A stretch of 64,000 nucleotides of DNA, from the NCBI GenBank assembly GCA_946811695.1, contig OX328126.1, forward strand, positions 9,450,361-9,514,360, read 5' to 3'. The stretch's first letter is position 1, and each line of letters starts with the position of its first letter. Below are positions 1-64,000 of the stretch, in pieces. Source of the DNA: Gonocerus acuteangulatus. Taxonomy: Eukaryota; Arthropoda; Insecta; Hemiptera; Coreidae. Both the position numbers and the translations under genes were made by a program. Below the pieces are notes generated by a model, which was not told the DNA's origin, ran no database searches, and saw nothing but the letters and a program-made list of their open reading frames with translations.

Positions 1-185
1 AAAACAAAAACTCTGGCCGCTATCGTGTTAACAGACACACACACATATATATATAAATTTTAACGGGGGTCATTTTCGGTGTCTACTAGGTAGGATCGAT
101 AAATATTTGAAGAAATTTTTCAAAAATTCAGTCATGAGACCAACCTCAATAGCTACTACCCTTCGGAGGAAAGTGCTAAAAAGGT
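1..185 (+). repeat. Microsatellite-cored repeat family Y, 3' part
   Basis: The 3' part of a dispersed repeat also seen at 1683-2188, 15946-16046 and 34430-35204. An (AC/AT)n tract is followed by a conserved block starting AAATTTTAACGGGGG and ending in CTTCGGAGGAAAGTGCTAAAA. The copy is cut by the window edge. No coding potential seen; element class unknown. Confidence 0.75.
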
Positions 186-277
186 TAATATTATAAAAAA
201 TCAATGGTAATTGTGAAATTTAGGGGCCTCCTTGCGGATTTTTTTGACCGGTAGTTTTATAGCATATTGATATTTTA

Positions 278-630
278 TCCAGGTTTCATAAAAAATGAAA
301 AAGGCCAATCAGGTCTCACAGTTTCATAATTATATATTTAATTAATTTAAACAATATTTCGGCTTTATGCCATCATCAGGGAATCTCTGTAAATACAATT
401 TCAAAATCTTATGACAACAATAACAATTCATTTCTTAAGTATGTAAGATACAGTGGGTTATATGTTTGTTGAAAAAAAATCTTATTGGTGTTCTAAGATT
501 TTGAAATTATATTTCCAGAGATTTCCTGATGATTGCATAAAGCCGAATATTGTTTAAAATTATTTAAATATAAAATCATGAAACTGGGAGACCTGATTGG
601 CCTTTTGAATTTGTTATGAAACCTGGATAA
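278..630. repeat. Inverted-repeat hairpin element with hammerhead-like cores
   Basis: The ends TATCCAGGTTTCAT and ATGAAACCTGGATA are inverted, and the arms pair over about 120 bp each. The minus strand at 352-381 reads CTGATGA, then a GGC/GCC stem, then GAAA. The mirrored plus-strand copy at 524-552 is degraded. It resembles the hairpins at 9385, 16152 and 46842. No coding sequence and no clear TSD. Confidence 0.6.
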
Positions 631-639
631 CTTCGTCAT

Positions 640-1080
640 ATTATCCATAGAACCTAAATTGTACATAGAAACTGTTTCGATTATGTATAATCATATTGTA
701 CATAGGAACTATTTTCTTCGTTATCTTTATTTTTGTATGTTTGTTCTTTAAAATGTATTGTTTTTTACAAAGTTATTTTTACTTATAGCTGTTTGTTATT
801 CATAAACTTAATTATATAATTAAATACGTACTATAATGTAATTTGATTTATAATTATTATGTAACATGTTATTAAGGATTTATAATTACTATATAAGATG
901 TTAGTTACTATGGATTTATAATGATTACGTAATTTGATGAATATGTATTTCATTTTTATATCTGTATTTGGGAAAATCACTTTTAATAAATTAAAAAAAA
1001 AAAAATAATGGTATTAACTTATAAATATTTGAGATCTGTAGCATGCGATCTAATGAGATCGAATATGCATAAAAATGTGT
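640..1080. other. AT-rich stretch, no gene recognised
   Basis: The only notable signal is AATAAA at 985-990 followed by a run of 13 A at 993-1005, which could be the end of a retroposed transcript. No matching open reading frame or TSD was found. Confidence 0.5.
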
Positions 1081-1452
1081 TTATGATCCAATTAGAAACG
1101 TAAAATATGTGTAGTAATTATGAAGTTTTAATCTGATAAATATCCAGTGAAAGTTGCCCATAAGACTAGCCTCCATGTTGAATCCAGTTCCACACCCAAA
1201 TTGGATTGTTCTAGTCCAAGGATGTGTTTGCGAAACATTCTGCTCCACATAGCGCTCAGCGACAGTCCTGATTCTAACACACTCTGGTGGCAAAAATGTA
1301 GGCCCATATGTAGGGAAATCATTGTAAATTTGAAGTTTTGTCTCCGAAAAAAATTTTCTAAAAAGGAAATTCCCTTTGGCCAAGATAATGTCATTGGGGA
1401 TGTAAATTTCTTGTAATTCATAAATTGTACACTTGTTGAATGTATCCATCAA
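1081..1452 (-). CDS. Unrecognised 123-codon open reading frame
   Basis: An open frame on the minus strand starting MMDTFNKC and ending FTFLIGS. I do not recognise it. Its base composition is a little more balanced than the flanks and it has no stop over 123 codons, but another frame is also open over 97 codons, so openness alone is weak evidence. No signal peptide, zinc-finger spacing or transposase motif is visible. It could be a remnant of a captured exon or chance. Confidence 0.2.
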   Translation of the reverse strand: MMDTFNKCTIYELQEIYIPNDIILAKGNFLFRKFFSETKLQIYNDFPTYGPTFLPPECVRIRTVAERYVEQNVSQTHPWTRTIQFGCGTGFNMEASLMGNFHWIFIRLKLHNYYTYFTFLIGS

Positions 1453-1465
1453 TTTATATTATACC

Positions 1466-1556
1466 ATGAAGGCGTGTAGACTCCGGGCCTATGGTCATGG
1501 GGTCAATTCTCACAAGGGGTGGTGGCTTTTCTTTATTAAAAAAAGGCATTAACCAT
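1466..1556 (+). mobile_element. SINE-B fragment (tRNA-headed)
   Basis: The segment GGGGTCAATTCTCAC followed by GGTGGTGGCTTTTCTTT matches the B-box and post-head region of the SINE-B copy at 41103-41305. Both the tRNA A-box side and the 3' tail are missing or diverged. Confidence 0.5.
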
Positions 1557-1682
1557 ATGTGGTACTCATCTGTAGAAAACCCGTTCCAAAAAATTGTTAT
1601 ATATAAGTTCAGGAATAAATAAATAAGTAGAGAAAAAAAAAAGTTGCGACTAAAGTTAATAGACCAAGAGCTGAAATATACC

Positions 1683-1999
1683 AAAAATCACGGCTGGTAG
1701 TGGCGAATTGGTATTGTGGGTCCGGCGTAAACCCCCCCTTCTAATGAACCGATTTAGTTCATTTTTATATCTCATTTTTCTCTCTATATTACCACTACGA
1801 ATACCAAGTTTCGATGAAATATAACAAATATTACGGCTGACATAGTCAAATTAGTGTTTTAGGTTCAGGGTAACCCCCCCCCCCTTCCGGTGGACCGATT
1901 TTGGTGGTTAACGAACTCGTTCAATCGTTTGCTAATTGAATGCTATATACCAAGTTTCGTGACGAAAAAACAAAAACTCTGGCCGCTATCGTGTTAACA

Positions 2000-2062
<63 letters not shown>

Positions 2063-2188
2063 TTTAACGGGGGGCATTTTCGGTGTCTACTAGGTAGGAT
2101 CGATAAATATTTGAAGAAATTTTTCAAAAATTCCGACATGAGTCCAACCTCAATAGCTACTTTCCTTCGGAGGAAAGTGCTAAAAACA
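1683..2188 (+). repeat. Family Y repeat with monomers and (AT)n core
   Basis: Degenerate monomers of about 145 bp, each with a C-run and a variant of CCGATTTAGTTCATTTTTA, lead to ACCAAGTTTCGTGACG, then an (AT)n tract at about 2002-2058, then the conserved ACGGGGG block and GTGCTAAAA end. The order is the same at 34430-35204. Confidence 0.8.
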
Positions 2189-2410
2189 ACTGTACTTTCA
2201 CGAGTTATAAAACAAAATACTATAATTTTATACGACGAGTAAACGACGGCTGTTCATATATTTATTCTTATTTCATCAATTAAATTTTGTGCGAATCATA
2301 GTTTCCACCAGCAACAAGGTTACAATCTGCACCTCTGATCCCTCCACTAAACCCTCACCGCTACCCATCCAGCAAGGAACATACCCATCTTGCGTACCTT
2401 ATGCACACAA

Positions 2411-2601
2411 CTACAGTGGGAGAGGTATAACTTGTCACTCGGGTAAAGCGTAGAGGGGGCTCGACGTTGACAGTTCTACAACCCTACCAGCTCCCGCTCT
2501 GCATAGCCGCGGGACTGGTACAGAGATTAGTGGCAACCCAGCATGGCAGTCATTTGTAAGAGGCGCCTCCACCTTCCCCTACCCTTCCACAGCCAAGTTA
2601 C
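2411..2601 (-). mobile_element. MITE-M fragment
   Basis: An inverted copy of the element at 14311-14516. It begins AGTGGGAGAGGTATAACTTG and continues through the GC-rich body, but breaks off before the second TIR. No open reading frame. Superfamily not assigned. Confidence 0.65.
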
Positions 2602-2609
2602 GAGTTTTA

Positions 2610-2800
2610 TTTATTCATTTAAATTTTAACGTCTATTATTATTAACTAAGAATTTTCAGACAGGTTATCTACAGGTCACCACTCTTTTATAGCCAGTATA
2701 GGGCTGATGCCTTTTCTTTTTCTAAAAACAAATGCCACCATTCCACAGTGGGAATCGAACCCACAACCCTTGGAAGGGAGTGCTAAGTGCTCTGAAAAGT
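2610..2800 (-). mobile_element. SINE-B copy
   Basis: On the minus strand the B box reads GGGTTCGATTCCCA, followed by the GGTGGCATTT... body and the tail with AACCTGTCTG and AATAATAATAGACGTTAAAA. The A-box end is lost. Related copies lie at 40378-40537 and 41103-41305. Confidence 0.7.
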
Positions 2801-3813
2801 TTTATCTTTCCTACTATACGCGCACCAGAACATTATTTTGTGTAGTTTGTAGTTCTTAGATGTCACTTTTACTGTGCATGCTTTTGTGCTCGTTTATTTT
2901 GTGAATTCGTAGTGTTAAATATATGAGTTCATTCAACATCAAAGGAGTATGATATAAGTTCGAAATTGAACTGTCAGATTCTCGGAAAAGTAAAATTTAT
3001 GATTTCCTTGCCTCTTAAATATTGAAGGTAATAAAAAAAAATCTCATTTATTCCCGAGTAATCCAATCCAATGCCTATATCCAGACATTCTCGAGACCCC
3101 CTAGAATGTATATCGGATGAAAGGAAAATTGGCTTCTTGGATGATTAGTATCGGTCTTTGAGAAGAGATTGGACAGGGACGATATAGGCCCCGACATTTC
3201 CAGGCCTTTGTATAAATATTGGCGACATATAGGCCGAAGCTTGAAGGTTATATGCATGTGTGTGACATTTCTCATCATATAGCCTGCTGGAGTATGTTAT
3301 TCAAGGCTTGATTGATCCAATGAAAAGCCATCGGCCTATGGGAGACAGTCCGATGAAATCCAGCTACAGGCATATATACTCAATCATAGCTGAAACGAAA
3401 TCGGTCTATGTTAGATGTGTGAGAGGAAAGGTACGTCATGAAGGAGGTGCATAACTTACCACATTCCTCAGCTTGAAATAGTCTTTATAATAAAAAAATA
3501 AGCCTAAATAGTTTTTCTCCTTAATATTCGACATAAATCGTTGGCTCAATTATTTTTTTTAATTAATTCAGGAAACTCGGATTTCAAATGGACTGATTTT
3601 ATTGTTAACAAAAAACAAACATTTTCTTCCTTCTGATGAGCACTATGGTATATGGAGGGGCATATTATTTGTCAGGAATAAACACTCCCTCCAGATATAC
3701 CAATTTTTGAGGTAAACAAACAAGAACAAACATCAGTTATGGATACACTGTATGTCGGCCTTAAAAATCGAATATTGTTGTCCCTATAGTGGTAACAGGC
3801 AAACATATTTATA

Positions 3814-3815
<2 letters not shown>
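2801..3815. other. No gene or known repeat recognised
   Basis: About 1 kb of moderately AT-rich sequence. Short open frames such as 3075-3278 on the minus strand show no recognisable motif. I see no terminal repeats, no TSD and no match to the families found elsewhere in the window. Confidence 0.4.

Positions 3816-3871
<56 letters not shown>
3816..3871. repeat. (AT)n microsatellite
   Basis: An uninterrupted AT dinucleotide tract of about 56 bp. Long Tyr-Ile open frames across it are artefacts of the repeat. Confidence 0.95.
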
Positions 3872-3875
<4 letters not shown>

Positions 3876-4377
3876 TGCTGAGACGCATTACCTCTCGGGC
3901 GTTTGTGATCCTCTCCATAGCGCTATATTTCGCCAGATTCCTTCCGACTTCTTCAACCATCAATCCTTGTTGGAACATTTTGTATGTAAAAAAACCCTAT
4001 ATCCACATATTACTTACCTGCTATTTCTAATGAAAGAATATCGTACTTACTGAATAGATACTGGATTATAGTTGCAGAAACATACCTGAAACAGAATAAC
4101 TGCATTAGACTCCTTAAAAATTAGAACACAGATATATTAAAATATGCACAATTTTATGCGAAGAAATTAAATTATAATTATTAAAGAAATGTATAAGAAG
4201 GAGATTGTCGTCTTTCGCTCAAAAGAGTTAATAAAACTACATTTGAAATTTAAAAAAAAATTATTTCTAACGTTTCGGTTTGCATTTGAGTACATCATCA
4301 AGAGAAGAGGAAGAAGTGATCATGAACGAATTTCTTCTCTAAACTCAAGCCGAAAACTCCAACAGCCAACCACCTCT
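3872..4377. other. Unassigned stretch with a degraded hammerhead-like core
   Basis: No gene seen. On the minus strand at about 4270-4301 the sequence runs TTGATGA, then a weak stem, then CCGAAACGTTAG, a decayed version of the CTGANGA-stem-GAAAC motif found in the hairpin elements. Confidence 0.35.
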
Positions 4378-4385
4378 TATCAATC

Positions 4386-5410
4386 CAGAGATGGGCATAA
4401 TTTTATTTATAAATAAAAATACGAATTTATTCGTACTTCATATATTTGTGAATGCGAATATAAATAAATTCGTACTTCATGTATTTGTAAATACGAATAT
4501 AAATAAATTCGTACTTCATATATTTGTAAATACGAATATAAATAAATTCGTATTCATAAGTGTGAATACGAATTTATTTTTACTCACGTATATTAAATAT
4601 AAAAATACAAATAAAATTTTATTCGCAAATTTTTCTGTGAATAAAAATAAATTCACAGAAAAAATTGTAAATAATCACAAAACATGTGAATATTTACAAA
4701 AAATCAAGTGATTACAAAAAAAATCACATTAAAATATACGAATAAAAATTTATTCACATTATGATTTGTGAATAAAAATTTATTTACAATAATTTAGCAA
4801 ATAAATTATGAATTTATTCGTATTAAGATGATATTACGAAAGTTATTGAAGGTGATTTTTTTTTAATTTATTTATTTATTTATTTTTTTAATGCGTTTAA
4901 AGTCTTTACCCCGAGTCCGCCGCGGGACCACCAGTCATGCTGCAGGCACACAGTTTGTCATCTCCATAAAAAAAAAAAATCACCTTCAATAACTTTCGTA
5001 ATATCATCTTAATACAAATAAATTCATAATTTATTTGCGAATTTTATTGTGAATAAATTTTTATTCACAAATTATAATGTGAATAAATTTTTATTCGTAT
5101 ATTTTAATGTGATTTTTTTTTAATCACTTGATTTTTTGTAAATATTCACAATTTTTGTGATTATTTAAAAAATTTTCTGTGAATTTATTTTTATTCGCAG
5201 AAAAATTTGCGAATAAAATTTTATTTGTGTTTTTAGATTTAATATATGTGAATAAAAATAAATTCGTATTCTCACTTATGAATACGAATTTATTCATATT
5301 CGTATTCACAAATATATGAAGAACGAATTTATTTATATTCGCATTCACAAATATATGAAGTACGAATAAATTCGTATTTTTATTTATAAATAAAATTATG
5401 CCCATCTCTG
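4386..5410. mobile_element. hAT-type MITE, 1025 bp
   Basis: The ends are CAGAGATGGGCATAATTTTA and its inverse. A perfect 8-bp TSD, TATCAATC, lies at 4378-4385 and 5411-5418. Both features fit the hAT superfamily. The arms are long inverted repeats of AATTTATTCGTA-like units, so the whole element folds back. Its centre (about 4865-4968) is split by a small GC-richer insertion containing GAGTCCGCCGCGGGACC. It encodes no transposase; the two ORFs along its arms (4391-4711 plus, 5124-5420 minus) are translations of the repeat. Confidence 0.9.
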
Positions 5411-5419
5411 TATCAATCA

Positions 5420-5685
5420 AGCAGCCCCCCTCCCGAAATTTTGATTTGATCGTTAAAACTGTGTCATAAAACCCTTAAAAATAAAACTTATTTTTAAGGG
5501 TTTTATGACACAGTTTATTTAATAAACTTAGTACATAAAAATACTTTATTATGGGTATAATATCGTTTTAGTAGGCTAAAACTATTCCAAGTTCTAAATT
5601 GTTAGTATTCCATACCCCGGAAATGGTCCCAGCCCCTAAATTTTTTCCAGCCCCTCCCCGAAATGATTTCCTATATACGCCCATG
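5420..5685. mobile_element. hAT-2 MITE, 5' end missing
   Basis: This matches the full element at 25084-25359. The right end reads TCCTATATACGCCCATG. It carries an internal near-perfect hairpin around 5457-5514 (ACTGTGTCATAAAACCC and its inverse). The left end was lost next to the hAT MITE at 4386-5410. Confidence 0.7.
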
Positions 5686-5699
5686 AGTAGTTTAGTTTT

Positions 5700-6046
5700 C
5701 AATACTTCAGGACATCCTCCATGATGCAACCAATACCTCCAATCCTAAACTAATCCTGACAGACATGACTATTTCACCCTGACTACTGCTATTGGCGGAA
5801 AAAGCCCTTTCATGTCGCCGGTTTAATGAGAATAAGGCAGAAGGTTAAACCAATCAGGATTGTTAATTGGATTCTATTGGTTCTTCTAACTACCATCCCT
5901 TCATCCCTCTCTCTTTAATTCCCTTACTCTTCTAAAGGGGATCTTCTCTTCTCAAAGATTAGCTCCCTTACAACATCCTTGGACATTTCAAACTCCAAGT
6001 ATCTTATTTCTTTTAACATTACGGTAGACTTTATTCAATAAATTAT
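5700..6046 (+). repeat. Dispersed repeat family Z, copy 1
   Basis: About 345 bp shared, in inverse orientation, with 17476-17812 and highly similar throughout. No open reading frame, TIR or A-tail is obvious, so the class is unknown. Confidence 0.75.
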
Positions 6047-6132
6047 TGTATAATTATTCCTGAGTTTAAGAAATTTGTATATAATTGAGTTTATTTGAAA
6101 ATGGTCTAGATTAACAATTTGAGCCAATAGAT

Positions 6133-7112
6133 TAGGATTAGGATCGGATTTTAGGGCGAGTAACTTTTCGGTTCTTACGCCCTCTTTATAGAAGTTTAGT
6201 TAACCTAAATATATGTTTTTCCATTTTCACCCCTCAATAAATATGAATAACAACTAAAATATATATAGCTACACTCAAAGACAGTTCTTATAACTCTACA
6301 ATTACATTTCATGTTAAATAATGTTATATTAAAATTACTGTAGCAAGTTTAGCAGTTTGTAAATAAATACTAAACATGAATAGATAGTAGAAGTCATATA
6401 TAAATAATTTATTTAATTTTTTTTTATTATTATTATTATTTTTTTTTATTTTTTCAATATTATTATTATTTTTTTTTATTATTTTTTTTTATTAATTTTT
6501 TTTGAATAGGTCTGTTTCCCTTAAAGTACTAATAGCTTTATCCAAGGTTGTTGGATTATTTCCAAGACAGTCATTTACTTGTCTACGAAGACCATTGGAG
6601 TGGAATAGAGTTCGGTATGCTGGGCAGTCTTCGATGATATGTTGGACCGATAGTTGGATATGGCAGCTGGGGCATACTGGTGGTGGTTCTTTTTTTATTA
6701 TGTAGGAATGGGTCAAATTTGTGTGCCCAATTCTCAGGCGGGTAAGAACCACTTCTTCCCTCCTGTTGGCACGTTTTGAGCTATCCCATTTTCTTGTCGT
6801 ATCCTTTACGGTTCGTAGCTTATTGCTACATGGTTCAGCTTTCCACATGTCTTCCCATGCTGAGGTTACTTGTTGTTTAAGCCAAAGCCTGATGTCATTT
6901 GGTTCTAAAACGTCAATTGGTGGTGAGTTCATTAGTGCTGCTTCTTTAGCTGCCTGGTCCGCCTTTTCATTTCCTAAAATTCCAGAGTGAGAAGGTAGCC
7001 AGAGAAATGTTATTGTCTTTCCTTGATTTTCTAGCATTTTCATCTAATGAAAAATTTTTAGACATAAGGGCCCTTGGTTTTTTCTTTTCGCTATATTTTT
7101 CAGTGCTATCTA
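6133..7112 (-). mobile_element. 5'-truncated LINE insertion (RNase H-bearing I/Jockey-like)
   Basis: It is bounded by a perfect 14-bp direct repeat TTGAGCCAATAGAT (6119-6132 and 7113-7126), which reads as a TSD. On the minus strand the element starts inside the RNase H region at 7112. It ends in a TCCTAATCCTA simple-repeat tail next to the TSD rather than in poly(A), and AT-rich 3' UTR fills 6133-6491. This shape is typical of target-primed reverse transcription. Confidence 0.85.
6492..7112 (-). pseudogene. LINE ORF2 C-terminus: RNase H end plus zinc knuckle
   Basis: The frame encodes the last part of an RNase H domain (LWLPSHSGILGNEKADQAAK), then the conserved LINE C-terminal block NRREEVVLTRLRIGHTNLTH, then a C-x2-C...H-x4-C zinc motif (CPSCHIQLSVQHIIEDC). 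It stays open from 7043 down to 6492. The same frame continues upstream to 7112 with recognisable sequence (ALKNIAKRKNQGP) but is broken by one in-frame TAG at 7044-7046. Endonuclease and reverse transcriptase are absent through 5' truncation. Homologous pieces lie at 12262, 19976 and 39732. It is dead, but the long open stretch suggests a fairly recent insertion. Confidence 0.85.
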
Positions 7113-7432
7113 TTGAGCCAATAGATAATATTTTATTAAATTAATTTATTTATTTATGTATTAAACAAATAATTTAGGAATGGAAAACTTTTCTAAGCAA
7201 TGCAGCTGTTGCGTGACGGAAGTTTCATTGATATAATAGAAAACTATTTAAGCTTAAGTTTTTTCTTCTGACTAATTGAAATTGTATAAATATCTTGAGG
7301 ATCAGGCGATAACAGGATCGCTATAATCGTGTGGAAATAGTTGCTAACATTCAAGTATCGGTATTCAGAGATTGTCTTCCTTAATATTCAATTACTATAT
7401 GTATTTTACATATTGGCCTTATTCCTTGGAAT

Positions 7433-7902
7433 CAGGACCGCCACATGGGGGGGACAGCCGGGTACAGTTGTTCCGGGCACGGGCGCCGTGGGGGCCTCGC
7501 TAATCGGAAAACAATGTATAGGTTATGAGCTTGTACAAAGTATGGGGTTTAGAAATATAGCCGATTGTCGGCTTTTATTCTCATTTCGCTCAAAACTCAA
7601 GATGAAAATAATTTTAAAATGTCCAAAATACTAGAATTTTCAGTTTTGTGGATTTGAAATCCTAAAATGTACACCCTAACTGCATTAAGATTTTTTTTTT
7701 GTTTCATGATTTTGAGAACATATTACATTTTGTGTAAAACAATACATTGGAGATTAGTATAAGTTTATTAGACATTTCAACCATTAGTAACTATGAGTTC
7801 TTTGTGGGAAGGGCATCAGGTTTATCAATATTGGGGGCCCGGCTCAGAGATGGGGGGCCCGTGATCTGGTCCTGGCCCTGGCTCTGAGATGTGGCGGCCC
7901 TG
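7433..7902. mobile_element. hAT-3 MITE, 470 bp, GC-rich ends
   Basis: The TIRs are CAGGACCGCCACAT and ATGTGGCGGCCCTG. A perfect 8-bp TSD, CTTGGAAT, lies at 7425-7432 and 7903-7910. The GC-rich termini stand out from the AT-rich interior. It has no transposase, and open frames crossing its ends (7341-7634, 7825-8013) are incidental. Confidence 0.9.
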
Positions 7903-8157
7903 CTTGGAATGTTTTATTCTTCGGTTTCGAGATTCAAGCAGAACGCCTTCCGGGTGAAGTACTATCTTATAGATGTTTATCAAAATGTGAGAAGTGCATG
8001 AGATAAAATCCAAGGAAAATAGAAAAAGGAAGGAAATATCCTTGTATGCGTGTGAAACGATAATTATATACCATTAAAACAATAAATTAAATTATTGATC
8101 ATTTTTTTAAATTACAAAACCTATAAAATACTCGGTTGATTATATTTGTTAGTTGTG

Positions 8158-8704
8158 CCAAGGTTAGCTGAGTGTTAGAGCACTGGACTAATATGCTGGA
8201 GGACCTGAGTTCAAATCCCGAGCATAGTACTAAAGATTTTATCTTCTAGTGTCTTTCCGGATTAGAAATTTAATATGTTTTCGAATGGTTAACTTTCAAT
8301 TTCCACGATTTCTCATATAATTTTTGAAATATTCAAGAAAGTGACTTCTCTAGGAATTTCCCACAGTTTAATACACAGTTTGACCGATGATATTTCAATT
8401 ATTGTATTTAGAGTGCGGTTTGTATTAATAAGCTATTCATTATAATTAATTATTGATAATGGACCTGTCATCAGATAATGGGTTCTGCTCCATTTGCAGT
8501 ATTGAACCTGTTGCGTTAACTTTGTCAAACTTCGCCGCACGAACTATTCCATGCTACTTCCGTTTAATTTTTGTAGGACTTGGGCCTCTTTTACTCCTTT
8601 AGACAATGAAATTTTTTTAGGGGCTTCTGAATTGATAACTTTGGAATTACTTAGGGTGCCAAATAGTGCTCACGTTGATTAAACAATCGTGTGTTAATTT
8701 GGGG
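8158..8704 (+). repeat. SINE-A head joined to a ~440-bp co-repeating block
   Basis: 8158-8263 is the tRNA-like head of SINE-A (A box TAGCTGAGTG, B box AGTTCAAATCC). It runs into about 440 bp that recur, inverted and twice in tandem, at 18797-19615, each time next to SINE-A sequence. Shared landmarks include GATAATGGGTTCTGCTCC and AACTTCGCCGCACGAACTA. This may be a larger composite element or a duplicated segment. Confidence 0.7.
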
Positions 8705-9016
8705 GGGGGCGAGGTTAGCTCAGAGGTAGAGCACTGAATTAATATGCTGGACGACCTGAGTTCAAAACTCGAGCAAGCACTAAAGATTTTATCTTCTAGT
8801 GTCTTCGCTCGTGGATTCGATTCGGCGTCCCTGATCGTCCCTAGGCTTAGCCGACTTTGCAGGTACCCATTAATAGTTTATTAATGGGTAACTGCAAAGA
8901 GAAGGGGGCCAGCAGGAGCATAGTACTGACAACAAGAGCTCCCTATTCTCAATATATATGATCAATAATCAGATACCTCTACAGTATCTGCCATTTGGGA
9001 CCTTGCGTCCTGTTAC
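8705..9016 (+). mobile_element. SINE-A, tRNA-headed
   Basis: The head has A box TTAGCTCAGAGG and a B box variant AGTTCAAAACTC. The body contains AAAGATTTTATCTTCTAGTG, CCCTGATCGTCCCTAGGC, GGTACCCATTAATAG and CAGATACCTCTACAGTATCT, ending near CCTGTTAC. Pol III promoter boxes and dispersed copies support the SINE call. The closest full-length relatives are at 42564-42907 and 43548-43893. Confidence 0.85.
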
Positions 9017-9103
9017 ATACAAACTTATTTATTTATTATTTTTTTATATTTGTTAGTTATTTGATTGTTGATTTGTTGCTATTGACTAACGGATCAAGAC
9101 GTC

Positions 9104-9325
9104 ATGTCGTTGACATTTGTGCGCCTCGGAACGAAAGCTGCACGCTCCGTTCATAGATTATGCAAATACGTGTCTCATTCTGGAACATCTTCAGGGAGAT
9201 TTCACTCCGATCTCATCATCAAGTCAAATCGGAGCCGATTCTGGAAACAAGGGACACTTTCTCTAGATAGGACCCTTGTAAAGTGTCTTTCAACAAGTCA
9301 ATCGATCTCGTTACAGACTTTGTAG
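9104..9325 (+). CDS. Unrecognised 73-codon frame with a mitochondrial-leader look
   Basis: It opens ATGTCGTTGACATTTGTG and encodes MSLTFVRLGTKAARSVHRLC, a stretch rich in Arg, Ser and Leu with no acidic residues, as in amphipathic mitochondrial presequences; the frame later reads KCLSTSQ. It is more GC-balanced than its flanks. I do not recognise the protein, and it ends at a stop 73 codons in with no obvious splice donor. It may be a retroposed or captured first exon, or chance. Confidence 0.25.
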   Translation: MSLTFVRLGTKAARSVHRLCKYVSHSGTSSGRFHSDLIIKSNRSRFWKQGTLSLDRTLVKCLSTSQSISLQTL

Positions 9326-9384
9326 ATAGCTAATAATTTTTACTCTAAACTAGATTCCAAAAGTATCTAAGAAGTTATGAGAAG

Positions 9385-9683
9385 TCAAGGGATGGTTGGG
9401 ATTTCGCTAGGAGAAAAAATGTCAGACCTTCAAGCACCAATATATATTTGACGTTCCGGATGCTTTTGGCAGCCTTGTTCAGTACTAAAAATGCCTAGGA
9501 GGGGGGGGGGGGAGACCAAAATCTTCGTCTTTACTTACACTGCTGAAGAAGGCTGCTAAGGTGCAGCCGAAAAGTCAAATATAGAATCGTGCTTGAAGAT
9601 CTGACTTTTTTTCTCCTAGCCGAATTCCAAACATCCCATGAATTCGCATAACGCAACGGCTAAATACCTTCATCTCGCTTTAA
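9385..9683. repeat. Hairpin element with hammerhead-like core
   Basis: The left arm (GGTTGGGATTTCGCTAGGAG) and right arm (CTCCTAGCCGAATTCC) are inverted around a G-run. The plus strand at 9543-9573 reads CTGAAGA, A, GGCTGC, loop, GCAGCC, GAAAA, a perfect 6-bp stem inside a hammerhead-type frame. The 3' tail CGGCTAAATACCTTCATCT matches the tails of the 16152-16987 pair. Confidence 0.7.
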
Positions 9684-10051
9684 TCTACTATATATTTGTC
9701 AAATACCACTCACTCACTCACTCACTGACCTATCATCGCCCAGCCCAAGCCGCTCGACAGAATATTTTGAAATTTTGCATGGACACTCCCTATATAACGT
9801 AGGCACTCACTAAGAAAGGATTTTCTGATATTCGAATTTTTAAGTATTTTTAGAGGGGTTTAAAGTTTGAGTTGGTTAGAGCAGGCAAGCCTAGGCAGCA
9901 AGCGTTGCTAGGACGATAACAGAACAGCTGTTACCGTACATTATCTATTTCATAGTATTATTTTTAATTTAGGTTAATTTACTCTATGATGGCAGTCCTT
10001 TGAATTACTATAAATAAACTGTCACGCATAGAGTTTTAATTGCGTTTCTTG

Positions 10052-10684
10052 GTCAGACCTTACATACCGCCTCCGACCATGTGTTATCAGTGTTTTCAAT
10101 TAAATCATTTCTCCTCTTCTTGTGAGAAAGATAAAATATGTGGGAAATGCACTGAAACCAGACATGAAGGGAATTGTAATGTAGTAAAATGTACTTTATG
10201 TGGAGAAGCTCATTTTTTCAAACAGTGTGAGCTATATTTAAAAGAAATAGAAATAAAACGGAAAATGGTTTATGAAAAACTAAGTTACCCCGAGGCAAAA
10301 AAGAGGTTAACTGTTGAAAAGATAACAACATATGCTCAAAAATCAAAACAAGTACAGAACATAGATGCTATTACTAATTTATCCGAGTCCATAAAAAGGA
10401 TTGAAATTAGCCTAGCTATTCTACAAAATATTATCCTGCAGAAGGAACGCTCCAGAGAGGAAAATGCATCGGTGTCCGTTATCCAGGTCAAGAAGGATCA
10501 AGCCGTTCAGTCAAGAAATCGCAGCCCAACGGAACCATCCCTCGGGGAGAAGACATCCGAAGAAGAAGATGTTTTGGAAGATGAAATATTTGTTAAAAAT
10601 CCACAAAATATTAAAACTCCTAAGGGCAAAAGGTCTAAAAGTGCGAACAAAGCTAAAAAAAAAGAAACAGGTAATTTAAAATGA
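10052..10684 (+). pseudogene. LINE ORF1 (gag-like), C-terminal part
   Basis: The element boundary falls just before codon GTC (VRPYIPPPTMCYQCFQLNHF), so the N-terminus is missing. It encodes Cys/His knuckles: C-x2-C-x4-H-x4-C at the start, then CGKCTETRHEGNC and CTLCGEAHFFKQC, the RNA-binding array of Jockey/I-type ORF1 proteins. A coiled-coil-like stretch (about residues 110-150) and a Lys/Glu-rich tail follow. It ends at TAA/TGA just before ORF2, which begins 58 bp downstream. The usual role is nucleic-acid binding in the retrotransposition particle. Confidence 0.85.
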
Positions 10685-10742
10685 ATTTAGCAGCTGTTAT
10701 ATTTTTTAATTTAATTGATTTTATTTTATTTCTTAATTATTC

Positions 10743-12281
10743 ATGACTATACTCCAGTGGAACATAAATGGCTTAAACGCGCATTTAAATGATTTAAAGT
10801 GCCTGTTGCGACATAAACCATTACAGATAATAGGACTCCAAGAAACACATCTGGTACCAGGTAAAAGCGTTAGCATACATAATTATTCTGTTTACAGAAA
10901 TGACTATTGTTTGGGAGGTAAAGCATGTGGGGGAGTTGCTGTGCTTGTTAAAGACAACACATACAGCGAACCCATTCGTTTATTGACAATATTACAAGCT
11001 GTAGCTGTCTCGGTGTACCTTCCTTTCCGGCTGACGGTTTGTTCTCTGTATCTTCCACCAAGTGAACCTATTGACGTACATGCAATTCAAGACTTACTCA
11101 CACAACTTCCAATCCCCTTTTTATTACTTTCTGATGCCAACGCTCTCAGTACTATGTGGAACTCATCAATTACAAATAACCGTGGACGACTTTTACAAAA
11201 TATATTTGAAGGATTAGACTTGCTCACTCTCAACACGAACTTACCGACCCATCTATGCCCACGGACAGGTACTTATTCAAATATTGACATATCTGTTTGC
11301 TCTTCTTCAGTTTATACTCGATTCGAGTGGGAAGTGAGCGACGACACCTACTCGAGTGATCATTTTCCTATAATTCTGACACTAACATCACAACCACCGA
11401 TATTCCAAACTCAGACTAGATATAATACAAAGAAAGCTGACTGGACCACATTTCAAGATCACATTATAACCACACAGAACTTACAACACACATACTCAGT
11501 GAAAGAACTAACAGAATTAATATTAGACGCAGCTGAAGATAGTATACCCAAAACCACAACTAAATACACTAAGACTCCGGTTCCTTGGTGGAATAATGAC
11601 TGTAGAAAGGCCACAAGCGAAAGGAAAAAGGCACTTCAATTTTTTTATAGGCATCCTTCTGATGAAGCACTCATTGACTACAAGAAGAAGAGGGCCAAAG
11701 CTAAGTGGGTAATTCAAACTGCCAAAAAGAATTCCTGGATAGACTTTGTAACACGGTTAAATTCTAATAATACTTCAAGTGACGTATGGACAGCTGTAAA
11801 CAAAATAATTCATAAAAAATATAAACCACCTATTACAGGACTTCAAAACAACGACGACATCATAACAGACCAAAAGGCTTTGTGCAACCTACTGGGGACG
11901 TACTTCGAAGCAACATTTAGTGATGTAAATTTTGACAGGGACTTCCAGGAATATAAAAGAAAAGTAGAATCTGAGACTTTAGAAGACCGAACTGACAGTG
12001 ATACGACTTTGGACGACTCAATAACCTTAAAAGAACTTGAACTAGCAATAAAGAAATCAAGTACAACTTCACCCGGACCGGACAGAATAACATACGACAT
12101 GATACAACACTTACCACCCACTACTCTCCCCCTTCTTCTGAATGCATTCAATGAGGTGTTTGAAGGAGGAATCTATCCTCACTCGTGGAACGAATCTATC
12201 ATAGTTCCGATTTTGAAATCAGGCAAGGATAAGAAAAACGTAACTAGTTATCGTCTGTTATATATCACTTTCAAAGCATAA
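10743..12281 (+). pseudogene. LINE ORF2, endonuclease plus start of reverse transcriptase
   Basis: Residues about 1-225 form an apurinic-type endonuclease: QWNING near the start, QETH with E34, SDANALSTMW, and SSDHFPI. After a basic linker come early reverse-transcriptase motifs (TTSPGPDRITYD, then IVPILKSGKD...SYR). The frame then leaves the family pattern after SYR. The palm motifs A, B and C (with the catalytic Asp pair) and the thumb are absent, and the next recognisable sequence is RNase H in another frame. An internal deletion of roughly 1 kb plus a frameshift is the simplest reading. The EN would nick target DNA and the RT would copy RNA at the nick. Confidence 0.9.
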
Positions 12282-13149
12282 GAAAAATGATCCTTGCTCT
12301 ACTCATTTCTACAATCATAACTTTAATAAAATAATATCAGAGAATCCTGAGGCTCTCTTCATTTTCACAGACGGATCCAAAACACAACACGGGACAGGCT
12401 CAGCAGCACTCATTGACGATAGAACATACCACACAAAATTACCAAATAACACTAGCATATTCACAGCAGAACTAAACGGAATTCTTTTGGCCCTTTCACA
12501 TAGTAAAAATACTAATAAACACATCATAATTTTCACAGATTCACTAAGCTCTCTTCTTTCCCTATCGGACATTTACAGTACTCATCCTATAATCACAAGC
12601 ATACTTTCACAACTATACTATCTACAGGACACCAACATTTATATAACTTTTGTCTGGATTCCTGGACATGACAACATTTCAAGAAGTACTGAAGCAGATA
12701 AGGAAGCTAAATTAGCAACGAGACGATCAACACAAGACGTTTATGACATGACTCGACAAGACATACATAATGTCATAAAACAACACATAATGAACAAGTG
12801 GCAAACTGACTGGACATACACACAAGACAACAAGCTACGGGAGATTAAGCCGACAATAGGAGCCTGGAGTTCCAGTATCCGGAATGTAAGACGAGAAGAA
12901 GTCGTGCTTACTAGACTAAGAATCGGACATTCACACTTGACACATTCATATTTAATGACAAAACAGGACAAACCGAATTGTACAATTTGCAATGTTCCAC
13001 TGACAATTAAACACCTACTTACAGACTGCAGAGAAAGAGAAAACATTGACTTACCAAATGATTTACACGAACTACTTACAGAGGACAGTACACACATAGA
13101 CAATATATTAAAATATCTGATACTTAAAAAGAAATTTCAACTTTTTTAA
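12262..13149 (+). pseudogene. LINE ORF2, RNase H domain and C-terminal zinc motif
   Basis: In frame from about 12262 it reads ...ENPEALFIFTDGSKTQHGTG, then FTAELNGILLAL and IIFTDSLSSLLSL: the D, E and D of an RNase H active site in order. WIPGHDNISRSTEADKEAK supplies the C-terminal RNase H signature. It ends with RREEVVLTRLRIGHSHLTHS and a C-x2-C...H-x4-C knuckle (CTICNVPLTIKHLLTDC). It lies in a different frame from 10743-12281, so it cannot be made as one protein with it. Confidence 0.88.
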
Positions 13150-13220
13150 TACACTATTGTTTATTTAACAGTTAAATGCATTTAACATTATAATTCATTT
13201 AAAATTACAAGTTTTCAAGT

Positions 13221-13268
<48 letters not shown>

Positions 13269-13533
13269 TAATATAACATATATTTTCATGTTTAATTTTT
13301 TAATTAAAAACTTTATTTTTGTTGCATTTTCAATCAGACTGTTCAAAATTACTATTTTATGAAATATATTCCCAAATTCATTGTTTTTTGTTTATATTTG
13401 TCAGACATGTTTGTATAATGCTGTATAATTGTTAGCTTTGTTCGCACGTTGACCTAAAGAGCATATCGCTTCGTTGTGACATCTCAATAAATAAATAAAT
13501 AATTGCGTTTCTTTTCTCCCTGTTCCCGTCAGA

Positions 13534-13733
13534 TAGGCTTGCCATATTTTTGGAGAGTTAAACCGAGACACATTAATATGGGATGGGCATACCAGGGGGG
13601 GTTGGGAATAAAAACAGTACAAATTATAAATCTTACAGCCTTTTCCGGGACATTGATAAAACCGGGCGGGACACCGAAACAATTGCAAAATACCGGGACA
13701 GTCCCGGTCAAACCGTGATTTATGGTAAGCCTA
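13534..13733. mobile_element. Small hAT-like MITE, 200 bp
   Basis: Inverted ends TAGGCTTGCCATA and TATGGTAAGCCTA. The interior has CCGGGACAGTCCCGG-like palindromic sequence often seen in hAT MITEs. The flanking 8-mers CCGTCAGA and TCCTTAGA match at only 5 positions, so the TSD is decayed. It sits in the Helitron just 3' of the LINE. Confidence 0.6.
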
Positions 13734-14310
13734 TCCTTAGAGTTTTCTAGGTGTGGCAATAATATCCGGAACCCTTGCACAGCCTCCTCGTCTATAACCT
13801 TGGTAATGCTCGCAAATATAATGGGTATTTCCAAAAAACTTTTTGGAAGTATAAACTTTTAAATTTTAACGCCCATTGAATAACATATAGCATGACGGGA
13901 ACCGTGTTATAATAAACTTCACAAAATTATATAATAACGTAATTTTAATGAAATATTATTTAACGCAATGAAATAACTTCTTATCTGCCGTGACGAAGCA
14001 CGGGTATTCAGCTAGTAAGTTATAATGGTAAAAAAATTAATATTAATCTACGCATGATGTGCTATAATTCTAGCACTTCTCACTACTTGTAACAAACTGC
14101 TTAGTGACAAGTATTAGTAAACGCTGCAAGTAAAAGAGAATATTAAGAGCGTCTATTTACTAAGCGACAAGTAAGCTCCTTCACTACGATTCTACAATGC
14201 AGTTGTCACTTGGAACTTCGTGTAAACAGCCCTACAAGTGTTTAGTGAGAACCTCGTCTGACTAGTTACTTATCATTTTATTTTCGCTGGTAATGCTCGT
14301 TACATATTAT

Positions 14311-14516
14311 AGTGTGAGAGATATAACTTGTCACTTGGCTATGGAGGGGGAGGGGAAGGTGGAGGTGCCTCTAGCTAATGGCGGCCTTGCTGGGTTGCCA
14401 CTCCTTCCTCTCCTAGTCACGTGCATAGCCAGAGCGTGGGCTGGGAAGGTTGTACAATAGGCAACGTCGAGCCCCCTCTACGCATTCCCCGAGTGACAAG
14501 TTATATCTCTTCCACT
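14311..14516. mobile_element. MITE-M, 206 bp
   Basis: Imperfect TIRs of about 25 bp (AGTGTGAGAGATATAACTTG...; ...AGTTATATCTCTTCCACT) surround a GC-rich body. A second, truncated copy is at 2411-2601. No convincing TSD, so no superfamily is given. Confidence 0.75.
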
Positions 14517-15401
14517 AAAGCATCTTAAACTGATAGCATGCCATTCTTATTGAACTTTTGTCCAATAAGAAACCCCTCCTTTTGATTTTTAGTTACCTGC
14601 TCTTTTAATAGTTGGGCTGAATTTCCAATAGTGTATTTGTCAGGGCCATAACGGCTTTTCTTTCTTCAATTCTTTTTCAAGTTATTTTATAATTGTCGAA
14701 AGTGGAGGAGATTAAAACCTTCAGGTGACAGAGTAAAAAATCCCCGAAAAACAAAGATGTTGATAAATAACCTGAATTTGCTTTATAGAAGTGCCCTGGA
14801 ACCCATTTAAAATGAACCAACTATGGTTCAAAGGAAATTTCACCTACTTTCGATGGTTTGATTGAATTTTCTTTAATATAAACGAATTTTCAGTAATCAC
14901 TACTTGGGTATGGAACCATACTTTATATGAGCGTTTTTGTAGCACTAGAGGTCTACTATCACCTCCTATAAGGCTGATACTTCTATCCGTTTCGCCCTGT
15001 ATATGTAAGCTCTTCAAGAGAAAAGCATAGGATAGAAGAGGTAATTTTAAATAATGTATGTAGGTACGTGTAAAGTTGAAGGAATTGTTTTGTCGAGACC
15101 TATGGGTTATTAAACGAGAAGATGGTGTCTTAAGAGTGTGTCCTCCCTATATGGACAGAGGAAACACGCTATGCAAACAAGATTAAAGTGGATAGGGATG
15201 AAAATTTAATTATAAAACCAAGAGGACATTGAACAGTCCGCCAAGTCTAATTCATTACAGAGCCCAGACACGAGGCAGACCTTCTGCCATTGTCAGATAA
15301 AAATAGGCGGTAGGAGCCAGAGGTTCTGTACAAGCTATAATTGAAGGAACGAACTGCTTATTGTGAAATTAATTTTATATTGTCTAGTCAGACGTGGGTG
15401 G
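14517..15401. other. No gene recognised
   Basis: Near 14950-15003 the sequence GTCTACTATCACCTCCTATAAGG...GCCCTGTATA looks like a worn right end of the mariner-like MITE family at 42364. Nothing else is recognised. Confidence 0.4.
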
Positions 15402-15406
15402 ATTTT

Positions 15407-15450
<44 letters not shown>

Positions 15451-15590
15451 CTCTGAATGTCTGAAAGTTGGCTCGCTGAAAGAATTCCTCGCTTCAACGC
15501 ATATGCTTCTGCTTCCAATAATGCATTTACGACATTAACAATAAGTTCTCTCGTGCTCTGTCGCAAGATTTTGAGATCTCACTTCCTAAC
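15402..15590 (-). pseudogene. Possible coding remnant followed by a homopolymer
   Basis: On the minus strand a frame reads LRQSTRELIVNVVNALLEAE and AYALKRGILSASQLSDIQ, then runs into a ~50-bp A tract (T on plus, 15402-15451). The helix-rich, well-balanced sequence looks protein-like and recalls the N-termini of insect transposon-encoded proteins, but I cannot name it. A stop lies just upstream of DLKILRQ. It may be a retroposed fragment. Confidence 0.25.
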
Positions 15591-15635
15591 TCTTCTTGCG
15601 ACAGATCTGATGAAAACCGAAAATACTCGGGTCTC

Positions 15636-15700
15636 TCCGTGTTAGGGTGGATAGCATATTTCTCCTAAGGGGGTCCAGGTTCGAATCCCGCCTCCAGAAG
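15636..15700 (+). repeat. tRNA-like SINE fragment
   Basis: GTTAGGGTGGATAGC resembles a tRNA A-box arm, and GTCCAGGTTCGAATCCC is a clean B box 23 nt later. The cloverleaf stems do not all pair, so this is a tRNA-derived SINE or tRNA pseudogene rather than a tRNA gene. Confidence 0.4.
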
Positions 15701-15945
15701 ATTGATTTTAATAGGAACCTGCGACATTATGCATGTCAATGAAAGATGGCAACCCACCGATAGGTCGCCGATAATGGTTTAGACATAGATTTGGCGCGGA
15801 AACAAAAACCACAAGAGCTTTGGTTGAGATTAGATAGTGGATGAGAGTATTTTAATTAGCAAGCCTGACTTTCGTATTCCTTCATTACATTTACAAATTA
15901 CATCGAAAATTGCTGATGCAAAATGTGGTCGAGAAAATAACACAA

Positions 15946-16046
15946 TATAAATAAATTTTAACCGGGTTCATTTTCGGTAACTAAAGTGTTTTTCCGAGTG
16001 GAACCTCAATATCTACTACGACCCTTCCAAAAGTGCTACTAAAAAA
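15946..16046 (+). repeat. Family Y fragment
   Basis: Short copy of the post-microsatellite block (ATAAATTTTAACCGGGTTCATTTTCGG...AAAGTGCTAC) without the AT core or monomers. Confidence 0.55.
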
Positions 16047-16151
16047 ATAGTATCCTGTAGAGAACCCATCCTAAAAATCTGAATCGTGTATATAGGACTT
16101 TAGTATAGAAATAAATAAAAAGAAATAAAGAATCAGAACAATAACGTTTAT

Positions 16152-16987
16152 CAATGATGATTAGATAGTTAGCCGTCGAGGTGATAAGTAAAGATGGAAT
16201 GGTTGGGATTCGGCTAAATAAACCTCTATATGATTTTGTTTTTAAAAAATATATATATTTCGGACGTTTCGGCTACTCATTGGTAGCCTTCGGCAGCTAA
16301 AATGACAAAAAAAAAAGAAATTAATACAAAAACAAAAAAAATTTATAATTGTGATAGGTAACAGAACTATAGATACAATTCTTTTATACGAAGACAGGTA
16401 TAGTTGGGATTCGGCTAGGAGAAAAACGTCAGACTTTCAAAAAGAAATCTGTATTTTGGACGTTTCGACTGCAACAATGGCAGCCTTCTTCAGCACTAGA
16501 GAATGCCTAGGGGGGGGAGAGGGAGGAAGACCTCGAGGACAACTTAGGTAACCATGGTATCATACTTCTACCATGGTTACCTAAGTTGTCCTCGAGGTCT
16601 TCCTCCCTCTCCCCCCCCCCTAGGCATTCTCTAGTGCTGAAGAAGGCTGCCATTGTTGCAGTCGAAACGTCCAAAATACAGATTTCGTTTTGAAAGTCTG
16701 ACGTTTTTCTCCTAGCCGAATCCCAACTATACCTGTCTTCGTATCTCTACAGCGGCTAACTATCTCCATCTACACAATTCTTTTATAAGTTAATTGTATC
16801 TATAGTTCTGTTACCTATCACAATTATACATTTTTTTTGTTTTTGTATTAATTTCTTTTTTTTTTTTGTCATTTTAGCTGACGAAGGCTACCAATGAGTA
16901 GCCGAAACGTCCGAAATATATATTTTTTTAAAACAAAATCATATTGAGGTTTATTTAGCCGACTCCCAACCATTCCATCTTTACTTA
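16152..16987 (-). mobile_element. Outer hairpin retroposon with hammerhead-like cores
   Basis: Flanked by an 11-bp direct repeat ATAACGTTTAT (16141-16151 and 16988-16998). The arms are inverted (GGTTGGGATTCGGCTAAATA and its mirror). The plus strand at 16878-16908 reads CTGACGA, A, GGCTAC, loop, GTAGCC, GAAAC, a perfect stem; the mirror copy at 16266-16296 has lost a core base. One end carries a non-mirrored tail containing GGCTAACTATC. A related element is inserted in its loop. The variable-length TSD and tail fit target-primed retroposition better than a DNA transposon. Confidence 0.75.
16389..16773 (+). mobile_element. Inner hairpin retroposon nested in the outer one
   Basis: Flanked by a perfect 14-bp TSD ACAATTCTTTTATA (16375-16388 and 16774-16787). 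It is an almost perfect hairpin centred near 16565 (GGTAACCATGGTA / TACCATGGTTACC) with arms of about 170 bp. The plus strand at 16637-16668 reads CTGAAGA, A, GGCTGC, loop, GCAGTC, GAAAC; the mirror is at 16462-16493. It ends in the tail CAGCGGCTAACTATCTCCAT. No open reading frame. Confidence 0.8.
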
Positions 16988-17130
16988 ATAACGTTTATGG
17001 CTTGAAAGTGGCTTATTTTGTTAAAACGCCTCTATTTTTTGTTGCTGATATCATTCAACGAGTCACGTTGTTAGAAAATAAAAAAATAAAATTTTGGTCT
17101 GTTTATATGAATCAGTATTTGGTATTATTT

Positions 17131-17133
17131 ATT

Positions 17134-17204
<71 letters not shown>

Positions 17205-17327
17205 GGCACATCTACATCTAGGTCATTAGCGCCGACATCCAGGGTGTAGCGAGGAGAGGTTGGGAATCGAACCCACCATCTCCCGCTTATGAATCCAAGG
17301 CGCTAGCCATTAGACCACGGGAGACCC
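17131..17327 (-). mobile_element. SINE-C, tRNA-headed, with long A-tail
   Basis: An 18-bp TSD CAGTATTTGGTATTATTT flanks it (17113-17130, 17328-17345). On the minus strand the head reads GGTCTCCCGTGGTCTAATGG (A box) and GGGTTCGATTCCCAACC (B box), then a short body with ACCCTGGATGTCGGCGC and CTAGATGTAGATGTGCCG, then about 70 A. The near-perfect TSD and long tail suggest a young copy. Confidence 0.93.
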
Positions 17328-17475
17328 CAGTATTTGGTATTATTTCTACACAGGGAACTCATATGAGAGAGAACGTAAATAAATGCATAGAAATTATAGA
17401 TCTTCCTCCGGATCTCATATATAAATCCCCAGCTCACAAGCATTTCTTAAATAATGAATTATTTCAAAATAATTT

Positions 17476-17812
17476 ACCGAATAAAGTCTACCGTAATGTT
17501 AAAAGAAATAAGATACTTGGACTTTGAAATGCCTAAGGATGTTGTAAGTGAGCTAATCTTTGAGAAGAGAAGATCCCCTTTAGAAGAGTAAGGGAATTAA
17601 AGAGAGAGGGATGAAGGGATGGTAGTTAGAAGAACCAATAGAATCCAATTAACAATCCTGATTGGTTCAACCTTCTGCCTTATTCTCATTAAACCGGCGA
17701 CATGAAATGGCTTTTTACGCCAATAGCAGTAGCCAGGGGGAAATAGTCATGTCTATCAGGATTAGTTTAGGATTGGAGGTAGAGGTTGGATCATGGAGGA
17801 AGTCCTGAAGTA
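17476..17812 (-). repeat. Dispersed repeat family Z, copy 2
   Basis: Inverse match to 5700-6046, including ATCCCCTTTAGAAGAGTAAG and ATTAACAATCCTGATTGG. No terminal structure identified. Confidence 0.75.
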
Positions 17813-18524
17813 TAGACAGCCATATGGTTTCAAAAATTAGGCTATTCTACAAAAAGAAGAAGATGGCCAATATGCTTTGGAGCATTTCCAAACTAGTAAA
17901 TAATGGATGTTGGTTGTGTAAAAATATTTAAATCTAAAGCAGGCCGTTCCAAATTGCAGTACGACTTAGTAGGACTACAAGTCGACTCCACTCACGCTCC
18001 GACTTGCTATCCAACTAACGATACAACTTTAGTCCTAGTCTGTTTACACGACTGTGTACGTCACTCACGAGCCGAAAAATGTATCGAGGTCAGACCGAAG
18101 TTGCCCGAAGGTCAAGCACTGACTGAACTAAGTTGGACGACTTTGATCCGACTCCCCCACAGACGCTCCAACTCTGTAGCCAGTCGGATGTCGAAAGATA
18201 AAGATGAACGATGGGGTTCATTTGCTTGCATGGTGTGAAGTTTGACGGCAGCATTAATTAGGTGTTTGGCATTGGCAAAACTTCGGTCCATTTTTGGATT
18301 TGTGCATTTGTATCCCGTTCTTAGCACGATAGCCTGCTTTTTCATTGCCTTGTATACCAACGTGGTTTGGGGGGGGGGGGTAATATCCACTCAATCTAAG
18401 CAAATTTTATTTTATTTTTGTACACTTATAGAAGCATTGAAAGCTGAGCAAGACTACAGAAGTGAACAAATTCCAAAACGAAAAAACATGAAATCCTTCA
18501 GAGCCCACCCGAGTTTCGAACAAC
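17813..18524. other. Unassigned, locally GC-richer stretch
   Basis: 17930-18390 is less AT-rich than its surroundings and has overlapping open frames on both strands (17903-18238 plus, 18112-18390 minus, 18242-18592 plus). None shows a motif I recognise. The content could be a worn DNA transposon end or a captured exon. Confidence 0.3.
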
Positions 18525-18796
18525 GGCAGCCCAGAGCGGCAGATACTGTGGAGGTATCTGGTTCTTGTCCATACGGCACACTAGGAAGATAGTTTGGCCA
18601 GTACTATGCTCCGGCCACTTTATTTCCCTCTTTCGAAATACCCATTTATAAATTAACTAAAGGCCTAGGGACGGTCAGAGGGGCCAAATCCAACCCACGA
18701 GCGAAGACACTAGAAGATAAAATCTTTAGTACTATTTGACCTCAGGTCCTCCAGCATATTAGTCCAGTGCTCTACCACTGAGCTAACCTCGCCCCC
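18525..18796 (-). mobile_element. SINE-A copy
   Basis: The inverse of the SINE-A consensus: GGCAGATACTGTGGAGGTAT at the 3' side, AGACACTAGAAGATAAAATC in the body, and a tRNA-like head (A box TTAGCTCAGTGGTAGAGCAC) next to a C-run at 18793-18800. Confidence 0.8.
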
Positions 18797-19615
18797 CCCC
18801 AAGTTCATGAGACGATTGCTTAATCAACGTAAGCAATTTTCACACCCAAAGTAATTTATACGGAAGCCAAAAAAAAAGTCACTGTTTAAAAGAGTAAAAG
18901 AGACCAAAGTCCTACAAACAAAACGGAAGTCGTATGGAATAGTTTGTGCGGCGAAGTTAAAGTTAAAGCAAAAGGTTCAATACTGCAAATGGAGCAGAAC
19001 CCATTATCTGATGACAGGTCCATTATCAATAATTAATTATAATGAATAGCTTATTATTACAAACCGAACTCTAAATACAATAATTGAAATATCATCGGTT
19101 CAATTCATAAACTTTATATTGAACTGAGTGAAAATCCTAGAGAAATGATTTTCATGAATATCTCACAAATATATGAGAAATCGTGGTAATGGAAAGGTAA
19201 CCATTCGAAAACATTTTTTTATTTCTTATCTTTAAAGACACTAGAAGATAAAAATCTTTAGTGCTTACCTCGCCCCCCCCCAAATTATCACTTGATTGCC
19301 TAATCAACATGAGCACGATTTGTCACCCATAGTAATTCATACAGAAGCCCAAAAACTGTCACTCTTTAAAGCAGTGAAAGAGTCCAATATCATAAAAACA
19401 AAACGGAAGTAGCATGGAATAGTTTGTGCGGCGAAGTTTGACAAAGTTGACGCAACAGGTTCAATACTGCAAATGGAGCAGAACCCATTATCTGATGACA
19501 GGTCCATTATCAATAATTAATTATAATGAATACCTTATTATTACAAACCGCACTCTAAATACAGTAATTGAAATCTCATCTGTTCAATTCATAAACTGCA
19601 TCGGGGAAACACTGT
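18797..19615 (-). repeat. Tandem pair of the SINE-A-associated block
   Basis: Two inverse copies (about 18800-19224 and 19282-19600) of the block at 8264-8704 lie head to tail. They are separated by a SINE-A remnant (19225-19280) that has lost its B-box part. The copies differ by point changes only in most places, which suggests unequal exchange between SINE copies or a larger composite unit. Confidence 0.7.
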
Positions 19616-19965
19616 AGTCAGAATTTTAGTCAACTGAAACATGTTTTTTAAAAGAATATTGAGTATAAAGACTGTATAGCAACCCAATTTGTTTAATTAA
19701 TGATTTTTTCTTGTTGAAAAATTATAAATGATAAATATCTGGAATGGTATTATTTGTGAGATAAATTGGAAATATTTGCTGAAAATGCCCCATAACGATG
19801 TGATGGAGTTTTGTCCGGTTTACCCCGGGCCATGGGCCAACTTCCAAGGGATTCAGCATTAATTATCTTTGCCGCTTTTAATTTATAACTAGAACTTGGT
19901 CTTTATTTTAATGACAGATTCGGGGATATTTTTTTTAATGGAAGCGGTTCTTAGGATATTTAATT
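19616..19965. other. No gene recognised
   Basis: AT-rich sequence between the SINE-A-linked repeat and a LINE remnant; no features seen. Confidence 0.4.
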
Positions 19966-20558
19966 AATCAGGAAGCAGTTCCAAATATATGAGACGTTAA
20001 GAACAGAGACAAAAAGACTTATAAATTCTTGGCAAGACAGCTGGACTCGACTAAGCGACTATAAAATATGTACAATCAGAAATACAACTCAGGAGTGGAC
20101 ATCCAGCTACCGTGACAACAGACGAGAAGAAATTGTGCTGGCTCGACTCCGAATTGGCCACACTAGGCTAACACACGAATACCTCATGACAGGACTTGAC
20201 AAACCAATATGTGATACATGCAATACAGACTTTACTGTGAAACACCTACTTACGGAGTGCAGAAGACGACAAAACCTAAATATCCCACATGACATTTACG
20301 AATTGTTGAGAGACAGCAGCCAGTACATAAACACAATACTTTCTCACTTGCAGGACACTAAACTATACACTCGCATTTGAAGACATCTGCAGAATAACCA
20401 GAGGTTTCCAGGCATATTACGGACATTTCCAAACCTCGTGAAATAATTGAACCAAATATTCGTCTTAATGCAGGTTCATTAGACCATAAAGGTACCATCT
20501 TGAAGGAGTGAATTCGCAGTAGTTGCGAATCATTTATAATTAAATAAATAAAAAAAAA
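19966..20558 (+). mobile_element. LINE 3'-end fragment
   Basis: It carries the ORF2 C-terminus (19976-20380), then a 3' UTR that ends near TTGCGAATCATTTATAATT and an AAATAAATAAAAAAAAA tail, similar to the ends of the 10051 and 39730 LINEs. TSD not found, partly because the next element starts immediately at 20561. Confidence 0.75.
19976..20380 (+). pseudogene. LINE ORF2 C-terminal domain
   Basis: Open frame reading ETLRTETKRLINSWQDSWT, then RDNRREEIVLARLRIGHTRL, then the knuckle CDTCNTDFTVKHLLTEC and a terminal helix ending LYTRI. It aligns motif by motif with 12262-13149 and 39732-40031. RNase H, RT and EN are missing through 5' truncation. There is no start codon, since the frame simply enters from the truncation point. 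Confidence 0.85.
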
Positions 20559-20560
20559 AT

Positions 20561-21290
20561 GGTAAAAATGAAGTTTCACGCCCTCCAAACCGATTTCTTT
20601 CAAATTTTGTACAATAACGTATTTTGATGCACTAAACACGAATACGATAAAAAAACCGTCGGATTTAACTAGGAAAGAAGTTATTAAGCACTAAAGTTCA
20701 CTGTTATGCATGTTATGAGAGCTATTAATTATAGCGAGTTGGTTTGACTGGGGTTTTGTTATCTTCTTGAGCGAGCGTAGCGAGCGGAAACGCATAGCAC
20801 GTATGCCCTTAAGCGACTGGTGAGGATGCCCTTAAAATTAACAATATTTTCGAATAAATGGTCTCTGAACATTTCAAATGAGAGTTCTCTGTTTCCCAAT
20901 GTTACATATCTGCGGATGCGCGTGTTTACAAATACGCTGATGACGCCTAGTTTTATAACCTTCCTAACTTTAGTGCTTAATATTATATTCAATTAATTTT
21001 AGCGAGTTGGATTGAGTGGGGTTTTGTTATCTTCTTGAGCGAGCGTAGCGAGCGGAAACGCTTCGCATGTGTGCCTTAAAGTCGTCATTTATGCCTTAAA
21101 GTCGTCACAAATTTAGTTGTTTACATTAGCTCTCATAACCTGCATAACAGTGAACTTAAGTGCTTAATAACTTCTTTCCTGGTTAAATCCCACGTTATTT
21201 TTTTAGTATTCATGTTTAGTGCATCAAAATACGTTATTGTGCAAAATTTGAAAGAAATCGGTTTGGAGGGCGTGAAACTGCATTTTTACC
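20561..21290. mobile_element. TIR element, 730 bp, GG-start ends
   Basis: Long inverted ends begin GGTAAAAATGAAGTTTCACG / CGTGAAACTGCATTTTTACC. The flanking 8-mers are both AAAAAAAT (20553-20560, 21291-21298), consistent with an 8-bp TSD though low in complexity. Inside, the block GCGAGTTGG...TTCTTGAGCGAGCGTAGCG occurs twice, 268 bp apart, and recurs in the 31137-31939 element. Confidence 0.7.
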
Positions 21291-21318
21291 AAAAAAATAA
21301 AGACCGCTTTATCTAGAC

Positions 21319-21522
21319 ATGCCATCACAGACGGACATACCTTGCACTTGGACCAATATTCTATTCCCTCCACTGAATCCAACATGGAAAACCGCCTCCT
21401 TTTTGTCAGATAAAGAAAATAACCTGGTTAATGAAAAAATTGATAAAGAAGTAATCTCCACTATCTATTCCAACATTTTCCAAATATTAAAAACATTCCT
21501 TAAAAACAAAATAAATAAATAA
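21319..21522 (+). CDS. Unrecognised 67-codon frame before an AAATAA-rich tail
   Basis: ATG-initiated, encoding MPSQTDIPCTWTNILFPPLN at the start and KTFLKNKINK at the end, immediately followed by TAAATAAATAA. The amphipathic C-terminal half looks protein-like. It may be the 3' end of a retrotransposon ORF, since the tail resembles LINE tails here, but I cannot assign it. Confidence 0.25.
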   Translation: MPSQTDIPCTWTNILFPPLNPTWKTASFLSDKENNLVNEKIDKEVISTIYSNIFQILKTFLKNKINK

Positions 21523-21764
21523 AACCTTTCATACCTGCCTCTACATGGTGTCTACTACTTTCCTGAAAGCCAATTTCGTGACATTTTCATGACTTGAAAT
21601 GCAAATTTCGTGCCCATTAAAAGGAAAATAATTTCACTTAAAAAGAGAAAGCCTTACGTTTTAGCTTAAAATTATTTGTAACTTAAACGGATTACCTCGA
21701 TATCTATAAACTCACAATTTTACATACATTTAAAGCAATTAAGAAAACTGCATAAAATGTGCAT

Positions 21765-22031
21765 CATATCGTCCCTACCATGTCAAACTATCGAATATGC
21801 AAAATCTCGTTTTTAGATTCGGGACTTTGCTCTTGGATTGCGGGCGATATGGCTTGTCGCGAATTGTGACGACTCTAACCCTTGTATAGGATAAATAGCC
21901 TTTAATGTCTTAAATAAAGTATCGAATAAGACCATTTTTGAATATATTATTTCGTCAATGGATAAAATATGTTCGTTCCTATTTTGCTCCGATTTGCATA
22001 TTCGTTAATTTGACATGGCAGGGACGATATG
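21765..22031. mobile_element. MITE-S, 267 bp
   Basis: TIRs of about 40 bp begin CATATCGTCCCTACCATGTC and end GACATGGCAGGGACGATATG. A second copy in the opposite orientation is at 35671-35928. TSD uncertain, and no coding capacity. Confidence 0.75.
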
Positions 22032-22189
22032 TTAAAGAGGATAGTTACATTAATTTTAAGAGTGAAGACACGATGACTCTAGAATGACTACTCAAAAATA
22101 TTAAACAATGGTAGCAGAATTCAAAATTTCTAAATAAATTACTAACTAAATATTTATTGACAATGTACATAATTTAGTCAATTAAGGCC

Positions 22190-22563
22190 CAGCACACACA
22201 GTGCGACTGTTCTGTAACTCCCGTTGCAAACCAGTTGCGTCTGAAACCAGTTTGCAACTGTAACAAAACTTCTGTCCGCACGCGGGGTACCCGGCAAAGG
22301 GCTAGTTGTAAATCAGTTGCGGCTATGACGCAGGAAAAGTGGGATGTTTATTAAGTGCTGTATGGGTTTGTTTTTAAGGCCTTGGCTTAGCCGTGTGAGC
22401 TTACTATGTCAGACTCAGACGAAGAAGACGTTGGGGTCATTTTGTCTCAATCAACACACTTCTATGACATTTTTTCCTTGCCATCTCTACATATGATGTC
22501 ATTTGGTACATGGGGTAACTTCATAAAGAATAAGAAAAACACCAAATTTCAGCTTAATGTCTA
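22190..22563 (+). mobile_element. PIF/Harbinger-like 5' fragment
   Basis: GGCCCAGCACACACAGTGCG looks like a Harbinger-type terminus, and about 215 bp later a short acidic first-exon-like frame starts at 22406 (MSDSDEEDVGVILSQ). No matching right end was found, so this is a truncated piece. The assignment rests on overall resemblance, not on a TSD. Confidence 0.35.
22406..22563 (+). pseudogene. Acidic N-terminal exon-like frame
   Basis: 52 codons starting MSDSDEEDVGVILSQSTHFY. The acidic Ser/Asp/Glu leader is common at the start of PIF/Harbinger and other transposon proteins, and a similar leader occurs at 58705. Sequence after about residue 15 is unrecognised. Confidence 0.25.
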
Positions 22564-22689
22564 AAAAGGTTTCAAAAATACGGCCATGTAAAGTTTTCAA
22601 CAAGTGGTCAAAATTTTGCTGCGGCAAAATATATCATGTCAATTTTTAGTTTTTTATATGCCCTTTAAAATAGCAAGTAACACATACGC

Positions 22690-22790
22690 TGTACTTATGT
22701 GTCACTCGCTGAAGTATTATGTACTGTGAACTATTCAGGCGATTCGCCAAAGTTGCGAAGCCTTATCAATAAATAAATAAATTGAACTAA
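22690..22790 (+). mobile_element. LINE 3'-terminal scrap
   Basis: GGCGATTCGCCAAAGTTGCG followed by TATCAATAAATAAATAAA closely resembles the 3' end of the LINE at 10051-13500. Only the last 60-100 bp are present. Confidence 0.5.
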
Positions 22791-23025
22791 TTACAACAAA
22801 TTATTAATGTAAACAATTTTTTTAAATAAGCTTTGGTAAAGTTTGGATTTAATTTTATAATTATGTATTAAAAAGCTTTTATATATAAAAATACGTAAAA
22901 TTAGTCCAAAGCCGCCTTCAGTATTAAATTATTTTAAAGATTGACACTATATGGCTGTGTAAACACCACTTGGTCTCGAACAACGAAACTTCAACCAACC
23001 GCATTTCATCAAAACCGGACCATTT

Positions 23026-23250
23026 ATAAACGGCAGGAGAGCGAACAGACAAATTCGCATGTATGTGTATATACATATGCATATACAGGGTGTCCCCAAC
23101 ATAAACGGCAGGAGAGCGAACAGACAAATTCGCATGTATGTGTATATACATATACATATACAGGGTGTCCCCAACATAAACGGCAGGAGAGCGAACAGAC
23201 AAATTCGCATGTATGTGTATATACATATACTTATACAGTGTGTCCCCAAC
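23026..23250 (+). repeat. 75-bp tandem repeat, three units
   Basis: Units start at 23026, 23101 and 23176 and repeat nearly perfectly. Each joins family X sequence (GGAGAGCGAACAGAC), a short microsatellite (TGTGTATATACATATAC) and the left end of a mariner-like MITE (TACAGGGTGTCCCC). Confidence 0.9.
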
Positions 23251-23483
23251 ATAAACGGCAAAACTTCGGCAATCGATGCAGGATGAAAAAAGAAAGAAAA
23301 AAAGTCGTTCGGCATTTTTCTCGATTTTGCTTCGTTTCCCAGAAAAACTCAAAAAACTACAACACAATTGTTGGTACCTATTTGTGCATTGCTCAAATCT
23401 CTAAAGGACTTTTTGCCTTAGTTTTTCGGTCCTCTACAAGCTCCTGAAGTTTTAGTTTTGCCATTTAAAACCGGAACACCCTG
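23236..23483. mobile_element. Mariner-type MITE, 248 bp
   Basis: The ends CAGTGTGTCCCC and CCGGAACACCCTG are flanked by TA on both sides; inner TIR parts (AACGGCAAAACTT / AAGTTTTAGTTTTGCC) also pair. No transposase. The left end was amplified in the adjacent 75-bp tandem array. Confidence 0.75.
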
Positions 23484-23999
23484 TATATATGCATGAATGT
23501 ATATGTATGTACATATATATATATATTTATATATATATATATATACACACACACATAAATATATAAATTTGAACCACCATTATATTCGTGATACATGGGA
23601 TCTGAAACATGAAATTTTCGTGTTGGCACTTGGATTGCGTCAAGGGGTTAACCTCATAAGCGGGTTTCCTTTCTATAGAGGAAACCGCTTATGGGGTTGA
23701 CATCATTACGCAATCCGGAAAAGGAGACACGAAAATTTCACGTTTCAGATCCCCTAGATCACGAATATGACGGTTGTTGAACTTTTTATATATATATTTC
23801 TCTGTTCGCTCTCCCACCGGCCCAAAAATGGTCCGATTTTGATGAAATTTCTTACAAGATCGTTCGTCTAATTTGAAAGGTCAAGTTCGTTGACCAGCAG
23901 AATCCGTCCACCGGAACATGGTTACTCGAACATGGTTCTGCACAACTGTGGAATTCCTACCAATTGGAGGATCATGAATAGCATTTTCTATACATAAAG

Positions 24000-24669
24000 C
24001 AATAGATAGAGGGGTTTGAGCTAACATTAATTCCCCCACAAGATTTTTTTTTTGCTGGAAGAAATTGTTCCACCTCGAAAGCCGGGGTGGGGGGAGAACT
24101 TTTGGCAGGCGAAAATGTAGCACTTTTTTCTAGCGATTGCGGCAATTTTACCTGGCCGAATTTGGACTTTGACAAGTTCATTTGAAGCAGAAATTAATTT
24201 TCTTTACTCTCTATTTGAAGTTTTTTTTTTTTTTTATCCAAAATCAACGGTTTTTAAATTAATGAAGAAAAACTGAAAAAAAAGTGCTAAAAGTTCGCGG
24301 TTTTTCGCCTGCCAAAAGTTCTCCCCCGGCTTTCGAGTTCGAAAAATTGGTTTCAGCATACTCACACCATACCTAAGGATATTAGAAAAAAAAATCTTGT
24401 GGGGGAATTAATGTTAGCTCGACCCCTTTTGAAGCCTCTATATACTGGAGCCCTATCTAATACCTGCGAGTTTTCAGTCCACCTGATTGTACAGTTTTAG
24501 TGGAAAAAGATTAATTCTAGAAACTTCGCTGAATTTCGCTCTTTAATGTGAAATCTTTGAATAGAAAAATTTCGTGACATGGTTTCCAAATTCGTGACTT
24601 TTTCGTGATTTTCGTGCCCTATTTTTCATTTCGTGATTTTCGTGACTTTTTCGTGCAGTAGACACCCTG
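24000..24669. repeat. Inverted repeat and hAT-like terminus
   Basis: About 24010-24130 and 24290-24425 are inverted copies (GAGCTAACATTAATTCCCCC and its mirror). The stretch 24555-24669 is rich in TTTCGTGA units and ends AGTAGACACCCTG, a terminus type seen in hAT elements. A facing end CATGGTGTCTACTACTTTCC lies at 21544, but flanking 8-mers do not match, so I do not join them. Confidence 0.5.
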
Positions 24670-25083
24670 CTCTATTGCATTATAACCTCAGTTTTATGTC
24701 AAAGCTCTCCGTACCCCTGTCATCTCTGACCACCCTTACCTCAATGAGTGGTCACCCAGCCACTCAAACTTAAACCTCATTTTCTCAAACTTACTGCGAT
24801 CCACAAGATTCAGAAATGATTGCACATCCGTAAGGAATAGTTCTACGTCTTCTCATCGTTAAGCCACTGTTTATTCTGTACTTATACAAGTAATATCAAT
24901 TTTTTTTTCTTGAAGTAACTGGCAGGAGTTGCTCCAAAAAATTGTTTAAAACACCTATTTATTATTCTTAAATTAAACTACACACAATTAACTATGTGTA
25001 GCATAAAAATAGAGATGCTGAAGGTTAGGGTTGAGGAGTATCAATGGATTTTTAAAGAGACAGACGGGAGTTGCTGTCCAAAA

Positions 25084-25359
25084 CATGGGCGTATATAAGG
25101 GGGGGCTGAGGGGGCTGCAGCCCCCCCCCCCCGAAATTTTCATTTGATGGTAAAAATGTGTCATAAAAACCTTAAAAATAAATTGAATAAGTTCGCTTAG
25201 TTAATAAAAAATAGTTTATTTTAGGTGGAATAGCGTTTTAGTTGACTAAAACTATTTTAAATTCTAAATTTTTCATATTCCATTACCCGGAAATGGTCTC
25301 AGCCCCCCCCCCGAAATCTTCCCAGCCCCTCCCGAAATTATTTCCTATATACGCCCATG
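25084..25359. mobile_element. hAT-2 MITE, complete, 276 bp
   Basis: The ends are CATGGGCGTATATAAGG and CCTATATACGCCCATG. A perfect 8-bp TSD GTCCAAAA lies at 25076-25083 and 25360-25367. Long C-runs sit just inside each end. Relatives at 5420, 25639 and 52158. Confidence 0.92.
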
Positions 25360-25850
25360 GTCCAAAATTGTTTAAAACATTAATTGCGATGATTGGAACC
25401 TGTTTAGGTTCATCATCAGGGCATCTGAAATGAAATTGTGTTCAGGTCCATAAATTAACTTGCCCACAAAGCAAATTATGAAGATTACCCGGATTTGCTC
25501 TCAAGATTCAAAATCTATGGGCCTCAATATGAAATTATAAAAATTAATAGACCTTAACACAACTATATTTAAGATGCCCTCATGATGAACCTAAACAGGT
25601 TCCAATCGTCGCAATTAATGTTTTAAACAATTTTGGACCATGGGCGTATATAGGAAACAAGTTCGGGAGGGGCTGGGAAACTTTCGGGGGGGGCTGAGAC
25701 CATTTCCGGGGAATGGAATATGAAAAATTTAGAATTTAAAATAGTTTTAGGCAACTAAAACGCTATTTAACCTAAAATAAACTATTTTTTATTAACTAAG
25801 CAAACTTATTTAATTTATTTTTAAGGTTTTTATGACCTAAAATTATTGAT
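25360..25850. repeat. Large inverted repeat including a second hAT-2 copy
   Basis: The left part (GTCCAAAATTGTTTAAAACA...AACCTGTTTAGGTTCATCAT) is mirrored at about 25562-25638 and continues into an inverted hAT-2 copy (25639-25850), including the same flanking GTCCAAAA. MITE and flank were therefore duplicated together, not inserted twice. A worn hammerhead-like CTGATGATGAACCT core lies in each arm but lacks GAAAC. Confidence 0.75.
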
Positions 25851-26770
25851 TGAATTGATTTTAGAGTTGTGTCACTTTAGAAATACTAGTGCGGTAAGTA
25901 TCATTTATCCTAATTTTTTTGTTTTTCCTTTTATTCCTTCTGTATATAAATTAGCATTAACTCTATACTCCTAGTTTTAAAGCTCTGAAGAAGGCTTGAA
26001 TTTCACAGTGAAAAAGGATCTAGCATAATTTTAACACAAATTCGGATTCATTTAGTTGAAACCAAAAAAAAAACAAGACAAAAATCTAAGCGATAGTCAT
26101 AGAACTTCTACTTTGGATATTTGGATATTTAGTCGTGGGCTTTGGACAATTGGAGATTAAGATTAAAAATAAGAAAGAATATGACAAACAATCAAGCTCA
26201 TTTCTTCCCTAGTTCTGTGGGAGGAAGGGAAATTGCAGGGGGGGGGGGGTTAAACATTTTAAATTGCAGAATAAGAATCAACAAGTGGGTGCTTCTATAA
26301 GAAATAAAAAGAAATAATGTCACAATTTCCTACAAAAGAATTTTTTATTAATAATAACTTTTTATTCTCTAACTACTTCATTACGAATTAATAAGACCGA
26401 AACAGAATGAGAATTTTTGTCCAATTAAGTAGGAAGAAGGTTAATGTCTAAATATAGGATGTTTCAAAATCAATATCTTCTGGGTTTTTTTTTTTTTTTT
26501 AATTATTATAATGGCGTGTCAACCCTTAAGGTCACTAACACCATTCCTGTGTGTAGTAATTTTCATTATAATTCGGTAATAAGTATCAACATGTATGCAT
26601 TATGATTAAATTGCTATCAATAATATTTCTGTTTTGGGTTTGAATGCTTTATTAAAGTTACGGTTATAAATGATACGTTAAGTGAAAGAGCAGCTAAATA
26701 CAGTTTTGTTTCATGGAACCGGTGCATTTGTCACGCTACCATTATCCGCTAGAAAGCGCTAGTAGCTAAG
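25851..26770. other. No gene recognised
   Basis: AT-rich. Contains a G-run at about 26238-26250 and a T-run at about 26487-26502 followed by sequence vaguely like the SINE-C tail. Nothing further is supported. Confidence 0.4.
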
Positions 26771-26880
26771 ATGGCGACTGTTGGACACAAAGCTTATTGT
26801 GATTCACAGTTTGTAAAGACCGAATCTGTAGTTACTGTGCAAATTGCATTTCGTATGAAGTTCGGTTATTATCAAGCAGT
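26771..26880 (+). pseudogene. DUF4817-type helix-turn-helix fragment
   Basis: Starting at ATG 26771 the frame reads MATVGHKAYCDSQFVKTESV followed by VTVQIAFRMKFG. This matches the N-terminal pattern of insect transposon proteins with a DUF4817 helix-turn-helix (CxxxFxKTESVVTVQxAFRxKFG). The match stops at about residue 36, where AT-rich MITE sequence begins (CAGTGTTGTGTATATTTG), so the gene was interrupted or truncated. Such domains bind transposon ends or act with a DDE transposase; none of the downstream part is here. Confidence 0.65.
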
Positions 26881-27043
26881 GTTGTGTATATTTGAATTAA
26901 AATTTAATTCAAATGATATTTGAATTATGGTTACAGTAATTGAAAAAATAATTCAATTTGCATTAACTGCATTTCAATTAAATAGAATTGAAGTATTTGA
27001 ATTACGTAGTTATTTGAAATGTGTGTTGAGTAAATTTGAATTG

Positions 27044-27082
<39 letters not shown>

Positions 27083-27160
27083 GTAATTTAAAAAACTAAA
27101 GTATTTGAATGGTAATTGAATTACAATTGTAATTTAATTACAATTCTAATTCAATTACAA
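26878..27160. mobile_element. AT-rich fold-back MITE, probably hAT
   Basis: It starts CAGTGTTGTGTATATTTG and consists of alternating TTTGAATT / AATTCAAAT-type words that can fold on themselves, with an A-run at 27044-27079. The right end appears lost at the Helitron insertion at 27161. Composition resembles the MITE at 4386-5410. Confidence 0.5.
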
Positions 27161-27816
27161 TCTATATATATAAAAATCACATGTCTGTCTGTCTGTTTTC
27201 CTGTTTGTTTGTTCCTTATACAAATCCACACCGTTTGACCGATTTTGACCAAACTTCCCACACAGGTACGTCTTGATACGGGAAATCTCCTAGGCTAGGC
27301 CAAAATAGCCAAATTTCAAAATTTGGTCAAAGGGTCAAAAGTATTGTTCAAGAAAAATTGGCTACACTGAACCATTCAGATTCTTACGGCCATTTTGAAT
27401 AATGTCACATTTATTTGTTGATGTTCTTGATAATTAGAATAACTCGAACTCATTGATGACTTTACATCATTATATAATCATGTAATGCAGTTTATTTCAA
27501 TTTTAATATCAACACTCACTGTCTAACTAAAGAGTACTGGCCTTTCTTTGGTAAGAACTATCTACTGGCAGGCTATGCTGCTGGCCTCTGTCGGAAGTTA
27601 TATGAACTAATGTGGTACTGGCCTCTGTCGGTTTTTTTTTAGATCTGCTGTGGTGCTGGCCTCTGTTGGCTTTCTCACGAACTAAATCTAGACAGTTATA
27701 AACAAATTCACACCGTTTGACCGATTTTGACGTAACTGGGTATACAGGTAGATCTTGATATTGGGAGAGTCATAGGCAGAAAGTAGGTGTAGCATGGCAC
27801 ACTGAGTAACAGCTAG
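27161..27816 (+). mobile_element. Helitron, non-autonomous, 656 bp
   Basis: The 5' end TCTATATATATAAAAATCAC is preceded by A. The 3' end CAGCTAG is followed by T. (TGTC)n and the phrase CACACCGTTTGACCGATTTT follow the 5' end and recur near the 3' end. The 3' subterminal hairpin is weak (GTGT...ACAC). Confidence 0.75.
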
Positions 27817-27896
27817 TTTTTGATAAAATTGATATTTTAATTACTGACTATCATAATTGGTGATAAGTACACTTACATTTAAGTTACAATTCAATA

Positions 27897-28423
27897 AGTA
27901 GCTGGGGCGATAACAGGTCAGCTGTTACCGTACTGTATGTATTTCATAATATTATTTTTATTTGCGGTTCATTTCAACAAGGAACCTTTGAATTACTAGA
28001 AATAAACTGTGATTTTGTCCCTCATAGAGTTTACGCTATACCTGGTGAAGGTCCATCCGAGGTAATAATAACCCGAACCCTTGCACAGCCTCCTCACCCA
28101 TCAGCATCCCCAGTCAGAAAACTTCTTGATAATGGTTGCAAATATAATGGGTGTTTCCAAATGACATCTTGGAAACATAAATTTTTAAACTATAACAACA
28201 TTTATTATGGGCAACGAATTTTGACCTGTATTGGTTAAACTGCTGTTACTGGTAACCTATAGATAACGGGTTATCTCTAGGTAATCTCTTTCTTGAAACT
28301 GGTCCGGAGCGCCCCAATCTCAAGAAACATTATACTTTGATTATTCATCAATACTATGACGGGGACCGTGCTATAACAAAATAACTACTTTTCTGCCGTG
28401 ACAAAGCACGGACATTCAGCTAG
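27897..28423 (+). mobile_element. Helitron 3' part, same family as 9684-14015
   Basis: It shares the body (CGATAACAGGTCAGCTGTTACC, CCGAACCCTTGCACAGCCTC) and the end with the Helitron at 9684-14015: hairpin CCGTG-ACAAAG-CACGG at 28396-28411, then ATTCAGCTAG followed by T. A worn SINE-B tail lies inside (about 28185-28275). The 5' end is missing. Confidence 0.8.
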
Positions 28424-29034
28424 TTTTATGGATAAAGCGGTTTAAGGATAAACATTGAGGACTATAAAATAAGAAATTAAAATCCCAGAAGTTAGCAGTT
28501 AAAAATCATAGTACCATAGTGAAAAAAATAAAAGAATTTGCAACAATATCAATGTTATATTTCGTTCTTAATAAGAAAGGTTTCAGCTGGGTAAGTATAC
28601 GTATGTTTTAAATTATTTTGTGACTTTTAAGGCCCCCTGTCAGTCATTAAAGAGAAAAAAAAACAATTATACTGACCGCAGACTAGAATATATTAGAAAG
28701 AAAAAAAAAAAGGAAATAATTACAGTAAAAATGAAGAGAAAAATATAAAAAAAAGGTTTTGATATTTTGACAAGATGGGGATGTGAACTGGAGAGGGTAC
28801 AGGGGAGGTTTTTAATCACGAGACGATGGGTTCTTCCTTCTTTTCAATCCTACCAGATGGTTTTCATTCTACCCTTATGCTGGACTAAGCTTTACACGTC
28901 AGCTGTTCATTACCCGCCAAAATCAGCGCGCCAAAAACCACGTGTATTGTTCAGATTGTCATCATTAATTAATGGTAAAAACTGTTATATCAAATTCAGC
29001 AATATATATATATATATATATTATAAATATGGCT
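28424..29034. other. No gene recognised
   Basis: AT-rich sequence with short A-runs. The open frame 28767-29099 has no recognisable motif and runs into a TA microsatellite. Confidence 0.4.
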
Positions 29035-29275
29035 CAGGTCATAAGAATAGTACTCCATTTTCTATGTACTATTTTATTCCAGTTTCTATTTACTATTAAC
29101 TGAGGCTAGCTAAATCGTAATATCAGCTACCTCAGTCGTCGCCTACGGGTGGCGAGCTAACCACACATGGGGATTTAATGGCCCCTGAGGAGGTGGGATA
29201 AAGGCCACGAAACATGTAGGGCGTGCCAACAATAAAATAGTACATAGAAAATGGACTGCTATTCTTATGACCTGT
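29035..29275. repeat. Hairpin element with hammerhead-like core
   Basis: The arms at 29035-29078 and 29232-29275 are inverted (CAGGTCATAAGAATAGTACT and its mirror). On the plus strand 29185-29213 reads CTGAGGA, G, GTGG, loop, CCAC, GAAAC. The stem differs in sequence from the other elements but pairs equally well. Confidence 0.65.
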
Positions 29276-29510
29276 GCCATATTAAAAAAAAAAAAATAAA
29301 TATACGTAAATAAAGGTCAGAAATACGTGGAATAGAATATATATATATACACGCAGCATTTTCAAGTCAAATTCATTCAATCTTTTGCGAAAATCCTAAA
29401 TATATAATTCATTCGTCACCAGCAGTGTTCAAGTGTTCACGGAGTATATGTATTTATACACACCTTCTCTTCTTCCGTTTAAAGCAATAATTATTATAAT
29501 AATTAACAAG

Positions 29511-29698
29511 GCCAACGGCCATAGACACGTTGAATACACCGGTTCCCGTAGATCACCGAAGTTAAGCAACGTCGGGCGTGGTCATTACCTGAATGGATGA
29601 CCGACCACGTGCTGTTGGCATTATAAAAGGTTGGCAACCTGTAGATAGCCCGGCGCTAATAGCAAAATAGTTAATGCGCCGTTAAAAACGAAAAAAAA
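29511..29698 (+). mobile_element. 5S rRNA-headed SINE (SINE3 type)
   Basis: 29511-29621 aligns with animal 5S rRNA: GCCAACGGCCATA start, CACGTTGAATACACCGGTTC, the A-box region GAAGTTAAGCAACGTCGGGC, and a C-box-like GAATGGATGACCGACC, ending TGCTGTTGGCA. About 10 nt of the 5S are missing near the 3' side. It continues into a tail (TTGGCAACCTGTAGATAGCCC ... GCGCCGTTAAAA) that resembles the SINE-B tail, then A-rich sequence. A 10-bp TSD AATTAACAAG lies at 29501-29510 and 29699-29708. It is therefore a retroposed SINE using the internal 5S Pol III promoter, not a 5S gene. Confidence 0.88.
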
Positions 29699-29717
29699 AA
29701 TTAACAAGTAATGAATA

Positions 29718-29817
29718 AGCAAACGGCCAAAGCTAGATTTAATTCCCTGATACTCATATATCACTGAAGTTACGCAACAGAAGTCGAGCGTGGCCAATAC
29801 CTGAATGCGTGACTGCC
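29718..29817 (+). pseudogene. Strongly diverged 5S-like sequence
   Basis: AACGGCCAAAG, CACTGAAGTTACGCAACAG, TCGAGCGTGGCCAATACCTG and AATGCGTGACTGCC follow the 5S order with many changes. It is probably an older 5S-SINE head beside the younger one at 29511. Confidence 0.55.
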
Positions 29818-30059
29818 CCCCCTCCCCCCCAAAAAAAACTATGTGAATTTTTTTTTTAACTCGCCATAGGATAAACAAGTCATTCTACCAGTACTTATGA
29901 TATTTTTGCTCAACGTCTATCGAAAATAAATGCATAAAATTCTCACGAGACATCACAAATTAATAAGTTCGTAAATGTAAACAAAAAAATAACCGCTTCA
30001 TTGCGGGCTCTTATACCAATCAAAAAGTTTAGTTTTCGGTCAATAACTAATATATAATA

Positions 30060-30061
<2 letters not shown>

Positions 30062-30105
<44 letters not shown>

Positions 30106-30190
30106 TATATAACATATATATTATATATATTGTATATATAATATAAATATATTATATATATATATATTATATATATAATATATATATAAG
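30062..30190. repeat. AT microsatellite / ATATAAT-rich tract
   Basis: About 130 bp of nearly pure A/T dinucleotide and ATATTATAT words. No other content. Confidence 0.95.
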
Positions 30191-30220
30191 ATCGCTTTCC
30201 CAAAATAAATAAAATAATTG

Positions 30221-30242
30221 TTTTTTTTTTTTTTTTTTTTTT

Positions 30243-30288
<46 letters not shown>

Positions 30289-30449
30289 GGCGCATCTACA
30301 TCTAGGCCATTAGCGCCGACATCCAGGGTGCAGCGAGGAATTTTCCCAACAAGCCGTGGGATGAGAAAATTCCTGCCGGAGGTTGGGAATCGAACCCAAC
30401 ATCTCCCGCTCATGAATCCAAGGCGCTAGCCACTAGACGACGGGAGACC
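30221..30449 (-). mobile_element. SINE-C with long A-tail
   Basis: T-run (minus-strand A-tail) at about 30221-30286, then the inverse of the SINE-C body and head ending GAGACCC at 30449. The body is fuller than at 17131, with GAGGAATTTTCCCAACAAGC. TSD obscured by A/T-rich flanks. Confidence 0.88.
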
Positions 30450-30928
30450 CAAAAAAAATTCCTATAATATAGAACAATAAATTGACTGCAGCGCCGTAAA
30501 AACATATTTAAGACATAAGTATTAAATAGAAACCGTAAACAAATTTTAAATAATCAGAACTCGAATTGACCTTCTATGACAATAACAATAAACACAGAAG
30601 GTAAAAGTACTCGAAAGAAGGCCATAGATAAATATGCCATAATAACCTCTTAAAACTCAAGTACATCCTCTCACGATTAAACTAAATCATTTGACAAAAC
30701 AATGAAAATAATAAAAAAAAGTACAACACGATTACGATTTCAGAAGGTCGTTCCAGTTTAAGAAGCTTTAATAATATAAATTATATAATTGCTAACAAGT
30801 AAAAAAAAAATAAAAAATAGATAAATAACTAGGAAAATGTTAGTAGTAATAACTATTTGACTATTTATTTATTGCTGAGCATCAGCGACTCGCTACATAT
30901 AATTTTTAAATATACATTCAATCCTTGG
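30450..30928. other. No gene recognised
   Basis: AT-rich sequence between two SINE-C copies that face each other; nothing else seen. Confidence 0.4.
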
Positions 30929-31099
30929 GGTCTCCCGTGGTCTAGTGGCTAGCGCCTTGGATTCATAAGCAGGAGATGTTGGGTTCGATTCCCACCTCCG
31001 GCAGAAATTTTCTCATCTCAGGGCTCGCTGGGAAAATTCCTCGCTGCACCCTGGATGTCGGCGCTAATGACCTAGATGTAGATGTGCCGAAAAAAAAAA
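30929..31099 (+). mobile_element. SINE-C, plus-strand copy
   Basis: The head reads GGTCTCCCGTGGTCTAGTGG (A box TGGTCTAGTGG) and GTTGGGTTCGATTCCCACC (B box), then CGCTGGGAAAATTCCTCGCT and ATGTGCCG plus an A-tail. A short TSD with AATCCTT lies before 30929 and after the tail. Confidence 0.9.
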
Positions 31100-31136
31100 T
31101 AAATTAATCCTTAACACAAATATGCTATTGGAATTA

Positions 31137-31574
31137 GGGTCTTTTTGCAAAGACCACATCCAGTTACTTTTGAAGTAGCAGTAGTGATTGAATCAGTGAT
31201 TCAGCGCATGCGCATAACTCCTTTGCCTTCCTAATGGAGGATTCCGATGACCAATTGCTTCGGTTCTTGTTGAGAGTAAAATAACCTTCAACAGTGAATT
31301 TGCTTTTGTTTATGAAAAAGCTCTGCTTATTTTAGTGAGAAAAAATGAGTATTTTTCAATTAGTTCGCGATGTTCCTGACAAAGAAAAAGGGATTGATTT
31401 CTTACTCGGAAAAATTAATGGAATCTCATTAATTTTAGCGAGTTGGATAGACTAGAGTCGCTACAATTAATATAATTCTATTAATTGCGAGTTGGATTGA
31501 CTAGAGTTTTGATATCTTCTTGAGCGAGCGGAAACGCATAGCATGTAATGCTTAATAAAGGTAAAATATCCAAA

Positions 31575-31611
<37 letters not shown>

Positions 31612-31939
31612 GAGAGAGAGAGAAGGAATAAAATATGTTTGTTTACAAATATCGTTGCTTGTTATCCTTCATAACCTGCAAAACAGTCAACTTTAATGCT
31701 TAATAACTTTTTTCATAGTTGAGAGAATTGATTTTGATCATATTAACCTTTTTATTAATAAATATTACTTGCCATTATCTAATATGGATTATATCCGTAG
31801 ATATCGAGTCAAGTAGTAGTAGATAACCAGCAAAGAACCTATTAGCTAATCAGTAAGCTTATCAGCCAATACGAGTAACTGTTATAAATCACTACTGCTA
31901 CTTCAAAAGTAACTGGATGTGGTCTTCGCAAAAAGACCC
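31137..31939. mobile_element. TIR element, 803 bp, 8-bp TSD (hAT- or Merlin-like)
   Basis: Nearly perfect TIRs of about 53 bp begin GGGTCTTTTTGCAAAGACCA. A perfect 8-bp TSD TGGAATTA lies at 31129-31136 and 31940-31947. Merlin elements start GG and make 8-9-bp TSDs; hAT also makes 8 bp, so the superfamily is open. It holds a (GA)n tract at about 31580-31622 and the TTCTTGAGCGAGCG block shared with 20561-21290. No transposase seen. Confidence 0.85.
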
Positions 31940-31947
31940 TGGAATTA

Positions 31948-32305
31948 TAATATACACGTATTGTTAATACGAGTAAAATATTACAAATAGTTATAGACCT
32001 ATATAAGCATAGTTATATACTCATATACGATCTTTCCTATACATCTAATTGTAAAGAAAAGAAGTATACAATAAACAAGTAATCTAAGTGTGAATTATAA
32101 ACTATTGAACATTTTGGAGTAATTGCATAATAATTTAGTATTTATTTTAGTTGTGCATCGCCACATTCACTACATCTGAGAATAAAAACGTTAGCCATTA
32201 AAAATAAAGATTAAACAACGCTAAGCAAGAGAAGAAAACAAAATTAGATTTTTTTGTATATGTTAGTAGTAGTAATAATTGAATTAAGAAAATACTGTAA
32301 ACAAT
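31948..32305. other. No gene recognised
   Basis: AT-rich, no repeat family match. Confidence 0.4.
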
Positions 32306-33192
32306 ACAAAAAAGTCCGACTCGCAGGAACTGCGTCATCTTAGCGCGGTTCCGTACATCTCGAAGAAATGGATTAGATTAGGCATCACAAATCACAGGAA
32401 ACTGACAGCAGCCAACTTACACAGAAGCGGATTATTCTTAATCCTCATTCTTGAGGAAGGCTGAATAAGTCAATACAATGATGTACTGAAAACATACTCA
32501 CTCTACTACTGCACAGAAGGCTCTATTCCAAACTAACAAAAATTCGTCATTTTAAGTATCTTGTTTTACTAGCAAATTCATTTTACTGTTATAATCAACT
32601 GTAAATATGTCCTTCATGGAAAATAAAATTCCATTCTCTCGTGGTTAAAATCTTTTTATAAAAATAAGAAATAACGATATCTTCAGTTGTAGACTATGAT
32701 GAAGGTTATATAGATAGGAGAATTCAAAACAAACCTATGTATCCGCCATCATGATTAGCCACAGCCATCATGATTGCCACTGCCACTCCAAATTTAACCA
32801 AAATTTAAACATATTAGTTGAGCTCAATTTCCAAGATGCAGAAAATATTTCAATTGAATCCCACGATTCTAAGTACCCACAAAAAAGTAATGACTTACAA
32901 AAACATTTTTTCCACTTTCCTCAAAAACGGTTACAGATATCGCCTTCAAAATGGTTTCATTCGTTTTCCTATGTTAAGAGATCTATAAAAACAAGTACCT
33001 GCAAGCATATGAACTCAAAAAAGTAAGCGTTGCGATTTCTTTTTTTGCGCGAATTTCGCCCCAAACACTATCTTTTACTGGGCAGATTCTGCTGGTTAAC
33101 GAACTTTACCTTTCAAATTATACGACAGATTTTTCTACCAAATCTCATCAAAATCGGACCATTTTTGAGCTTGCTAGAGCGCGAACAGACAA

Positions 33193-33259
<67 letters not shown>

Positions 33260-33385
33260 AATTTGAACCACCTATCTATGGGGTCTGAAACGAGAAAGTC
33301 TCTAGTCGACACTTCCTGATTGTGTCGTGAGGTCAACCTCATAAGCGGGTTCTCCCTATGGAGATAGGGAGGAACCGCGCTAAAA
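32306..33385 (+). repeat. Family X repeat, fullest copy
   Basis: It begins AAAGTCCGACTCGCAGGAAC, with TTAGCGCGGTTCC, and ends GGAACCGCGCTAA, so short terminal blocks are inverted. In order: AAATTTAACC...AATCCCACGATTCTAAGTACC, GCGCGAATTTCGCCCC, ACCAAATCTCATCAAAATCG, GAACAGAC, an (AT)n tract (33196-33256), CAAATTTGAACCACC and CTCATAAGCGGGTTCTCCC. Copies lie at 47412, 55566, 22985, 45190 and 54757. No long ORF; class unknown. Confidence 0.75.
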
Positions 33386-33429
33386 CGAAAAAAAAAACAC
33401 TTTTTATGGAGAAAAACCTTTTACATATT

Positions 33430-33640
33430 GAAATGAAGATAGTCATCCGTTGAGGTGATGCGAAGTCAAGGGATGGTTGGATTTCGGCTAGGAGAAAAAA
33501 CCGCCAAATCTTGAAGCAAAAATCTATATCAGACGTTTCGGCTGAACTTTGGCAGCCTTCTTCAGCACTAAAAAAAATGCCTATGTGAGGGAGGAAGACC
33601 TCGTTACCACTTAGGTGACCATGGTTAAGTTTTGAGTTAA
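33430..33640 (-). repeat. Single arm of the hammerhead-like hairpin family
   Basis: It matches one arm of the 16389-16773 element without its mirror. The minus strand at 33535-33565 reads CTGAAGA, A, GGCTG, loop, CAGCC, GAAAC. The tail GATAGTCATCCGTTGAGG corresponds to the GGCTAACTATC tail of the hairpins. Confidence 0.7.
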
Positions 33641-34429
33641 TTGAATTCTCTTTTACGTATTGTCTTTAATATGAATAGCAACACACGACATTCAAAATTA
33701 TGTTTTTCTCAGTCAATGTTTAACAACCCTAAATAGAGAAAATAAAACAAAATTAAATAATCAAAATATTTAAATATTGCAATGGCAAGCCTAAAGACAC
33801 AAAGTTCCTAAAACAAAAATAAGAGACCATTAAATATTCTCTTAGAAAGGGCTGTGTGCTAAAGCCAATAGTAAGAGATTCGATTTTCAAAAGGGACAGT
33901 CAGTCTTCTTTCAAGAAAAGTACACACAACTCTTTTTATTAGAACTAAAGAAATACACCTCTTGACCCCACCGACGGGTTTCGCCTCCAGAAACCCGCGC
34001 TTCTATACTACAACCAGAATTCAAAAATCATTAGTTCGACTCATTAAACATCGTCTCATCGAGATTGCACATCAACTGACCATAAAAAAATGGAAAAAAG
34101 TCCGTCACGCAGGAGCTGCATAACTAAGCACTTTCCTCAGAATTTGGGTAGTGTAGACTGCTTTCCAGAACAATTTGCTTAAAATATCCTACATAAATAA
34201 AATAAAAACGTGAATAGTTCTCATTTTGTAATGAGTAACTGATCAATTATTAATTTGCTTCCAGAGTTATGTTACACATGGTACCTACTACAGTACGTAA
34301 TAAATACAAAAAAACTCATATTATCGTATTTTGATCTAACGCAGGAACAGGATACAGTCCCTCTAGTGGTAGAAAGCGCTCCTTGCGGCGGCTTTGTGAA
34401 CCTACGTCTGCCGGCTTTTCTATTGAAAT
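33641..34429. other. No gene recognised
   Basis: No open frame with a motif. Around 34095 a worn version of the family X start (GTCCGTCACGCAGGAGC) is visible. Confidence 0.4.
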
Positions 34430-35043
34430 ATATTACAAATTAAACCCCCGCTTTCCGATTGACCGATTCAGCTCATTATTACAACACTTCTTTCTCCTGA
34501 GTTACCCACGACGTATAGCGCGTTTCTTTACAATACAGCAGAAATTACGACCGGTATGAGTATATTAGGAATTTGGGTCCGGAGTAAACCCCCCCTTCTA
34601 ATGAACCGATTTAGTTTATTTTTACAACACATATTTATCTGTAGATTACCACTTCGAATACCGAGTTTCGTCGAAATATACTAAAAATCACGGCTGGTAG
34701 TGGCGAATTGGTATTGTGGGCCCGGAGTAAACCCCCCCCCCCCTTCTAATGAACCGATTTAGTTCATTTTTATATCTCACTTTTCTCTCTATATTAACAC
34801 TACGAATACCAAGTTTCGTTGAAATATAACAAATATTACGGCTGACATAGTCAAATAAGTGTTTTAGGTTCGGGGTAAACCCCCCCCCCCTTCCGGTGGA
34901 CCGACTTTGGTGGTTAACGAACTCGTTCAATCGTTTGCTAATTGAATGCTATATACCAAGTTTCGTGACGAAAAAACAAAAACTCTGGCTGCTATCGTCT
35001 TAACAGACACATATATATATATATGCATATATATATATATATA

Positions 35044-35080
<37 letters not shown>

Positions 35081-35204
35081 TTTAACGGGGGTCATTTTCG
35101 GTGTCTACTAGGTAGGATCGATAAAGATTTGAAGAAATTTTTGAAAAATTCCGTCATGAGTCCAACCTCAATAGCTACTTTCCTTCGGAGGAAAGTGCTA
35201 AAAG
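34430..35204 (+). repeat. Family Y repeat, fullest copy
   Basis: Four degenerate monomers of about 145 bp (anchored at CCGATT/CCGACT words near 34464, 34606, 34752 and 34901) lead into ACCAAGTTTCGTGACG, GTCTTAACAGACAC, an (AT)n tract with GC interruptions (35009-35077), ACGGGGGTCATTTTCGG and the GTGCTAAAA end. Homopolymer C-runs of 10-13 lie inside the monomers. Confidence 0.8.
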
Positions 35205-35670
35205 GATTTAAAATCATCTGTGTAAAGTTTACTCAAATACATGTTGATTTGACGTGCATATAAAGCCAATCGGTAAGTGCAAATGGACAGTTCAGAGCAT
35301 AACTAGACCAAGTCCATTTTTGACATTTTATGTTGTAATGGGATTGAAGAGTATTACTAACATGGCTCTTTTCAGTGCTACAGGAGACTAAGTCCTAACT
35401 TCATTATTTTCCCAGTTGTAGCAGTTCTTGCTACACATCTGGAAGGCATTCTTATTTGTTTTAGAGCACAAGTAAGCCAAGTCGTAGTTGGAACTATTTT
35501 ACGAACAAGGCTATAAACAAATAATGTTACCTAGTGTTCAAGTTCAAATCTTTTTAAGACTTATACTGGTCAATAGAATTTATACGTCTCCGCAATTTAA
35601 ACGCATAATACTAATTTTCTGAAAACTGTACAACATGGACTTGGTCTAGTTGCGCTCTCAACCCTCCATT
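35205..35670. other. No gene recognised
   Basis: Moderately AT-rich; no family match. Confidence 0.4.
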
Positions 35671-35928
35671 TCGTTCCTACCTTGTCAAACTATCGAATAT
35701 GCAAATTCGAGCAAACTAGTGAACGAACATATTCTATCCATTGACGAAGTAATATATTGAAAATGGTCTTATTCTATACTTTATTTAAGGCATTAAAGGC
35801 TATTATTCTACAGGGGTTAGAGTAGGGACAATTTGCGACGAGCTGTATCGTCCAAAATCCAAGAACAAACTCTGGAATCTGAAAAACGAGATTTTTCATA
35901 TTCGATAGTTTGACATGGTAGGGACGAT
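35671..35928. mobile_element. MITE-S, inverted copy
   Basis: About 258 bp, inverse of 21765-22031, with ends TCGTTCCTACCTTGTCAAAC and GACATGGTAGGGACGA. Its interior shares TTATTTAAGGCATTAAAGGC with the other copy. Confidence 0.75.
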
Positions 35929-36253
35929 AAGTGCATTTCACTGTTCACTAACTACAAACAACCTGCAATATTTTGTTGAACATTGCCCCCCCCCCTTTTT
36001 TTCATAATCACTTTCGAAATGTTACTTGGATGTGTACAATGTGATGATGGACGTAACTACAGGTTTCCAAGAAAGTCCAAAGTGTATTTACTGCAGTTGT
36101 AGGAGACTCTTTTGTGACCCCTTCTTCCTTAGGTTAATCATCACTTCCTAATTAAATGCTGTACACCATTTCCTGTATTTGGGCTAGAATACTCTCCACA
36201 GAAGGACGAGTCAACTAGCACGAAATCCATGTTTGTAGATACAGCCGTTGTGA

Positions 36254-37208
36254 AGCGGCCCCTACACGGTGAGTAATAGTGACATTATCAGTAATGTCAT
36301 TACTATTCAACTCTCGTCATTCCATATCGTCGTTACAATGTACACCTTACACCGTCATTCCACGGAGCATTTTTAATGGCATTACTTTTCTTCAGTATGC
36401 ATTGTCATCTCCGTGACAGAAGCGTTTTGTCACAGATAATGGATCCTCGCAAAGTCGCCTGTGCAGCTATAATTGCGACACTAGCCACAAAAAAAAACAT
36501 GTGAAACGTTCGTAAAGGCCTTAATATGACACATATCCTTCCAATCGGGGCGTTTCCAAGTGTTCTGGGACCGAGGTTATGTGCAAATAAGTTTACATTT
36601 TATTTTTATTTGGATAACCATTTTTCGCAAGTACCCTTTGAGATAATACAATAGTCATTTATATTGTTAGAAAAAGGAGTCTTTCTTCTTTTGAAAGATT
36701 TCAATGACGTAAAAATCGGATTATCTCAAGGGGAGATATTGAATTTCAAAAAGTCACATTACTTTTTCGCTTACAAATTTTTATTCTCTTCCAGACTGGG
36801 AAAAATCATTATTTTTTGTTTTCAATATTATTCACCACATTAGGGTTTCTTGGGGTGCTGATTTTAAATCTGCTATTATTTTTGGTGTAAAAAATGTATA
36901 ATAGTAGTTTACTTGAAAACGTAAGCATATTTTTGAATATATTCGACGAAATATAAATTATAGTTTAACGATTATATTTTCTTCTAATCTACTCTATAAG
37001 ACAAATGAATTGGTAAAAGAATCACGTCAACATTATTTTCTAAAGTCGATATAAAAAATAAAGCACTTTCAACCTATTTTATATCCTCAATACAAATGCA
37101 AAGTAACGAATGTGAAAAGTTGTTGGTACCTTATAGATGACTTTATATATATATTATTCTATGATATATTTTAATTAGACTTAATGCGGATTCGTTACTT
37201 TAATATAA

Positions 37209-37269
<61 letters not shown>

Positions 37270-37605
37270 CTTTTATAACTATAATGTTACCAAGGTAGAG
37301 TCATACATTTCAATTCATCTTATTTTTTGCCCTTTCTACTCAATCTAGTTTAACCTTTACATCTGTTTCACCTAGTTACAGCTCGAGATAGACTGAGTAA
37401 TGTCGCATTAATGATGTAGCGCTCCCTACACCATCATTACTAATGACAGTATCCCCTCCACTTTCAGTAATGATGAAGCCGAGATCAGAAAATCCGGATT
37501 CACATCATTACTGTTCGTCATTCCAACTTTGTCCACCTTACACTATCATTATTACTGTCATTCTGATAAGGTAATGTCATTATTACTGACCGTGTAGGGG
37601 CCGCT
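36254..37605 (+). mobile_element. PIF/Harbinger-type element, 1352 bp
   Basis: Perfect 17-bp TIRs AGCGGCCCCTACACGGT / ACCGTGTAGGGGCCGCT, with a 3-bp TSD TGA at 36251-36253 and 37606-37608. Subterminal ATTACTGTCATT-type words repeat at both ends. A short conserved-looking start exon is retained at 36439. It holds a 59-bp (AT)n tract near 37208 but no DDE transposase. Confidence 0.8.
36439..36504 (+). pseudogene. Retained first-exon frame of a PIF/Harbinger protein
   Basis: 22 codons including stop, reading MDPRKVACAAIIATLATKKN. Its position about 185 bp inside the left TIR, and its Ala-rich helix followed by Lys, recall the first coding exon of Harbinger transposases. It ends in a stop after KKNM, so it is dead. 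The assignment is by position and resemblance. Confidence 0.35.
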
Positions 37606-37608
37606 TGA

Positions 37609-38256
37609 GGATGTCCTTATCACTACTACTGATTGTAGAATCGATGAAGTTCTCTATTGTAGTTGGAGTTATAGAAGTGATGATTTACAACAGTTCAACT
37701 CACAGAGATGGAAGTCATAGAAGTCAACTTACGGGACGTCTATTTTCCGTTAGACTTATCGACATTTTTTGCAAAGATTTCTGCCAGAAATCGATTTATT
37801 GAAGCAAAATTTACTTGTATTGACTCGGGACCACAGATCGTGTGCAACTTTCTCAAGGATTCGACTTAACGATGTATGATACATCACATTAAACACAAAC
37901 AACGATTTCATAAAGAAATATCAACATTAAATTCAGACGATAAGCGAAGACATGCAGCCCAGTATAATGGATTGTAAATGCCGCCATCCAGCAGACCGAG
38001 TTGGTCATTTAATGACTTAAGAAATGACAGCGAGTGTACGGAGTCGGTAATAGAGATAATAACTGACCGGTATGGTCACTGGTCACGGGACATGACCACG
38101 GTAACAACGACTTCAGCATAATACCAGCATGGCACTGACCAATCTCTAGGCTCATGACAACAAGTATATAAAGCTTCGGCTGAGAGGGAATAATCAAACA
38201 AACAATATTTGACAAATATTTCTCTTACAATTGACAATAATATGTTTTCAGATATA
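37609..38256. other. No gene recognised
   Basis: No family match and no motif-bearing frame. Confidence 0.4.
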
Positions 38257-38866
38257 CAGAGTGTCCCGCATTGAGATGTCATAAGTTTAAGGGTTTATTC
38301 TGCACCTCATTTGTAGTTCAGGGACGCAGAAGTGAGGGTACTATCTCAACATGTAGCAGAGCTATTCGAACTTTTGTCTATTTTAAAATTGTTGGTTTTT
38401 TTTTATGAAATAATTCATTTTCCGGATTTATGGTTAATGTATCGTAAAAAAATACCATGTTTTTAGAATATAAATTAAATTTCCAATAGGAAACATCCGT
38501 AATTGAAATGTTGTCATGTAAATTAGGAGCTACACTAAGAACCATATAGATGTGAACTATTGTTATTAGTGTTTTCTTATTTTATTAAATATTTTCTTAA
38601 TCAGCTATTTATAGTGGTTTGCCTCCAACTAAAAATTTGCCTTATTTATTAAGCTTTAAAATGGCACCTCGTTGTTTTAGATACATTAACCAGAAATCCG
38701 GAAAACACAGTTTTTCATCTAAAAACCCAATAGTTTTGAAAATAGACAAAAGTTTTAAGAGCTCTGCTACATGTTGACATAGCACACTCATTTTTGCGTC
38801 CCTGAACTAAAAATGAGGTGCAGAATAAACCCCTGAATTTATGACATTTTAATGCGGGACACTCTG
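38257..38866. mobile_element. Mariner-type MITE, 610 bp
   Basis: The ends CAGAGTGTCCCGCA / TGCGGGACACTCTG are flanked by TA (38255-38256, 38867-38868). The inverted arms extend for over 100 bp (TTCTGCACCTCATTT, TGCTACATGTTGA). Palindromic overall; no transposase. Confidence 0.88.
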
Positions 38867-39717
38867 TATATATTATCAACAGTGTAAGATAACAATAAAA
38901 ACTTATATTCATGGCCTCGAAAAACTATAAGCCCAGTTGTAATATACCATCATACTCCGTGAGCAATTATAAATCGAGTTCATGTGAGATAAATTCAAAT
39001 TACATAACCTTACAGCCGAAAAATGGTAATATCTCCGGCAAAACTGGCTATACCGCAGAAGAAAAATTGTTACACTATGCCGGCCATACAAAATTAGTTT
39101 TTTTATTGGTTACTACATCCGGCAATATGAAGGTCCTGTGCCGATGGCCTCCCAACTACATCCTCGATTAGCGTCAGAAGGATATTCAGATGACGGCTGG
39201 AGTCGAAGAGAGAGATCGGCGAGTCACAGACATTGACGCACTTCAAGGCAGAGAAAGACATTGCTAACACTTCACTTGGTCACTGCAGCAGATCTCTGGG
39301 CCACTGTCTTCTGAGTCGCCTCGGTGGACAGAGCTTTATAGGGAGAGTACTTCAGGATTTTAATGAGTGGAATCTGTAGGTGGTAACGTTGGAATCTGGA
39401 TAAAACGAGTGGGATATTGAGATATTTATGAAGGTTGAGGTTGGAAACGTAGAAGGGAGCATTGAATTTTGTTCTTAAGACATTGGAATATTTGGATACG
39501 TCTGATGTTCGATGTTTTCGTAGTTCACAAGAGAAAATTAGTTAAACCCTCTATGGCAAAAGTGGTTAAAAGTATGGCAAAACCCCTGTCACTGGCAAAT
39601 GTATTTTAAACTAAAAGAAAATCTTCGGGTCTTTTTTAGAACAGCCCCGCCAGTTACTATTACTAGGTGACAGATATTTGATTAGAAACATATGTTATTA
39701 AATTTATTGTTATTATT
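38867..39717. other. No gene recognised
   Basis: The frame 38911-39171 (MASKNYKPSCNIPSY...) is open for 86 codons without a recognisable domain. No TIR or TSD found. Confidence 0.35.
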
Positions 39718-39729
39718 AAATTGTAACGT

Positions 39730-40192
39730 AGCCATTCATAGCAAAATGGAACTCCAGCAATAGAACCTGCCGGAGAGATGAAGTAACCCTTACAAGACTT
39801 AGAATAGGACATACACTACTAACTCACTCTTACTTAATGACAAAACAAGACATACCACTATGTACAGAATGCAATAAGACATTAACAGTAAAACACTTAC
39901 TAACAGACTGCAGGAAACGTGAAAACATCAACATACCACACGATATGTACGAACTTTTGACAGATGGTAGCCCACACATATCCATTATTTTACATTTTTT
40001 AAAACAGATAAACATGTACGAGCAAATTTAGAAAACCTTATTCTAATATGTTTCACCATTTATTAAATTTTATTTGTACAAAATAAACCGAATAGATCGA
40101 ATTTTAGTTTATTGAAAATAATTTATTAAATTTACCACCTTTTTGTTTATAAATTTATAGCTGACGTTTTATGTTTTACACACGTACATATA

Positions 40193-40242
<50 letters not shown>

Positions 40243-40365
40243 TTTTTTCCATTCTTTTTAATGTTTCTAAATTTGGATTTTTAGATCCTTTAATTTGTTT
40301 GCACCCTAGGTGTTTATAGAGCAAATCGCCCTGTTGCGGGCTCTGAAATCAAAGAAATAAAAAAA
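39730..40365 (+). mobile_element. 5'-truncated LINE inserted in a SINE-B tail
   Basis: A perfect 12-bp TSD AAATTGTAACGT lies at 39718-39729 and 40366-40377. It carries the ORF2 C-terminus, a 3' UTR with an AT tract at 40190-40240, the terminal block AGCAAATCGCCCTGTTGCGG and an A-rich tail. The target TAACGTCC is the 3' tail of the minus-strand SINE-B copy at 40378-40537. Confidence 0.9.
39732..40031 (+). pseudogene. LINE ORF2 C-terminal domain
   Basis: The frame enters at the truncation point and reads KWNSSNRTCRRDEVTLTRLR, IGHTLLTHSYLMTKQD, the knuckle CTECNKTLTVKHLLTDC and a terminal helix ending INMYEQI. It is about 100 codons with no stop. The closest relative here is 12262-13149, with shared MTKQD and KHLLTDCR wording. 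Confidence 0.88.
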
Positions 40366-40377
40366 AAATTGTAACGT

Positions 40378-40537
40378 CCATTTATTATAAACAACGAATT
40401 TTAGGACGGGTTGTCTATAAGTTACCACCCTTTTCTAGCTAGGATAGAGCTGATGCCTTTTCTAAAGAATCGAATCCACGACCCTTTGGTATAGAGTGTT
40501 AAGTGCTCACGCCATAACGCTCACGGCCACCGGGCCT
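40378..40537 (-). mobile_element. SINE-B, interrupted by the LINE
   Basis: On the minus strand the head reads GCCCGGTGGCCGTGAGCG (A-box region) and GTGGATTCGATTCTTTAG (B box), then GGCATCAGCTCTATCC, GGTAACTTATAGACAACCCG and the AATAAATGGACGTTA tail where the LINE landed. Confidence 0.85.
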
Positions 40538-40559
40538 CCTTGAATTTATTAAATATTTC

Positions 40560-41089
40560 CAACAAATAAATTCCCCGGGATAACTTTCTAACTAACTAAT
40601 ATTTCTTGATGTCTGAAATGATTTTTCTGAAGAGATCCTCCCCTCTGTTGTGCTGCCTGTGGAGGAAATCAAACAAATAAGAATTGATCAGTGTTAAGTT
40701 TCTTTCGCATTCCCTTTGTATTGTATAATACATTATTGTAATAACATATGTTCGATTAAATTGTGTAGGTACCTAGCAAAAGTAACAGTTACTAACAAAT
40801 CACCGGCAGGGCTGTTCTAAAAAAAGGCCGAAATCTTTATAACGTTATCTCAGTGGAACGTTACAAAAATATTGTAAACATTTCCCCGATATTCTCCGAA
40901 TGATTCTCTGAATTGTAGATAAGTCGCCACCTACCACGCTGTATGAATGACTACTATAATATGTGCCTGGTGACATTGAAGCTATGTATGAACAACTGTG
41001 TATGCACGGTTTATTCCAGGTAAGGGTATGATAATCTAGCTACACTCCCAAGCGATGCGTATACATTCAGGTAGTGTATCCATCGCATT
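40560..41089. other. No gene recognised
   Basis: No family match and no open frame of note. Confidence 0.4.
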
Positions 41090-41102
41090 ACAATAATATA
41101 GG

Positions 41103-41305
41103 GATACCCGGTAGCCGTGAGGGTTAAGGAGTGAGCACTAACAATATAAGTTTAACTGGGTTCGATACCCATTATGGGATGGTGGCTTTTCTTTAGAAAA
41201 GAGAACAGGCATCAGCCCTATCCTGGCTAGAAAAGGGTGGTAACCTATAGATAATCCGTCCTAAAATTCGTAATAATAAATGGACGTTAAAATGTAAATA
41301 AATAA
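41103..41305 (+). mobile_element. SINE-B, complete, 203 bp
   Basis: A 13-bp TSD ACAATAATAYAGG (one mismatch) lies at 41090-41102 and 41306-41318. Order: CCCGGTAGCCGTGAGGG (A-box region), GGGTTCGATACCC (B box, 41158-41170), GGATGGTGGCTTTTC, GGCATCAGCCCTATCC, GGTAACCTATAGATAATCCG, AATGGACGTTAAAA, A-rich tail. Best reference copy of the family in the window. Confidence 0.92.
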
Positions 41306-41355
41306 ACAATAATACAGGTAATAGATCGTAAGGTAAACTTAAATGTACACACTAA

Positions 41356-41806
41356 AGCCCGGTGCATATTGAAGAAACTGGTTTCATGAAACATATTTCA
41401 TTGAAGCGTGTACACAGAATAAACTGTTTTCCATCGGTTACGAGAATGATTCTGACGACGATGCACTTGTGTTCTGGTGGCAAAAAAATAAAAAACGCAA
41501 GTACTAGGTTCGCCCGATGATTAGGGATCGGCAACACAGCTCTTTTGTTGAACCTCGGAAACCAAAACAGAGATCCTGATAAATTTATTTCGGATTTTCT
41601 AGGTTGTCGAAGCCAGTTTTTGATCGTTTATTAATGCTAGTAGATCCACTGATGAAACGTGAAACTGAAGCAACAGGAAACCTATTTAAAGAATTTCATG
41701 AAACCGATATAACGAATTTCATTAAACTCTAAGTGCATCAACCTATAGTTTTCTAGCAATCGGTTTCATGAAAATGAAGTTTCAAAAAACCAGTGTGCAC
41801 CGGGCC
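41356..41806. mobile_element. PIF/Harbinger-type MITE, 451 bp
   Basis: The ends AGCCCGGTGCA / TGCACCGGGCC are flanked by the 3-bp TSD TAA (41353-41355, 41807-41809), as expected for PIF/Harbinger. Subterminal TTTCATGAAA palindromes occur on both sides. No transposase. Confidence 0.85.
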
Positions 41807-42307
41807 TAATTTTACTCTTAAATTAATTTAAATAGGTTTTTTTTTTCACTTAAATGTTCAAGAAAATGTGATTTTTTTGCACTGGAATAGTTTTCTGCTA
41901 TAACACATTCAAAGAATTGAACCAATATTATCAACATTTTGTTACTGAAGTTATAAATTGCTGATATCGTTTCATTAAAGGGGAAAAGCATTAAAAATGG
42001 TCTAACATGACACATTTCGAAAGTGTGGGACTTTTTGACCCCATACAGTCCAAAGCATGTGGCGCAGGATACTTGTAGAAATAGACTTGTCTTTTATTCT
42101 GCCAAGAATCTTATCAGGGCGGCCACGTGGATGAATTAGCGTGCCAAACTCTCACGGAGGGGATGCTTCTTCAAACCCTGCGCTACGAAATTTTCTTTGA
42201 AGGTCTTAGAAGAAATTATAATTAGTGTGTACAAAGAAAGCCCGACACGAGTGACCAAAGATGTAAATAGCTGAGCAATAACAAAAAAAGTCCCGCTCGT
42301 AGGAACA

Positions 42308-42363
<56 letters not shown>
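41807..42363. other. Unassigned sequence ending in (AT)n
   Basis: No gene seen up to about 42300. 42309-42361 is an AT tract that abuts the next MITE's TA target. Confidence 0.5.
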
Positions 42364-42563
42364 CAGGGTGTAACTTAAGGAGGTGATAGTAGTCACCAAA
42401 TGGGACTGAAATGGTCTTTTGGGCAGAAGGTCAATTACCAACAGGGAAGGAGGAAATTTATATTTTGTGTTTTTTTTTAAGGCCAATCACGTTTTTCGTT
42501 GAATAGAAAGCAATAACTAAACAGCTGTTTAAGATATGTAATTCCCAATTGCAGCGTCATAAA

Positions 42564-42907
42564 AAAAAAAAAAAAAAAAAATCAGTCCCGTAACAGGCCA
42601 CAAGGGCCCAGAGGGGCAGATACTGTAGAGGTATCTGATTCTTGACCATACGGCACACTAGGGAGATAGTGTGGTCAACACTATGCTCCGGCCGCCTGAT
42701 TTTTCCCCTGCTGCTTCGACTGCTAGAGTCATTAGCACCAAGGTACCCATTGATAAATTAATTAAAGGCTGGGTTGGCCTAGGGACCCCAAATACAACCC
42801 TCGAAAGACGGCACTAGAAGAAAAAATCTTTAGTGCGCGCTCGGATTTTGAACCTGGTCTTCCAGTTCATTGGTCGAGTGCTCTACCACTGAGCTAACCT
42901 CGCCCTC
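42564..42907 (-). mobile_element. SINE-A, complete
   Basis: A 14-bp TSD TGCAGCGTCRTAAA lies at 42550-42563 and 42908-42921. In SINE orientation it has head GAGGTTAGCTCAGTGGTAGA, body, and a 3' end CCTGTTACGGGACTGATT followed by oligo(T); on the plus strand that is an A-run at 42561-42581. The T end is unusual for a retroposon. Confidence 0.9.
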
Positions 42908-43547
42908 TGCAGCGTCGTAAAGTACACAAAATGTTCTTGAAGAACAAGTAGATTTTGTAAATTATAAAACCAGTGAAAGGTGGCTAAAACATACTTCAAA
43001 TTTACAGCCTCCTTTTTTTTAATGTAAATTATGTGTTATTTCCATTTATTTTTGCCAATTTCTATTAAACTGCAGATACCCCACTTTTAGAAAATATAAT
43101 ATATAATATAATAATTTAGAGGGCTCTTATTATTTGGTATAGGTATAATGAAATGAACTATTTATTAATAAAACACACACTTCATTAACACAAAATTGAA
43201 AATAAATTTTAAATGAAGAACATATTTTCTTTACTTATTTTACTTTATTTGATAATAAAATAAATCATTTTATACAATAATAATATAATAAATTGCTGGT
43301 AAACGAAATTAATATGCCCTCCACCCTGAGCAAGACATTCTCTCGCCCATACAAGCACAGAATCGTTTCAGCTCCCTTTCACTGATTTTATAATCGACAA
43401 AGTCTATTTGCTCTTCAAGTAAATATTGTCTAGTTTAGGATGCTGCAATTGGGAATTACATATCTTAAACTGTAATTTAGTTATTGCTTTATATACAACG
43501 AAAAACGTGGTTAAAAAAAAATAAATACATTTCTTCCCTCCCTGTTG

Positions 43548-43893
43548 GGGGCGAGGTTAGCTCAGTGGTAGAGCACTGGACTAATGAGCTGGAGGCCTGA
43601 GTTCAAATCCCGAGCATAGTACTAAAGATTTTTTCTTCTAGTGTCTTCGTTCATGGGTTGAATTCGGCCTCCCTGACCGTCCCTAGGCCGACCCAGCCTT
43701 TAATTAATTTAATAATGGGTACCTTGGGTGCTAATGACTTTAGTAGTCGAAGCGGCCAAGGGGAAAATTAGGCGGCCGGAGCATATTACTGACCACACTA
43801 TCTCCCTAGTGTGCCGTATTGTCATGAATCAGATACCTCTATAGTATCTGCCCCTCAGGGCCTTTGTAGCCTGTTACAGGACTGATTTTTTTT
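43548..43893 (+). mobile_element. SINE-A, complete, opposite orientation
   Basis: The head GAGGTTAGCTCAGTGGTAGA gives the A box, AGTTCAAATCCCGAGC the B box. The body has GGTTGAATTCGGCCTCCC and GCCGACCCAGCCTTTAATT; the 3' end is CAGGACTGATTTTTTTT. The imperfect TSD CCCTsCCTGTTG lies at about 43536-43547 and 43895-43906. With 42564-42907 it makes an inverted SINE pair. Confidence 0.9.
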
Positions 43894-43975
43894 CCCCTGC
43901 CTGTTGAGAATAGACTCTCAGACCAAAGGTCCATTTTTGTTCCATTTGGTGTCTACTACCACCTCCTTAAGTATT

Positions 43976-45119
43976 TTTTATTTTATTTTTTTTTTTTTAC
44001 GGCGCTTCGACAAATCTGAGCCATTAGCGTCGACATCCCGAGCCCTCAGATGAAAAAATCCCTGCCGCCGCACAGTGTAACGAAGTAGTGGAGATTATGG
44101 ACAAAAATCATTAGTTATTTTCAAATAAACATTTTTATTAATTGAAATCAACTCAAAACAAGGTAACAACATTATAATAATGCACACTATACAGTTATAA
44201 TAATATTAGTAGAAATAATATTATTAATAACAATATTATAAAATATATTATAATTGTATGTAGTAGTAGTATAGTAGTAAATTATACTTATAGTGATATT
44301 GCCATAAAATAATAATATTTTACCATTTTCTATGTTTTTTTCTCTGCGGTCAACACGTTCCCACATTTTTTACATATAATATAGGAATAAACTGGCAGTT
44401 TTTTTAGTATTGCTTAATATTTCTTTAGGATCATCCTGCAGATCAAATTGAATCATTTGCCCAAGGATTAATACCATCTTCTTGGATTCATCCACATTTT
44501 TTTCAAATTTGGAAGAAAAAATGATGATGGATTTAAAAATAAAAATCTTTGGAATCGGCAAATTTCGGCAAACTAAATTGTCCTCAGTACATTATACTTG
44601 AGGTAAACTTTAACCTGTAAAAAACTTGAGATGTGTTCAGATGAAGTTTTTTTGCTATGGTCTATCAAAGTTTTGTACTTAAAAAAAATTTCAAAGACCA
44701 ATGAAGAATAATTCAGGATAAATAATATGGGAGTAATTACCCAAAATCAATTATATCAGATGAAAAAGGAATAGTTTTGATGTAATTTCCTTCGGATGAC
44801 TTAATAAAAACACTGTCCTATCTTCAACGAGAGATGCTCAAACTGATTGTAGGTATGAAACAGGTTTTAAAGACTTTGCCTAGTTTTTAATACTGCTAAT
44901 GTGTTTGTTGATCAAAATAAAAATAATATTTATTAGTTTTATAGGATTTTAATTCATTGAATAGTTTCTAAACTTAGCTAGAGGATTAAAAATTAAATAT
45001 AAGAAAACAGAAATTTAGGATTTTGTCCATTGGACGTTACACTGTGCGCCGGTGGGACTCGAACCCACTATCTCCCGCTTATGAATCTAAGGCGCTAGCC
45101 ACTAGACCATGGGAGACCC
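43976..45119 (-). mobile_element. SINE-C split by a Transib-like element
   Basis: A perfect 14-bp TSD CCTCCTTAAGTATT lies at 43962-43975 and 45120-45133. The 3' half (T-run, ACGGCGCTTCGAC, CCATTAGCGTCGACATCCCG) is at 43976-44070 and the tRNA head (GGTGGGACTCGAACCCACTA, GCTAGCCACTAGACCATGGG) at 45047-45119. Joining them across one copy of CGCCG restores a normal SINE-C. Confidence 0.92.
44071..45046. mobile_element. Transib-like (RAG1-superfamily) non-autonomous element, 976 bp
   Basis: Perfect 12-bp TIRs CACAGTGTAACG / CGTTACACTGTG and a perfect GC-rich 5-bp TSD CGCCG (44066-44070, 45047-45051). A 5-bp GC-rich TSD and CAC-start ends are Transib hallmarks. The heptamer is CACAGTG at both ends. 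At the left it is followed by 23 bp and ACAAAAATC; at the right, by 12-13 bp and ACAAAATC. This copies the layout of 23- and 12-spacer recombination signals. The interior is AT-rich. A 63-codon minus-strand frame (44370-44561) is not recognisable as transposase, so it would need a transposase in trans. Confidence 0.8.
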
Positions 45120-45151
45120 CCTCCTTAAGTATTCGTCACCATTTACGTTAC

Positions 45152-45189
<38 letters not shown>

Positions 45190-45193
<4 letters not shown>

Positions 45194-45312
45194 ATATAAT
45201 GAAATTTGAGGCTTCGTGAGTTCCGAAACTCATGGATCACGGTACTTCCGGCTTTGTTCATCGGGTTGACGTTATAAGCAAGTTTCCTTCATATGAATAA
45301 AAGAAGAAAACA
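45190..45312 (+). repeat. Family X fragment, diverged
   Basis: After an AT tract (about 45158-45188) comes GAAATTTGAGGCTTCGTGAG, CATGGATCACGGTACTTCCGG and GTTGACGTTATAAGC, a decayed version of the post-microsatellite block. Confidence 0.45.
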
Positions 45313-46430
45313 CGCTTAAAATTTAAATCCAATCTACAAAATCTATAGTAATAACAATGCTCCTAATCCGATCAATACAGAAAGAAAGGAATCCTAAGGA
45401 AGGACCTACTTTCTTTTCATCATCCTTCCTTCAAAGGACCTTCCAGGATAAAGGAAAAGGTAAAGGATTGGGGATTTCTCTTTGATAGTATCTTCTTCAA
45501 TTCAATTATATTCCTACTTCAAGAAGATGAAAAAAATAGAGAAATATTCCGATTACTCTAAGAATAAGCTAGATTCTCAAGTACCAAAAACCATCGTTTA
45601 AACTATCTTGGTTATAATAACTATTTCTAAACAATCAAACATTTTATACTTATTTTTTAATTAATCTTTATTATTTTTAAATTTTACTCCATTCATTATT
45701 ATGGGTGTTTTATCAATTATAATCAATAAACTAAACCTCATGAATTTGACACCGTCTTTCGTTGTTAACTCCTTTCGAAATGACTATAAAAAAGGCAATT
45801 AAAGCATCTGAACCAAAATCGTTGCAACTATTTTTCGGAAAGTCCGTCGAAAAATAGTGTTTTAGAAAGAAATGCTGCTGGCAATATATATACATGCATG
45901 GCCTCATATATATTGAACAAGTGACCCTACTTGTTGACCAAGGACATACAGGCTTGTCCACTGCACTCAAGTCGTTCGATGAGTACTAAATAAGCACAGT
46001 CAAGACCGACATAGCGTATTTCCGAGTAAAAAATATTTACAAAAACAAATGCAAAAGATTCCCGAGGAAGGAAGTATCCGCAATAATAAAGAGGACGAGG
46101 TTTCCGCCGCAAATACACTTCCTATGTTTTATCTTGAAAATTCTTCTTCTGGGAGGATTTACTTCGGATTGAAGAGGGAAATTTCATCAAATAAGAAATT
46201 ATTTATTCATTTATTTACAGAGCTCCACAAAAGCAAAGTGATTTGCTCACATAATCAGTAAACGTTAAAGAAAAACAAATAGGTTTAAATAAATTATTCA
46301 AAATGCTTAAAATAAACACAAACATACCAAATGAATTTAATGTGCAAATAAACTATATAAAACAGTTCAAAACAAAAAAATTAGAAATAAATAAAATAAG
46401 AAATTAATTGTAATCCGCTTTTCTTTATTA
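45313..46430. other. No gene recognised
   Basis: Frames at 45731-45970 (minus), 45927-46118 (minus) and 46049-46261 (plus) overlap each other and show no known motif. Confidence 0.35.
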
Positions 46431-46445
46431 TTAAATGTGTTTATG

Positions 46446-46483
<38 letters not shown>

Positions 46484-46514
46484 AATAATTATATACATAC
46501 ATAAACACATTTAT
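46431..46514. repeat. Microsatellite-centred palindrome
   Basis: AAATGTGTTTATGTATGTG and its inverse flank an AT tract (about 46450-46480), giving an 84-bp hairpin. Confidence 0.8.
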
Positions 46515-46841
46515 ATTTAGGGTGGCCCCAAAGCAGTGTGAGCAAATGTGAGCTTCAAGGAAACTCTCAACATGTGGTGGTTCAAATAAATGTTGTGGGG
46601 CATTAAATTTTGCACATTTTGGGTACCAAGGAATCTATTCCTTGTATCAAGGGATCTGGAGATTCGTTTGTTCTATCTTTAATAATTTGTGTTTTTCCAG
46701 CGTTGATTAAGTCACACTGTGGTGATTCACTTATACTAATGATCTAATTGGCACTTGTATCTTATTTATTCATAGGTATATCAAGAATAGGTAAACAATT
46801 CCCTAATCAACAAGATTCTGGAAATGCTTCCTGCAGGGGCT

Positions 46842-47045
46842 GTAATATAAACTATCAGAATATTCGTTATGTTTCGCCCAAATCCTATTGGGCTTCATCA
46901 GACGTGTTTCTTCTTCTTCGGGGTGTGCAGGAGCTATCATGCAGGAGCTTGTCATATAGCTCCTGCACACCCCGAAGAAGAAAAAAACACGTCTGATGAA
47001 GCCCAATAGGATTTGGGCAAAATATAACGGCCGAACAACGAGCAC
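46842..47045. repeat. Hairpin element with hammerhead-like core
   Basis: The arms are inverted around 46948 (GGGGTGTGCAGGAGCTAT / ATAGCTCCTGCACACCCC). The minus strand at 46871-46901 reads CTGATGA, A, GCCCAA, loop, TTGGGC, GAAAC. The mirrored copy at 46993-47023 has GAAAC changed to AAAAT, so only one arm keeps an intact core. Confidence 0.7.
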
Positions 47046-47156
47046 CGCTGGAGAAAGAAGCCGGGAGACGATGCCCCAGCGAAGGAGCCTAAAGGAGAAC
47101 ATATCAGAATATTATTTATATCTATAATTATCTTAATCTGCACCAAATTCAGCTCT

Positions 47157-47211
<55 letters not shown>

Positions 47212-47411
47212 TATAAAGTTTTAGTTCTGATTTCTTGATTACAGTTGTCTTATATTGATATAAATAGGAGTGTGCATGGCTCCTGAAGAACATCTCTTCA
47301 CTTATGAACTAGAAGATTTGAAGAGTTTGAAACTCGAGCGAAAAATAATGATTTTCCCCCCGAAAGGTCGTAGATCAGAATGAGCGTAGAAGAGAGACGG
47401 AATAAGAAAAA
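47046..47411. other. Unassigned, with 50-bp T-run
   Basis: Holds a homopolymer T tract at 47161-47210; Lys-rich minus-strand frames come from it. Nothing else recognised. Confidence 0.5.
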
Positions 47412-49238
47412 TAAAAGTCCGACTCGCAGGAACTGCGTCATCTTAGCGCGGTTCCAGTTTTTTTTTTTTTTTTTTTTTTTACGGCACATCTACATCTAGG
47501 TCATTAGCGCCGACATCCAGGGTGTAGCGAGCCGTGGGATGATAAAATTCCTGCCGGAGGTTGGGAATCGAACCCACCATCTCCCGCTTATGAATCCAAG
47601 GCGCTAGCCATTAGACCACGGGAGACCCCGGTTCTTGTTCATATCCCTATTCTCATTTGAAAAGCATAGAATAGAAACAGATAATATTTTCCTCGGCCTT
47701 TGTTCAAAGGGTTTTATGGCTATACCTGGGGTTAGGGTCGGGTCCGCAAGACCCTAGAAACCTCTTCTAGCGATACTTCATTTCATACGTTTCAATGAAT
47801 TGGAAAATATCAAAAATTTTCACATATTCCTGTGTTCTTTTACTATAGTAATAATTCTACAGATAACATCAATTAAAAAAGAAAATAAAAAAACCAACAG
47901 CATAAAGGCAATTGAAAATATTCAAAAGACGTCAACGAATCTTTTTCTCTTGGCAAGCTATATTTCTAACAATGAATTGTTTTTCTTATTTTGCCTAATC
48001 TGTTTTATTGTAAAATACATTATCCAACTATAAGCAATTAAAAAATAACAAGGAATAAAAACAGACAAAAAGAACAGTTCGAATAAGCAAAATCAATTAC
48101 TTTAATGTTTTAAGCACTTATTTCTCCGATTGACATCACCTAATCAAAACTTTCATCAGAACCTTTTTTGTAGAGCATTTAGTAAGCTTTCTAATGGTAT
48201 TCTTTCGTTTACCAAATTCTTAACCTTTTTCGAGATATTAAGGAAAATATATAAAGTTACCAAAACTTTTTATGTCTGTTAATAAAATATTTTATTCTAA
48301 CCCTTCCTTAACTCCAAACGTAACCAAAATTTCAACATATTAGTTTTAATGAAAGTAGAACATGCAAAAAATGTTTCAACTGAATCCCATGATTCTAAGT
48401 ACCCATACCAAAAACGGTATTCAAAAACTATTTTTCCAATTTTCTCGAAAACGGTTAAAGCTATCGCCTTGAAAATGGTTTCATTCGTTTTCCTAGCCCA
48501 AGAAGCCTATAAATAAATTGTTTTTCTTATTTTTCTTAACCTGTTTTATTTTCAAATACATTATCCAACAATAAGCAATTAAAAAATAACAAGAAATAAA
48601 AACCAGACAAAAAGAACAGTTCGAATAAGCGAAATCAATTACTTTAAAGTTTTAAGCTCTTATTTCTCCGATTGACATCGCCTAATCAAAACTTTCATTA
48701 GAACCTTTTTTTTAGAGCATTTAATAAGCTTTCTAATGGTATTCTTCCGTTCACCAAGATTTTCAACCTTTTTCGAGATATTAAGGAAAGTAAACAAAGT
48801 TACTAAAACTTTTTATGTCTGTTAATAAAATATTTTATTCTAACCCTTCCTTAACTCCAAACGTAACCAAAAATTTCTGATGAATGTAGAACATGCAGAA
48901 AATGTTTCAACTGAATCCCATGATTCTAAGTACCCAAACCAAAAACGGTATTCAAAAAATATGTTTCCAATTTTCTCAAAAACGGTTAAAGCTATCGCCT
49001 TGAAAATGGTTTCATTCGTTTTCCTAGCCCAGGAATCATATAAAACGAGTACTTAGAAGCTTATGAACTCAAAAACGTAAGCGTTACGATTTTTTTTGCG
49101 CGAATTTCGCCCCAAACGCCATTTTCCAGTAGGCGGATTTTGCTGGTTAACGAACTTGGCCTTTCAAATTAGACGAAGGATTTTTGTACCAAATTTCATC
49201 AAAATCGGACCATTCGTCTTCTATCTAGAGAGCGAACA

Positions 49239-49310
<72 letters not shown>

Positions 49311-49471
49311 TATACATATATATATATATACAAATTTGAACCACCGTTATTTTCGGTCTCTAGGGGTTCTGAAACGCGAAATTTTCTAGTCGGCACTTCC
49401 GGATGGTTTCATTGTATCAACCCTATAAGCGGGGTTCCTCCCTATGGGGGAGGGAGGAACCGCGCTAAAAA
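47412..49471 (+). repeat. Family X repeat with SINE-C insertion and internal duplication
   Basis: It starts AAAGTCCGACTCGCAGGAAC at 47412 and ends GAGGAACCGCGCTAAAA at 49471. The SINE-C at 47455-47628 interrupts it near the start. A segment of about 543 bp is repeated in tandem (about 47975-48517 and 48518-49060), including CCGATTGACATCACC and AATCCCATGATTCTAAGTACC. The AT core is at 49242-49301. Confidence 0.75.
47455..47628 (-). mobile_element. SINE-C in family X
   Basis: T-run (A-tail), then inverse SINE-C body and head with B box GGGTTCGATTCCCAACC. The short repeat CGGTTC flanks it, and the X sequence resumes with the expected CGGTTCTTGTTCATATCC. Confidence 0.88.
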
Positions 49472-49729
49472 ATGTTAAATGTTCCATAAACATTTTCTTT
49501 GTAGAAATGCTTAATTTTTACATAATATGTCTGGAATATGGATAATGCAGGATTTGTTAAAATGTTTCTGTTTGGTCTATACTATACGGCGAAGAGTAGG
49601 ATTAAAAATCCAGCTGAAAAATCAAGCAAACGAGCTCATTAGAATAATCAAAAGGAATAATTTATCATCCAAGAGAGAAAACATGAGGAACAAAGCTACT
49701 ACAAAAGGATGAAAAGAAAGATGGACTTG

Positions 49730-49992
49730 TAAATAGGATGAGAGTTGACGAAGATGAAGGGTGGGAGAGAGGAATCCGTTATTCCGAGAAGATCTGAGCC
49801 AAGAAAGAGGTTAAACCTATAAAGGACAATGCAAGTACAACGCATACTGATAATGCAGCTTGCACAGAAGACAAGTGGTACAAGTGTCCCCCATACTGAT
49901 AGTGCATGATAGTTCTTGGAGGAAACATGAACTTCAAAAAGAATCAACCAAGGAACTATGACATCAACCAAACACGCGGTACAAGTACAAGG
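49730..49992 (+). repeat. 131-bp satellite, left stub
   Basis: 49799-49885 is a diverged unit. 49915-49992 is a good unit (ATGAACTTCAAAAAGAATC, ACTATGACATCAACC, GTACAAGTACAAGG). The unit is cut at CATATCGAT by the Foldback-like element and resumes at 60739. Confidence 0.8.
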
Positions 49993-50100
49993 CATATCGA
50001 TAGCCCTATTACGCTGGAACAGCAACATTGCAACCCCAACTTCTAACATACTCAGTAATTTGTTGCTAATTTGTTGCTAATTTGTTACACTATTTTCAAA

Positions 50101-51917
50101 TTTGTCGCTCCAGCCGTTTCCGAGAAAACGTGGCTGTGCTAGCGTAATATTACGCCAGCACAGCCACCCCTGTAACTTTTGATCTAATTGTCTGACGAAA
50201 TTCAGATTGGTACGAGAATTTGTTGCTAATTTGTTGCTCTAGAATGACACCAATCACGAATTTGTCGCTCCAGCCGTTTCCGAGAAAACGTGGCTGTGCT
50301 AGCGTAATATTACGCCAGCACAGCCACACCCGTAACTTTTGATCTAATTGTCTGACGAAATTCAGATTGGTACGAGAATTTGTTGCTAATTTGTTGCTCT
50401 AGAATGACACCAATCACGAATTTGTCGCTCCAGCCGTTTCCGAGAAAACGTGGCTGTGCTAGCGTAATATTACGCCAGCACAGCCACCCCTGTAACTTTT
50501 GATCTAATTGTCTGACGAAATTCAGATTGGTACGAGAATTTGTTGCTAATTTGTTGCTCTAGAATGACACCAATCACGAATTTGTCGCTCCAGCCGTTTC
50601 CGAGAAAACGTGGCTGTGCTAGCGTAATATTACGCCAGCACAGCCACCCCTGTAACTTTTGATCTAATTGTCTGACGAAATTCAGATTGGTACGAGAATT
50701 TGTTGCTAATTTGTTGCTCTAGAATGACACCAATCACGAATTTGTCGCTCCAGCCGTTTCCGAGAAAACGTGGCTGTGCTAGCGTAATATTACGCCAGCA
50801 CAGCCACCCCTGTAACTTTTGATCTAATTGTCTGACGAAATTCAGATTGGTACGAGAATTTGTTGCTAATTTGTTGCTCTAGAATGACACCAATCACGAA
50901 TTTGTCGCTCCAGCCGTTTCCGAGAAAACGTGGCTGTGCTAGCGTAATATTACGCCAGCACAGCCACCCCTGTAACTTTTGATCTAATTGTCTGACGAAA
51001 TTCAGATTGGTACGAGAATTTGTTGCTAATTTGTTGCTCTAGAATGACACCAATCACGAATTTGTCGCTCCAGCCGTTTCCGAGAAAACGTGGCTGTGCT
51101 AGCGTAATATTACGCCAGCACAGCCACCCCCGTAACTTTTGATCTAATTGTCTGACGAAATTCAGATTGGTACGAGAATTTGTTGCTAATTTGTTGCTCT
51201 AGAATGACACCAATCACGAATTTGTCGCTCCAGCCGTTTCCGAGAAAACGTGGCTGTGCTACCGTAATATTACGCCAGCACAGCCACCCCTGTAACTTTT
51301 GATCTAATTGTCTGACGAAATTCAGATTGGTACGAGAATTTGTTGCTAATTTGTTGCTCTAGAATGACACCAATCACGAATTTGTCGCTCCAGCCGTTTC
51401 CGAGAAAACGTGGCTGTGCTAGCGTAATATTACGCCAGCACAGCCACCCCCGTAACTTTTGATCTAATTGTCTGACGAAATTCAGATTGGTACGAGAATT
51501 TGTTGCTAATTTGTTGCTCTAGAATGACACCAATCACGAATTTGTCGCTCCAGCCGTTTCCGAGAAAACGTGGCTGTGCTACCGTAATATTACGCCAGCA
51601 CAGCCACCCCTGTAACTTTTGATCTAATTGTCTGACGAAATTCAGATTGGTACGAGAATTTGTTGCTAATTTGTTGCTCTAGAATGACACCAATCACGAG
51701 TTTGTCACTCCAGCCGTTACCGAGAAAACGTGGCTGTGCTAGCGTAATGTTACGCCAGCACAGCCACCCCCGTAACTTTTGATCTAATTGTCTGACGAAA
51801 TTCAGATTGGTACGAGAATTTGTTGCTAATTTGTTGCTCTAGAATGACACCAATCACGAATTTTTCGCTCCAGCCGTTTCCGAGAAAACGTGGCTGTGCA
51901 AGCATAATATTACGCCA
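50101..51917 (+). repeat. 160-bp tandem array, left arm (12 units)
   Basis: TTTGTCGCTC recurs at 50101, 50261, 50421 and so on every 160 bp to 51861. Units are nearly identical. Each has a 38-nt palindrome (19-nt arms, one mismatch) with TAATATTAC at its centre, a CTGACGAAATTCAGATTGG word and two TTTGTTGCTAA words. The last two units have the most changes. Confidence 0.97.
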
Positions 51918-52022
51918 CGAGGTCGGACGCATAGCGCAGGAAATCACGTGACCTTGAGCAAGTTTTTTCATTAAGGTCATAATTGGTTCAACAAATACGA
52001 CCGATATTCCATTTTTCCTATG

Positions 52023-52085
52023 TATTTAAGCCGAAATCGCCCTGAGAACACTTTGAAGTGAGTAACGAATATTTTAAGGTGAGTT
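52023..52085 (+). promoter_or_regulatory. Candidate internal promoter and splice donors
   Basis: Just inside the left arm: TATTTAAG at 52023-52030, about 30 bp later CTGAGAACACTTTG, then two consensus-like 5' splice sites (GTGAGTAA at 52058, AAG|GTGAGTT at 52079). The order fits a TATA promoter, a short leader exon and an intron for a gene inside the element. Inference from motifs only. Confidence 0.35.
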
Positions 52086-52157
52086 GTAATTCCCATGATT
52101 TTCGTAGATGATGAAACGTCTGTGTATGTAATTAAACCCTAATTTTTCTTATTGTTT

Positions 52158-53195
52158 ATATGGGCGTATATAAGGGGGGGGGGGGCTTAGGGGCTGCAGC
52201 CCCTCCCGGAATTTTGATTTCATGGTAATAACCAGAGACCGAAAATAACTATTTTTATTTCAAATGAGTTTCACTTAACCTTTAATTTTTATTATTAGGA
52301 AATAAAAATAGAAATTCCATCGTAATTGATAATATCAATTAGATATAAAATATATTATATTTTAATATTTAAAAAAAAAAGTTTAATAATTTTTATTTCA
52401 AAACCTTAAAAATAAAAATTATTTGAATAATGTTATTTCGACATTTTTTTATAACAATTTTCAATAACATTTTTTTTTTTACTTTAACTTTAAACATTAT
52501 TTTAAATAATAAAAAAAAATTAATGCTATAATAAATAGAAAGTAATGCACAAAAACGAAGTCTATAATATACAATATATACTCATACAAATCAATTGGAT
52601 TTAGAGGAACTTTGATTCACTGACATAAGCAAATAACTTATATTAATCAAAAGGTTTCAAATCAAGTATTTATTGATTTATTCCGAGGATAAGAGATATT
52701 TAATAAATGAGTTTCACTTTACCTTTAATTTTTATTATTGTGAATTCAAAATAAAAATTCCATCGTAATTGATATATTTCATTATTTTTTTAAAACAATT
52801 TTCCAATAATTTTTATTTTAAGAACTTAAAAATAAAAATTATTTCATAACAGTTAATTATTAATTTTAAAAATATAAATTATGAAGTAATTTTCATTTTT
52901 TTAATTAAATCATATTTAGGAAACATTTAATTTTGATTTCGGTCCTTGATAAAAACTTGTCATTAAACCCTTAAAAATATATTAAATAAGATCACTTAGT
53001 TCATAATACATATTTCATTTTACGTGTAATAACGTTTTAAGGTGCAAATGACCACTCACCGTAGATGCACAAAAAAAAAAAAATAAATAAAAATAACGTT
53101 TTAGTTGCCTAAAACTATTCCAATCTCTAAATTTTTAGTATTCCATACCCTGGAAATGGTCTTAGCCCCCCCCCCCCGAAATTTTCCCTGCCCCG
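52158..53195. mobile_element. hAT-2-family MITE, expanded, right end missing
   Basis: It starts TATGGGCGTATATAAGG and ends with TACCCTGGAAATGGTC and a C-run, as in 25084-25359, but lacks the terminal TATATACGCCC. The middle is longer, with partly duplicated AT-rich sequence. Confidence 0.65.
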
Positions 53196-53211
53196 TGGGG
53201 TGAGTTCGGAC

Positions 53212-53342
53212 ATGCATGAATTATACCCGCGTCCCCTTGGCTTAAAGGAAAACAGTATTTATTCCAAAGAGGCTTTGAAGAATATGATTGACGATGTCAA
53301 AACCAAGAAGGAGGCTCTGAGAGAGGCAGCGGATCGATTTAG
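53212..53342 (+). pseudogene. psq/CENP-B-type helix-turn-helix exon fragment
   Basis: From ATG 53212 the frame reads MHELYPRPLGLKENSIYSKE and ALKNMIDDVKTKKEALREAA, then DRFR up to a splice-donor-like AG|GTATTTTG at 53342. The pattern YSxExLxxxIxxVKxxKxxLREAAxRF is the start of the psq helix-turn-helix found in pogo/jerky-type transposon proteins and their domesticated relatives. The recognition helix would be in the next exon, which I cannot find. It may be cargo or part of a gene of the Foldback-like element. Confidence 0.5.
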
Positions 53343-53475
53343 GTATTTTGTTGTTTCTTTATTTATTATTTATTTATTTCTTTAGTTTATTTATTTGTTG
53401 GTGTTCTGCATTATGCCGAAGTACACCTTATATTTTATATAGTTATTACAGAACATTATATGAGCTTATTGCCTA

Positions 53476-53605
53476 TATATGTATATTATGTATATATTAT
53501 TACATTGCATTATATTACCTTATTCTTTATGTATATATTATTACATTGCATTATATTACCTTCTTTTTTATGTATATATTATTACATCGCATTATATTAC
53601 CTTAT
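53476..53605 (+). repeat. ~51-bp tandem repeat, three units
   Basis: The word TATGTATATATTATTACATT recurs three times followed by GCATTATATTACCTT. Embedded Tyr/Ile/Leu-rich frames are by-products. Confidence 0.75.
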
Positions 53606-53831
53606 TGCCTACATGTTTACATACTAACATTAAATTATGCTTAATATAAGTTTGTTTTTATTATTTACTTAAATACATATGTACATATACATATAATATT
53701 AGATTACATGATTTTAAATTATTTTGAGTATTTATATATTGTGTTAGTGCTATTGCATTGTATTAAAAAATAATGTTAAGAATAGAACTTAAAAAAAAAA
53801 AAATTACATTAAAAATTAGTTTTAAAATATT

Positions 53832-53889
<58 letters not shown>

Positions 53890-53892
<3 letters not shown>

Positions 53893-54740
53893 GGTGTTCA
53901 AAACTCGATTGACACCCCCCTTTTTTTCACAATTTTTGATATTTAAAAGCGAAACTTGGTGGGTATAAACGTGGTCGAATGTACATTCATTGGACTCAAT
54001 GCATGACCCCTCAACTTTCTCCAGGTCTTCTCCAGCAACCCTAACTCTGGAATCTTCAATGGAAAGGGGTTATTTTTATGACGGATTATTGTAGAGAATT
54101 GAATTTTAGGTCGATTTTATATCGGTCATTTTTTCGCTAAAGCGCACCAATGAGTAACAAATTGCCAAAAACCGTTAAAACCCTTGTTTTTTGTCACTTT
54201 TCTGCCAATAACGCAGAAAGTATGTCCGTAATGGAAAAAGTAATTAGTATAATCGTTGTAGAGGATTAAATTTTCTTTCCAAAAAGTACCTTTAAATGCC
54301 TAAAACGTAAATAGGAATGGGGCAAAACACACTTTTGTTTTTGAAGTTTTCAGAAAAGTTAATGATCAACGTGGTCTACGCATCCGTAAAACTTAATAAA
54401 CGTTTTCTAAACTTTTTGCTCCACCTAAAAATCAAATTCAATTAATTTATAAAGGCATTAAAATAATAAATTTAAAGCAATAGAACTCACCTAATGATTA
54501 GAATTTCGTAGCAATTATTTTTGTGTTGGACGATTTATTTATTTTTTACGGCGTCTTGACATCTAGGCCATTAGTGCCGACATCCAGGGTGCAGCGAGGA
54601 ATTTCCTAAATAATAAAAGTTGAGGGGTCGTGCATTGGGTCCAATGAATGTACATTCCACCACGTTAAGACCCACCAAGTTTCGCAAATATCAAAAATTG
54701 TGGAAAAAAGGGGGGTGTCAATCGAGTTTCGAACACCCTG
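53890..54740. mobile_element. Mariner-type MITE, 851 bp, with SINE scrap
   Basis: The ends CAGGGTGTTCAAAACTCGAT / ATCGAGTTTCGAACACCCTG are flanked by TA (53888-53889, 54741-54742) and sit in an AT microsatellite (53835-53889). Arms pair for about 100 bp. A SINE-C 3' fragment (54543-54604, minus strand; ACGGCGTCTTGACATCTAGG) is nested near the right arm. Confidence 0.88.
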
Positions 54741-54756
54741 TATATATATATATATA

Positions 54757-54830
54757 TATAAATTTGAACCACCATTATTTTCGATCTCTAGGGGATCTGA
54801 AACGCAAAATGTTCTAGTCGGCACATCATC
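54757..54830 (+). repeat. Family X fragment after the MITE
   Basis: AAATTTGAACCACCATTATT through GTTCTAGTCGGCAC, the block that normally follows the AT core. The mariner MITE therefore landed in the AT core of a family X copy. Confidence 0.65.
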
Positions 54831-55565
54831 ACATCACCTGTGTGACTAGGTGTCGTCAGTGTGTTTTGCAAGGAAGCCTTTTTTCGATCTATTTGTTCTG
54901 TAATTAACTTTTATGCAAGAATTAATATCAAGAATAATTTTCATTTAATTTTGATGATATCACAAAAAAAAACACAAATTACTCTTATTTATTTGCTGTT
55001 TTTTTTATTCTAGAATTTCAATTACATTATGAAATTGAGAGATAATCTCCGTTTTGAGTATTCCTTTGGAAATTTGATTAAATAAAACAACATTTGTGTG
55101 ATTCGGCAGTCTGGAGGATTTATTTTCGAAGAGTAGTGATTTTCGAAAAGTTGTCACTAACCAGAAGTTTATATTATTATTGTTTGAATTGATACTACGG
55201 TTTGAATGAGATAATTGTGGACATTTAATGTACATTAGCCTTTAACAACATTTAATGTACATTAGCCTTTAAGAACATTTAATGTACATTAGCCTTTAAG
55301 AACATTTATGGGCCTTTATTTCTTTTTTTTATTTATTTAATTTATAGAGTTCTGCAACAGAGGCGAAAAACTCTTTAAATGTCAGTCGTCAACTTCAAAT
55401 GTGATATATATGTATATAAGAACATATGAAGAAATAAACTTGTAGGTAGGTGTGGGTAAGTAAGGTGTGTCCAATACGAATCCTGGATAGGATGACTTCG
55501 TCCCGGCGGGACAACTGTTCATTTGTTCAGGCTTTCGTTGTATTTTTGTATATGGGCCTTTAAGA
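54831..55565. other. No gene; short 27-bp tandem repeat
   Basis: The repeat ACATTTAATGTACATTAGCC occurs three times at about 55223-55302. The rest is AT-rich and unassigned. Confidence 0.5.
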
Positions 55566-58165
55566 ACATGAAAAAGTCCAACTCGCAGGAACTGCGTCAT
55601 CTTAGCGCGGTTAAGTACATCTTGAAGAAATGGAATAGATTAGCATCACAAATCACAGGAAACTGACAGCCACTGCCATCATGCTTACCACAGCCACTCC
55701 AAACTTATTACCAATACCTTTCACCGTTTGTTAGCTTATTTTACTACAATACTAATTTTACTGATAAATGCAATTTTAAACTAGAAACAACCAATTAAAA
55801 AGTGAGATAAAGAAAGAGAAAACCCATTTCAAAACAACAAAACAAACACTTTTTAAGTTTTAAGCGCTTATATCTCTCATTGACGTTGTCCCATCGAATA
55901 TTGCTTCAGAACATTTTTTGTAGAGAATTTAGTAAGCATTCGAATGGTCACTTTCCACTTACCACGATTTCCCAACCGGTATCGAGATATTTACGAAAAA
56001 TGTATGGAGATCCGAAAATTTTTCACGTCTATTAATAAAATATTTTTTTTCCGACCCGCAGGAACTGCATCATCTTAGCGCGGTTCCGTTCTTATCCGAA
56101 GTGCGATTAGTAAAGGAATAGTAGCAGCTATCGGTAGGTTTTGATCTTTCGTTAAAAATATAAAATAAAATCTCAAAGAGAAGGAAGCTTAAAGAGCCAC
56201 ATATGGAAACTGACAGTTTTCTAAACGGATGGGACTCTCCCGTCATCGCGACGCTCACTCTAGGAAAACTCTATTACCAATATGATTCTTATTTTCTCTG
56301 CTTTAATGAAATACTCATTCCACCGTTAAATAAACTTAAAAAACAAAAGTGAGGTAAACAGTGACAAAAACCCGTTTAAAATAACAAAACTAACACTTTC
56401 GTAGTTTTAAGCACTTACTTCTCCGACTGACATTGCCCCATCGAAATTTGCTTCAGAATCTTTTTTTTAGAGAATTTAGTAAGGTTTTGAATGGTTATAT
56501 CGTACTCCCACGATTTCTTAACTGTTTTGAAGATATTAAGGGGGAAAATGGTGCTAATACCTACCGATAGCTGCTATATTCCTTCACTAATCGCACTTGA
56601 GATAAGAACGGAACCGCGCTAAGATGAAGCAGTTCCTGCGGGTCGGACTTTTTTTTGTCAGACAAATTAATGTATTATGTTTATATTATAATATAAATAT
56701 TATGTTTATAAGAAGAGCAAATCACTTTAATTGCGGTGTAAAATATTGTTGCTAGATAAATCTAAGTATTATATAAGGAAAAAATGGTGCTAATGACTCA
56801 GATTTCGATGCACCATAAAAGAAAAAACAAATTAAGGACAATATACGAAGATTCCAAACCATTTCATGTCTGTTAATAAAATATTGTATTCTAATCCCAA
56901 TAACGCTACACTTATACAGAAATAAATTTTTTTTAAGTGCCTATTTAATACGTATAAAATAAGGTTATAATGAGCGATCCGCTGTGACATATAACAAGTA
57001 CTACCACCGTGTGGAGTGCAACTAGTATAGACCGGTAAGTCAGTACCACTGTGGTATGTAAACAGCGGCTGTTCTGATACTGGCAAAAATTAGAAATCCT
57101 ACATTCCTAAAGTTGTTTGGAGGCTTATCTTTATGACTCTAGAAAGGGACTTACAGATGACGAGGATACACTGGGCGATACCTGTACTGGGAATGCCCTC
57201 CACCCTAAGCCTCCTAGCTCCTCACCTTCGAATTGAAACAAAACATTGTTTCTATATATACGTATCCTGTTTTATTGACTAATACATTTGACTACTATAA
57301 GCAATCACAAAAATAACGAGCAGTGAAAAAAAACTGTAGGAAACACACAAAAAGATTCGTTCAAATGAACGAAATTACCTATGTTTCAAGCACTTATTTC
57401 TCCAAATATAACCGTCCCATCGCAAATGTCTTCAAAACATTTTTTGTAGAGAATTTAGTAAGCATTCGAATGGTCACTTTCCACTTACCACGATTTCCCA
57501 ACCGGTATCGAGATATTTACGAAAAATGTATGGAGATCCGAAAATTGTTCACGTCTATTAATAAAATATTTTTTTTCGCATACTTCCTTAACTCCAAATG
57601 TAACCAAAATTTAATCATCTTAGTTGGGATTAATTTCCAAGATGTAGAAAATATTTCAATTGAATCCCGCGAATCTAAGTACTCACAAAAAAATAATGAC
57701 CTACAAAAACATTGATTCCACTTTTCATAGAAAGGGTTACATATATCACCTTAAAAATGGGTTCATTCGTTTTCTTATGTTAACAAACCTATAAAACAAG
57801 TACCTGCAAGCATATAAACTCAAAAACGTAAGCGTTACGATTTTTTTTGCGCGAATTTCGCCCCAAACACTATCTTCAAGTAGGCGGATTCTGCTGGTTA
57901 ACGAACTTGACCTTTCAAATTAGAAGACAGATCTTTGTGCCAAATTTCATCAAAATCGGACCATTTTTGAGCCGTCAGGAGCGCGAACAGACAAGCATAT
58001 ATACATATATATATATATATATACATACAAATTTTAGCCACCTATATTTTCGTGATCTATAGGGTCTGAAACGTGAAAGTTTCTAGTCGGCACTTCCGGA
58101 TTGCGTCATGAGGTCAACCTCATAAGCGGGTTCTCCCTATGGAGATAGGGAGTAACCGTGCTAAA
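55566..58165 (+). repeat. Family X composite
   Basis: Several overlapping X pieces: starts with GTCCAACTCGCAGGAACTGC at 55569 and CGACCCGCAGGAACTGCATC at 56054, an inverted start at about 56598-56650, body segments at 55850 and 57400, and one end (AT core 58000-58022, CTCATAAGCGGGTTCTCCC, ending near 58165). It implies repeated insertion of X into X. The frame 57323-57715 is part of the X body, not a gene. Confidence 0.7.
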
Positions 58166-58704
58166 AAGAGTATTTTATAAAGGGAGCCTGCTAGAGTTGT
58201 TGTTACCAGGTATGTAAACATAACATCACGTGGACAAGTTAAGAGAGTTAAGAATGAGGGAGGAAGCGGTGAATTTCCTGTAGCTACTAGGTACTGTCAG
58301 ATTCCTGTGAAGGCTGATTCTTATAATCTCCCGTTCTCCGGTATGCCATTGCGTCGGTGTTTTAATTTTTCTCAAAATACCAAAACATAATATTAACCTT
58401 TAAGTAGAGATGTGGGGAGTTTTAAGCACCCCATGACTTAATTAGCACTATATTTTGAATTTAAAAATTTACAATCCATTTCATCGCTTTGGTACCTTCA
58501 TAAAGAGTAGTTCTCTTCACATTGAGGTTGCATTCGCAGAAAAAAAAACATTATTTGTTTATTTCCTGGGCCTTTTACTGACTTAGGGTGTTCTCAACAC
58601 TCTACTTACGTAACAAAAATTTAAAATATAATGTCTTCTTTCGACCGCCGTTTGACATTTTATATTAAGAGAATCAAGAAATAATGAAGAGGCGTTTTAA
58701 GTAA

Positions 58705-58763
58705 ATGTGTGAAAATGATGGAGAAGATGAGTCTATTGATTCGGACGATGAGGAAAGAGATAG
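58705..58763 (+). pseudogene. Acidic exon-like fragment
   Basis: ATG 58705 opens MCENDGEDESIDSDDEERD and ends at a donor-like AG|GTATTTTT at 58763. An acidic leader plus splice donor resembles first exons of transposon or nuclear proteins (compare 22406). A Helitron 5' end begins 15 bp later. Confidence 0.3.
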
Positions 58764-58777
58764 GTATTTTTGAAAAA

Positions 58778-59275
58778 TCTACTATATATTTGTCAAATAC
58801 CACTCACTCACTCACTCACTTACTGACCTATCATCCCCTAGCCCAAACCACACGACAGAAAATTTTGAAATTTTGCATGGACACTCCCTATAGAACGTAG
58901 GCGCTCGCTAAGAAAGAATTTTTTGATATTCGAATTTTTAAGTATTTTTAGAGGGGTTTAAAGTTTGAGTTGGTTAGAGCAGGCAAGCTTAGGCAGCATG
59001 CATTGCTAGGACGATAACAGAACAGCTGTTACTATACTGTATCTATTTCATAGTATTATTTTTAATTGAGGTTAATTTCAACTATCATGGCAGACCATGA
59101 ATTACTAAAACTGAGAAATAAAATGTGAATTTTTCCCTCAAAGAGTTTCCGCCCTTGACACAAAAATTTGAAATTTTACACGGGCCATCCGTTTAAAGTA
59201 TAAACACTCCCTAAGAAAGGTTTTTTATTTTTATATTCAAACGTTTAAGTACTTTTAGGGGGGGTTTGAATTATT
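58778..59275 (+). mobile_element. Helitron 5' part, same family as 9684
   Basis: The 5' end TCTACTATATATTTGTC is preceded by A and followed by (CTCA)n and the same body as 9684-10030. An internal repeat of the GAAATTTT...ACTCCCTA...AAGTACTTTTAG segment appears at about 59165-59262. No CTAG end found, so it is 3' truncated. Confidence 0.75.
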
Positions 59276-59317
59276 AAGAAGAAAATGGTTCGAATTTGAT
59301 AACATTTGGTACAAAAG

Positions 59318-59347
59318 TGTGCTAATGGCCCAGGCAGTCGAAGCACA

Positions 59348-59383
<36 letters not shown>
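59318..59383 (+). mobile_element. Retroposed SINE 3' scrap with A-tail
   Basis: TGTGCTAATGGCCCAGGCAG and TCGAAGCACAC resemble the SINE-A tail segment GTGCTAATGACTTTAGTAG, followed by 35 A. A 13-bp TSD ATTTGGTACAAAA lies on both sides (about 59305-59317 and 59385-59397). Despite SINE-A's usual T end, this one has poly(A). Confidence 0.6.
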
Positions 59384-59389
<6 letters not shown>

Positions 59390-59451
59390 GTACAAAAATC
59401 TTTCTTCTTATTTAAAAGTTTATGTTCATTAACCACCAATCACGAATTTGT

Positions 59452-60638
59452 GCTGGCGTAATATTACGCTAGCACAGCCACGTTTTCTCGGAAACGGCTG
59501 GAGCGACAAATTCGTGATTGGTGTCATTCTAGAGCAACAAATTAGCAACAAATTCTCGTACCAATCGGAATTTCGTCAGACAATTAGATCAAAAGTTCCG
59601 GGGGTGGCTGTGCTGGCGTAATATTACGCTAGCACAGCCACGTTTTCCAGGAAACGGCTGGAGCGACAAATTCGTGATTGGTGTCATTCTAGAGCAACAA
59701 ATTAGCAACAAATTCTGGTACAAATCTGAATTTCGTCAGACAATTAGATCAAAAGTTACGGGTGTGGCTGTGCTGGCGTAATATTACGGTAGCACAGCCA
59801 CGTTTTCTCGGAAACGGCTGGAGCGACAAATTCGTGATTGGTGTCATTCTAGAGCAACAAATTAGCAACAAATTCTCGTACCAATCTGAATTTCGTCAGA
59901 CAATTAGATCAAAAGTTACGGGGGTGGCTGTGCTGGCGTAATATTACGCTAGCACAGCCACGTTTTCTCGGAAACGGCTGGAGCGACAAATTCGTGATTG
60001 GTGTCATTCTAGAGCAACAAATTAGCAACAAATTCTCGTACCAATCTGAATTTCGTCAGACAATTAGATCAAAAGTTACAGGGGTGGCTGTGCTGGCGTA
60101 ATATTACGCTAGCACAGCCACGTTTTCTCGGAAACGGCTGGAGCGACAAATTCGTGATTGGTGTCATTCTAGAGCAACAAATTAGCAACAAATTCTCGTA
60201 CCAATCTGAATTTCGTCAGACAATTAGATCAAAAGTTACAGGGGTGGCTGTGCTGGCGTAATATTACGCTAGCACAGCCACGTTTTCTCGGAAACGGCTG
60301 GAGCGACAAATTCGTGATTGGTGTCATTCTAGAGCAACAAATTAGCAACAAATTCTCGTACCAATCTGAATTTCGTCAGACAATTAGATCAAAAGTTACG
60401 GGGGTGGCTGTGCTGGCGTAATATTACGCTAGCACAGCCACGTTTTCTCGGAAACGGCTGGAGCGACAAATTCGTGATTGGTGTCATTCTAGAGCAACAA
60501 ATTAGCAACAAATTCTCGTACCAATCTGAATTTCGTCAGACAGTTAGATCAAAAGTTACAGGGGTGGCTGTGCTGGCGTAATATTACGGTAGCACAGCCA
60601 CGTTTTCTCGGAAACGGCTGGAGCGACAAATTTGAAAA
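59452..60638 (-). repeat. 160-bp tandem array, right arm (8 units)
   Basis: Inverse of the left array; GAGCGACAAA recurs at 59501, 59661 and on to 60621 every 160 bp. The inner end carries 18 nt (CACCAATCACGAATTTGT) in left-arm orientation just before the first palindrome, a sign of rearrangement at the arm-loop junction. Confidence 0.97.
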
Positions 60639-60738
60639 TAGTGTAACAAATTAGCAACAAATTAGCAACAAATTACTGAGTATGTTAGAAGTTGGGGTTG
60701 CAATGTTGCTGTTCCAGCGTAATAGGGCTCATATCGAT

Positions 60739-61970
60739 AGTACATCTTGCTTGGTCCATAGGTCTTCCAAGCAGGTATAGGAGGATTGGGAAATACATGA
60801 ACTTCAAAAAGAATCAACCAAGGAACTATGACATCAACCAAACACGGTACAAGTACAAGGCATATCGATAGTACATCTTGCTTGGTCCATAGGTCTTCCA
60901 AGAAGGTATAGGAGGATTGGGAAATACATGAACTTCAAAAAGAATCAACCAAGGAACTATGACATCAACCAAACACGGTACAAGTACAAGGCATATCGAT
61001 AGTACATCTTGCTTGGTCCATAGGTCTTCCAAGAAGGTATAGGAGGATTGGGAAATACATGAACTTCAAAAAGAATCAATCAAGGAACTATGACATCAAC
61101 CAAACACGGTACAAGTACAAGGCATATCGATAGTACATCTTGCTTGGTCCATAGGTCTTCCAAGAAGGTATAGGAGGATTGGGAAATACATGAACTTCAA
61201 AAAGAATCAACCAAGGAACTATGACATCAACCAAACACGGTACAAGTACAAGGCATGTCGATAGTACATCTTGCTTGGTCCATAGGTCTTCCAAGAAGGT
61301 ATAGGAGGATTGGGAAATACATGAACTTCAAAAAGAATCAACCAAGGAACTATGACATCAACCAAACACGGTACAAGTACAAGGCATATCGATAGTACAT
61401 CTTGCTTGGTCCATAGGTCTTCCAAGAAGGTATAGGAGGATTGGGAAACGCGAACTTCAAAAAGAATCGACCAAAGAACAATGACATCAACCAAAGACAA
61501 TACAAGTAAAAAGCATACCGATAGGAAAGATGTCTTGCACCATAGCTCTCCAAGGAGGTGTAGCAACATTGGAAAACGCGAACTTCAAAAAGAATCGACC
61601 AAAGAACAATGACATCAACCAAAGAAAATACAAGTACAAGGCATACCGATAGGAAAGATGTCTTGCACCATAGCTCTCCAAGGAGGTGTAGCAACATTGG
61701 AAAACGCGAACTTCAAAAAGAATCGACCAAAGAACAATGACATCAACCAAAGACAAAACAAGTACAAGGCATACCGATAGTACAGCTTGCTTACACCATA
61801 GCTCTCCAAGGAGGTCAAGCAGCATTGAGAAATGCGAACTTCAAAAAGAATCAACCAAAGAACTTTGACATCAACCAAAGACTGTACAAGTACAAAGCAT
61901 AAATATAAAAAAGCTTCCTTGCACCATAGGTCTCCCAAGGAGGTCTAGGAACATATTTATGTATCCGACA
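60739..61970 (+). repeat. 131-bp satellite array, right part
   Basis: CATATCGATAGTACATC recurs at 60730, 60861, 60992, 61123, 61254 and 61385 (period 131). From about 61440 a diverged subfamily of about 128-129 bp continues (CGAACTTCAAAAAGAATCG, GGAAAGATGTCTTGCACC). Minus-strand open frames of 68-116 codons cross units, but the period is not a multiple of 3, so coding is unlikely. Confidence 0.93.
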
Positions 61971-61994
61971 TCCAGTAAGAGTCAACCGAAGAGC

Positions 61995-62014
61995 ATATAG
62001 TAGTAGTAGTAGTA

Positions 62015-62067
<53 letters not shown>
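61995..62067. repeat. (AGT)n, (GT)n and (AT)n microsatellite
   Basis: Three simple repeats in a row next to the satellite's right edge. Confidence 0.95.
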
Positions 62068-62077
<10 letters not shown>

Positions 62078-62475
62078 AAGTATGCATAAGTAGGTGACAA
62101 TTAATTTAAGCCGGTGCTCTAAAAGGAAAGTGCTTTCTAAGTCGACAGAGAGCTTAATATCGATTCTAAGGCGAGTGATTCTTTTAAAATTGCTCTTCTC
62201 TGAAATGGCATTTATTACTTTCGAATCGCTTCATTCCAGGGACAGGGAAATTTAATTTAAAATTCATCGACAATTTAGGTTGGACATAGTTCAAGGTTAT
62301 TTTTTTCTATTTTGTTACAATTTTTTTTTTGTTAGTTAAATAAACGTGGAAATTTCTCGTCATCACTTCCGTTTTCGGAATGAAATCAACGTCACAGGCC
62401 TGTTACCTGCTGGGTAGGGGGATGCAGGCTAAAATAAATACTCTAACCAAATTAAAATCTTGTATTTAAGGGGGA
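62068..62475. other. No gene recognised
   Basis: AT-rich; nothing recognised. Confidence 0.4.
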
Positions 62476-62736
62476 AAAACAGTTCTGTAACAGGCTAAAA
62501 TGGACCAAAAGGCAGATACTGTGGAGGTATTAGATCGTACGGCACACTGGACAGATATCGTTGTCAGTACTATGCTTTGACCGGCTAATTTCCCCCTTTG
62601 CGAGTATCCATTCGGACGGTCTGGGACCCTCAAATGACGACCCTATAAGATAAAATCTTTAATTTACGCACGAGATTCGAACTCGGGTCTTCCAGAGCAA
62701 GGGTTGAATGATCTACCACTAAGCCATACTCGCCGA
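62476..62736 (-). mobile_element. SINE-A, diverged
   Basis: Inverse order: CTGTAACAGGCTAAAATGG, GGCAGATACTGTGGAGGTAT, TATAAGATAAAATCTTTAAT, B box region GAGATTCGAACTCGGGTCTT and head ATCTACCACTAAGCCATACTCG. Older than the 42-43 kb copies. Confidence 0.75.
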
Positions 62737-64000
62737 GCGAGAAGCCTACATAACTCTTTTCAAAGTGCTAAAAATAAATGAGAATATATAAGACAGAAGA
62801 CATAAAAAGAGACAGGAATTCTAGAAGGTTATAGTGACAAGTGATGGTTATATCTTAACCTGACAACACCCTCTTATTTCCTGAGCAAGGAATAAAACAA
62901 ACATAACACCACTAACATTTACTCCTCGTCGACCAACACACGAAATAATGGATGCGCTGTTCGAACGAGCTCTACAAACTGGTTCTAGGAAAACCAATCA
63001 CTTAATTCATTTCCAAAAATACTTCCTGGCCTGGAACCCATTAAAACTCCAACGACTGCAAATAACTCGAACCATCAAACTTCTTGTTAGTACGTGTATA
63101 ATTTATGACTGTAATATAACTTCCAAATATTTATTTCGGTGAAAAGTTATCTGTAGAAATTGAACTGAGATCTTTCTGTTTTTCAATTGGGCTACCAGAC
63201 TTCATATCAAGACTACGTTAATTATTCAAATATACCCAATGCTTTAAATAGGTGGTTTGGGGTTATATTTTCTCCAATGCTGGACAGTGTTACAGTCGTA
63301 TAAGACTCTAGTTAAATTTGCTAATTATTATATCCCAACCATGACTCTTTTGAAGGAAGAAAGTAACTGACTTTAAAATTTCAATTTTTTGAAGTACCAA
63401 CATAAAGGTAATAATTAAAATAAATAGGATCCCATTGAGACCCCAGCTTGAAATTTACACAAAACTGAGATAAAATATCAAAGAAAAATTACAATTTTTT
63501 TGAAAATTTTTAAACATACGTTTTAGGAGAAATTTAAAGTTTAAAGTTTTAAAAATTACATAAAAAGTTTAATTTTTATAAATAAATCATGATATATATC
63601 ATATTAATCAGCATTTAATACACTAACGAATGATTTTTACCTCGCCTTTCTAGCCCTATTTGTTTGGGAGTTATGGTCGATTTTATGATAAAGTGTCTGT
63701 CCAAAAATGTGCTTTTTTTAAAAACTTAAAGTTTTATAACTCGAAAACTAATAAAGATAAATTTCTAAAAATTTGTTTTTTTTATTGTCGTGTGGGGTAC
63801 TATTGATGAGCCAAATTAAAAAAAAATCAAAAAATATGAGGGAAATTTTTTCCTTTAATTTGGATCACTTGATATGGAATGACCCATAAGTGCTTAAAAC
63901 TTCAAGTTGTTAGTTTTATTCTTAGTTCAACGTGTATTTGTCTCTGTTTACCTAACTTTTTAAGTGGTTGTTGTATTTTTCTTTTTTTTACTCCCCAACG
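62737..64000. other. AT-rich end of window, no gene supported
   Basis: The frame 62948-63142 (MDALFERALQTGSRK...) is open for 64 codons with no known motif. From about 63440 the sequence resembles the low-complexity interior of MITEs, with TATAACTCGAAAACTAATAAAG. No TIR pair was found. Confidence 0.35.

Follow-up and report, generated by a model that had tools for sequence, protein, structure and literature searches.

A high-copy, gene-less element with V(D)J-like signal words at 13- and 23-bp spacers, probably derived from a Transib transposon

The element and its ends

The window (the whole 64-kb stretch of DNA that was analysed, from the bug Gonocerus acuteangulatus) contains a 976-bp element whose two 12-bp terminal inverted repeats (TIRs) match each other perfectly and which sits inside a tRNA-type SINE between two identical target site duplications (TSDs). 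Each TIR opens the layout of a V(D)J recombination signal sequence (RSS), namely a heptamer, a spacer and a nonamer, and the features are as follows.

43999..44070, minus strand: part of a tRNA-type SINE left of the insertion, start approximate
44066..44070, plus strand: left TSD, CGCCG, perfect
44071..45046, no strand assigned: Transib-type non-autonomous element, 976 bp, one copy of a high-copy family
44071..44082, plus strand: left TIR, 12 bp, CACAGTGTAACG, with the heptamer CACAGTG at 44071-44077
44078..44100, plus strand: left-end spacer, 23 bp
44101..44109, plus strand: left nonamer-like word, ACAAAAATC
44336..44389, minus strand: decayed scrap of a transposase N-terminal frame (YSYIICKKCGNV...), more of which is retained in longer relatives
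45018..45026, minus strand: right nonamer, ACAAAATCC, a variant of the family's commonest word ACAAAAACC, which equals the RSS consensus
45027..45039, minus strand: right-end spacer, 13 bp, TAACGTCCAATGG
45035..45046, minus strand: right TIR, 12 bp, CACAGTGTAACG, with the heptamer at 45046-45040
45047..45051, plus strand: right TSD, CGCCG, perfect
45047..45119, minus strand: tRNA-related part of the SINE right of the insertion, end approximate

The perfect TIRs, the CGCCG duplication and the clean empty site in the SINE had been described in an earlier note on this DNA, and all three are borne out by a second reading of the sequence together with an alignment of SINE paralogues. Once the element and one of the duplicates are taken out, the joined flanks align to SINE paralogues within the window. 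At the insertion site the SINE copy at 31027-30927 equals the joined flanks in length, those at 47458 and 30262 are longer by one base just past it, and all three read CGGAG where the target copy reads CGCCG. The same note had left the right spacer at 12 or 13 bp; of these two values 13 stands, with the nonamer read as ACAAAATCC, and 12 is dropped.

The G+C content of the element is 26% vs. 35% for the window. A reading-frame scan of the element gives no long open reading frame and no encoded DDE transposase, and neither RAG1L nor RAG2L genes lie inside it. The resemblance of its ends to RSSs can be set against chance by counting heptamer-like sites (beginning with CAC, at most one mismatch) on both strands of the window: there are 50, and a nonamer with at most two mismatches at a distance of 11-13 or 22-24 bp accompanies just two, which are the two ends of the element. 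Elsewhere in the window, at 10040-13149, lies a degraded LINE of the jockey type, in which an endonuclease part and an RNase H-like part can be recognised. Among its named matches are sequences from spiders, a beetle and a mantis shrimp, together with a weak one from a pangolin and one from a bacterial bin.

The family across the genome

The genome searched comprises 1.106 Gb in 135 contigs. With the element as a DNA query it yields 1554 candidates, and the 40 that were scored gave 57 matches, most of the 40 being near end-to-end. These loci, drawn by body similarity (L001-L040), make up a first table of ends, in which the left-end counts refer to 37 loci, L010, L032 and L033 being without a usable left end. 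The right-end spacer is 13 bp in 40 of 40, all with the heptamer CACAGTG and a nonamer, which reads ACAAAAACC in 31. The left-end spacer is 23 bp in 35 of the 37 (the exceptions are L022 with 22 bp and L023 with 15 bp), and the left nonamer reads ACAAAAATC in 27. A larger set of loci (L001-L088 minus L042, which is the same place as L040; L089-L092 are also left out), in which ends scoring at least 54 were counted and L023 with its 15-bp left spacer thereby falls outside the count, gives a spacer of 13 bp in 58 of 58 right ends and of 23 bp in 61 of 63 left ends, with CACAGTG exact in 52 and 58 of them, respectively.

The ends can also be sought independently of the element body. A pattern consisting of CACAGTGTAACG, any 1-25 bases and GGACAAAAAYC, which permits spacers of 8-32 bp, finds 976 exact ends in the genome and 0 in the reversed control. 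Among the 100 of these 976 ends that were listed, all on contig C1, the spacer is 23 bp in 50, 13 bp in 49 and 16 bp in one (G000:C1:30081183-30081214). Read by eye, the nonamer is ACAAAAATC at all 50 listed long-spacer ends, while the 49 short-spacer ends divide into 38 with ACAAAAACC and 11 with ACAAAAATC. Inward-facing neighbours within 12 kb pair a 13-bp end with a 23-bp end in 23 of 23 cases among the listed ends; these pairs take up 46 of the 100, the remaining ends have no exact partner nearby, and three further neighbour pairs within 12 kb are not inward-facing. The genome search with both ends and the tabulation of spacers that the earlier note had proposed thus find the heptamer, the nonamer and the two spacer lengths kept across copies. 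What that note had named as evidence against itself, namely other copies without a conserved heptamer and nonamer or without a fixed spacer difference, is not the pattern among these copies and listed ends, of which 99 of 100 have exactly 13 or 23 bp.

A few copies depart from this layout. L059 has a left spacer of 14 bp and the TSD CGATG on either side, and L023, with 15 bp, likewise has matching TSDs; such spacer variants may be deletions that followed insertion, or the copies may have moved in that form. In L016, three tandem right ends at 299, 412 and 525 (113 bp apart) stand on one side of a single element.

A target site in a tRNA-type SINE

Duplications and targets were tabulated for the two-ended copies of 500-2600 bp (n = 49). 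The 5-bp TSDs are identical in 29 of these copies, differ by one mismatch in 16 and by two or three in 4. Position by position, the 29 identical duplications have C in 26, G in 24 or A in 5, any base, C in 26 and G in 28, which corresponds to C[G/A]NCG. In 35 of the 49 copies the flanks, once joined, correspond to a single SINE site, with 20 copies lying one way round and 15 the opposite way, so that there is a strong target preference for one site in a tRNA-type SINE. The recurrent insertion point reads CACC/GGCGG/CAGG and is used in both orientations. In L011 and L030 both flanks read caccggcg up to the heptamer and the duplicates do not match, possibly as a result of recombination between two copies or between SINEs.

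Assignment to Transib

Members of the family fall into two size classes, about 1.06 kb and 1.4 kb, and the longer ones are the more informative as to origin. A broken reading frame, on the minus strand relative to the window, is present in the copies of about 1.4 kb that share these ends; the 13-bp end lies on its 5' side and the 23-bp end on its 3' side. A profile of Transib N-termini was built from the protein of L076 (a Transib locus described below) and from 53 proteins related to it that are 600 residues or longer and cover the region. On this profile a composite remnant peptide assembled from several copies reaches 25.5 bits and the best of 200 shuffles 9.2; the unedited peptide of a single copy, L040, scores 19.7. 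The remnant resembles residues 55-151 of the Transib protein P0104, with the shared stretch GR-x-K-K-x-F...R-x-K-x-R. P0104 in turn matches the HzTransib chain 6pqn with an E-value of 1.5e-115 from residue 149 onward, i.e., this match begins beyond the N-terminal stretch to which the remnant is similar. In plain tblastn of Transib proteins against the collected loci, P0104 finds L043 at E 7.4e-4, the sole remnant-bearing locus to pass 1e-3, and L081, L084 and L095 give E-values of 0.003-0.01. Pfam and PDB searches gave nothing significant, either with pieces of the 1.06-kb interior or with the longer N-terminal remnant peptide. The 1.06-kb family and the window copy are further deleted and have a scrap of the transposase frame left.

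Because a Transib-like N-terminal fragment is present in the 1.4-kb relatives and because the genome holds many Transib transposases, the family is most likely a non-autonomous Transib. The proposal of the earlier note, a non-autonomous Transib family with asymmetric, RSS-like ends, accordingly finds support in the kept ends, the G+C-rich 5-bp TSDs and the N-terminal fragment. With considerable confidence we regard the 976-bp element as a gene-less copy of a high-copy family with V(D)J words at 13- and 23-bp spacers, and as a likely deletion derivative of a Transib, dependent for its movement on a Transib transposase that acts in trans and would pair its unlike ends.

Other Transibs of the genome and the search for an autonomous partner

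Transib transposases are plentiful in this genome. A 70-residue Transib C-terminal motif, which matches 6pqn at E 1.6e-22, finds 684 candidates, of which 150 were scored with a best E-value of 3.7e-23, and P0104 finds 881 candidates, of which 70 were scored with a best E-value of 2.2e-113. The named relatives of these proteins are from insects and a barnacle. Matches to Transib transposases of several families are abundant in this one genome (the 684 motif candidates); autonomous Transibs are usually described as having one or few copies, according to the available part of PMC4411706.

No complete transposase was found between the family's ends among the loci and end pairs examined. Six end pairs of 2.5-5.2 kb, taken as candidate autonomous copies (pairs of 7.0 and 10.9 kb were left out), looked like the 1.4-kb element with inserts. 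L062 and L063, N-terminal matches with long open frames, proved to be the same non-autonomous element, and ten diverged N-terminal matches (L079-L088) revealed no further transposase part. A candidate 3' end beside C6:85935435, considered as that of a partner, is a different end, its putative border reading CACAGTG, 22 bp and CCAAAAATC. The family's ends are absent from the roughly 3.2 kb around each of the Transib loci L064-L075; L076 and L077 bear other ends, and L099 is likewise without those of the family. The autonomous relative with the same ends for which the earlier note had suggested looking was not found among L064-L077, L079-L088, L099 and the six long end pairs.

At least two other Transib families of this genome have near-symmetric ends. 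Family A (L066-L071 and L075) has CACAGTG at both ends, with 5' spacers of 23 bp (two copies) and 3' spacers of 22 bp (three copies) or 21 bp (L066), measured to ACA-starting words (ACATAGGAC, ACATTGTAG) that are not RSS-like past ACA. Family B (L076 and L077), of about 3 kb, has the heptamers CACACTG and CACACAC and, in L076, spacers of 23 and 23 bp before ACAAAAGT, the 3' end of L077 being without ACA; both copies are inserted in the same SINE as the window family. L076 (G000:C31:78529800-78534300) encodes a near-intact Transib transposase with one in-frame stop between its 23/23 ends. Since families A and B are near-symmetric, there is no 13/23 rule common to all Transibs of this host.

Comparison with known systems

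Transibs N1-N3 of Anopheles are non-autonomous, like the window family. Transib5 of Drosophila melanogaster and Transib2, N1, N2 and N3 of Anopheles gambiae likewise have 12/23 (±1) ends with RSS-like heptamers and nonamers, as set out in the available part of PMC8355894, which credits these ends to Kapitonov and Jurka 2005. Compared by description only, the window family differs from them in its host, in its 976 exact ends and in a short-spacer end at which both words are mostly exact. Transibs with 12/23-like ends are thus already known as a kind, since PMC8355894 and PMC9435367, in the parts available, describe asymmetric Transib ends, and what we report is a new family of a known kind that stands out by its copy number and by its match to the signals. 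Searches of the open-licence literature, which were not aimed at copy number, gave no publication recognisable as being on this family. In the available text of PMC9435367 all subgroup I Transibs have asymmetric ends and subgroup II has both kinds, and in that of PMC8289069 most Transib families have symmetric ones. HzTransib of Helicoverpa zea (PDB 6pqn) belongs to the same transposase superfamily as the Transib relatives in this genome; its TIRs are given in PMC8289069 (available part) as symmetric with little or no nonamer similarity, unlike those of the window family.

The RSS consensus of vertebrates is CACAGTG plus ACAAAAACC (PMC8289069, available part), and the family shares with it the heptamer, the nonamer ACAAAAACC at the 13-bp end and the 23-bp spacer at the other end. 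The two differ in that the short spacer of the family is 13 bp and hence one base longer than that of the 12RSS (inside the ±1 used for Transib ends in the part of PMC8355894 cited above), in that its long-spacer nonamer mostly ends in TC rather than CC, and in that its signals bound a mobile element and not gene segments. ProtoRAG and the other RAGL transposons likewise have CAC-starting bipartite ends and 5-bp TSDs, and the ends of ProtoRAG (27/31) and AanRAGL (4/13) are also asymmetric (PMC8289069 and PMC9435367, available parts). RAGL transposons, however, encode RAG1L and RAG2L and have different second motifs, whereas the genome of the window is without a RAG1-type match over the cut-off.

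Pairing of the unlike ends and alternative readings

A plausible course of events can be put together by analogy. A Transib transposase acting in trans would bring together a 13-bp end and a 23-bp end, binding both and presumably reading the nonamer with its N-terminal domain. Its cuts would fall on the CAC border of either heptamer and so release the element. The flanking DNA would be left with a hairpin, and the released element would enter a C-[G/A]-N-C-G target that is opened with a stagger of 5 bp. For HzTransib, cleavage is reported to produce a hairpin in the flanking DNA and a blunt element end (PMC6941560, available part). A nonamer-binding-like domain with GRP has been placed in Transibs (PMC9435367, available part), but on the Transib N-terminus profile the nonamer-binding domain of RAG1 did not outscore shuffled sequences. 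This comparison thus lends no support to reading of the nonamer by the N-terminal domain, which is something that we infer. By analogy with the 12RSS and 23RSS, the short and long spacers suggest that each end is held in a different manner.

That all 23 inward pairs are 13/23 does not by itself show the 12/23-type pairing rule that the earlier note had considered possible, because copies inherit their ends by descent. It is about an even call that the family is a Transib derivative in which the 13/23 layout is simply the inheritance of a founder, the enzyme reading the 12 bp on the heptamer side and ignoring spacer length, with no pairing rule at all. The 37 two-ended copies represent a shallow, mostly unresolved burst (mean pairwise divergence 5.9%, 7 of 34 inner tree branches well supported), so that they carry the ends of one founder. 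The other Transibs of the host point the same way, being near-symmetric at 23 and mostly 22 bp in family A and at 23 and 23 bp in family B, and so do L059 and L023, whose 14- and 15-bp left spacers stand between matching TSDs, although deletion after insertion may explain them. Against simple inheritance, the nonamers and both spacers are maintained in the 1.06-kb and 1.4-kb classes alike, and 99 of the 100 ends listed in the body-independent search have exactly 13 or 23 bp. The stronger proposal, that an abundant living Transib lineage obeys a true short/long rule in which the N-terminal domain reads a canonical nonamer and only 13/23 elements are moved, seems to us possible but rather doubtful.

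It is very improbable that the partner is a RAG-like (RAG1L-RAG2L) transposon instead of a Transib. The short-spacer end does carry the exact words of the vertebrate RSS, but Transib transposases are plentiful in the genome and the remnant fits Transib N-termini. PF12940 (RAG1) has one match across the genome, at E 0.0355 and below the cut-off, in a search with no positive control among 14 control genomes, and this weak match, L041, was taken as noise. hAT elements make TSDs of 8 bp and CACTA elements TSDs of 2-3 bp. An origin in such a superfamily (hAT, CACTA or similar), with ends that are RSS-like by chance, would agree with an element that lacks a transposase and with the lack of an autonomous copy with the same ends among those examined, but is equally far-fetched in view of the G+C-rich 5-bp TSDs, which fit neither, of the remnant that matches Transib N-termini and of the conserved heptamer and nonamer.

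Significance

The origin of the 12/23 rule is described as open, and the RAG transposons of invertebrates as having unlike spacers (PMC8289069 and PMC8355894, available parts). With 976 exact ends, the exact RSS words at one end and near-symmetric Transibs alongside it in the same genome, the probably Transib-derived family described here makes the origin of this rule testable, and it lets the question be asked whether the 12/23 pairing rule predates immunity. If this Transib lineage does follow a short/long rule, the 12/23 rule of V(D)J recombination would have arisen before RAG and would not depend on RAG2.
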